From an uncultured Rhodobiaceae bacterium (GTDB lineage Bacteria > Pseudomonadota > Alphaproteobacteria > RS24): a DNA stretch of 40,550 nt. Location of the stretch: NCBI GenBank assembly GCA_913051715.1, contig CAJXCG010000005.1, forward strand, positions 1 to 40,550, given 5' to 3'. Under the pieces are notes generated by a model that was given only the letters and a program-made list of their open reading frames with translations, searched no databases and was not told where the DNA came from. Shown here one piece after another: positions 1 through 40,550 of the stretch (its first letter is position 1; each line of letters opens with the position of its first letter). The position numbers and the translations under genes were made by a program.

Positions 1-1031
<1,031 letters not shown>

Positions 1032-1150
1032 TTACGCCGCCCGCTTTTGCGACGCAAGGCCAAAACCCGCCGCCGCCGCGCGGGATTAACGCTTTGTTTA
1101 GCCGCGAAGTAAAAAATTGAAGTTGTAGAAAAAAAGAGTGGAGATTGGCG

Positions 1151-1315
1151 ATGAATATTTTATTGGCAACATTATTAACCCTTGGCTACGTATTCGGCGC
1201 GATCATGATCGGCGCAGGTATCTTTTATATTCTGCGCTGGGTGTACCGCATCTGCGAATATCTGCTTTACGTCCTCGTGCATTTTCTGCCGACGCATAAA
1301 GACACACGGCGCTGA
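1151..1315 (+). CDS. Small membrane protein, 54 residues, unknown function
   Basis: This short reading frame starts with ATG, is preceded by GGAG eight bases upstream, and ends in TGA. The product opens MNILLATLLTLGYVFGAIM and is dominated by one long or two short hydrophobic segments (about residues 3-28 and 36-46), with an aromatic/basic stretch (ILRWVYRICEY) between and a charged tail ending KDTRR. This is typical of a small inner-membrane protein. I do not recognise a family. It lies alone between the divergent aminotransferase and uvrB, 81 bases before uvrB. The ribosome site and coherent hydrophobic pattern favour a real gene, but its length leaves doubt. Confidence 0.5.
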   Translation: MNILLATLLTLGYVFGAIMIGAGIFYILRWVYRICEYLLYVLVHFLPTHKDTRR

Positions 1316-1396
1316 ACCGTCGCCAGCTTTTTTTTTCGCGGCGGACAAAAACGCGCGGGCAGATGACATGCCGACGAAAAGGTCTATATTTGGCCT

Positions 1397-3658
1397 ATGT
1401 CGGAGGAACAACAAAGTTTAACAGGCCGCAAAGACCTTGCCCCGGTGCCCGAACCGGGCATGAGCGAAGACCAGCTTGCCCAATTTATTCCGCACCGCGC
1501 CTTGCGGCCGGAAAAAACCGAGGGCGGCAAATCATTCGGCTTTGTATCTGATTTTGCACCGGCGGGCGACCAACCTCAGGCCATCAGCGAATTGGTGTCG
1601 GGCATTGAAAGCGGTGAGCGCGACCAAGTTTTGCTAGGCGTCACGGGGTCCGGCAAAACTTTCACCATGGCGCAAGTCATCAACCACACCCAGCGCCCGG
1701 CGCTTATTCTGGCGCCGAACAAAACGCTGGCGGCGCAGCTTTACGGCGAATTCAAATCCTTCTTCCCGGAAAATGCGGTGGAGTATTTCGTTTCCTATTA
1801 CGATTATTACCAACCGGAAGCCTATGTGCCGCGCACCGACACCTATATCGAAAAAGAAAGCAATATTAACGAACAGATCGACCGCATGCGCCACTCCGCC
1901 ACGCGCGCGCTGCTGGAACGCGACGATGTAATCATCGTGGCGTCCGTGTCGTGCATTTACGGCATCGGCTCGGTGGAAAGCTATACCAGCATGACGCTCG
2001 AATTGTCCAAGGGGTTGGAAATTGGCCGCGCGCAATTACTGGCTGACCTGGTTGCCCTGCAATATCGGCGCAATGATATGGGCTTTGCGCGGGGCGATTT
2101 TCGCGTGCGCGGCGACACGATTGATCTGTTTCCGGCCCACTATGAGGACCGGGCATGGCGCATCGAATTATTTGGCGACGAGATCGACACGCTCACCGAG
2201 TTCGACCCGCTGACGGGGCAAAAATCGGCCGACCTTGAGCGCGTGCGGGTATATGCCAATTCGCACTATGTCACCCCGCGCCCGACACTGAAACAGGCCG
2301 TGCTGCATATTCAAGACGAGTTGAAATCTCGGCTGGAGGAATTTGAAGCCGCCGGACGCCTGCTGGAAGCCCAGCGTTTGGAGCAACGCACGCTGTTCGA
2401 CATTGAAATGCTGGAAGCCACCGGCAGTTGCGCCGGCATTGAAAATTATTCGCGCTATTTGACGGGGCGCAAACCCGGCGAGCCGCCGCCAACCCTGTTT
2501 GAATATCTGCCCGACAATGCGCTGGTGTTTACGGATGAAAGCCATGTGACCGTGCCGCAAATTGGTGGCATGTTTCGCGGCGACTTTCGGCGCAAATCAA
2601 CCCTGGCCGAGTTCGGCTTCCGGCTGCCAAGCTGTGTCGACAATCGACCCATGAAATTTGAAGAATGGGACATTATGCGCCCGCAAACCGTGCATGTGTC
2701 GGCAACGCCCGGCAGCTGGGAGATGGACCGCACGGGCGGCATTTTTGTCGAGCAGGTCATTCGCCCCACCGGCCTGATTGACCCGACTTGCGAGATCCGC
2801 CCGGCCTCCAGCCAAGTTGATGATCTCATCGCCGAGTGCCACACGGCCAGCGCCGCCAGCCAACGGGTTCTGGTGACGACATTGACCAAAAAAATGGCGG
2901 AAGACCTCACCGAATATATGCACGAACAGGGCTTGCGGGTGCGCTATATGCACTCGGATATCGACACGCTGGAGCGCATTGAGATTGTGCGCGACCTGCG
3001 GCTCGGGGCCTTCGACATTCTCATTGGCATCAATCTGCTGCGCGAAGGGCTGGATATTCCCGAATGTGCGTTGGTGGCGATACTCGACGCCGATAAGGAA
3101 GGTTTTTTGCGCTCCGAAACCTCGCTGGTTCAAACCATCGGGCGCGCGGCGCGTAATGTTGACGGGCGCGTTCTGCTTTACGCCGACCAAATGACCGGCT
3201 CGCTGGAGCGCGCCATGGCCGAAACCAACCGGCGGCGCGAAAAGCAGGTGGCGCACAATACCGCCCATGGCATCACGCCGGAATCGGTGAAGAAAAATAT
3301 CGGCGATATTCTGGAAGGCATGGCTGAGCGCGATAACGAAACGGCCCCCGGGCCCTATCGCGTGCGCGAGGCGCTTGAAGAAGCCCAAGCGCCGCTTTTG
3401 GGCAATAATCTACGCAGCCATATTGAAGGGCTTGAAGCGCAGATGCGCGAAGCCGCCGCCGACCTCGAATTTGAGACAGCAGCACGACTGCGTGACGAAA
3501 TCAAACGCTTGCAAGAAACCGAGCTGACCGTGGCAGATGACCCGTTCGCACGCCAGTCGGATATTGAGGCGCGCGCCGATACCAGCCCAAGTTCGGGCGG
3601 TTCCCCGCGCCGCAACTCCGGCAGACGCAGCTCAAACCGTCGGCGCAAAGGCCCCTAA
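1397..3658 (+). CDS. uvrB: Excinuclease ABC subunit B
   Basis: UvrB is the damage-verifying helicase-like subunit of nucleotide excision repair, acting with UvrA and UvrC. The 753-residue product has Walker A GVTGSGKT at residues 81-88, the beta-hairpin [10 protein letters not shown] typical of UvrB, the DESH box, the helicase segments [14 protein letters not shown] and QTIGRAARN, and a C-terminal UVR motif around residues 680-710 that contacts UvrC. A ~50-residue N-terminal extension before [15 protein letters not shown] and a basic Ser/Arg-rich tail make it longer than the E. coli protein; this is common in alphaproteobacteria. The start follows an AAGG about 14 bases upstream, so the exact start is less certain than the identity. 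I saw no alphaproteobacterial SOS box (GTTC-N7-GTTC) in the short upstream region. uvrC lies 2.3 kb downstream. Confidence 0.98.
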
Positions 3659-3669
3659 GGTTTCAACCC

Positions 3670-4272
3670 TCAGTCGCTGAACGGCACCATATAAGTAAAC
3701 GACACAGTGTTGATTGGCGCGACGTCAAAATCATAACGCTGGATTTCAAAGCGAATATTTTCGCGCTGCAATCCCAAGCCGATGAGCAAATCCTCATCGC
3801 TATTTTTTTCGCCGTCAAAGGAGAAAAACCCGAGCCGCCCGATAGGTTTGAAAGACGAGCCCGTGTCGAATTGCGTGACCACGCTGAACTCGAACACTTC
3901 GTCCAAATCGGTATCAACCTTACTGGTGAGAACGGAAGCAATATTTTCCACTTGCACCGGAGATCCGAGATCGGATAGGGCAATTTCGATAAATGAAACA
4001 TCGGACACTCTTACCCCAAGCCCCCCGCGCAACGTCACGTCTGAATCGTCGGGCGTGATGCCGTCTGCGTCGGAAATATCGGACTGGGCGTAGTCAAATT
4101 CAGCAAAGCCGACCGACCCGAGCAAATAATATCGGGCATCATCAATTTTCATAATATCGATCATTTGTGCGTGCGCCGCCGAAACGCCAGTGAATAGCGC
4201 GACGGCCAGCATCGTACGAATGGCCGAAACACAACGCATTGAAAATGGGCGCAGAGAGGGTATTAGTCGCAT
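3670..4272 (-). CDS. Outer-membrane beta-barrel protein (OmpW/porin-like small barrel)
   Basis: The 200-residue product begins with a basic, then hydrophobic signal peptide ending in VSAAHAQ (cleavage near residue 36). The mature part alternates polar and hydrophobic residues in short strands separated by acidic turns (for example YYLLGSVGFAEFDYAQ, VTLRGGLGVRVSDVSFIEIAL, PIGRLGFFSFDGEKN) and ends in an aromatic-rich strand, SFTYMVPFSD. This is the pattern of an eight-stranded outer-membrane barrel. The start ATG has AAGGAG five bases upstream. It converges on uvrB with an 11-bp gap and diverges from the pteridine reductase gene. Ligand and exact family are unknown. Confidence 0.7.
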   Translation of the reverse strand: MRLIPSLRPFSMRCVSAIRTMLAVALFTGVSAAHAQMIDIMKIDDARYYLLGSVGFAEFDYAQSDISDADGITPDDSDVTLRGGLGVRVSDVSFIEIALSDLGSPVQVENIASVLTSKVDTDLDEVFEFSVVTQFDTGSSFKPIGRLGFFSFDGEKNSDEDLLIGLGLQRENIRFEIQRYDFDVAPINTVSFTYMVPFSD

Positions 4273-4400
4273 CTGGGATCTCCTTATTATTTTTAAACCT
4301 TGGGCAACTATTCGAAACTATAGAGGTCTTTGGCGGAGAATTCCACCCCGTAAATCAACGCAATATTGGCGCAAACTGGTAAACCTGCTACATCAACCCT

Positions 4401-5153
4401 ATGACTGGTGTCGCTCTTATTACCGGCGCAGCCCAACGCATTGGACGGGCGCTGGCAGAAAATCTCGCAGCCGACGGATGGGCGGTTGGCGTGCATTATG
4501 CCCGTTCGGGTGAAGCAGCAAAAACATTGTGCGCTGATATTGAAAAACGCGGCGGACGCGCACTGCCCTTGCAGGGCGACCTCAACACGGCAGACGCCAC
4601 CACACAGCTTATCCCAAAGCTTGCTGCGGCTTTCGGGCCTGTTACGCTGTTGATCAATAATGCCTCGTGCTTTGAACGCGACCGTATCGACGATTTTTCC
4701 CTCGAAAGCTGGGATACGCATCTCGACACGAATTTGCGCGCACCGGCTTTGCTGATGCGCGATTTTGCAAATCAGGCTGCGGCGAAGGCATGTATCATCA
4801 ACATTATCGACCAACGTGTCTGGCGGCTGACGCCAGATTTTTCCAGCTACACGGTTTCCAAGGCCGGGCTATGGGCGCTCACCCAAACCGCAGCGCAAGC
4901 GCTCGCGCCCAAAGGTATTCGTGTCAACGCCATCGGCCCCGGCCCCACCCTGCCCAATCCGCGACAGGATCAGGCCGAGTTCGACAAACAAACACGCCTC
5001 GTGCCCCTCGGATATGGCGCAAACCCGGACGACATTGTTGACGGCATGCGCTATATCTTGTCGGCCAAAGCAATGACCGGGCAGATGATCGCGCTTGACG
5101 GCGGCCAGCACCTCGCTTGGGAAACACCGGATGTGACCGAGGTTAAGGAATAG
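4401..5153 (+). CDS. Pteridine reductase-like SDR (FolM type), probable dihydromonapterin/dihydrofolate reductase
   Basis: This short-chain dehydrogenase has the hallmarks of the pteridine reductase branch (PTR1/FolM). The nucleotide site is TGAAQRIG (residues 8-15), the TGxxxRxG form that selects NADPH in that branch, instead of the usual TGxxxGxG. The NNASCF block follows at 86-91. The catalytic set is Asp137, Tyr150 and Lys154: aspartate sits where ordinary SDRs have serine, as in PTR1. The C-terminal TGQMIALDGGQHL is also typical. It is followed 13 bases later by folB, which supports a role in reducing folate or pterin intermediates. Expected substrates are dihydromonapterin, dihydropteridines or dihydrofolate with NADPH; which one is not shown by sequence. 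Confidence 0.83.
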   Translation: MTGVALITGAAQRIGRALAENLAADGWAVGVHYARSGEAAKTLCADIEKRGGRALPLQGDLNTADATTQLIPKLAAAFGPVTLLINNASCFERDRIDDFSLESWDTHLDTNLRAPALLMRDFANQAAAKACIINIIDQRVWRLTPDFSSYTVSKAGLWALTQTAAQALAPKGIRVNAIGPGPTLPNPRQDQAEFDKQTRLVPLGYGANPDDIVDGMRYILSAKAMTGQMIALDGGQHLAWETPDVTEVKE

Positions 5154-5166
5154 AGAAAGACAGGCC

Positions 5167-5607
5167 ATGAACCAGCAAAATTTTGCCGATATTTCCAACA
5201 TGGCGAGCGCCACGCGCGGCTTGCGTCGGGTATTTATCCGCGACCTCGTGCTGCCCGCGCGCATTGGCATTCATGACCATGAGCGCGCGCAAGCCCAACC
5301 AGTTGTCATCAATGTCGATGCTTCGGTGGAAGAAGCCGACACGGCCCTGACCGACACTATCGCCGATGTGGTGTGCTATGAAACCCTGACCAAGCAGATC
5401 AAAGATGTGCTGGCGGGCGAGCATACCGATCTGGTGGAGGTTCTGGCCGAACAAATTGCCGAGCGTCTGCTGGCGGATACGCGCATTATCCGGCTGCGTA
5501 TCCGGCTCGAAAAGCCCGAAGCCATTGCAGAAGCGGCTGGTGTGGGCGTGGAAATTGAAAGATTAAGTCGCCGGAAGGCTATGATTTCGCAGACCGAAAC
5601 CTCCTAA
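5167..5607 (+). CDS. folB: Dihydroneopterin aldolase
   Basis: FolB cleaves 7,8-dihydroneopterin to 6-hydroxymethyl-7,8-dihydropterin and glycolaldehyde in folate biosynthesis. The 146-residue product carries the family opening RVFIRDLVLPARIGIHDHE, the beta-strand QPVVINVDASV, the central VVCYETLTKQI segment and the C-terminal IRLRIRLEKPEAI strand. Its N-terminus is about 20 residues longer than minimal FolB; the ATG at 5167 was kept because it follows the upstream SDR by 13 bases. It closes a two-gene folate unit with the FolM-like reductase. A 360-bp AT-rich spacer follows. Confidence 0.93.
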   Translation: MNQQNFADISNMASATRGLRRVFIRDLVLPARIGIHDHERAQAQPVVINVDASVEEADTALTDTIADVVCYETLTKQIKDVLAGEHTDLVEVLAEQIAERLLADTRIIRLRIRLEKPEAIAEAAGVGVEIERLSRRKAMISQTETS

Positions 5608-5967
5608 GCTATTAAATTTACGCATTTTTTTGGCTAAAGCAGAGTTTTTCACATGCTGCTGCACAAAAATGACGTTTTTGTAAAGCCATAAAATCGGTAA
5701 AAACAAAATATTTTTTTTAGGGTGTTGAAAATTTTTTATATCATTAAAACAATGACTTAGACCATTTGCACATTTTTTAGGCATAGAGTTGCGATGGGTT
5801 GAAAATCAATAACTTGGCACCCAATTCCGATTTCAATACACAGACTTATCCACACAACCCGTGGGTACTTTTTTTGCCATTTTTTGTTAAGCCTCGCACG
5901 CCGAATTCTTTTACTATTCCATAGCTGATGGCGGTTTAACCCCGACCAGAACAAAGGACGCAAAACC
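5608..5967. other. AT-rich 360-bp spacer with DnaA boxes: uvrC promoter region or possible origin
   Basis: No credible gene lies here. The stretch is much more AT-rich than its surroundings, with several runs of six to eight T or A. It contains one perfect DnaA box (5846-5854), an eight-of-nine match TTTTTCACA at 5645-5653, and weaker CACA-containing sites near 5664 and 5766. The uvrC ribosome site (AAGGA) is at its right end. It could be a promoter region or a replication origin; the sequence alone does not decide. Confidence 0.45.
5846..5854 (+). promoter_or_regulatory. DnaA box, perfect match to TTATNCACA
   Basis: TTATCCACA is an exact match to the high-affinity DnaA consensus. It lies in the AT-rich spacer 114 bases before uvrC, with a second near-match at 5645. 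One perfect 9-mer by itself can occur by chance, so function is only suggested. Confidence 0.45.
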
Positions 5968-7818
5968 GTGCCGGAACGACAGGGCATAAAATTAATCGAA
6001 GAAAAAGTGGCGACGCTGCCAGCGGGCCCGGGTGTTTATCGCATGTTGGATGGCGACGGCACGGTGCTGTATGTCGGCAAAGCCAAAAATCTGAAAGCGC
6101 GTGTGCGTTCCTATGCGCGCCCGACGGGGCATAATAACCGAATTCTACGCATGATTGACGCCACGCGGGACATGGAGTTCATCCGCACCGAAACCGAAAC
6201 CGATGCGCTGCTGCTGGAAGCCAATCTGATTAAAAAACTGCGTCCGCGTTACAATATTCTGCTGCGCGATGACAAAAGTTTTCCGTATATATTGCTGGCC
6301 GATGACCATGCCGTGCCGCAACTGATAAAACATCGCGGTGCGCGGCGCCGGCCCGGTTCTTATTTTGGCCCGTTTGCTTCGGCAGGTGCCGTCAACCGCT
6401 CGCTCAATACATTGCAGCGCGCATTTTTGCTGCGTTCGTGCTCGGACAGCGTTTACGAAAGCCGCACGCGCCCGTGTCTGCTGTTTCAGATAAAACGCTG
6501 CAGCGCGCCGTGCACGGGCGAGATCAGCAAGGCTGATTATGAAGAGCTGGTCGCCGAGGCACATGATTTTTTGAAAGGCAATAGCCGCGCGGTTCAAGAA
6601 CAGCTTGTCGAAAAAATGGAAAATGCCAGCGCGCGCCTTGATTTTGAGGCCGCCGCCGCCGCGCGCGACCGTATTCGTGCGCTCACCTATGTGCAGCAGG
6701 AAAGCAGTGTAAATTTCTCCGATATTGCCGAGGCCGATGTTATAGCCATTGCCAATCAGGGCGGGGCGTCTTGCGTGCAGGTGTTCTTTTTCCGCGCCGG
6801 ACAGAACCTGGGCAATAAGGCGTATTTCCCGCGCCATGACCGAGACCGAAGCCCGGCAGAAATATTGGAAGCGTTTATCGGACAATTCTATGATGACCGA
6901 CCTGCCCCGTCGCTTATTTTGGTCAGCGAAAAAATGGCCGGTGCCGAATTGCTGGGCGATGCCCTTTCGCTGCGCGCAGGCGGCAAAATTGCCCTGCACC
7001 GCCCGCAGCGTGGCAGCAAACAGGCGCTTATTGACATGGCCGCTCAAAATGCACGCGAAGCGCTGGCGCGCCATGTTGCCGAGAGTGACAATCAGCGCCG
7101 CCTGCTCGAAGGGGTCGGCGAGACCTTCGGCCTCGAGGCACCGCCGCAGCGCATTGAGGTGTTTGACAACAGCCATTTGCAGGGCACCAATCAAATTGGC
7201 GGCATGATTGTTGCCGGCAGCGACGGGTTTGTGAAAAACCAGTATCGGAAATTCAACATCAAAAACGATGACACCGTGCCCGGCGATGATTATGCGATGA
7301 TGCGCGAGGTTTTTACCCGTCGCTACGGGCGTCTGGCGCGCGAGCATAAGCCGGGATCGGAAGCCTGGCCCGATCTCATTCTTGTCGATGGCGGGCGCGG
7401 GCAGTTAAACGTCGCCCATGAGGTGCTCGAGGAACTCGGGCTTGACGATATTGCGCTGGTCGGCGTCGCCAAGGGCCCGGACCGCGATGCCGGTCGGGAG
7501 CGGTTTTTCCGACACGGCGCCGATGATTTCATGCTGCCGACAAACTCGCCGGTTTTATATTATCTGCAACGCTTGCGCGACGAAGCGCACAGATATGCCA
7601 TTGGCGGGCACCGGGCCAAGCGGCAAAAAGATTTGCGCCGCAATCCGCTGGATCAGGTCGCGGGCATTGGCGCCAGCCGCAAGCGCGCGCTGCTGCACCA
7701 TTTCGGTTCGGCCCGCGCCGTCGGGCGTGCCGCGCTGGCTGATCTTGAAAAGGTGGATGGCATCAGTGCGAAAATGGCAAAAATTATCTACGATCATTTC
7801 CACGGCGAGGGGCAGTAG
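5968..7818 (+). CDS. uvrC: Excinuclease ABC subunit C
   Basis: UvrC makes both incisions flanking a lesion in nucleotide excision repair. The 616-residue product has the N-terminal GIY-YIG nuclease ([20 protein letters not shown], residues ~19-38), a zinc/iron-type cysteine segment around [13 protein letters not shown], a UVR motif near residues 210-240 for UvrB contact, the RNase H-like endonuclease domain starting at [12 protein letters not shown], and tandem helix-hairpin-helix motifs at the C-terminus ([11 protein letters not shown] and [12 protein letters not shown]). The start is GTG at 5968 with AAGGA ten bases upstream. pgsA follows after six bases, a neighbour arrangement common in proteobacteria. 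Confidence 0.98.
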
Positions 7819-7824
7819 CGTGTC

Positions 7825-8388
7825 ATGATTAAGCAGATCCCCAATTATCTGACAATGTTTCGCATCGCCTCTGTGGTGGTTGTCTATCTGAGTTTTTATG
7901 TGGCCGCGCCGCTCGGTCACTGGCTGGCGGTTTCAGTGTTTGTGCTCGGGGCCATTACCGATTTTCTGGACGGGTATCTGGCGCGCAAATTTGATGCCCT
8001 GTCTGATTTTGGACGCATGTTCGACCCCATCGCCGACAAGCTGATGGTGCTGATATGTCTGGTGATGCTGGTCAGTTCCGGCGTCATTACATCGGCGCAT
8101 CTGCCAGCAGCGCTCATCATCATTGCGCGCGAAATATTAGTGTCGGGCATGCGCGAGTTTTTGAACGGGCATGCGGTTACCCTGCCGGTTTCGACATTGG
8201 CGAAATACAAAACCTCATTGCAGATGGTGGCATTGGCTTGTCTGCTCGCCGGGCCGTCGGGCGAGGCCGTCGTGCCCGGGCTGTTGACCTTTGGTTTTGC
8301 GATGTTGTGGCTGTCGACCTTGCTGACCGTTATTACGGGCTACGACTATTTGCGCGCCAGCCTGCGGCATTTGCGGTCGCAAAGCTGA
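7825..8388 (+). CDS. pgsA: CDP-diacylglycerol-glycerol-3-phosphate 3-phosphatidyltransferase
   Basis: PgsA makes phosphatidylglycerol phosphate from CDP-diacylglycerol and glycerol-3-phosphate, the committed step to phosphatidylglycerol and cardiolipin, in the inner membrane. The complete CDP-alcohol phosphotransferase signature is visible: D49-G50-x2-A53-R54-x8-G63-x3-D67-x3-D71. The 187-residue product is strongly hydrophobic with about five or six membrane helices, the usual size. It starts six bases after uvrC and is likely cotranscribed. It converges on the ferredoxin reductase gene with only a three-base gap. Confidence 0.95.
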   Translation: MIKQIPNYLTMFRIASVVVVYLSFYVAAPLGHWLAVSVFVLGAITDFLDGYLARKFDALSDFGRMFDPIADKLMVLICLVMLVSSGVITSAHLPAALIIIAREILVSGMREFLNGHAVTLPVSTLAKYKTSLQMVALACLLAGPSGEAVVPGLLTFGFAMLWLSTLLTVITGYDYLRASLRHLRSQS

Positions 8389-8391
8389 GCG

Positions 8392-9491
<1,100 letters not shown>

Positions 9492-9614
9492 TATTGGATC
9501 TGTGTTTTAGGGTTTTTTCGACCCCCGAACAAGCTGTTTTTTTGCCGCACTGGAAATCTCCGCTCATGCCAGATATATAGGGGCGAAATTCGCAATTCCA
9601 ATGGAGCATTTGCC

Positions 9615-10264
<650 letters not shown>

Positions 10265-10376
10265 CTATAGGCAAATTATCTTGGAGGGCAAGCCGTCTTT
10301 GCGGTTTCCGGCGCGGCTTTTTTGCCGCATGGCGGAGACCCGTGCTAGAATGGAGACCTACAAGAAAAGGCGCATT

Positions 10377-11366
10377 TTGACCCGCTCTATTTCAATCACG
10401 GCCGAGACGTATCCTTTGCGGCGCAAATTTGCCATTGCCCGCGGAACGAAAGTGCGCGCTGAGCCGGTCAGTGTGGAAATTTGTGACGCCGGCGTAAGCG
10501 GATATGGCGAGGCTCTGCCCTATCCGCGCTATGGCGAAACGGTCGAAACCGTCACCGCGAGCATTGAACAATTACGCGGGGCTGTATGCGCGGGACTGAC
10601 ACGGGCCGATTTGCAAACCGCCCTGCCGCCCGGCGCAGCGCGCTGTGCGCTCGATTGCGCGCTGTGGGATTTGCAGGCCAAAACCACCGGCACCCCCGTC
10701 TGGCGTCTGGCCGACATGCCGGCGCCAAAACCCGTTACAACCGCCTTCACCGTGGTTCTGGACGGGGCCGATGCCATGGCGCATGCGGCAGCGCAAGCCA
10801 GCGCCTTTCCCTTGCTGAAAATCAAACTGGGCAGCCGCGAAGGTGTGCTGGCAGATATCACGCGCTTGCGCGAAATTCGCCAGGCGCGCCCCGATGCCCG
10901 GCTGATTGTCGATGCCAATGAGGGCTGGCGCGTCGAAGAACTCGCCCGCTACGCGCATTTACTGGCGGCCTATAATGTATTGTTTTTTGAACAACCCGTT
11001 TCCGCCCACGAACAACACGCATTGGCAGATATCAACCTGCCTTTTTGCGCCGATGAAAGCGTGCACGAAACGAGCGATCTGGAACCGCTGCCCCGCGCCT
11101 ATGGCTGGGTGAATGTGAAACTCGACAAGGCGGGCGGCTTCACCCAAGCGCTCGAAATGGTCAAAGCAGCAAAAGCGCGCAATCTTAATGTCATGATTGG
11201 TTGCATGGTGGCTTCTTCCCTGTCGATTGCGCCGGCGCATTTACTGGCACAAATTGCCGACCTTGCCGACCTCGACGGCCCGTTATGGCTAAACGAAGAC
11301 CGCCCTGACAAACTGGCTTTTGACGGGCCCGTCATTACCCCGCCGGCACCTTCCTTATGGGGGTAA
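10377..11366 (+). CDS. Dipeptide epimerase (L-Ala-D/L-Glu epimerase family, enolase superfamily)
   Basis: Member of the mandelate racemase/muconate lactonizing group, probably epimerising the second residue of dipeptides such as L-Ala-D-Glu released from murein. The catalytic set is visible (numbering from the TTG start): KxK as Lys148-x-Lys150, metal ligands Asp179 (IVDANEGW), Glu205 (FFEQPV) and Asp226 (CADES), and the opposing base Lys251 (KLDKAGG). The substrate-loop stretch IARGTK and PYPRYGE also match the family. Start choice is uncertain: TTG at 10377 has AAAAGG six bases upstream and gives the usual family length (329 residues); ATG at 10350 or TTG at 10281 would add 9 or 32 residues. 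Confidence 0.87.
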   Translation: MTRSISITAETYPLRRKFAIARGTKVRAEPVSVEICDAGVSGYGEALPYPRYGETVETVTASIEQLRGAVCAGLTRADLQTALPPGAARCALDCALWDLQAKTTGTPVWRLADMPAPKPVTTAFTVVLDGADAMAHAAAQASAFPLLKIKLGSREGVLADITRLREIRQARPDARLIVDANEGWRVEELARYAHLLAAYNVLFFEQPVSAHEQHALADINLPFCADESVHETSDLEPLPRAYGWVNVKLDKAGGFTQALEMVKAAKARNLNVMIGCMVASSLSIAPAHLLAQIADLADLDGPLWLNEDRPDKLAFDGPVITPPAPSLWG

Positions 11367-11406
11367 AAATCGGCAGAAAATGTGCTTGCATTACTGCGTA
11401 TTAGTT

Positions 11407-11425
11407 GCTAATGATTATTAATAAC
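11407..11425 (+). promoter_or_regulatory. Fur-box-like 19-mer
   Basis: GCTAATGATTATTAATAAC matches the E. coli Fur consensus GATAATGATAATCATTATC at 14 of 19 positions by eye. It lies 29 bases before the small ORF at 11455. Alphaproteobacteria often use Irr, RirA or Mur instead of classical Fur, so iron control is only a hypothesis. Confidence 0.3.
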
Positions 11426-11454
11426 AAATATAAGTGCCAAATAGGAACACGCCC

Positions 11455-11658
11455 ATGACACGGCTCCACATGCCAGCACCCATAAATGTGCATGCGTTTC
11501 GCAAAGATACCGATGGCGGTCACGAAAACAGAGAAATTCGTATGGCGCGATGCCATGCCGATCTGGTTTTTGAAATTTGGCATCGGGGCGATGAGCAAGT
11601 CGTTTCTGATTTCATCCTGTCTGATTTCATTGCCGGCGCGCTTGGACAGGCAAGCTGA
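11455..11658 (+). CDS. Small hypothetical protein, 67 residues
   Basis: The frame opens MTRLHMPAPINVHAFRK, contains a histidine- and acid-rich middle (KDTDGGHENREIRMARCHADLVFEIWHRGDEQ), and ends in a hydrophobic/acidic stretch, FILSDFIAGALGQAS. AGGA lies eight bases before the ATG, and a Fur-like box precedes it. I recognise no family. It precedes the alpha/beta hydrolase by 58 bases on the same strand and could be its first operon partner. A reading on the opposite strand of similar length also exists, so the gene call is tentative. Confidence 0.35.
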   Translation: MTRLHMPAPINVHAFRKDTDGGHENREIRMARCHADLVFEIWHRGDEQVVSDFILSDFIAGALGQAS

Positions 11659-11716
11659 CACCATTGCGACCCCGCCCGATTGGTCATATCATTTCGCCTT
11701 TGGGGGAATTGCGCGC

Positions 11717-12718
11717 ATGGCTTTGATAGACTGGGATCAACCCGAATATCTGGAATTGCCCGATTTGCACATGGCCGTGTTTCAGGCTGGCACGCCACGC
11801 AAAGACAGGCCCGCCGTGGTGTTGTGCCACGGTTTTCCTGAAATTGCATATAGCTGGCGGCACATCATCGCGCCGCTGGTTGAGGCGGGCTTTCACGTCA
11901 TTGCCCCCGACCAGCGCGGCTTTGGCTATACTGGCCTTGCCAAAAGCGACACGGGCGAGGCTGGCAGCGTGCCGCTCTACGATATGCAGCACCTTTGTGA
12001 CGATCTGGCGGCGATGCTGGATGCGCTGGACATCGAACAGGCGGTTTTTGTGGGTCATGACTGGGGCGGATTTGTGACATGGCAACTGCCCTTTTATCAC
12101 CCTTCGCGCGTCGCCGGACTTGTCGGGGTCAACACGCCGTTTATTCCGCGCCTCGCGCAAGACCCGATCGCCACTTTCCGTCAAGCCTTGGGCGATGATT
12201 TCTACATTGTTGCGTTTCAAGAGCACGGCCATGTCGAAGGCGTTTTGGACGCTGATACGGCACGCGCCCTGAGGTGTTTTTACCGCGGCCCCGATGCCGA
12301 AAATTCGCACGAGGTTGGGGAATTGGGCCCGGGTTGGGAAAATTTCGCCATTTTGAAAATCCTGGACAGCGACGAAGCCGGTTGGCCCGGCAAACAACTC
12401 CTGCACCCTGCCGATTTCGACCATTACCACCGCGCTTTCGCGCGCAGCGGCTTTCGCGGCGGCATAAACTGGTATCGCAATTTTACGCGCAACTGGGAGA
12501 TGAGCGTCGATTTCGAACAGAAAGTAGACGTGCCCAGCCTGATGGTGTGCGCCGAGAAAGACACCTTCCTGCCGCCTTCCATGGCCGAAAACATGCCGAA
12601 ATATGTAGCCGATTTGGAAACCCACCTGATCCGCGATTGCGGTCACTGGACGCAGAACGAAAAACCCGAAGAGCTAAGCCGACTTATGCGCGACTGGTTG
12701 AGCCGCAGATTCGGCTAA
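11717..12718 (+). CDS. Alpha/beta hydrolase, epoxide hydrolase-like
   Basis: The 333-residue product has the epoxide-hydrolase layout: oxyanion motif HGFPE (residues 38-42), PDQRGFGYTG, nucleophile elbow VGHDWGG with Asp115, a cap domain with a conserved-looking tyrosine-rich segment (NWYRNFTRNWEM), and the catalytic His310 in DCGHWTQNEKP. Asp rather than Ser or Cys at the elbow points to epoxide hydrolase or haloalkane dehalogenase/fluoroacetate dehalogenase chemistry; the HGFPE and the tyrosines favour epoxides. The start at 11717 has a GGGGGA about ten bases upstream and matches the family N-terminus; an upstream in-frame extension does not look like this family. Substrate unknown. Confidence 0.87.
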   Translation: MALIDWDQPEYLELPDLHMAVFQAGTPRKDRPAVVLCHGFPEIAYSWRHIIAPLVEAGFHVIAPDQRGFGYTGLAKSDTGEAGSVPLYDMQHLCDDLAAMLDALDIEQAVFVGHDWGGFVTWQLPFYHPSRVAGLVGVNTPFIPRLAQDPIATFRQALGDDFYIVAFQEHGHVEGVLDADTARALRCFYRGPDAENSHEVGELGPGWENFAILKILDSDEAGWPGKQLLHPADFDHYHRAFARSGFRGGINWYRNFTRNWEMSVDFEQKVDVPSLMVCAEKDTFLPPSMAENMPKYVADLETHLIRDCGHWTQNEKPEELSRLMRDWLSRRFG

Positions 12719-12790
12719 TCTGCGCGGTTTACAACTTGCCAAGCCCTGCCTATAGTCCGGCGCGTATGAGTTGACAGGGGTCGGCAAACA

Positions 12791-14092
12791 ATGAACAGAC
12801 CAGAAAAAATTTCCGGCGCCGCCCCGCAGCGTATCGCGGAAATCAAAGACGGCGCACCGCTTCGTATTCTTCTGCCAAGCTATCGCAGCGACCCGCATAC
12901 GGGCGGCCAGGGCATTTATATGCGGCTGATTTCCAAAGCTCTGGTTGATCTCGGCCATCATGTAGACGTGATTTCCGGCCCGCCCTATCCCGAACTTGAT
13001 CCGCGTATCGGTCTCATCAAATTGCCCTCGCTCGATATGTATGCGCGCGAAAACCCGATCACCTGCCTAAACCGCGAGATTATTGGCAATAAGACGGATT
13101 TGTTTGAATGGTGGAGCCATAATTGGGGTGGTTTTCCCGAACCCTACACATTCGGGGTTCGCATGGCAGAGTATATGCGCGATAAAATCGACCAATATGA
13201 CATCATGCACGACAACCAAACGCTGTGTTATGGCATGCTTGATGTGCGCGATATGGGATTGCCCGTCGTCGGCACCATCCACCACCCGATTACCAAAGAT
13301 CGCCGCATTGATATCAAACACGCCAAATGGCCATGGATCAAATTTCTGAAATGGCGCTGGTATTCATTTTTGAACATGCAAATTAACGTGGCGCGCGCGC
13401 TTGACCCGCTAATTGTCGTTTCCGACAGCACCAAGCGCGACGTGCACAAAGACTTCAAAATCCCGATGGCGCGCATGGTGCGTATCCATCACGGGATCGA
13501 CCATGAATTATTTACCCCGCAACCGCACATTACGCGCCGCAAGAACCGCCTGATGGCAACCGCCAGCGCGGACGTGCCGCTCAAAGGGCTGATCTATCTC
13601 ATTCGCGCTTATCACATGCTGCTGGTCGATCACCCCGATCTGGAACTCACCGTGGTCGGGCGTCTGCGCGAAGGTCAAACCATGGATGAGTTGAACCGGC
13701 TTGGCATCCGCGACCGTGTTAAATTCATCTCCGGGCTTTCGGGCGAACAAATACGCGACCTTTATGCCGAGGCCACCATTGCTGTATCGCCATCGGTCTA
13801 TGAAGGGTTTGGTTTCCCTGCCGGAGAAGCGCTGTCATGCGGCGTGCCGCTGGTGGCAACCGACGGCGGTTCGCTGCCGGAAGTCGTTGGTGATGCCGGC
13901 ATTATTGTGCCTCATTCCAACCCGCCGGCACTGGCGCGTGCTATTGATGCCTTGCTGCGCGACGAAAACCACCGCGCCGAGCTTTCCATCAAGGCGCGCC
14001 AGCACATTCTTGAAAATTTTAAATGGGAGCGTTGCGCCCGCGACGTGGTTCAGCTTTATCGGCAAACCATCGCGGCTCAGAAAGCCGCCTGA
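12791..14092 (+). CDS. Glycosyltransferase family 4
   Basis: A 433-residue retaining GT-B glycosyltransferase. The N-terminal domain opens with a glycine-rich donor/acceptor loop (LLPSYRSDPHTGGQGIYMR) and the C-terminal domain has the EX7E nucleotide-sugar motif, Glu338 to Glu346, in YEGFGFPAGEALSCG, followed by VATDGGSLPEVVGDAG. AGGGG lies ten bases before the start. The next gene begins four bases after the stop, and the third gene overlaps the second, so this is the first gene of a three-gene operon. Acceptor unknown; the linked cyclase-fold protein suggests a lipid or isoprenoid-like acceptor, which is inference. Confidence 0.93.
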   Translation: MNRPEKISGAAPQRIAEIKDGAPLRILLPSYRSDPHTGGQGIYMRLISKALVDLGHHVDVISGPPYPELDPRIGLIKLPSLDMYARENPITCLNREIIGNKTDLFEWWSHNWGGFPEPYTFGVRMAEYMRDKIDQYDIMHDNQTLCYGMLDVRDMGLPVVGTIHHPITKDRRIDIKHAKWPWIKFLKWRWYSFLNMQINVARALDPLIVVSDSTKRDVHKDFKIPMARMVRIHHGIDHELFTPQPHITRRKNRLMATASADVPLKGLIYLIRAYHMLLVDHPDLELTVVGRLREGQTMDELNRLGIRDRVKFISGLSGEQIRDLYAEATIAVSPSVYEGFGFPAGEALSCGVPLVATDGGSLPEVVGDAGIIVPHSNPPALARAIDALLRDENHRAELSIKARQHILENFKWERCARDVVQLYRQTIAAQKAA

Positions 14093-14096
14093 TGAA

Positions 14097-14822
14097 ATGC
14101 AGACGATTGACCTAGACATCCTCCGTCTTGAGGACGGGCACCGCATATTAGACCTAGGCTGCGGACGCGGGCGCCACACTCACGCCGCCTATTTTCATCG
14201 GCGCTGCCATTCGGTCGGGCTGGATTTGGGCCTTGATGATGTTTTGACGACCAAGGCCGGGTTTTTGGCAAATCCCGATTTGGAGCCGCAAACCGGCCAT
14301 GCGCGGCGTTATGATTTAATGGTCGGTGATGCGCTGGCCTTGCCGTTTCCCGATAATTATTTCGACCGCCTCATCTGCTCGGAGGTGCTTGAACATATCC
14401 CCGATTATCAAGGCGCGCTGACGGAAATATGGCGCATCACCAAACCCGGCGGGCGCATTGGCATTTCGGTGCCCCATCGATGGCCGGAACAAATTTGCTG
14501 GCTTTTGTCGCGTGCCTATTACGACACGCCGGGCGGGCACGTTCGTATTTTCAAACGCCGTCTGTTGCGCCGCGACATTGAATCCATGGGGTTCAAATAT
14601 CTGACCCGCCACCTAACCCACGGGCTGCACAGCCCTTATTGGTGGCTGAAATGTGCAGTTGGCGTCGACAATAATGACCATGTTTTGGTGCGCCAATATC
14701 GGCGCATGTTGGAAGCCGAAATATTATCCGACCCGCCAGTGCTGCGCGTGCTGTCCAAACTGGCAGACCCGCTCATGGGCAAAAGCCTGGTGATGTATTT
14801 CGACAAGCCGGAAGATATTTGA
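14097..14822 (+). CDS. Class I SAM-dependent methyltransferase (Methyltransf_11 type)
   Basis: The 241-residue product has the SAM-binding motif ILDLGCGRGRHT (residues 17-28), motif II with GDALALPFPDNYFDRLICSEVLEHI, and motif III at ITKPGGRIGISVPH. This is the pattern of small-molecule or lipid methyltransferases (UbiE/Methyltransf_11). The ATG at 14097 starts five bases after the glycosyltransferase stop. Its own stop TGA shares one base with the start of the next gene (TGATG). No transmembrane segment is evident. The substrate is unknown. Confidence 0.9.
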   Translation: MQTIDLDILRLEDGHRILDLGCGRGRHTHAAYFHRRCHSVGLDLGLDDVLTTKAGFLANPDLEPQTGHARRYDLMVGDALALPFPDNYFDRLICSEVLEHIPDYQGALTEIWRITKPGGRIGISVPHRWPEQICWLLSRAYYDTPGGHVRIFKRRLLRRDIESMGFKYLTRHLTHGLHSPYWWLKCAVGVDNNDHVLVRQYRRMLEAEILSDPPVLRVLSKLADPLMGKSLVMYFDKPEDI

Positions 14823-15874
14823 TGCACGCGCCTGACCTTGGCTATTTTGACGGCGCGCGCGCAACCATATTGCGCTTGCAAAATGCTGACGGGTCTATTC
14901 CGTGGTTCGCGGGCGGGGTCATCGACCCGTGGAACCATTTGGAAGCGACCATGGGACTGCACATTCTGGGCGAACGCGCAGCTGCCGAAAAAGCCATCGC
15001 CTATTTGCAAAACAGTCAGCTTGATGACGGCTCGTGGTGGGGCCAGCTTGGCAGCGCGGTGCCGATCGATATGGAACTGCACCAGTTCACCACTGACGGC
15101 ATGGACACCGGACACAAAGTCCGCGACACAAATTTTACCGCCTATATTGCGAGTGCTGTCTATCACCATCACCTGATCTTTCAAGACCTGACCTATACGC
15201 AAAATCTGTGGCCGTGTGTCGAGGCGGCCATTACATTTGTTCTGGGGCTGCAATATGACGAAGGTGATATTCGCTGGACAGCGCGCGACCCAGACACGCC
15301 GGAAGAAGACAGCCTCGTGACCGGCAATAGCTCGATCCATAAAAGTCTGGGTCACGCAATCAAACTGGGCACAGTTTTGGGCCACCGCGTCGACCACTGG
15401 TGTGTTGCCCGCGAGCGCCTCGGACACGCCTTGGCGCATCGTCCCGAGCGATTTGACCGCACATGGGGTTCAAAGGCGCGCTATTCGATGGACTGGTATT
15501 ATCCGGTTTTGAGCGGCGCATTGGATCCTACCGCAGCAGACGAACGCCTGAACGCGCGCTGGGACAGCTTCGTAATTGACGGCTTCGGGTGCCGCTGCGT
15601 ATCCGACGAACCATGGGTTACCGTCGCCGAAAGTGCTGAGTTGGTTCTCGCGCTCATGGCATCGGGCAAAACCGAACAGGCCGTCACCCATCTTGGCTGG
15701 CTCGATCGGTTTCGCGACGCCAACGGCGCTTACTGGATGGGCATGCAGGTCGAAGAAGAAAAATTCTGGCCGGTGGAACAGCCTGCTTGGACAGCCGGCG
15801 CGGTTTTATTGGCGCATGACGCCGTGCATCGTTTGACGCCCGCGCACGCCATATTTGTCGAAACCGACCGTTAA
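14822..15874 (+). CDS. Terpene cyclase/prenyltransferase-fold (alpha-alpha barrel) protein
   Basis: A 350-residue protein with repeats like the QW motif of squalene-hopene cyclases: Lys57 to Trp72 (KAIAYLQNSQLDDGSW) fits the K/R-G/A-x2-F/Y/W-L/I/V-x3-Q-x3-G-x-W pattern exactly, and partial copies appear at LRLQNADGSIPWF, VLGLQYDEGDIRW and LDRFRDANGAYWM. These predict an alpha6-alpha6 toroid as in triterpene cyclases and prenyltransferase beta subunits. It is about half the size of squalene-hopene cyclase and I see no DxDD protonation motif, so classical class II cyclisation is doubtful. It overlaps the methyltransferase stop by one base. Function unknown; probably acts in the same pathway. 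Confidence 0.72.
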   Translation: MHAPDLGYFDGARATILRLQNADGSIPWFAGGVIDPWNHLEATMGLHILGERAAAEKAIAYLQNSQLDDGSWWGQLGSAVPIDMELHQFTTDGMDTGHKVRDTNFTAYIASAVYHHHLIFQDLTYTQNLWPCVEAAITFVLGLQYDEGDIRWTARDPDTPEEDSLVTGNSSIHKSLGHAIKLGTVLGHRVDHWCVARERLGHALAHRPERFDRTWGSKARYSMDWYYPVLSGALDPTAADERLNARWDSFVIDGFGCRCVSDEPWVTVAESAELVLALMASGKTEQAVTHLGWLDRFRDANGAYWMGMQVEEEKFWPVEQPAWTAGAVLLAHDAVHRLTPAHAIFVETDR

Positions 15875-16479
15875 AGACGGCGCAGCAGACGCAGCGAGTG
15901 CACCGCGCCGATTTCCTCAAACAGCCCCGAACCTAAAGCCAGCTTATAAATTTCAAAAGGCGGTCGCCCGCCATCGGCAGGGTTTGGGAACACATCATGG
16001 ATCGCCAGCGTGCCACCGGTCATCACGCGCGGTGCCCAGTTGCGATAATCCGCCAGCGCCGCCGCCATTGAATGACCGCCATCAATGAATAGAAAACTCA
16101 CCGGCCCCGCGACGGTTTGCGCGGCCAGTTCGGAACGGGTCAGAACCGGCACCACGCAATCTTCCAGTCCGGCGCGCGCCAGCGTGTCGCGGAAATGCGC
16201 CAGCGATGACATGCCCCCCGATGGGTCGGCGAGATCGGGATCGAAATATTCCTCGCCCGGCTGGTTTTCCTCAGACCCGCGATGATGGTCGATCGCCACC
16301 AGCAAGCCCCCCGCTTGCTGGCACGCCGTCCCCAGATAGACCGTTGACTTACCGCAATAGCTGCCAATTTCGACGCACAGACCCTCGGGCGCCCGCGCGC
16401 GCGCCGCCGCATGCAGAGCGGCCCCTTCATCGGGATGCAGAAAGCCTTTGACCGTCTCTATGTCGATCGGCAGATGCAC
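15871..16479 (-). CDS. Class I SAM-dependent methyltransferase (Methyltransf_24 / TylF-like)
   Basis: The 202-residue product has VEIGSYCGKSTVYLG as the SAM-binding glycine loop, VAIDHHRGSEE after beta-2, and LFIDGGHSMAAALADYRNW, which is typical of Methyltransf_24 and related sugar or macrolide O-methyltransferases. It lies convergent to the cyclase-fold gene, and the two stop codons share the bases TTAA at 15871-15874. Position suggests it belongs to the same cassette although it is on the other strand. Substrate unknown. Confidence 0.83.
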   Translation of the reverse strand: MHLPIDIETVKGFLHPDEGAALHAAARARAPEGLCVEIGSYCGKSTVYLGTACQQAGGLLVAIDHHRGSEENQPGEEYFDPDLADPSGGMSSLAHFRDTLARAGLEDCVVPVLTRSELAAQTVAGPVSFLFIDGGHSMAAALADYRNWAPRVMTGGTLAIHDVFPNPADGGRPPFEIYKLALGSGLFEEIGAVHSLRLLRRL

Positions 16480-16496
16480 GCAACACCCCCGGGCGG

Positions 16497-17861
16497 TCAG
16501 CGTGCCACGGCGCGCTTCAGCGCAGCCGAACCGAAATCGCGGCGGTCGATTGTCGGGTTGTCCAAATTGGCCGGGCCAAACTCGATCTTGAGATGGTCGA
16601 TATTATAGCGATCCAGCTCGAAGTCATACAGGACGTCAAAATCCTGAATACATGCCGGATGCTCATAATAGTTTTTGACAAAAGCGATCTGCCCATGTGT
16701 GAGCGCGCCCGCGCTGTCGTATAAATCCGTGCCGACAGCAATCCATGTGTCTTCGTCAAAATAGATGACCCGGCGCTGATAGCGATGGGAAAATTCCGGT
16801 TTTAGTTTTCCTTCAATCACCCACACGCGATGCAATTCATAGCGAATAAGCTCAGGGTTCAAGAACTTCGGTTGTACCAATTTATCAAAGCCCATGGCCG
16901 GATCGCTTGCGCTGTAGGCATTATAGGGAATGTAAAAGGGTTTTTTGCCGATCAGTGACCATTCATATCTGTCTTGCGACCCGCTGAACAGCATCATATC
17001 GTCGGCAATGCGGAGGCCACCCGCCGACATCATCGGCGCTTCATAGGTCGTTGCATTGGGCACCGCTCGGGCAATTTTACGGGTGTCGGGTCGGAACATA
17101 AAGCCGGGCCGCGGCTCGACAACCTGATTGATGGTGTTGGTCATGGAAAAACCCGACCCGTTCATGCGCGGCGGCGCAGACCATATTCCCATCCAAACAA
17201 AAAGTCGGTTATCAAGCTCTTCCGACGATGTGGTTTGCGGGTCGTAATAATATGAATAACGTTTGTCTTCACGAATGACACGCGTGAAAGACCCGTTTTC
17301 ATACATGGTGCCGCCGGTAATCTTCGCGGAAAAGCGGCGTCCGTGATAATGCGTTTTGTGGTTCCACAGCACTTCATCGGCATTTTCAGGCACCGGAAAT
17401 GCAATCCCGCCCAAGGCGCCGGTGAAGCCGTTGCCGCCATCGACCAGACTTGCTTGGTCGGCATTGCGCTTATTGGCGGCGTAAACATGCTCGGGCGCCG
17501 CGCAGCTGCGTCGGGTCGGATAGACATTCATGACATATTTGCCGGGATATTTTGCCAGCAGGGCTTGTTGCGTTGCCGATAGCTTGTCGGCGTATTCGGA
17601 AACATTGTCTTGGCTGATGGTGAACACGCGCGCATCGTCGGCAAACGGGTCAATATGCGGCTGGCCCGGCACATAATCGGCGGGCGGAGTTGTGAAACCA
17701 CCCGTCCAGGCAGGAATCGTTCCGTCGGCGGATGGGTTTGGATCGGCCCCCATCGGCGTTAATTTAGTGCCCAATAATGCGCTGTCGGCAAAGGCGGAAC
17801 CGCTGACCAAAGCAGCGCACAGTGCAGCAGCCAAAGTTTTTTTGATGGCTAAGTTTGTCAT
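16497..17861 (-). CDS. DUF1329 family exported protein
   Basis: The 454-residue product starts with a signal peptide (MTNLAIKKTLAAALCAAL, cleavage near SAFA-D) and continues with the DUF1329 hallmarks: LGTKLTPMGADPNPSADGTIPAWTGG (given here in part), the YADKLSATQQALLAKYPGKY segment, PTRRSCAAPEHVY, and a C-terminal lipoprotein-sorting-like region with RRVIYFDEDTW. DUF1329 proteins resemble LolA/LolB-type lipid-binding folds and are often linked with DUF1302 and RND genes in hydrophobic-compound transport; none of those partners is here. AGGG lies five bases before the start at 17861; a longer reading from 17918 lacks a ribosome site. It diverges from the amidohydrolase gene. Confidence 0.88.
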   Translation of the reverse strand: MTNLAIKKTLAAALCAALVSGSAFADSALLGTKLTPMGADPNPSADGTIPAWTGGFTTPPADYVPGQPHIDPFADDARVFTISQDNVSEYADKLSATQQALLAKYPGKYVMNVYPTRRSCAAPEHVYAANKRNADQASLVDGGNGFTGALGGIAFPVPENADEVLWNHKTHYHGRRFSAKITGGTMYENGSFTRVIREDKRYSYYYDPQTTSSEELDNRLFVWMGIWSAPPRMNGSGFSMTNTINQVVEPRPGFMFRPDTRKIARAVPNATTYEAPMMSAGGLRIADDMMLFSGSQDRYEWSLIGKKPFYIPYNAYSASDPAMGFDKLVQPKFLNPELIRYELHRVWVIEGKLKPEFSHRYQRRVIYFDEDTWIAVGTDLYDSAGALTHGQIAFVKNYYEHPACIQDFDVLYDFELDRYNIDHLKIEFGPANLDNPTIDRRDFGSAALKRAVAR

Positions 17862-17897
17862 AATGTCCCTCAAAGTTTGCAAAACCGTATCGTATCG

Positions 17898-17911
17898 GGC
17901 ACGATTGTGCC
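17898..17911. repeat. Palindrome GGCAC-GATT-GTGCC between divergent genes
   Basis: A perfect five-base inverted repeat with a four-base centre sits in the 74-bp region between the DUF1329 gene and the amidohydrolase gene. A short CGTATCGTATCG direct repeat adjoins it. The position fits an operator shared by both genes. Confidence 0.3.
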
Positions 17912-17935
17912 AACACATTGTTTTGGGAGAACATC

Positions 17936-19717
17936 ATGTTTGATCTTATCATTCGCAATGCAAATCTTGTTGATGGGACAGGCGCGCCCGCACGCACGGC
18001 CGATATTGCCATTAAAGACGGGCTGATCGCCGAGGTTGGCGAGGTATCGGGCAAGGCAACCACCGAAATTGACGCGCGGGGCGATCTTGTTACGCCGGGC
18101 TGGGTGGACATTCACACCCATTATGATGGTCAGGTCACATGGGACCCTTATTTGTCGCCGTCGGGCTGGAACGGTGTCACCACTGCCGTGATGGGTAATT
18201 GCGGGGTGGGCTTTGCGCCCGCCAAACCGGACAGCCATGACTGGTTGATCGGCCTGATGGAAGGTGTGGAAGATATTCCGGGCGCAGCGCTCGCTGAGGG
18301 TATTACGTGGGATTGGGAGACTTTCCCAGAATATCTCGACGCGCTTGACAAGCACCCCCGCGCACTCGATGTCGCCACACAAATTCCCCATGGCGCGGTG
18401 CGCGCTTATGTGATGGGCGAACGCGGTGCCAATAATGAAGCGGCCACCAGCGAAGATATCGACGCAATGGCTGACATTGTCGAAGAAGGAATTCGCGCGG
18501 GCGCGCTCGGCTTTTCGACCTCGCGCACCATGCTGCATCTGTCAAAGGACGGCGAACCTGTTCCCGGCACCTTCGCCAATAAAGACGAATTGATCGGCAT
18601 CGCCGAAGCCATGCAACGCGGCGGTCACGGCATTTTTGAAATGGCGTCAGACCTCAATCCAGCCGAGGAAGAATTTGGTTGGATGGCCGAGATGTCGCAA
18701 AAAACCGGCCTGCCCGTCAGCTATGCATTATTGCAAAACCCGATTGATAAGGATGGCTGGCGCAATTTGCTGCAAATGACGAATGACGCGGTTGCCAATG
18801 GTGCCAACATTAAAGCACAAATTGCGTTGCGCGCGCCGGGGCTGATATTGGGCTGGGAAAGCACGGTGCATCCGTTCTCCCTGCACCCGGAATATTTGCC
18901 GCTGGCCGAGCTGTCGCCGGAAGATCGGCTTGAAAAACTGCGCGACCCAAGCGTTCGCGAGAGCCTGATCAATGGCGCGCCCTATTTCATGCAGGAAACC
19001 GAAGACCATGATGGCGAGGGGCTGCCAAGCGGTCACGGTGTCGCCGCGCTGATTACGCTTGGCTTCGACAATATGTTCCGGCTGATGCAAGACGGCGTGC
19101 CGAATTACGAGCCGGAAGGCAAAGACAGTGTTGGCGAGATTGCCAAGGCGCAGGGCGTGTCTCCGGCCGAAGTTGTTTTCGACATGCTGATGGAAAATGA
19201 CGGCAAGGGCTATGTGTTCCTGCCGCTTTTGAATTATGCCAATCAGAATTACGACCATATTTATGAGATGTTCCATAATGAAAATACGGTGCTCAGCCTT
19301 TCCGATGGCGGCGCGCATTGCGGCGTCATTACGGATGCGAGTTTCCCGACCTATTTGTTGTCGCATTGGGTACGCGACCGCGCGCGTGGGCCACGCTTCA
19401 GCCTTGAAAAGGCCGTTGCCGCCCAGACCAGCGGCACTGCTGCGCTCTATGGGCTGCATGATCGCGGTATTATTGCCCCCGGCATGAAGGCCGATCTGAA
19501 TGTAATCGACTTTGAGGCCTTGCAATTGCACGAGCCGAAAATGGTGCGCGACCTGCCCGCGGGCGGACGCCGCCTCATTCAGGAAATTTCAGGCTATCGC
19601 TATACGATTGTGAGCGGCGTTGTCACTTATGAAGATGGCACGCCGACCGGCAAATTACCGGGCAAGCTCATTCGGGGTGTTCAGCACGCGGACGCGGAAA
19701 AGCTGGCGGCGGAGTAA
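17936..19717 (+). CDS. Amidohydrolase family 3, N-acyl-D-amino-acid deacylase-like
   Basis: A 593-residue cytoplasmic metal-dependent hydrolase. The N-terminus [15 protein letters not shown] and the metal motif DIHTHYDGQ (His60, His62) are those of D-aminoacylase/dihydroorotase-like enzymes; [19 protein letters not shown] and the final KADLNVIDF strand follow in the usual order. D-aminoacylases remove the acyl group from N-acyl-D-amino acids, but many long members (~570-600 residues) have no proven substrate. GGGAGA lies five bases before the ATG at 17936. It faces the transporter gene at 19743, convergent with a 25-bp gap. Confidence 0.88.
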
Positions 19718-19742
19718 GCCGCCATTTGATCTTTCGCGCGGC

Positions 19743-21131
19743 CTAGCGTTTGCCTTGGCGTTCCAATTCGGCGAGCACTTCTGCGTGTTCGGCTTCGTTG
19801 AAGCTGAACCGCAAAAACATCAGCGCGCCGAAAATATAGGCAATGAACGGCACACCGGCGTAAAGGAAGCGCAGGGTGTTGACCACTTGGTCGCTCTGCT
19901 CGACCTTCGGCACAAAGCCTGCCCATGACAGCGCAAAACCTGTGACCATGAGCATGATGCCATAGGCCGATTTCGAGACAAAATACCAGGCCGAGAAATA
20001 CGCGCCTTCCTTGCGCTCGCCCGTTTGCAACTCGTCATAATCGATGACGTCGGATTTTATGGACGGATTGATGGTGCCGCCGCAACTGCCTGCCGCGCCG
20101 GCGATTGCCGCTAGCACCAACAAAATAAGGTCGTCGCCTTCCTGCAAAAAGCCCATCGACCCAAAGGCGAAAGCAGTGACAATCATGGAACAAAACCATA
20201 ATTGCTTTTTGCCAATGCGCCTGGCAATCGGCATCCATATCGGCGTCAGCAAAAACGAAAAAACCATATAGCTGAGAATGAAAAACGGCGCCATTTGCGG
20301 CGCATTCAGCACATATTCGGCATTGTAAAGCGTCAGGATTGTGATGACGGCGCCACCAAGATTTTCAATGAAAATAATGAAAATCAACAGGCTGGCATGT
20401 TTGTTACGCAAAATATCGCGCAAGGCCGTAAACGGATTTTCCGCGCCGCGTCCGGAAAATTCCGGTCGCTCGCGCACGAACATAACGCAGATTAAAAGCA
20501 TCACACCCGTCGCCACCGCCGCATAAGTGGACTGGTCAGCGGCCAGTGTACGCACCGCTTGCGAACTTTCGTTTTCGGCCAGAATGAGCCAGTACATAGT
20601 GCCCAGTGCACTGATATAGCCCGCAATCCAGCCGGCATGGCGCGCGCCAAAAATTTTGTTGCGCTCGTGATAATCGTCGGTCAGTTCGGCACCCAGCGAC
20701 ATATGCGGCACCACAAACATGGTCTGGGCCGAATAAAAGCCGATGACAGCAACCGCCATCCAAGTCACCAAAAGGCTGTCGCTCAACCCTGCGGGCGGTG
20801 CCGACAGCATCCAGAAACTCAAGCCCACCGGCACAACGCTGGCAAATATCCATGGTCGCCGACGCCCCAAGCGTGTTTGGGTCTTGTCGGACAAATAGCC
20901 CACAAGCGGGTCGGACACCGCATCCCAAAAACGCGACACGCCGAAAATAAAGCCCATCACCGCCGGGGCGATGAGCAGCACGTCAGTGGCAAATTTCATC
21001 AGATAAAGCGACACCAGACAGAACATGTAGCCGGCGCCCACCGTCGGAATGGCAAAGCTGACAAGTTCGACGAGACTGATGGATTGCCGCGGCGTCGCGG
21101 ACGTATTTTGATCGGCTGTTAAATCACTCAC
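19743..21131 (-). CDS. MFS transporter, GPH (glycoside-pentoside-hexuronide:cation symporter) type
   Basis: The 462-residue membrane protein has twelve predicted helices. The GPH signature between helices 2 and 3 is clear: FWDAVSDPLVGYLSDKTQTRLGRRRPWI, split here as FWDAVSDPLVGYLSDK and TRLGRRRPWI. A second acidic segment IKSDVIDYDELQTGERKEG lies between helices 8 and 9, as in melibiose permease relatives. These carry sugars or related compounds with Na+ or H+. GTG start at 21131 with GGGGAG seven bases upstream. The cargo is unknown; the neighbouring D-aminoacylase-like enzyme may act on it, which is inference only. Confidence 0.9.
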   Translation of the reverse strand: MSDLTADQNTSATPRQSISLVELVSFAIPTVGAGYMFCLVSLYLMKFATDVLLIAPAVMGFIFGVSRFWDAVSDPLVGYLSDKTQTRLGRRRPWIFASVVPVGLSFWMLSAPPAGLSDSLLVTWMAVAVIGFYSAQTMFVVPHMSLGAELTDDYHERNKIFGARHAGWIAGYISALGTMYWLILAENESSQAVRTLAADQSTYAAVATGVMLLICVMFVRERPEFSGRGAENPFTALRDILRNKHASLLIFIIFIENLGGAVITILTLYNAEYVLNAPQMAPFFILSYMVFSFLLTPIWMPIARRIGKKQLWFCSMIVTAFAFGSMGFLQEGDDLILLVLAAIAGAAGSCGGTINPSIKSDVIDYDELQTGERKEGAYFSAWYFVSKSAYGIMLMVTGFALSWAGFVPKVEQSDQVVNTLRFLYAGVPFIAYIFGALMFLRFSFNEAEHAEVLAELERQGKR

Positions 21132-21189
21132 TGCGCTTCTCCCCGCTGAACTCGACCATGTCTGAGCGAAAATAGCAAGTTCTTAAACC

Positions 21190-21234
21190 TTTCAGTTTTC
21201 TAGACATTTGGCTTTTTCAAGCGTTAAACTGAAA
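21190..21234. repeat. Nine-base inverted repeat TTTCAGTTT...AAACTGAAA in divergent promoter region
   Basis: Arms at 21190-21198 and 21226-21234 are perfect reverse complements, separated by 27 bases. They lie in the 125-bp region between the divergent MFS gene and the ExbB-like operon. Spacing suggests two half-sites of a regulator or two operators facing each promoter. Confidence 0.4.
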
Positions 21235-21256
21235 CCGTTCAAAGGGGAGAAAATCC

Positions 21257-21808
21257 GTGTCAGAATATCGTTCCGGCCCGCAAAATGCATCGTTTTTGCA
21301 GGGCCTCATTCTAGCTGGTCTCATTGTTTTCGCCGGCTTTCTGCTCAATGAGCAAGGGCTTATCGGCCTGTTGCTGGCGGGCGACCGCAGCGGCATTTCT
21401 TATCTGATTGCGGGCATTTGGCTGGTTCTCACCTTGCGCTGGTTGTGGTTGTTGCGTTGGGTGCAACGCCAATACGACCTGCCGACCGATTTTGACGCGC
21501 AACACCGCGAAGCGATTTTGGCGCGCTGGCTGAACCATGGCTGGTTCGCTGCCGACGCCGTTTTGAAACTGGGCCTGTTGGGAACCATTATTGGCTTTAT
21601 TCTCATGCTGGCGCCGATTAGCAAATTGAGCGGCTATGATGCGGCAAGCCTGCAAGCCGCGCTGGGCGAAATGAGTGCCGGCATGGCCGTCGCGCTGTAT
21701 ACGACGCTGACGGGGCTGGTCGCCAATTTACTGCTGCGCCTGCAATTTCAAATATTGTCTGACGCCATGCAGGAATATTTGCTCGAACTGGGCCGCGACC
21801 CCTCATGA
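21257..21808 (+). CDS. MotA/TolQ/ExbB-type proton channel protein
   Basis: The 183-residue inner-membrane protein has four hydrophobic segments (about 13-30, 46-68, 101-120, 141-160). The third has the family core GLLGTIIGFILML (Thr110), and the fourth has LGEMSAGMAVALYTTLTGLVANLLL, matching the G-x-ALxTTxxGLxxAI pattern that lines the ion path in TolQ, ExbB and MotA. It is shorter than ExbB/TolQ (~230). GTG start with GGGGAG eight bases upstream. Its stop overlaps the next start (ATGA, 21805-21808). Such proteins form pentamers around a dimer of an ExbD/TolR/MotB partner, here the next gene. Target machine unknown. Confidence 0.85.
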   Translation: MSEYRSGPQNASFLQGLILAGLIVFAGFLLNEQGLIGLLLAGDRSGISYLIAGIWLVLTLRWLWLLRWVQRQYDLPTDFDAQHREAILARWLNHGWFAADAVLKLGLLGTIIGFILMLAPISKLSGYDAASLQAALGEMSAGMAVALYTTLTGLVANLLLRLQFQILSDAMQEYLLELGRDPS

Positions 21809-22419
21809 TCGGCAAAGATCTGTTTCCACCCGATGACGACCAGAACCCGTTCACGGATGTTTTGTTCAATGCCTTGCTCGGTTTTGCCTTCATGTTCTCG
21901 GTGGCGTTTATCATGATCCGCCCGGAAATCACGCAAGGCAAGGTTAACCCCAAGGCCGAATTTCTGATCACCGCGCAATGGCCGGACAATCATCCCGACG
22001 ATATCGACCTGATAGTCGAAGACGCGACCGGCAATCTGGTCTGGTTCGACACGCGCGAGGCGGGTCTGATGCATCTTGACCGCGATGATCGCGGCAGTCT
22101 GAACGACGCGCTGACGGTCAATGGCGAGCGCATTGAAAACCCGCTCAATCAGGAAACCGTTACCTTGCGCGGCATTGCGGCGGGAGAATATGTGGTCAAT
22201 CTGCTGCATTACCGAGCGGTGACGGGAAACCCCGTGCCGGTAAAGGTCAAGGTTGAGAAATTAAACCCCAGCGTTTCGGTGGTGTTTGCGGGCACCAACA
22301 TATTAACCGGCGCGGGCAATGAGCAAACGGCTGTGCGCTTTAGTCTTGATGCCATTGGCAATGTGTCGAAAATTTACACGCGCGATAAGGCGCTGATCCG
22401 AGCCGGAGACAAGCCATGA
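21805..22419 (+). CDS. ExbD/TolR-like protein with DUF2135-like periplasmic domain
   Basis: The 204-residue product has a short cytoplasmic end, then one membrane helix NPFTDVLFNALLGFAFMF at residues 14-36. Asp18 sits exactly where ExbD, TolR and MotB keep the proton-binding aspartate (PFIDVMLVLL in ExbD). The periplasmic part is not an obvious ExbD/TolR fold or an OmpA peptidoglycan domain. Instead DDIDLIVEDATGNLVWF (65-81), LDRDDRGS (91-98) and IAAGEYVVNLLHYRA (124-138) resemble the DUF2135/YfaP-type beta-sandwich; this match is from memory of the pattern. It overlaps both neighbours by ATGA, so the three genes are translationally coupled. Confidence 0.7.
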   Translation: MIGKDLFPPDDDQNPFTDVLFNALLGFAFMFSVAFIMIRPEITQGKVNPKAEFLITAQWPDNHPDDIDLIVEDATGNLVWFDTREAGLMHLDRDDRGSLNDALTVNGERIENPLNQETVTLRGIAAGEYVVNLLHYRAVTGNPVPVKVKVEKLNPSVSVVFAGTNILTGAGNEQTAVRFSLDAIGNVSKIYTRDKALIRAGDKP

Positions 22420-22976
22420 ACATTCCCCTGCTGCTCGGCATTGCCTATGCGGTGGTCGCCGCGCTTCTGCTCAATTTGAATTTGGCAAGCCCATGGCGCC
22501 GCGAAATTAAAATCGCCGCGATATTTTTGGTCACCGCGCTTTATGTGGGAGCTTATATTGGCGCGCAGAATTTGCGCGGCTGGGCGATTGCCGAAGCCCC
22601 CGAAAACCCCTTCAAGCTGCATTGGGCGGTGATTGACGAACCCGACAAGGTCAATGGAACCGCGGGCCGCATTTACATTCTTGCCCAGCCCATGGCCGCG
22701 GGAGGTGCGTTGCGTGGCGCCCCGCGCCTACACGCGCTGCCGTTTTCGCCGGAACTGGCGGATGCCGTGGAGGAGGCGCTAGAGCAAATTGAAGGCGGCA
22801 AGCCGTTTGAAGCGCGCCTTGCCTATAAACAGGCCAGCCCGCCCGAAGAGGCTAAAATTCAAAAGCGCGAAGGCCAGAGCGCAAGCCAGGATTCGGCGGG
22901 TGAGCGCAACACATTGAAACTGGAGTTCCGCGATTTACCCGTGCCCGACCTGCCCCCCAAGGGCAGCGTCAACTGA
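22416..22976 (+). CDS. Membrane protein of unknown family, third gene of the ExbB/ExbD-like operon
   Basis: The 186-residue product has two membrane helices near the N-terminus (IPLLLGIAYAVVAALLLNL, 3-21, and IKIAAIFLVTALYVGAYIGA, about 31-50). A soluble region follows with HWAVIDEPDKVNGTAGRIYI and LHALPFSPELADAVEEALEQI, then a low-complexity, charged, proline-rich tail ending LPPKGSVN. I do not recognise the family. The ATGA overlap with the ExbD-like gene says it belongs to the same machine. The soluble region after a second helix could be cytoplasmic or periplasmic; topology was not computed. It converges on the PQQ dehydrogenase with a five-base gap. Confidence 0.72.
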   Translation: MNIPLLLGIAYAVVAALLLNLNLASPWRREIKIAAIFLVTALYVGAYIGAQNLRGWAIAEAPENPFKLHWAVIDEPDKVNGTAGRIYILAQPMAAGGALRGAPRLHALPFSPELADAVEEALEQIEGGKPFEARLAYKQASPPEEAKIQKREGQSASQDSAGERNTLKLEFRDLPVPDLPPKGSVN

Positions 22977-22981
22977 GCGGA

Positions 22982-25228
22982 TTAATTTGTCAGCGCGCTT
23001 GTCTGCTCTTCAAGGTTTGTGTCTGCCTTGGCTTCTTCCTGCAATTTGTAATCCTCCCAAGCGCGTGCGTTGATATAGGCATAAATGCTATCAACATCCG
23101 CCGCGCTCAAGCGGTCGGAGAAGTTCGACATGCCGCGATCTTCCAGCACACCTTCAAGCACAATCTCGTTGAACATGCGGTGGGTCTGATCGCTCATTTT
23201 CCGCAAATCAGGGATCGCCGGGCCACCATAGGCACCAATCCCATGACAAAAAGCACAAACCTCGCCATATAGCTCGCCGCCCAGTTGGATCTGGGCCGCA
23301 GACGCCTCGACAATCGGCGGCTCGGGAATTTCGCGCGCCCAATGCTCCGGCTCGTCAATCGACAAACCGCCATTGAGTTTGAACACCAGCATGCGGCCAA
23401 AATTGCCATATTTGGCGGAGGCCGGCATTGCCAGATCACCCTCCGTCAGGCCGGCGGCACCGCCGGAGCCAACTTGAATGGCAACATATTGCTCGCCGCC
23501 CACGGCGTAGGTAATGGGCGGCGCGATGATGCTGGTATAGGTATTGACCTTCCACAGTTCATCGCCATTTTGCGCGTCATAAGCGACGAAATAACCATCG
23601 CCATTTCCTTGAAAAACCAGATCGGCCGCCGTCGACAACGTGCCCCCGTTCCAGTGCGTGCCATGCTCGCGCGTCCAGTGCGTTTTGCCCGTCAGCGGGT
23701 CAAACGCCATGATATAGCCCTTGCCTGCCGGCAGGTCGGGGTGCTCGCCCAGCAATTCCATCAGCCGTCCGAACTCGACGCCGGTATTCCAGCCGCCTTC
23801 AATATATTTGAACCGACCCGTTGCCTTGAAATCATGTTCGACATCAAACACCAGCGGGTTTTCGAGAGCGGGAATATACACCAATCCTGTGTTTGGGTTG
23901 AACGACATGGACTGCCAGTTATGCCCGCCAAGCGGCCCGGGCAAAATCCATTGCGAGTCGCCGGTCAAAAAATCCTTATCCGGGTTTTCAACCGGGCGTC
24001 CGGTTTCCATATCAATATGCGACGCCCAATTTACCGTGACATAAGGGTTGGCACGCAGCAATTCGCCGGTTTGCCGATCGAGCACATAGAAGAAGCCGTT
24101 TTTAGGCGCCTGCATAATGACTTTTCGCATTTTGCCGTCGATTTCCAGATCGGCCAGCATCATGTCTTGCACGGCTGTATAATCCCAATTATCGCCGGGC
24201 GTGGTCTGGTAGTACCAGCGCATTTTGCCCGTATTGGCATCGACGGCAACGATGGACGACAAAAACAGATTATCGCCGCCGCCCGGAGACCGGATGGTGC
24301 GCGTCCAGGGTGAGCCATTGCCAACCCCCAAAAATACCGTGTCGGTTTCGGCGTCATAAACGATCGAATTCCAGACCGTTCCGCCGCCGCCGATTTTCCA
24401 CCATTCGCCGCCCTTCCAAGTCGATGCCGCGACTTCCATTTCGGGGTGTTCAAACGGCTTTGAGGGATCGCCGGGCACGGTGAAGAAGCGCCAGTCCAAA
24501 TCGCCGGTTTTCGTGTCATAAGCCGATACATAGCCACGCACGCCGTACTCACCGCCGCCATTGCCAATGAATACGCGGCCATTGGCGACGCGCGGAGCAC
24601 CCGTGATCGTATATGCGCGGGTGCGGTCAATAATTGTGTTGATGCGCCAAATCACCTCGCCCGTTTCGGCATTGAGCGACACGAGATAGCCGTCCAGTGT
24701 GGCGATATAGACAGCGCCTTCATAAACCGCCACGCCGCGATTGACGACATCGCAACACGCTTTGCGCGCCCAGTCGCCCGGCACTTCCGGGTCATACGAC
24801 CAAATTTCCTCGCCGGTCTTGGCATCAACGGCAAAAACCACACTCCAAGATCCGGTCATATACATAATGCCGTCAACCACGATGGGGGAAGCCTCAAGGC
24901 CGCGATTGGTAAACATGTCGAACGACCAGGCAAGTTCCAGATCCTTGATCGACTGCTTGTTAACTTGCGTCAGCGGAGAAAAACGCTGTTCGCCATAATC
25001 ACGCCCATAAGCCAACCAATCTCCGGGGGTCTCGTCGGCCGCCAATATACGTTGGGTATCAATAAGCCCGACATTTGTGCTCGCCGCCGCCTGGATCGGG
25101 GCATCGGCCTCAGAACGCTCAAGCGGCGTTGATTTGAGGACGCCCACCAGCGCCAATGCTGCGATAGCGCCCAGCGCGATCACATTTACAATCGTCGCCT
25201 GCTTTTGATTCAAAGTCGGATGTGCCAT
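22982..25228 (-). CDS. PQQ-dependent alcohol dehydrogenase with fused cytochrome c
   Basis: A 748-residue quinohaemoprotein alcohol dehydrogenase. After an N-terminal membrane/signal segment (residues ~12-32) comes an eight-bladed propeller with repeated W-docking motifs (GEEIWSYD, GEVIWRIN, GDLDWRFF and others). Vicinal Cys158-Cys159 (RKACCDVVNRG) is the rare disulphide that contacts PQQ. GDNWDYTAVQDMML carries the catalytic-region aspartate. The C-terminal domain binds haem c through CAFCH at 658-662 with Met700 a likely sixth ligand. It would oxidise primary or secondary alcohols in the periplasm and pass electrons to a cytochrome. AGGGAGGG lies before the ATG. No PQQ biosynthesis genes are in the window. 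Divergent from the flavin monooxygenase. Confidence 0.94.
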   Translation of the reverse strand: MAHPTLNQKQATIVNVIALGAIAALALVGVLKSTPLERSEADAPIQAAASTNVGLIDTQRILAADETPGDWLAYGRDYGEQRFSPLTQVNKQSIKDLELAWSFDMFTNRGLEASPIVVDGIMYMTGSWSVVFAVDAKTGEEIWSYDPEVPGDWARKACCDVVNRGVAVYEGAVYIATLDGYLVSLNAETGEVIWRINTIIDRTRAYTITGAPRVANGRVFIGNGGGEYGVRGYVSAYDTKTGDLDWRFFTVPGDPSKPFEHPEMEVAASTWKGGEWWKIGGGGTVWNSIVYDAETDTVFLGVGNGSPWTRTIRSPGGGDNLFLSSIVAVDANTGKMRWYYQTTPGDNWDYTAVQDMMLADLEIDGKMRKVIMQAPKNGFFYVLDRQTGELLRANPYVTVNWASHIDMETGRPVENPDKDFLTGDSQWILPGPLGGHNWQSMSFNPNTGLVYIPALENPLVFDVEHDFKATGRFKYIEGGWNTGVEFGRLMELLGEHPDLPAGKGYIMAFDPLTGKTHWTREHGTHWNGGTLSTAADLVFQGNGDGYFVAYDAQNGDELWKVNTYTSIIAPPITYAVGGEQYVAIQVGSGGAAGLTEGDLAMPASAKYGNFGRMLVFKLNGGLSIDEPEHWAREIPEPPIVEASAAQIQLGGELYGEVCAFCHGIGAYGGPAIPDLRKMSDQTHRMFNEIVLEGVLEDRGMSNFSDRLSAADVDSIYAYINARAWEDYKLQEEAKADTNLEEQTSALTN

Positions 25229-25263
25229 GATTAAGTCCCTCCCTTAAAAAAACTTTAAACAAA

Positions 25264-25355
25264 TTTATGCACACGTAAACAGTAAATTTAGCGCGCTGAC
25301 CCCGCGCTGACCCCGCGGTAAAATAGCGGCTTGCGATTAATTAGTTTGTGCATAA
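25264..25355. promoter_or_regulatory. Divergent promoter region with two inverted TTTATGCACA sites
   Basis: The 155-bp spacer between the PQQ dehydrogenase and the flavin monooxygenase holds TTTATGCACA at 25264-25273 and its reverse complement TGTGCATAAA at 25347-25356 (core 25347-25355). The second is inside a near-perfect palindrome, AGTTTGTGCATAAACT, at 25343-25358. Two matched sites ~80 bases apart suit a regulator controlling both genes. The 9-mer TTATGCACA also fits the DnaA box consensus, so that reading must be considered. An 11-bp tandem duplication GCGCTGACCCC (25293-25314) lies between. Confidence 0.42.
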
Positions 25356-25383
25356 ACTAGATATCTCAGGGGGGAGTTAAGCT

Positions 25384-26922
25384 ATGAGCAGCATTACCAA
25401 TCAGAGTGGTCAGACACCGCATATAACCATTATCGGCAGCGGGGTTGGTGGCATTTGCATGGCCATGCAACTCGAACGCGCTGGCATAACATCTTACGAG
25501 ATCGTTGAAAAAGCCCATGATATCGGCGGCACGTGGCGCGACAATACATATCCGGGATGCGCGTGCGACGTTCCATCGCACTTTTATTCCTATTCTTTCG
25601 AGGGCCGATCCGACTGGACGCGCACATTTCCCGCGCGCAGCGAAATCTATGGCTACCTCACCGGCCTTGCCAAAAAATACGGGCTGTATGACAAAACCCG
25701 CTTCAACACGGAAATCAAACAGGCGAAATATGACGAAGCCCGCTCCAAATGGCAGCTTGAGACCATTTCGGGCGGGGTGCTGGAAACCGATATTGTCGTC
25801 ACGGCGCTGGGCCAGTTGAACCGGCCAAAAGTGCCCGAAATTGCCGGCAAGGATACGTTCCAAGGCCCGATTTTCCACTCCGCCGAATGGCAACACGATG
25901 TTGACCTGACCGGCAAACGCGTGGCGGTTATCGGCAATGGCCCCTCGGCCGCACAATTTATTCCCGAAGTTGCCAAAGTTGCGGGCCATCTCGCCGTATT
26001 CCAGCGCTCCCCCTGCCATGTGGTACCGCGCAATGACGAGCCTTATTCGGCGTTTCAAAAGGCCATGTTCAAATATATTCCGGGCTATCGCAAATTTATT
26101 CGGGGCTTGATCTACTGGTCGCTGGAACGCAATTTCACCGCTTTCAACGAGGTTAAGAAAACCAAATTTCTCGTCAATGCCCTCAACATGACCAGCACCA
26201 TTCTCGATCAGGTGGAAAGCCATTTCGACGCGCAAGTTACCGACCCGCATTTGCGCGAAATTTTGAAACCCGATTACCCCGTGGGGTGCAAGCGGGTGGT
26301 GATTTCCGACGATTATTATCCGGCCCTGCACCGCGAAAATGTTTCGGTCGAAACGGCGGGTATCAAATGCATCAATGCAACGGGCATTGAAACCGTTGAC
26401 GGCCAGCAACATGATTACGACGTGATCATTTGGGGGACCGGTTTCGAGTCGACCGACTTTCTGGCACCGCTGGAAATTTCGGGCGCGAAGGGCGCTGACC
26501 TGAACACGTCTTGGCAGCAAGGTGCCGAGGCGTTTCTCGGCATCACCATGCCCAAATTCCCGAATTTCTTCATGCTTTACGGCCCCAATACCAATCTGGG
26601 GCACAATTCGATCATTTTCATGATCGAGTGTCAGGTCAACTATATTGTCGATGCCGTGAAGACGCTGATCTCAAGTCGCGCGGCGGCGATGGATCTGAAA
26701 AGCGAGCGTATGGCGGAGTTTGCCGACTATCTAAAGGCGCGCCTCGAGACATCCGTTTGGGAAAAGGACTGCGATAGCTGGTACAAAAATGAGAGCGGTA
26801 AGGTCACCAATAACTGGCCCGACTTTACATATATTTATGAAGAGGCGACACAGCGCATCAACCCCGATGATTATGCTTTTACCCAGCTCGACCAATCTGA
26901 AATGAATAACGCGGCTGAATAA
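25384..26922 (+). CDS. Flavin-containing monooxygenase, Baeyer-Villiger type
   Basis: The 512-residue product has the FAD Rossmann motif GSGVGG (18-23), the GGTWRDNTYPGCACDVPSHFYSYSF block of class B monooxygenases (given here as GGTWRDNTYPGCACD and VPSHFYSYSF), and a second Rossmann motif GNGPSAA (184-190) for NADPH. The Baeyer-Villiger fingerprint F-x-G-x3-H-x3-W is present at Phe159 to Trp169 (FQGPIFHSAEW), although the residue after Trp is Gln rather than Pro or Asp. Such enzymes insert oxygen into ketones to make esters or lactones. Divergence from an alcohol dehydrogenase suggests alcohol to ketone to ester chemistry, which is inference. A copper chaperone gene follows after 17 bases. 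Confidence 0.92.
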   Translation: MSSITNQSGQTPHITIIGSGVGGICMAMQLERAGITSYEIVEKAHDIGGTWRDNTYPGCACDVPSHFYSYSFEGRSDWTRTFPARSEIYGYLTGLAKKYGLYDKTRFNTEIKQAKYDEARSKWQLETISGGVLETDIVVTALGQLNRPKVPEIAGKDTFQGPIFHSAEWQHDVDLTGKRVAVIGNGPSAAQFIPEVAKVAGHLAVFQRSPCHVVPRNDEPYSAFQKAMFKYIPGYRKFIRGLIYWSLERNFTAFNEVKKTKFLVNALNMTSTILDQVESHFDAQVTDPHLREILKPDYPVGCKRVVISDDYYPALHRENVSVETAGIKCINATGIETVDGQQHDYDVIIWGTGFESTDFLAPLEISGAKGADLNTSWQQGAEAFLGITMPKFPNFFMLYGPNTNLGHNSIIFMIECQVNYIVDAVKTLISSRAAAMDLKSERMAEFADYLKARLETSVWEKDCDSWYKNESGKVTNNWPDFTYIYEEATQRINPDDYAFTQLDQSEMNNAAE

Positions 26923-26939
26923 AAAAAAGGATCGTTTCC

Positions 26940-27380
26940 ATGTCGCAAATTATATGGGCGGTCACACTGGCACTTTTTGCTTTTGTCGTTCCCGCAAGGG
27001 CTGACATTATTGTTCAAGAGCTGGAATTCCGCCCGGGCATTGGCGAACGTCCGGGCGTGATATTCGGACGGCTAACGCATCAGGGCGCGGTGCCCGATCA
27101 GCTGATTGCGGTGGAAAGCCCCGATGCGCGGATCGAACTGCACACCCATGAATTGCAGGGCAATGTGATGCGGATGCGCCGCGTCACGGGATTTTCTCTT
27201 GCCCCAGGCGAAGATTTGCTTCTCACTTCGGGCGGACATCATTTGATGGTTTTTGATCTGCTTCGCAAACAAGACAAAATGCCCTTGCGCCTCACCTTTA
27301 GATTTGAAAACGCACCGGCTGTCACGACCGACATTGCGGTTCCCGCAAAAGCCGAAGCCAAGCGTCATCATCATCACTAA
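26940..27380 (+). CDS. PCu(A)C-type periplasmic copper chaperone
   Basis: PCu(A)C proteins deliver Cu(I) to the CuA or CuB site of cytochrome oxidase. The 146-residue product has a signal peptide (cleavage near PARA-D, residue 21) and the full copper motif H-x10-M-x21-H-x-M as His68, Met79, His101 and Met103. The C-terminus is histidine-rich (KRHHHH), which could add a metal site. AAAGGA lies in the 17-base gap after the monooxygenase. No cytochrome oxidase or Sco gene is nearby, so the target is elsewhere or unknown. Confidence 0.88.
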   Translation: MSQIIWAVTLALFAFVVPARADIIVQELEFRPGIGERPGVIFGRLTHQGAVPDQLIAVESPDARIELHTHELQGNVMRMRRVTGFSLAPGEDLLLTSGGHHLMVFDLLRKQDKMPLRLTFRFENAPAVTTDIAVPAKAEAKRHHHH

Positions 27381-27491
27381 TTGCCACTTTTGACGGGCAT
27401 TCTGCCCCATTTAGGGTTACTCGCCTGTCTGCCTTTGGCATGGCCGTGAGCGTTTGGCGTGGCGGCGAACCGTCAGTTTTGCTGTATCAAG

Positions 27492-27507
27492 CTGCCGAAA
27501 TCGGCAG
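27492..27507. repeat. Perfect palindrome CTGCCGAAATCGGCAG downstream of the copper chaperone
   Basis: The 16-base palindrome can fold into a six-pair stem with an AAAT loop. It is followed by a broken T-rich stretch, so it may be a weak terminator of the monooxygenase-chaperone unit or a binding site upstream of the proteorhodopsin promoter. Confidence 0.35.
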
Positions 27508-27665
27508 AAATTTCAATTTTTCTGGAAAATCACTTTTATTTACATAACTTAAGTCATCAGTACATTTACTATGTAAAGAAATTTTTTTTCTAAAAACTTA
27601 TATTTTGTCTTGCCATGCCAAAATGTCGCATTAACCTCTTATTGTCTGAATAAGGGAGTACCGTC
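27508..27665 (+). promoter_or_regulatory. AT-rich proteorhodopsin promoter region
   Basis: The 158 bases before the proteorhodopsin gene are very AT-rich compared with the flanks and hold an inverted repeat TTACATA (27540-27546) / TATGTAA (27570-27576). A GGGAG ribosome site precedes the ATG by seven bases. I could not single out a reliable -35/-10 pair. Nothing here looks like a gene, nor in 27381-27491 before it. Confidence 0.45.
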
Positions 27666-28430
27666 ATGACGACTATTTTGAAAAACTGGAAGACCGCTGC
27701 TGCAGCTGCTGTCTTCGCCATGATGCCGACATTGGCGTCTGCTGCTAATCTGCAGTCGGACGATTATGTCGGGATTTCTTTCTGGCTGATATCCATTGCG
27801 ATGGTCGCCTCAACTGTTTTCTTCTATGCGGAAGCTCGCCGTGTTGGCGGGAAGTGGGGCGTATCGCTGCTCGTTGCAGCTTTGGTTACCTTAGTCGCAG
27901 CAGTTCACTACTTTTATATGCGTGAAGTCTGGGCAACGACGGGCGAGTCACCGACCGTCTACCGTTACATTGACTGGCTGATTACCGTTCCACTTCAAAT
28001 GATCGAATTTTATTTGATCCTTGCTGCAGTTGGAGCTGCAACTAGCAGAATCTTCTGGCATCTGCTCGTCGGTACGCTGGTCATGCTTCTGGGCGGTTAT
28101 TTCGGCGAAATTGGAGTGATCGACGCAACGATCGGCTTTGTCATCGGAATGGCTGGCTGGGTATATATCCTCTACTTTATTTTTGCAGGGGAAGCTGGGA
28201 AGAACGCCGCGACCACATCGCCTGCTGTCCAAAGTGCATTTAGCGCTATGCGCCTAATTGTACTAGTAGGTTGGTCTATATACCCGCTTGGTTATGTGCT
28301 TGGGTACCTGACAGGCTCAGTAGACGCCGCATCGCTAAACGGCATCTACAACATTGCTGATTTCGTCAACAAAATCGCTTTTGGTCTGATGATCTGGGCA
28401 GCTGCTACTTCTGAAGAAGCCTCAGCTTAA
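27666..28430 (+). CDS. Proteorhodopsin, light-driven proton pump, predicted blue-absorbing
   Basis: The 254-residue product has a signal sequence (cleavage near ASA-A, residue 26) and seven helices. Key residues by position here (green proteorhodopsin number in brackets): proton acceptor Asp103 (D97), donor Glu114 (E108), the helix-B histidine His81 (H75), counter-ion Asp232 (D227) and the retinal Schiff-base Lys236 (K231, in FVNKIAFGLMIW). This is the DTE-type outward H+ pump. The spectral tuning residue equivalent to L/Q105 is Gln111, the blue form. Alanine codons are mostly GCT/GCA, unlike the GCC/GCG of neighbours, which suits transfer or high expression. It has its own promoter region and terminator. 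No blh or crt retinal genes are in the window. Confidence 0.98.
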   Translation: MTTILKNWKTAAAAAVFAMMPTLASAANLQSDDYVGISFWLISIAMVASTVFFYAEARRVGGKWGVSLLVAALVTLVAAVHYFYMREVWATTGESPTVYRYIDWLITVPLQMIEFYLILAAVGAATSRIFWHLLVGTLVMLLGGYFGEIGVIDATIGFVIGMAGWVYILYFIFAGEAGKNAATTSPAVQSAFSAMRLIVLVGWSIYPLGYVLGYLTGSVDAASLNGIYNIADFVNKIAFGLMIWAAATSEEASA

Positions 28431-28449
28431 TCAAAACAGAAAAAGTGAG

Positions 28450-28480
28450 CAGGCCCGCCTTGTGCGGGCCTGTTTTTTTT
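28450..28480 (+). terminator. Rho-independent terminator of the proteorhodopsin gene
   Basis: A nine-pair GC-rich stem CAGGCCCGC / GCGGGCCTG (28450-28458 and 28464-28472) with loop CTTGT is followed by eight T. It starts 19 bases after the stop codon, marking the gene as a single transcription unit. Confidence 0.92.
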
Positions 28481-28522
28481 CGTAGCGTTTAAACTAGCGG
28501 CGGATACACAGGAGACAAAAAA

Positions 28523-28918
28523 ATGCGGCCACGGGCAATTGAAAATTGGCATCATGTGATGCATACAGGCGATGTGTCGACACTGCCTGAGATACTCCAC
28601 GACGACGCGATCTTTCATTCGCCGGTTGTGCATACGCCGCAAATCGGCAAAGCCAAAGTGATGATGTATCTCACCGCCGCAACTTCTGTATTCGACGATA
28701 CGCAATTTACCTATACGCGCGAGATTTTTGGCGACGGCCAAGCCATGCTTGAATTTTCAAGTGTTGTGGATGGCATTGAGGTCAATGGCGTCGATATTGT
28801 CAGCTGGGACGCAGACGACCAGATAACCGACTTCAAAGTCATGGTGCGCCCGGTCAAAGCGGTCAATAAATTATGGGAAAAAATGGGCGAAATGCTCGAA
28901 TTGCAAAAATCCGCCTGA
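28523..28918 (+). CDS. NTF2/SnoaL-like domain protein
   Basis: The 131-residue product has the cone-shaped NTF2 pattern: an N-terminal helix (AIENWHHVMHTG), LPEILHDDAIFHSPVV, a second helix (GKAKVMMYLTAATSVF), and strands with FTYTREIFGDGQAMLEF, VDIVSWDADDQITDFKVMVRP and a C-terminal amphipathic helix. Proteins of this fold include isomerases, hydratases and ligand carriers; no catalytic set is clear. GGAG lies before the ATG at 28523. The strong terminator upstream separates it from proteorhodopsin, so it is probably a separate unit. Confidence 0.8.
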   Translation: MRPRAIENWHHVMHTGDVSTLPEILHDDAIFHSPVVHTPQIGKAKVMMYLTAATSVFDDTQFTYTREIFGDGQAMLEFSSVVDGIEVNGVDIVSWDADDQITDFKVMVRPVKAVNKLWEKMGEMLELQKSA

Positions 28919-29034
28919 TTGACGATACGTCGCAAAAAGCGTCAAAATTTTTCTTTCTGCATTTACCGTTAATTAACCTTCACGCGCCTATATTGAAACT
29001 GCAAGTTGGATATGTCTCTCCCTACATATCGCCA

Positions 29035-29054
29035 CCGGCAGTTTCGACTGTCGG
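29035..29054 (+). other. UUCG-capped hairpin between convergent genes
   Basis: CCGGCAGT-TTCG-ACTGTCGG forms an eight-pair stem (one G-U pair) with a stable UUCG tetraloop on the + strand. There is no T run after it. It lies between the SnoaL-like gene and the end of the polyamine operon and could end transcription or stabilise the 3' end of the upstream message. Confidence 0.35.
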
Positions 29055-29086
29055 GGGTTACTGGTTTAGGCTGCGCGTTAAATGGC

Positions 29087-29956
29087 CTAATCGCCCAGCG
29101 CAATACGCATCAAATGATAACTGATCAGGGCAGCCGTAAAATCGCTGACCGGCTGGCCCGAAACGGGAGCCAGTTCCACCACATCAATGCCTTTGACGCA
29201 GCGCCCGCATGCTGCACTTTCAACCAGATCGAGCGCCTGATAAAACCCAAGGCCGCCGGGTACCGGCGTGCCGGTTGAGGGCAGAACGGACGGGTCGAGG
29301 CCGTCGAGATCAAAGGTGATATAGACGTTTTCGGGAAAATCATCCGGAAGCGTTATAGCGTGCGTGTCGTCGCGCATTAACTGACGCGCATCATGTGTTA
29401 TGACGCCATGGGCTTGGCGCGCTGTATCTTCTTCGGCCGACAGCGCGCGCACGCCAAACGACACCATGGCCAACCCCTCGCCCGCCAGCAAATGCATGAC
29501 ACTGGCATGGGAAAATTTATGTCCCTGATAGGCGTCGCAAAAATCTGCATGCGCGTCAACATGGATAAGCCCGACTGGGCCAACCGCATCGACAACCCCC
29601 ATAACGGCGCCATAGCTGATGCTGTGTTCGCCGCCTAGCGTGACCGGAACATGCCCGCGCCGCGCAATCTCGCCTGTCAAATAACGCAAATCCTGCATGA
29701 CCCCATCGACAGCTTGAGCGCAATTTACAGGCGGGTGGGTAAAAATTCCCTCGCGGCACGGCTCGCCATCATAAACCAGCCTTTCAAGCTGATGGCTGGC
29801 TGCGATAATGGCCGATGGGCCATGCGCGGTGCCCGTGCCATAGGAAACCGATGCCTCCAGACCACACGGCACCACCTCAAAGCGCGCCGTATCGCGCATG
29901 TTTTCCGACGCCGCAAGCTCTTCGCCCAAAAATTGATCCGCAGATATCCGGCTCAT
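29087..29956 (-). CDS. speB: Agmatinase (ureohydrolase family)
   Basis: Agmatinase hydrolyses agmatine to putrescine and urea with two Mn2+. The metal ligands are all present: His111 in GGEHS, Asp134, His136 and Asp138 in HVDAHADFCD, and Asp216 and Asp218 in TFDLDGLDPS. The 289-residue size and the substrate loop VPGGLGFYQ fit agmatinase rather than arginase. It is the last gene of the polyamine operon and overlaps the preceding decarboxylase stop by ATGA (29953-29956). Arginine decarboxylase in the same operon provides its substrate. Related guanidino-acid hydrolases share the fold, but context favours agmatine. Confidence 0.92.
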   Translation of the reverse strand: MSRISADQFLGEELAASENMRDTARFEVVPCGLEASVSYGTGTAHGPSAIIAASHQLERLVYDGEPCREGIFTHPPVNCAQAVDGVMQDLRYLTGEIARRGHVPVTLGGEHSISYGAVMGVVDAVGPVGLIHVDAHADFCDAYQGHKFSHASVMHLLAGEGLAMVSFGVRALSAEEDTARQAHGVITHDARQLMRDDTHAITLPDDFPENVYITFDLDGLDPSVLPSTGTPVPGGLGFYQALDLVESAACGRCVKGIDVVELAPVSGQPVSDFTAALISYHLMRIALGD

Positions 29957-31113
29957 GACAAACGCCCCTCAAAATCGGCATAATCAAACGCGCGCACGAC
30001 CCGCAAAGCATCCGTGTCGCTGTTCCATACAGCAAGTGCCGGCAGGGGTACGCCGTTGAACGTCGTGGTTTTCACCATGGAATAATGTGCCTGATCAAGA
30101 AAAGCCAGCCGATCGCCGGGCTGCGGCGGCGCGCTGAAGCCATAAGTGCCGATAACATCGCCTGCCAAACAGCTAGGCCCGGCAAGGCGCACGCCGTCAC
30201 CATCGGCCTGCTCATCGCGCAAGGCCGGACGATATGGCGCTTCCAAAACATCCGGCATGTGGCAGGTGGCAGAGACATCCAGCACCGCAACAGCCCCGTC
30301 ATTTTCCATGACGTCCAGCACCTCGCCGACCAGAATGCCCGCGTCAAAGGCGACGGCAGTACCCAGTTCGAGATATACCCGCACACCATATTTGTGGGTC
30401 AGCGCATTTATAAGTTCGCCAAGCGCCTCGCGCTCATAATCTGGGCGGGTGACCAAATGCCCGCCCCCCAGATTGAGCCAGTTTAATTGCGCCGCCACCT
30501 TATCCAGAAACGGAACCAGCGCGTCTACCGTGCGCGCCAGCGGCGCAAAATCCTGCTCGCACAAAGTATGGATATGCAGACCGCGTACCATTTCCGGCAG
30601 GGTGCCCTCAAGCTGCGGCAGCGGCGTGCCGAGCCGTGAGCCGGGGGCACACGGGTCGTATTTTGCCACTTGCCCTTCCGAATGCATCGGGTTCACGCGC
30701 AAGCCCAGCTCGGCCTGAGCCGCACCAATCTGCGCGCCAAAGCGCGCTGCCTGTTGCGCGGTGTTGACGATAACATGGTCAGACAAATGCGCGATCTCGG
30801 CAATTTCATCAGACTTAAAAGCCGGTGCATAGGTGCTGACATGGCCGCCAAACCGCGCGCGCGCAAGTTTGGCTTCCCAAAGACCCGACGCGCAACACCC
30901 GTCGAGATGCGCGCTGATGAGCGGGGCCAGTTCCCACATGGAAAATGCCTTGAGCGCCAGCAAAATATTTGCATTGGCCGCAGTGCCCAGCGCTTGCAAA
31001 ATGGCAAGATTGTGCGCCAATGCCACCTCATCGACCACGAAACACGGGCTGGGCACCCGCGTCAGGTCAAAATCGGCAAAGCGGCCCGCGCCGGCTGATT
31101 GGGTTGGCATCAT
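29953..31113 (-). CDS. nspC: Carboxynorspermidine/carboxyspermidine decarboxylase
   Basis: A PLP-dependent decarboxylase of the alanine-racemase fold that turns carboxyspermidine (or carboxynorspermidine) into spermidine (or norspermidine). The 386-residue product opens with PSPCFVVDEVALAHNL and carries the PLP lysine in LLALKAFSMW (Lys55), then DGCCASGLWEAKLAR, all diagnostic of NspC. HTLCEQDF and LNLGGGHLVTRPDYE also match. The ATG at 31113 begins two bases after the dehydrogenase stop; a TTG six bases earlier would overlap it. Third gene of the polyamine operon. Confidence 0.95.
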   Translation of the reverse strand: MMPTQSAGAGRFADFDLTRVPSPCFVVDEVALAHNLAILQALGTAANANILLALKAFSMWELAPLISAHLDGCCASGLWEAKLARARFGGHVSTYAPAFKSDEIAEIAHLSDHVIVNTAQQAARFGAQIGAAQAELGLRVNPMHSEGQVAKYDPCAPGSRLGTPLPQLEGTLPEMVRGLHIHTLCEQDFAPLARTVDALVPFLDKVAAQLNWLNLGGGHLVTRPDYEREALGELINALTHKYGVRVYLELGTAVAFDAGILVGEVLDVMENDGAVAVLDVSATCHMPDVLEAPYRPALRDEQADGDGVRLAGPSCLAGDVIGTYGFSAPPQPGDRLAFLDQAHYSMVKTTTFNGVPLPALAVWNSDTDALRVVRAFDYADFEGRLS

Positions 31114-31115
31114 GG

Positions 31116-32321
31116 TCAAAAATCCAACGGCGCTGACAATTCTGTCACCTGCCAGGGCAGACCGTGTTTGGTCAAAAGTTCCATAAACGGGTCCGGGTCG
31201 AGTTGTTCAAGGTTGAAAACGCCGGGCTTGCGCCAAGTGCCGTTCGACATCAATGTCGCCCCGATCATGGCCGGCACGCCCGTTGTGTAGCTGACCGCCT
31301 GACTGCCCACTTCGGCAAAACACGCTTCGTGGTCGCACACATTATAGAGGTAAACCGTGCGCGGCTGACTGGCATGTTGGCCCGACACAATATTGCCTAT
31401 GCACGTTTTCCCCGTGGTGGTTTTGCCGAGGTCGCCGGGGTCGGGCAACACCGCTTTCAAAAACTGCAAGGGAATGATCTCCCTCCCCTCATACATAACC
31501 GGCTCAATCGCTGTCATGCCGACATTTTGCAGAACTTCCAAATGCGTCAGATAGGCGTCACCAAAGGTCATCCAAAACCGGGCGCGTTCAAGCGCAGGAA
31601 AATGCTTGGTGAGCGATTCCAGTTCTTCGTGATACATGAGATACATATTGCGCGCGCCAACTGAGGGAAAATCGAAAGTTTCGCGGTGCGATAGGGCTGG
31701 CGTTTCCACCCAGCCGCCCGCTTCCCAATGGCGCGCGGGCGCGGTGACCTCACGAATATTAATCTCGGGATTGAAATTGGTCGCAAAATGCTGGCCGTGA
31801 TCGCCGCCATTGCAATCCAGAATGTCCAGCGTGTGCATATCCTCGACATAATGCTTGGCGATATAGGCGGTAAAAACATTTGTAACGCCTGGGTCAAAAC
31901 CGCTGCCCAACAGCGCCATGATGCCGCGCTCGACAAAGCGTTCATGATAGGCCCATTGCCAGTGATACTCGAACTTTGCCTCGTCGCGCGGTTCGTAATT
32001 TGCCGTGTCCAGATAATCAACGCCCGTCTCGAGACAGGCATCCATAATAGCGAGATCTTGATAGGGCAGCGCCAAATTGACCACGAGATCCGGGTTGAAC
32101 CGTGCGATCAGATCGACCGTATTTTGCGTAACGTCGGCATCAAGCTCCGCCGTTTCAATTTTCACACCAAAACGCTTGGCCACGCTTTGGGCTATTTCAT
32201 CGCATTTGGCAACACGTCGGCTGGCCAGCAAAATATCACCGAAAACATCCGGACACATCGCCATTTTGTGGACAGCAACCGACCCGACGCCGCCAGCGCC
32301 GATAACCAAACTGCGCGTCAC
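31116..32321 (-). CDS. Carboxynorspermidine/carboxyspermidine dehydrogenase (saccharopine dehydrogenase-like)
   Basis: This enzyme condenses putrescine (or diaminopropane) with aspartate semialdehyde and reduces the product with NADPH to carboxyspermidine (or carboxynorspermidine). The 401-residue product has the Rossmann motif LVIGAGGVGSVAVHK at the N-terminus, LASRRVAKCDEIA, and VVNLALPYQDLAIMDACLETGVDYLDTANYEP (quoted here as LALPYQDLAIMDACL and VDYLDTANYEP), the pattern of the Lys1/carboxynorspermidine synthase group. It lies 18 bases after the arginine decarboxylase gene and two bases before nspC. Adjacent nspC makes the assignment much stronger than lysine metabolism. Confidence 0.94.
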   Translation of the reverse strand: MTRSLVIGAGGVGSVAVHKMAMCPDVFGDILLASRRVAKCDEIAQSVAKRFGVKIETAELDADVTQNTVDLIARFNPDLVVNLALPYQDLAIMDACLETGVDYLDTANYEPRDEAKFEYHWQWAYHERFVERGIMALLGSGFDPGVTNVFTAYIAKHYVEDMHTLDILDCNGGDHGQHFATNFNPEINIREVTAPARHWEAGGWVETPALSHRETFDFPSVGARNMYLMYHEELESLTKHFPALERARFWMTFGDAYLTHLEVLQNVGMTAIEPVMYEGREIIPLQFLKAVLPDPGDLGKTTTGKTCIGNIVSGQHASQPRTVYLYNVCDHEACFAEVGSQAVSYTTGVPAMIGATLMSNGTWRKPGVFNLEQLDPDPFMELLTKHGLPWQVTELSAPLDF

Positions 32322-32339
32322 GCCGCACCTCCGCTATCT

Positions 32340-34268
32340 TTAATGCTCAAAATAAGTATAGCCATGAATACTATCTTTGAAGGCGTCAATCATCGCGCGC
32401 CGATCGCGCGCGCTTATGGCACCGTCATGCACGGCACGCTCGACAATCGCCTTGAACCCGTCAACCAGCCGACGCGGTTCGTATTCGACATAAGTCAGAA
32501 CTTCCGCGACCGTATCGCCTTCTTGTTCGTGCATCAGCTCAAACCGGCCATCGCTTTGCAATTCGACCGTCACCACATTGGTATCGCCGAATAAATTATG
32601 CAGATCGCCCAGCGTTTCTTGATAGGCGCCAACGAAAAACACGCCCAGATAATAGTCACTCGCCGCATTAAGCGCATGCACGGGCAGGGTTTTCGCCACA
32701 CCGTCGCCGAGCACGAAACGGTCGATCTTACCGTCGCTGTCGCACGTAATATCGCTGATGACAGCGCGGCGTGTGGGCTTTTCACGCAAGCGATGCAGCG
32801 GCGCGATCGGGTGCAACTGGTCGATGGCCCAGACATCCGGCAAGCTTTGGAACAAAGAAAAATTGCCGTGATAAATATCCGCCGCCTGCTGAACAGCCAA
32901 TTCCATCTCATCATTATCGCCCTCGACACCGGCCAGCAGCGTTTTGATGCGGTTCATGAGATATAAGTGCACGCGCTCGGCTTTGGCCGTCTCGCGCAAG
33001 CTGACCTGCCCGGTCTTTAACAGCGCACGCATTTCATTGCGGTAAAAAACCAGATCATTCCAACATTCATGCACACGCTCGGCGTTCAAATAGCTTTCAA
33101 TATTGAGCATGTTTTTGAGGATCATGTGATCGTCAGGATGCGCCCAAACCGGCTCCGGGCTGTCATAGCGCGTCGCCTCCAGCACGTTGAACAGCAGCAT
33201 GGAAGATTGCGCCACGCACGAGCGCCCGCTTTCGGTGATAATGACCGGATGCTCCATCTCGGCCTCATCCATGGCATAGCGCACGGTTTCGACAATGTTC
33301 AGACAATATTCGGACAATGTGTAATTGGTGGAGTTTTCCGCCGCGCGATGTTCGCCGGTATAATCAACCCCCAGACCGCCGCCCAGATCCAGAAATTCAA
33401 GCGGTGCACCCTCGCGCGATATTTCAATGAAAAATCGGCACGCTTCCTGAGCCGCCATGCGGATCTCGATAATATTCGGCACCTGACTGCCCAAATGGCT
33501 GTGCTGCAATTTCAGGCAGTCGAGATAGTGGCGCGCGCGCAGCGCATCGACCACATCCATGACTTGGGCAATGCTCATGCCGAAGGTTGAGCGGTCACCG
33601 CTGGACGCTGCCCAATTACCGCTCACCTTGTGGGTGAGCTTGATGCGGATGCCAAGTTGCGGGCGCACCTCCAATGCATCGGCCTCGCGCAAAACCAGAT
33701 CAACCTCGCGCGGGCTTTCCAGCACGATAAACACATTAAAACCGAGGCGTTGCGACATCAGGGCGAGGCGCACAAATTCGGCGTCTTTGACACCATTGCA
33801 AATCAGCGCGGCGCGCGGCCCCAAATCTTGCGCCAGCGCAATCAGAAGTTCGGCTTTGGAGCCGATCTCAAGGCCAAAATCATGCGGCCTGCCATAGTCC
33901 ACAATGCGGTCAATAACTTGTGCTTGCTGATTAACCTTGACCGGAAAAACGCCCTGATAACGGTTTTTATAGCCTTGTTCCTCAATGGCTGCCGCGAACA
34001 GCGCATTGATCTGGTCGATGCGATACGAAATAAAATCGGCTACCCGCAGCAGCACTGGCGCGGTAATGCCGCGCTCGTTCAGGCTGTCAATAATATGCAT
34101 GAGATCGGTCGGCACCGCATCGGGACGGTCGGGATGCACCAGACCGATATGACCATTTTCCAGAATTCGGATAAACCCGCCACCCCAGCGCGAAACACCA
34201 TACAACGCATCGGCACGTTCGATTTCGGGATGGGACGGCAACGCCACAGTATTTTGTGCTTCAGACAT
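32340..34268 (-). CDS. speA: Biosynthetic arginine decarboxylase
   Basis: SpeA decarboxylates arginine to agmatine with PLP and Mg2+. The 642-residue product is close to the usual 630-660. The PLP lysine is Lys111 in YQGVFPVKVNQQ; LDLGGGLGVDY, ITESGRSCVAQSS and the C-terminal YLGVFFVGAYQETLGDLHNLFGD (quoted here as GVFFVGAYQETLGDLHNLF) complete the alanine-racemase-fold enzyme. First gene of the four-gene polyamine operon; GGGAG lies six bases before the ATG, and the 68-bp spacer to the divergent GIY-YIG gene must hold its promoter. Confidence 0.97.
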   Translation of the reverse strand: MSEAQNTVALPSHPEIERADALYGVSRWGGGFIRILENGHIGLVHPDRPDAVPTDLMHIIDSLNERGITAPVLLRVADFISYRIDQINALFAAAIEEQGYKNRYQGVFPVKVNQQAQVIDRIVDYGRPHDFGLEIGSKAELLIALAQDLGPRAALICNGVKDAEFVRLALMSQRLGFNVFIVLESPREVDLVLREADALEVRPQLGIRIKLTHKVSGNWAASSGDRSTFGMSIAQVMDVVDALRARHYLDCLKLQHSHLGSQVPNIIEIRMAAQEACRFFIEISREGAPLEFLDLGGGLGVDYTGEHRAAENSTNYTLSEYCLNIVETVRYAMDEAEMEHPVIITESGRSCVAQSSMLLFNVLEATRYDSPEPVWAHPDDHMILKNMLNIESYLNAERVHECWNDLVFYRNEMRALLKTGQVSLRETAKAERVHLYLMNRIKTLLAGVEGDNDEMELAVQQAADIYHGNFSLFQSLPDVWAIDQLHPIAPLHRLREKPTRRAVISDITCDSDGKIDRFVLGDGVAKTLPVHALNAASDYYLGVFFVGAYQETLGDLHNLFGDTNVVTVELQSDGRFELMHEQEGDTVAEVLTYVEYEPRRLVDGFKAIVERAVHDGAISARDRRAMIDAFKDSIHGYTYFEH

Positions 34269-34336
34269 AGAACACTCCCGTAATAGGCTGGTGATTAGAC
34301 ACTTTCAAAAACCCTGTAAAGTCATATATTGACCCC

Positions 34337-34672
34337 ATGGCAGATAAACCCACCAGCGCCGGCCATGTTTCCCCGCCGCGTGGGTTGAAACCGCATCATC
34401 CCACGCCCAATTACGTCTACCTCATTGCGACCTGCGATGCCGGCCAAACGCGCAGCTATGTCGGCTGGACCACCGATCTGGAAAAGCGCCTCGCCGCGCA
34501 TAATGCGGGCACGGGAGCCAAATCGACACGCGGGCGGCAATGGCGGCTCATCCACAGCGAAGTATTCAAAACGCGCGGCGAAGCCATGGCGCGCGAATAT
34601 GCGCTAAAAAAAGACCGTTCAGCCCGGCGCGCGCTCATGCATGCCGCAGGTCTTGATGGCGGATCGGTTTGA
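34337..34672 (+). CDS. GIY-YIG nuclease superfamily protein (UPF0213/YhbQ-like)
   Basis: A 111-residue single-domain protein of the UvrC-intron-endonuclease fold: NYVYLIATC (the GIY-equivalent strand, Tyr26/Tyr28), SYVGWTTDLEKRLAAHNAG (the YIG-equivalent strand with Arg51), TGAKSTRGRQWRLIHSEVF, then EAMAREYALKK with the metal-binding glutamate region. YhbQ relatives may cut structured DNA. The ~25-residue Pro/His-rich N-terminal extension is unusual for the family. It is divergent from speA. Confidence 0.88.
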   Translation: MADKPTSAGHVSPPRGLKPHHPTPNYVYLIATCDAGQTRSYVGWTTDLEKRLAAHNAGTGAKSTRGRQWRLIHSEVFKTRGEAMAREYALKKDRSARRALMHAAGLDGGSV

Positions 34673-34769
34673 CAGGTTTGACATAGGTCAAAAAATATCC
34701 TTGTGTTGCGCCGTATTGGACGCCGCCGCATAGCATCTGAACCGAATAGCGCTTACCCCAGAGATTGAT

Positions 34770-35555
34770 ATGGAATTTTCCCGCCTGATTGACCAGTTTT
34801 TGAACCATCGCCCCAGTGCCGAAATCGACACACCAGACGGATGGACGCAAGGGCGCACCGCCTATGGCGGTTTGACCGGCGCGCTGATGTTGGCGGCGGT
34901 ACACGACGCCCATGAAGATCTGCCGCCTTTGCGTACCATTCAGATTAATTTTGTCGGCCCGGCATCGGGTCGGCTCAAAGTGTCGTCTGAGCTTTTGCGG
35001 CGGGGCAAAAACACGGTCACGATTGAGGCGCAGCTCACCGGCGACGATGCCTTGGCGGGGCGCGCGATTTTCACTTTTGGCATCAATCGCGACATGGCAT
35101 TGCAAGCGCATTATCCGCGCCGCGATGACGTGAGCGCGCCCGAGCAATTACCGACCCTTGCCTGGAACGACCGCGTGCCCGTGTTCATGAAACATTTCGA
35201 GGCCCGCGCCTTGAAATTATCCATGCCCATGACAGGCGATGCAGAAGCCGATAATCTGATTTGGTTTCGTCACAAAGATGAACGCGCGCGCGACGGCATT
35301 GTTCCGCTTATCGCACTCGGCGATGCGCCGCCGCCCGCCGTGCTCGGTATGATGAAATCTGTGCGCGGGATCAGTTCAATGAACTGGAATATCAATATGC
35401 TGGTCGACGCGCCACAAACGCGCGATGGCTGGTGGTTGCTGAACACATTTTCTAAACATGCCAGCAATGGCTATGCCTCACAAATCATGCATGTCTGGAA
35501 CGCTGACGGCACCCGCATCATGGATGCCATGCAACTTATTGCGGTCTTTGAATAA
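34770..35555 (+). CDS. Acyl-CoA thioesterase, double hotdog fold
   Basis: The 261-residue product has two hotdog halves. The first carries GWTQGRTAYGGLTGALMLAAV, in which the GGxxxA helix is typical of TesB-like thioesterases; the second carries ISSMNWNINMLVDAPQ and SNGYASQIMHVWNADGTRI. It would hydrolyse acyl-CoA thioesters to free acid and CoA. It ends 15 bases from the convergent bioB stop. Chain-length preference is not visible. The upstream 97-bp gap holds no gene. Confidence 0.87.
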   Translation: MEFSRLIDQFLNHRPSAEIDTPDGWTQGRTAYGGLTGALMLAAVHDAHEDLPPLRTIQINFVGPASGRLKVSSELLRRGKNTVTIEAQLTGDDALAGRAIFTFGINRDMALQAHYPRRDDVSAPEQLPTLAWNDRVPVFMKHFEARALKLSMPMTGDAEADNLIWFRHKDERARDGIVPLIALGDAPPPAVLGMMKSVRGISSMNWNINMLVDAPQTRDGWWLLNTFSKHASNGYASQIMHVWNADGTRIMDAMQLIAVFE

Positions 35556-35570
35556 GCCTATTAACCGGCT

Positions 35571-36584
35571 CTAAATCGCCGATGGGCACGCATGCGCCGG
35601 CATTGGCTTTAGGCCCAAACGGCGAAACAGCTTTTCGTCTTTTGACAGTTCCGGATTGGCGGCCGTCAAGAGCGCCTCGCCAATGAATATCGAATTGGCA
35701 CCCGCCAGAAAACATAGAGCCTGGGTTTCATCCGTCATCCACTCGCGCCCCGCCGACAGCCGGACTACGGATTTCGGCATCATAATGCGCGCAACGGCAA
35801 TGCAACTTACAAAGTCCAAGGGATCAACCGCCTCGGCCTCGCCCAACGGCGTGCCGGCAATCGGTATCAGCATGTTGATCGGCACAGATTGGGGTTGCGG
35901 GCTGAGGTTCGCCAAAGTGACCAGCATGCTGGCATGATCGCCAATCTCCTCCCCCATGCCCAAAATACCACCCGCACACACATTAATGCCTGCATCCTGC
36001 ACGTGACGGATGGTTTCGATACGGTCTTCAAAATTGCGCGTGGTGATGATCTCGCCGTAAAACTCTTCCGACGTATCGACATTATGATTGTAATAATCAA
36101 GCCCGGCTTCCTTAAGCCGTCCGGCCTGGTCCGGCGTCAGCATACCCAATGTCATACAGGTTTCCATGCCCATCGCACGCACACCCTTAATCATCTCGAC
36201 CACGACGTCAATGTCGCGGTCTTTCGGCGAACGCCATGCCGCGCCCATGCAATATCTGGAGGCGCCGCTGGCTTTGGCGCGGCGTGCGCCCTCCAACACC
36301 GCATCCACATCCATCAGCTTGGTCGCCTTGATGCCGGTTTCGAACTTCGCGCTTTGGCTGCAATAGCCACAATCTTCAGGACACCCGCCGGTCTTGATCG
36401 ACAAAAGCGTGCTTTTTTGCACCTCATTTGGATCAAACCATTGCCGATGCACGATCTGAGCCTGAAATATCAAATCATTGAACGGCAGGGCGAACAAAGC
36501 CTCGGCCTCGTCCCGTGTCCAGTTATGGCGAGGTTCAATAGCGTTTACAGAGGCGCTGGCGGCGTGCTCTTGAGTGGCGGGCAT
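35571..36584 (-). CDS. bioB: Biotin synthase
   Basis: BioB is a radical-SAM enzyme that inserts sulphur into dethiobiotin. The [4Fe-4S] ligands are Cys68, Cys72 and Cys75 in [13 protein letters not shown]. Further family blocks are [38 protein letters not shown] and [14 protein letters not shown] (here [14 protein letters not shown]), and the [2Fe-2S]-binding arginine region RLSAGRE. 337 residues is the usual size. The start at 36584 has AGGAG seven bases upstream. It lies 17 bases after the TIGR03084 gene and so ends an operon whose biotin enzyme is the acyl-CoA carboxylase. No other bio genes are here. Confidence 0.97.
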
Positions 36585-36601
36585 TGTTATCTCCTTTTGT
36601 G

Positions 36602-37402
36602 TTACTTGGTTTTTGTAAATCGTGTTCCCGGCGCCGGCGGTGTTTCCGGGCCACCGGCAAAACATTGTGCCTTCGACATCCAGTCGGTCGCAATCGGCCC
36701 GACCACATCCAACTGCGTATCGGCAATATTACGCACCTGTGTCACCACCTGACAGAACTCTGTCGCCGCGCCTGCCACGAATTCCTCTGTTGAGGGTTCG
36801 CCGAACTCCCAAATATCGCCGGAGGGTGCTGTTAGGCGCACATAGGGCATCGGGCCAGCAGGTGTTTCACCGCGCGTGGCATAAGTCCAACCAAAAGTAT
36901 TGGTGCCCAAAACAGCAATGCTTTTTATGTGGTCGCCATCGACGCGCACCACGCCCAAATGGTCAAACACTTCTTGCCCATGCGCCCATGTTTCCATCAG
37001 CCGCGCCGAAATGGACGAGCGAGCACTCATGCTAGGCCCGGCCCATTTTAGACGCATTTTCGGGTCAACTTGCTCAAACCGCGCCGCCATGTCGGTGTAA
37101 AAGGCGTGCCATGTTTCCAGAAGCTCACGCCCCGCCAGGCCGTCGATCCATTTTCGCTCAAATATTTTGAGACTGCCGCCCTGCACATCATTCATCACAT
37201 CAGCAACAAACTTCACGAAGTTTTCTTCATCGATATAAGACTCATTAGCCGCCCAGTTCCACATGTGAAGATGTTCCAGCACATCGTTCAACGTCCAGCC
37301 TTTAAACTGGGTCGGCGCCGCGTAATCATCATCGCTCAAGTCTTTCATTATGGCGTAGAGAGCGTCGGACTCGGCCATAAAATCACGTGCTTCATTCAAC
37401 AT
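36602..37402 (-). CDS. TIGR03084 family protein (DinB/maleylpyruvate isomerase-like metal-binding)
   Basis: The 266-residue product matches the TIGR03084 pattern: an N-terminal DinB-like four-helix bundle with [18 protein letters not shown], a distal [14 protein letters not shown], and a C-terminal beta region with [15 protein letters not shown] and [19 protein letters not shown]. The histidines in EHLHMW (about residues 45-47) and [12 protein letters not shown] are in position to bind one metal ion as in thiol-dependent S-transferases. Function is not established. It lies between the carboxylase alpha subunit gene (8 bases) and bioB (17 bases). Confidence 0.88.
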
Positions 37403-37410
37403 AAGATCCC

Positions 37411-39402
37411 CTATTCATCCTCGGCTGCTATCGTAATCATCAAATCATCCGCGCCGACCTGCTGGTCGACATCGATCAACAGATCATCAACCGAACCGTC
37501 AATTTCGGCAATGATATCATGCTGCATTTTCATCGCCTCGATGATCGCCAATCTGTCGCCTTTTTGGACAGCGTCGCCTGCTCCGACAAAAATCTCCACA
37601 ACGCGCCCATGCATTGGCGCCAACACGCGGCGTCCGTCGCCGCCATCGTCGCTGCTGCGGGTTTTCGCTAGCAGATTAACACATGTTAGCCCGCGTCCGC
37701 CGACAAGCGCATACAATGTGTCGCCGGATAAATGCGCTGTGCTGGCAAGTGTCCGGTCATCAACAAGCATTTCCACGCGCGCGCCCGCACTGCGCCGAAC
37801 GGCGACGCTCAGCGTCTCATCATCGACAGTGACAACAAAGCTGCCGTCTTTTTGCCCGCGCACAATCACGCGATAGGTTTCCTCGCCACAAGCCAAAAGA
37901 TAGCTCGTGTACAACTCCTCATTGGCGGTAAACCCAAGCAGGGCATCGGGCACGTTTAACGATTTCTCCATCGCCGCGCCGCGATCCAACAAATAATGGC
38001 GTACGCCCAAAACTGCCAAATCATGCGGCGCTGTGTGCGGCTCGGAAAAACCTGCCGCGCCAAATTCCTCGGCAATGAAAGCTGTGGAAAATACGCCATC
38101 GGCGAAACGGTCATTTTCAAGGCACGCGATTAAAAAATCGCGATTGGTGCGGACGCCGAAAAGCGCTGTTTCGCGCAACACATCGACCATTAGCTTGCGC
38201 GCCACTTCGCGCGTTTCGCCATAGGTGATGATCTTGGCGATCATCGGATCGTAAAACGGTGATATTTCCTGACCCGCCTCAATGCCGGCATCAACCCGCA
38301 CACCGTCTCGCATGGGGGTCTGGAAAAAATTCACAAGCCCTGTGCAGGGCAGAAACTTATTGGCCGGATCTTCGGCATATAAGCGCACTTCAATGGCACT
38401 GCCGTCGAGAAACACCTCTTCTTGAGCCAGGTCAAGTTCGCCACCCTCGGCTACGTGCAGTTGCAGCGCCACGAGGTCCAGCCCCGTCACTTCTTCGGTC
38501 ACGGGATGTTCAACCTGCAACCGCGTGTTCATTTCGAGGAAATAAAATTCGCCGCTGACATCCAGCAGAAATTCGACCGTGCCCGCCCCGCGATAATCGA
38601 TCGAGCGCGCTGCTTCAACAGCGGCATGCCCCATGGCATCGCGCAAATCCGGCGTCATCACCGGACACGGCGCTTCTTCAATAACTTTTTGGTGGCGGCG
38701 CTGCACCGAACAATCACGCTCGCCCAGATGAATGACATTGCCATGGCTGTCGGCAAATACCTGCACCTCGACATGGCGCGGCTTGACGATCGCCTTTTCC
38801 AAAATAAGTTCGCCGGAACCAAACGCATTTTCCGCTTCCGAGCGCGCCGTCGTAATGGCCGCGGGCAACCCGTCAGCCGCCTCAACGAGACGCATGCCAC
38901 GCCCCCCGCCCCCGGCAGCGGCCTTCACCATAATCGGAAAGCCGATTTTTTCGCCCTCGGCAATCAGCATTGTGTCTTCTTGGCTCTCGCCCTCATAGCC
39001 CGGCACGCACGGCACACCGGCCTCGATCATTCGGCGCTTGGCGGCTGCCTTATTGCCCATCAGGTCAATCGCTTCGGCGGTTGGGCCGACGAAAATCAGG
39101 CCCGCGGCCTCTACCGCTGCGGCAAATTCGGCGTTTTCCGACAAAAAGCCATAGCCCGGATGCACGGCATCGGCCTTGGTTTCAGCCGCCGCTGCCAGAA
39201 TTTTTTCCGGCACCAAATATGACTGACCCACCGGGCCCGGCCCGATCAGCACGGCTTCATCCGCCATCAACACATGCGGTGCAGTGGCATCGGCTTCGGA
39301 ATACACCGCGACCGTGGCAATGCCCTGATCGCGCGCCGTCCGCATCACACGGCAGGCAATCTCGCCGCGATTGGCAACCAATAATTTACGAATACGCCCC
39401 AT
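37411..39402 (-). CDS. Acyl-CoA carboxylase, biotin carboxylase/biotin carrier (alpha) subunit
   Basis: A 663-residue alpha subunit like those of 3-methylcrotonyl-CoA or geranyl-CoA carboxylase. Domains in order: biotin carboxylase N-domain (KLLVANRGEIACRVMRTA), ATP-grasp with the glycine loop VKAAAGGGGRGMRLV, EMNTRLQVEHPVTEEVTGLDL (quoted here as MNTRLQVEHPVTEEVTGLD), a BT-like linker domain, and a C-terminal biotinyl domain with EAMKM, biotin on Lys625. It carboxylates biotin with ATP and bicarbonate and hands CO2 to the beta subunit. The start at 39402 has GGAG eight bases upstream; the longer reading from 39429 overlaps the previous gene. Confidence 0.95.
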   Translation of the reverse strand: MGRIRKLLVANRGEIACRVMRTARDQGIATVAVYSEADATAPHVLMADEAVLIGPGPVGQSYLVPEKILAAAAETKADAVHPGYGFLSENAEFAAAVEAAGLIFVGPTAEAIDLMGNKAAAKRRMIEAGVPCVPGYEGESQEDTMLIAEGEKIGFPIMVKAAAGGGGRGMRLVEAADGLPAAITTARSEAENAFGSGELILEKAIVKPRHVEVQVFADSHGNVIHLGERDCSVQRRHQKVIEEAPCPVMTPDLRDAMGHAAVEAARSIDYRGAGTVEFLLDVSGEFYFLEMNTRLQVEHPVTEEVTGLDLVALQLHVAEGGELDLAQEEVFLDGSAIEVRLYAEDPANKFLPCTGLVNFFQTPMRDGVRVDAGIEAGQEISPFYDPMIAKIITYGETREVARKLMVDVLRETALFGVRTNRDFLIACLENDRFADGVFSTAFIAEEFGAAGFSEPHTAPHDLAVLGVRHYLLDRGAAMEKSLNVPDALLGFTANEELYTSYLLACGEETYRVIVRGQKDGSFVVTVDDETLSVAVRRSAGARVEMLVDDRTLASTAHLSGDTLYALVGGRGLTCVNLLAKTRSSDDGGDGRRVLAPMHGRVVEIFVGAGDAVQKGDRLAIIEAMKMQHDIIAEIDGSVDDLLIDVDQQVGADDLMITIAAEDE

Positions 39403-39413
39403 GCCGCCGGCTC

Positions 39414-40217
39414 CTAGTCTTGCGTCCAATTCGGTTTACGTTTTTCGAGGAACGACGCCACGCCCTCGCGCCCTTCATCGCTTTTAACGGCCTCGGCAAA
39501 TAATTCGCCCGCGTAACGGATCATCTCGTGAGCACCCAGCACCTTGTTTTGTTCGAGCAGCTTTTTGGTGGCCGCATTTGCCATGGGCGCGCAGCGGCGC
39601 ACATCGGCTTTTATGTCGGCCTCGACCGCCTCGGCTGCAGCGACATCATCGACCAGAAAATCCACCAGCCCCATATCAGCGCCTTCAAGGGCGGTGAAGG
39701 GCTTGGCGGTCAGCATGATATAACGCGCCTTAAATTCGCCCACACGCTCGACGATATAGCGCCCGATCTGGGCCGGCACGACACCGATTGAGGTTTCGGT
39801 CAAACCCATTTTTGTGTCTTTGGCGGCAATCACAATATCACCAGCACACGCCATGCCCAGCCCGCCGGCCATCGCCGCGCCATGCAGTAAAAACACAACG
39901 ACCTGCGGCATGGAGCGTACAGCGAGAAAAAAGCCCCCCATTTTCGAACTGTCGCCAATCACGTCTTCGAGCGAGCGTTCAGACTGAAAATTATTTTTGA
40001 ACCCTTTCAAATCGCCGCCCGCGCAAAACGCATCGCCGCGACCACGGATGGTCAGCCCGCGAATATCCGTGCGCGTAGCGATATAGGCCAGTTGCGCGCG
40101 CAAATCCGCCACCAGTTCATCCGACATGGCATTGCGGGCATCGGGGCGGTTCAGCCATAGAGTTGCCCAATCAGCATCCAGTTCAAAATCAATGGTTTGG
40201 GTTTCCGGCGCGCTCAT
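39414..40217 (-). CDS. Enoyl-CoA hydratase/isomerase family protein (methylglutaconyl-CoA hydratase-like)
   Basis: The 267-residue crotonase has LTIRGRGDAFCAGGDLKGF (first oxyanion region), HGAAMAGGLGMACAGDIVIA (second oxyanion glycine) and LTETSIGVVPAQIGRYI with the active-site glutamate region. It sits between the beta and alpha subunit genes of the carboxylase, where leucine (liuC) and terpenoid (atuE) pathways place their hydratase. It would hydrate the glutaconyl-type product of the carboxylase. The start at 40217 has GAGGA seven bases upstream; a longer reading from 40301 would run back into the beta subunit gene. Confidence 0.92.
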   Translation of the reverse strand: MSAPETQTIDFELDADWATLWLNRPDARNAMSDELVADLRAQLAYIATRTDIRGLTIRGRGDAFCAGGDLKGFKNNFQSERSLEDVIGDSSKMGGFFLAVRSMPQVVVFLLHGAAMAGGLGMACAGDIVIAAKDTKMGLTETSIGVVPAQIGRYIVERVGEFKARYIMLTAKPFTALEGADMGLVDFLVDDVAAAEAVEADIKADVRRCAPMANAATKKLLEQNKVLGAHEMIRYAGELFAEAVKSDEGREGVASFLEKRKPNWTQD

Positions 40218-40243
40218 ATCTTGTTCCTCTTCGGCAAATTGGT

Positions 40244-40550
40244 TTACATACGACCAACGCCGAAGGCATTGGGTTGCAGTGTACGGTTTTTGCGTTCCCA
40301 TATTGTGCCCAGCAAAAAGCCAAGCACATTGCGAGTATCGCGCGGGTCGATAATGCCGTTGTCCAGCATCCGACCGGATGTGTAGAAAGCGTCTTCCTGC
40401 GAATTGAAAATTTCGACAATCGCCGCGCGCTGTTTTGCCAGCGCTTCCATATCCGGTTCAACGCCGCGGCGTTTGGCACTTGCCAGAGCCACGGTTTCCA
40501 TGGTGCCGGCGGCAGATTCGCCGCCCATCACACCGGTCAATGCGGCCGGC
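40244..40550 (-). CDS. Acyl-CoA carboxylase beta (carboxyltransferase) subunit, C-terminal part only
   Basis: Only the last ~101 residues are in the window; the gene continues past the right edge. The visible part has GGESAAGTMETVA, FNSQEDAFYTSGRMLDNGIIDP and RDTRNVLGFLL, the C-terminal signature of methylcrotonyl-CoA/geranyl-CoA carboxyltransferases, and ends NAFGVGRM (usually FGVFRM). The first visible MTG is not the true start. It lies 26 bases before the hydratase gene. This fragment shows the family but not the substrate. Confidence 0.9.
   Translation of the reverse strand, partial: PAALTGVMGGESAAGTMETVALASAKRRGVEPDMEALAKQRAAIVEIFNSQEDAFYTSGRMLDNGIIDPRDTRNVLGFLLGTIWERKNRTLQPNAFGVGRM

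Follow-up and report, generated by a model that had tools for sequence, protein, structure and literature searches.

A conserved three-gene unit beside a PQQ-dependent alcohol dehydrogenase looks like an unnamed variant within the 5:2 motor superfamily

Results

Three coupled genes at the locus

The window, a 40,550-nt stretch of DNA, comes from a PS1-clade alphaproteobacterium. A preliminary description of this DNA had placed three ATGA-coupled genes at 21257–22976, which was confirmed by the coordinates of the open reading frames and by overlaps at 21805 and 22416 that couple genes 1, 2, and 3. Gene 1 (21257–21808, + strand) has a GTG start and encodes 183 aa, gene 2 (21805–22419, + strand) encodes 204 aa, and gene 3 (22416–22976, + strand) encodes 186 aa. 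We refer to them jointly as the trio. The closest relatives of gene 2 that we retrieved were 90%–94% identical.

Gene 1 encodes a channel subunit of the MotA/TolQ/ExbB type. It matches the MotA_ExbB family (PF01618) at E = 2.6e-8 and 34.1 bits, above the curated cut-off of 22.9, and it contains the motifs GLLGT (residues 106–110; 21572–21586, + strand) and LYTTLTGL (residues 147–154; 21695–21718, + strand), so that the core recognized in the preliminary description stands. Thr110 is presumed to line the pore, with the second motif supplying a second presumed pair of pore threonines; G106, G109, and T110 were invariant among 13 aligned homologues. Four hydrophobic stretches can be made out by eye. 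The cytoplasmic loop is very short, unusually so in the PS1 and f46 genomes.

Gene 2 combines a single helix with a periplasmic beta-sandwich. The AlphaFold2 model, built from 48 aligned homologues (mean pLDDT of 82.7), has one helix, the predicted pore helix, at residues 15–38 (21847–21918, + strand) and strands only across residues 53–191 (21961–22377, + strand), mostly at pLDDT >90, with a spacing of about 14 residues from helix to folded domain. Motifs conserved in the domain are DDID, HLDRDDRG, and PLNQE. Compared with the PDB by Foldseek, the model had no match at E ≤ 1e-3, and ExbD and TolR were missing from the top 50. The preliminary description had held that this periplasmic part is not of the ExbD/TolR kind, and the all-beta model agrees; an ExbD/TolR fold, which would have spoken against that claim, was not seen. 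A search of the genome with PF02472 found four ExbD/TolR genes, gene 2 not among them, and when gene 2 was compared by profile with the TolR-type and ExbD-type proteins encoded in that genome, the probabilities were 2%–7%, which are not significant. Three features therefore carry the analogy with ExbD: the PFTD motif, the single helix, and the adjacent channel gene. Separately, we noted two ExbD-like genes in the same genome (locus L147, 1091–1941, G000:C19), one with the usual Asp (PLID) and the other with Asn (PLIN).

Gene 2 of the window had no match in Pfam, NCBIfam, or PADLOC. Among its homologues, 13 of the 48 matched DUF2135 (PF09906; best E = 6.3e-5), and a profile comparison with Escherichia coli YfaP gave E = 8.8e-5 and a probability of 60%. 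The DUF2135-type domain proposed earlier is thus upheld in part, as a weak similarity that recurs among homologues, with the window protein itself unmatched.

Gene 3 was modeled with two transmembrane helices (residues 3–24 and 29–53; 22422–22574, + strand) followed by a small mixed domain, probably periplasmic, at a mean pLDDT of 69.7, below that of gene 2. It had no family match in Pfam, NCBIfam, or PADLOC, and its model had no PDB match at E ≤ 1e-3 (Foldseek), in keeping with its earlier reading as a two-helix protein of no known family.

The trio is conserved in Alpha- and Gammaproteobacteria

Relatives of gene 2 were found in the GTDB collection at 52 loci in Alpha- and Gammaproteobacteria, down to about 45% identity and with the same neighbors, which argues that the three frames are real genes. 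A redundant set of 143 gene 2 loci yielded gene 1 at 136 and gene 3 likewise at 136, and the trio thus keeps together beyond close relatives. Of the exceptions that we inspected, some are contig ends, one (L112) is a lone second copy, and others (L118, L119, L140) are very divergent copies. Among 289 evenly drawn Alphaproteobacteria, 43 carried gene 2, of which 22 had a copy close to the window type (the close subfamily) and 21 a distant one; the distant type occurs in Azospirillum brasilense Sp7, on a megaplasmid. Cultured bacteria with the close type include Maritimibacter dapengensis, Sinisalibacter aestuarii, and Oceanobacter mangrovi (L055, L062, L078). In the openly licensed literature that we searched, we found no description of the trio, no mention of DUF2135, and no joint mention of "proton channel family protein," PQQ, and alcohol dehydrogenase.

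An aspartate of the predicted pore helix was replaced three times

The preliminary description had placed Asp18 of gene 2 at the position of the Asp in the NPFTDV motif of ExbD/TolR. This holds for the window protein (codon 21856–21858, + strand) but not family-wide. Asp18 is kept in 68 of the 95 distinct gene 2 homologues that have the column, distant subfamily included, and is replaced by Ala, Val, or Ser in the other 27. A Lys is found one or two helix turns on, at residue 22 or 25, in every one of the 27 Asp-less homologues and in none of the 68 that retain the Asp. Loci of the Lys type include L060, L076, and L134.

We built a tree from gene 1 together with the periplasmic part of gene 2, leaving out the columns of the helix. 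It requires three changes, and when the tree was rebuilt without long rows, three lay within the 5%–95% range of 200 bootstrap trees. Approximately unbiased (AU) tests rejected a single clade of all Asp-less rows (P = 4e-93) and the joining of the two LFKxxQ groups into one clade (P = 1e-5). Loss of the Asp and gain of the Lys arose three times independently. The Asp-less genomes that we checked from the two even draws (G294, G319, and those of family f150) had one gene 2 match each, and no Asp-bearing twin was seen in them. The presumed pore threonines of gene 1 persist: T110 is present in 94% of the relatives that have the Asp and in 100% of those that lack it, and T150 in 100% of both alike (close subfamily). 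A comparison of gene 1 columns made no new acidic residue evident that could pair with the Lys.

Among the Asp-less relatives is a gammaproteobacterial clade in which gene 3 is doubled in every locus of sufficient length. Two tandem copies of gene 3 are present at L065–L070, L072, and L076, all of which fall in this Asp-less clade.

The close subfamily accompanies a PQQ-dependent alcohol dehydrogenase

The preliminary description had noted that no TonB, Tol, flagellar, or Zorya defense genes are near. There is, however, an informative neighbor: a gene for a PQQ-dependent alcohol dehydrogenase (22982–25228, − strand; 748 aa) is convergent with gene 3 and ends 5 bases away from it, and nearly all close-subfamily genomes have such an enzyme. 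The gene matches TIGR03075 with 651 bits (cut-off of 480) and has a C-terminal cytochrome c match at residues 637–723. This neighbor, overlooked earlier, appears to be a clue to function.

In the even draw of 289 Alphaproteobacteria, TIGR03075 was found in 20 of the 22 close-subfamily carriers and in 50 of the 246 noncarriers (Fisher P = 3e-11); such co-occurrence counts include genomes of the same family, which are not phylogenetically independent, and counted by family the figure for close carriers is 11 out of 12. A draw across the phylum gave 11 out of 11 carriers (P = 4e-7), and 31 of 34 genomes from further retrieved loci had the enzyme. The PQQ-type ABC ATPase (PQQ_ABC_ATP, TIGR03864) was likewise seen in 13/22 close carriers versus 24/246 noncarriers. 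The distant subfamily (Azospirillum and others) stood at background level, with the dehydrogenase in 6/21 genomes (P = 0.4).

The trio and PQQ genes adjoin in several layouts. PS1 and family f46 have the dehydrogenase convergent to the trio; Rhodobacterales, f29, and f147 have the dehydrogenase and a PQQ-type ABC ATPase around it; at L115, TIGR03863 and TIGR03866 genes lie beside it; and at L137, the trio is directly downstream of pqqB-pqqC-pqqE. A PS1-family genome (G006) has neither trio nor dehydrogenase.

We also searched for PQQ biosynthesis genes. PqqC was not found in the PS1-family carriers or in the f46 genomes with the dehydrogenase, in a search that matched 52 other genomes. PqqE was not found in the PS1-family or f46 genomes either; no control matched in that search, and the same model matched at L137. 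Seven genomes have a PQQ dehydrogenase with neither PqqC nor PqqE found (G000, G007, G009, G012, G073, G178, G258), which suggests that PQQ is scavenged in Alphaproteobacteria. Because the enzyme is present nonetheless, the PS1-family carriers and f46 genomes probably take up external PQQ and need no PQQ export. These genomes retain the trio beside the dehydrogenase, so export of PQQ by the trio is not favored. Among genomes with the dehydrogenase, PqqC was found in 10/20 with the trio and 25/50 without it. This equal frequency suggests that the trio is tied to the enzyme and not to the making or scavenging of PQQ, and scavenging is accordingly not favored as its specific role.

Other genes around the trio

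Gammaproteobacterial loci have other neighbors: near the trio lie genes for an L,D-transpeptidase and for DUF302 and vWA-FHA proteins, together with a sigma-54 two-component pair. In some of these loci (e.g., L049, 7117–8610), the vWA-FHA gene comes immediately after the trio; it recalls vWA proteins tied to TolQ-like motors in a published survey (PMC12204202). In several alpha- and gammaproteobacterial families, a lipoprotein-type gene with an FPL motif and DUF3108-like sequence follows gene 3; profile comparison found gene 3 unrelated to this family. Proteins of this type (YFPL motif, mostly with a lipobox) adjoin gene 3 at L022, L078, L095, L096, L114, L121, L136, L138, and L142, with three copies at L121. 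A Sel1-repeat gene is upstream of the trio in other loci.

Elsewhere in the window, a bacteriorhodopsin-like protein (27666–28430, + strand; PF01036, E = 3.6e-48) indicates that the genome probably also encodes a light-driven ion pump. Genes of the arginase-family, ornithine/arginine decarboxylase, and saccharopine dehydrogenase types stand in a row at 29087–34268 (− strand), possibly a polyamine route.

Discussion

By analogy with the 5:2 motors MotAB, ExbBD, and TolQR, we infer that gene 1 would form a pentameric channel with two gene 2 helices in its pore, carrying a beta-sandwich into the periplasm. Asp18 would be the presumed proton carrier, and gene 3 may contribute a further subunit, with two helices and a periplasmic domain of its own. 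The work would then be done in the periplasm, in the service of quinoprotein alcohol oxidation. We give an even chance to this reading of the trio as a 5:2-type motor variant acting in the periplasm for PQQ-dependent alcohol oxidation. Against it stand the distant subfamily without enrichment of the dehydrogenase, the different gammaproteobacterial neighbors, and the nonsignificant profile similarity of gene 2 to ExbD and TolR.

The weakest step concerns the task itself. The trio follows the enzyme and not the source of PQQ, which leads us to favor, at low confidence, servicing in the periplasm over uptake or export of PQQ. Servicing of the dehydrogenase system (loading, maturation, or remodeling) would be the most likely task, and we put it forward as a speculative suggestion.

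Several other explanations have to be weighed. An ordinary copy of ExbBD or TolQR would account for the PF01618 match of gene 1, and we consider it highly improbable: the PF02472 search that picked out the four ExbD/TolR genes of this genome passed over gene 2, and the predicted all-beta fold, with ExbD and TolR absent from the top 50 PDB matches, contradicts it. The trio could instead be a TonB-like energizer that powers the uptake of PQQ, calcium or lanthanide, or substrate across the outer membrane, by way of a receptor or of the lipoprotein that accompanies the trio. It shares a superfamily with ExbBD, a lipoprotein gene follows it in several alpha- and gammaproteobacterial loci, and PQQ import is probable in the PS1 family, which has the enzyme with PqqC and PqqE not found; in addition, PqqU is reported to be largely absent from Alphaproteobacteria (PMC12124388). 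However, with ∼14 residues from helix to domain in gene 2 and no long spacer in gene 3, neither protein spans the periplasm, a TonB-dependent receptor is not a regular neighbor (one case, L138), and presence of the trio is independent of that of PqqC. On balance, we think such an energizer unlikely.

Co-occurrence with PQQ enzymes could also come from a shared lifestyle, with the trio serving the envelope at large, as a force or stress system. The distant subfamily, which lacks the enrichment, fits this explanation, as do the L,D-transpeptidase and the vWA-FHA protein among the gammaproteobacterial neighbors, but the trio directly adjoins PQQ genes in several layouts, one of them inside a pqq cluster, and 11 of the 12 families with close carriers have the dehydrogenase. 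We consider a merely shared lifestyle unlikely. Finally, the complex might be a sensor and not a motor, reporting membrane energization or the periplasmic state to regulators, with ion conduction dispensable. Two-component regulators and the vWA-FHA protein near gammaproteobacterial trios would suit a sensor, as would the three lineages that have lost the acid of the pore. Yet the pore threonines are kept in the Asp-less lineages and regulators are not constant neighbors, and we judge a sensor to be quite unlikely.

Asp-less lineages are hard to reconcile with a simple proton motor. A tentative extension of the motor reading, which we consider possible and hold with less assurance than that reading itself, would make the trio a class of motor dedicated to alcohol oxidation by quinoproteins. 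In this class the proton-carrying Asp, supposed to be indispensable, was exchanged three times for a neutral residue plus a Lys one or two turns along the helix, giving either a lysine-based ion cycle or no ion flow at all. If the motor reading is true, the three convergent switches would offer a natural test of whether this motor family needs an acid in its pore helix, as forms of one complex that have it and lack it can be set side by side. PQQ enzymes drive the oxidation of alcohols and methanol in many bacteria, and on the same condition these enzymes have their own energized partner in the inner membrane, so far unnamed.

Comparison with known systems

The preliminary description had proposed a separate class of motor. 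Part of this holds: the three genes form a unit of their own that recurs widely and pairs an ExbB-type channel subunit with an ExbD-like helix on an output domain not of the ExbD/TolR kind. The ion-carrying Asp is no fixed feature. To us, the trio looks like a variant within the 5:2 motor superfamily that has so far gone unnamed.

Zorya was considered and set aside. ZorA is the best PADLOC match of gene 1, a weak one (E = 2.7e-4), and the ZorA matches are partial and far below the NCBIfam cut-offs; the long tail of ZorA is missing from gene 1, genes 2 and 3 have no ZorB match, and the setting is not one of defense. Accessory systems of PQQ alcohol dehydrogenases (TIGR03863, TIGR03864, TIGR03866, and the quinoprotein relay hydrolases) recur beside the trio and co-occur with it, and no named family among them is a three-gene ion motor. 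The similarity to DUF2135 proteins such as YfaP is weak and recurrent and runs over the first half of the periplasmic domain; unlike gene 2, YfaP sits in the E. coli yfaPQSTA group, with no ExbB-type partner in the annotated stretch.

With ExbB-ExbD and TolQ-TolR, the trio shares the PF01618 channel subunit, the pore Thr positions, and, in the window and most relatives, a single-helix partner with an ExbD-like PFxD motif. It differs from them in the beta-sandwich on that partner, the extra two-helix subunit, the replacement of the Asp and gain of a Lys in three lineages, and the lack of a spanning protein like TonB or TolA. Those transducers have a long periplasm-spanning segment, whereas in the models of genes 2 and 3 the folds start at most ∼15 residues past the helix. 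A force-transducer survey (Mol Biol Evol 2025; PMC12204202) describes motor partners that bear a vWA domain, and a search of its text turned up neither a beta-sandwich nor a DUF partner. The vWA-bearing partners resemble the trio in that the pore helix bears a periplasmic domain other than that of ExbD or TolR; the trio differs from them in having a weakly DUF2135-like sandwich in place of the vWA domain, followed by gene 3.
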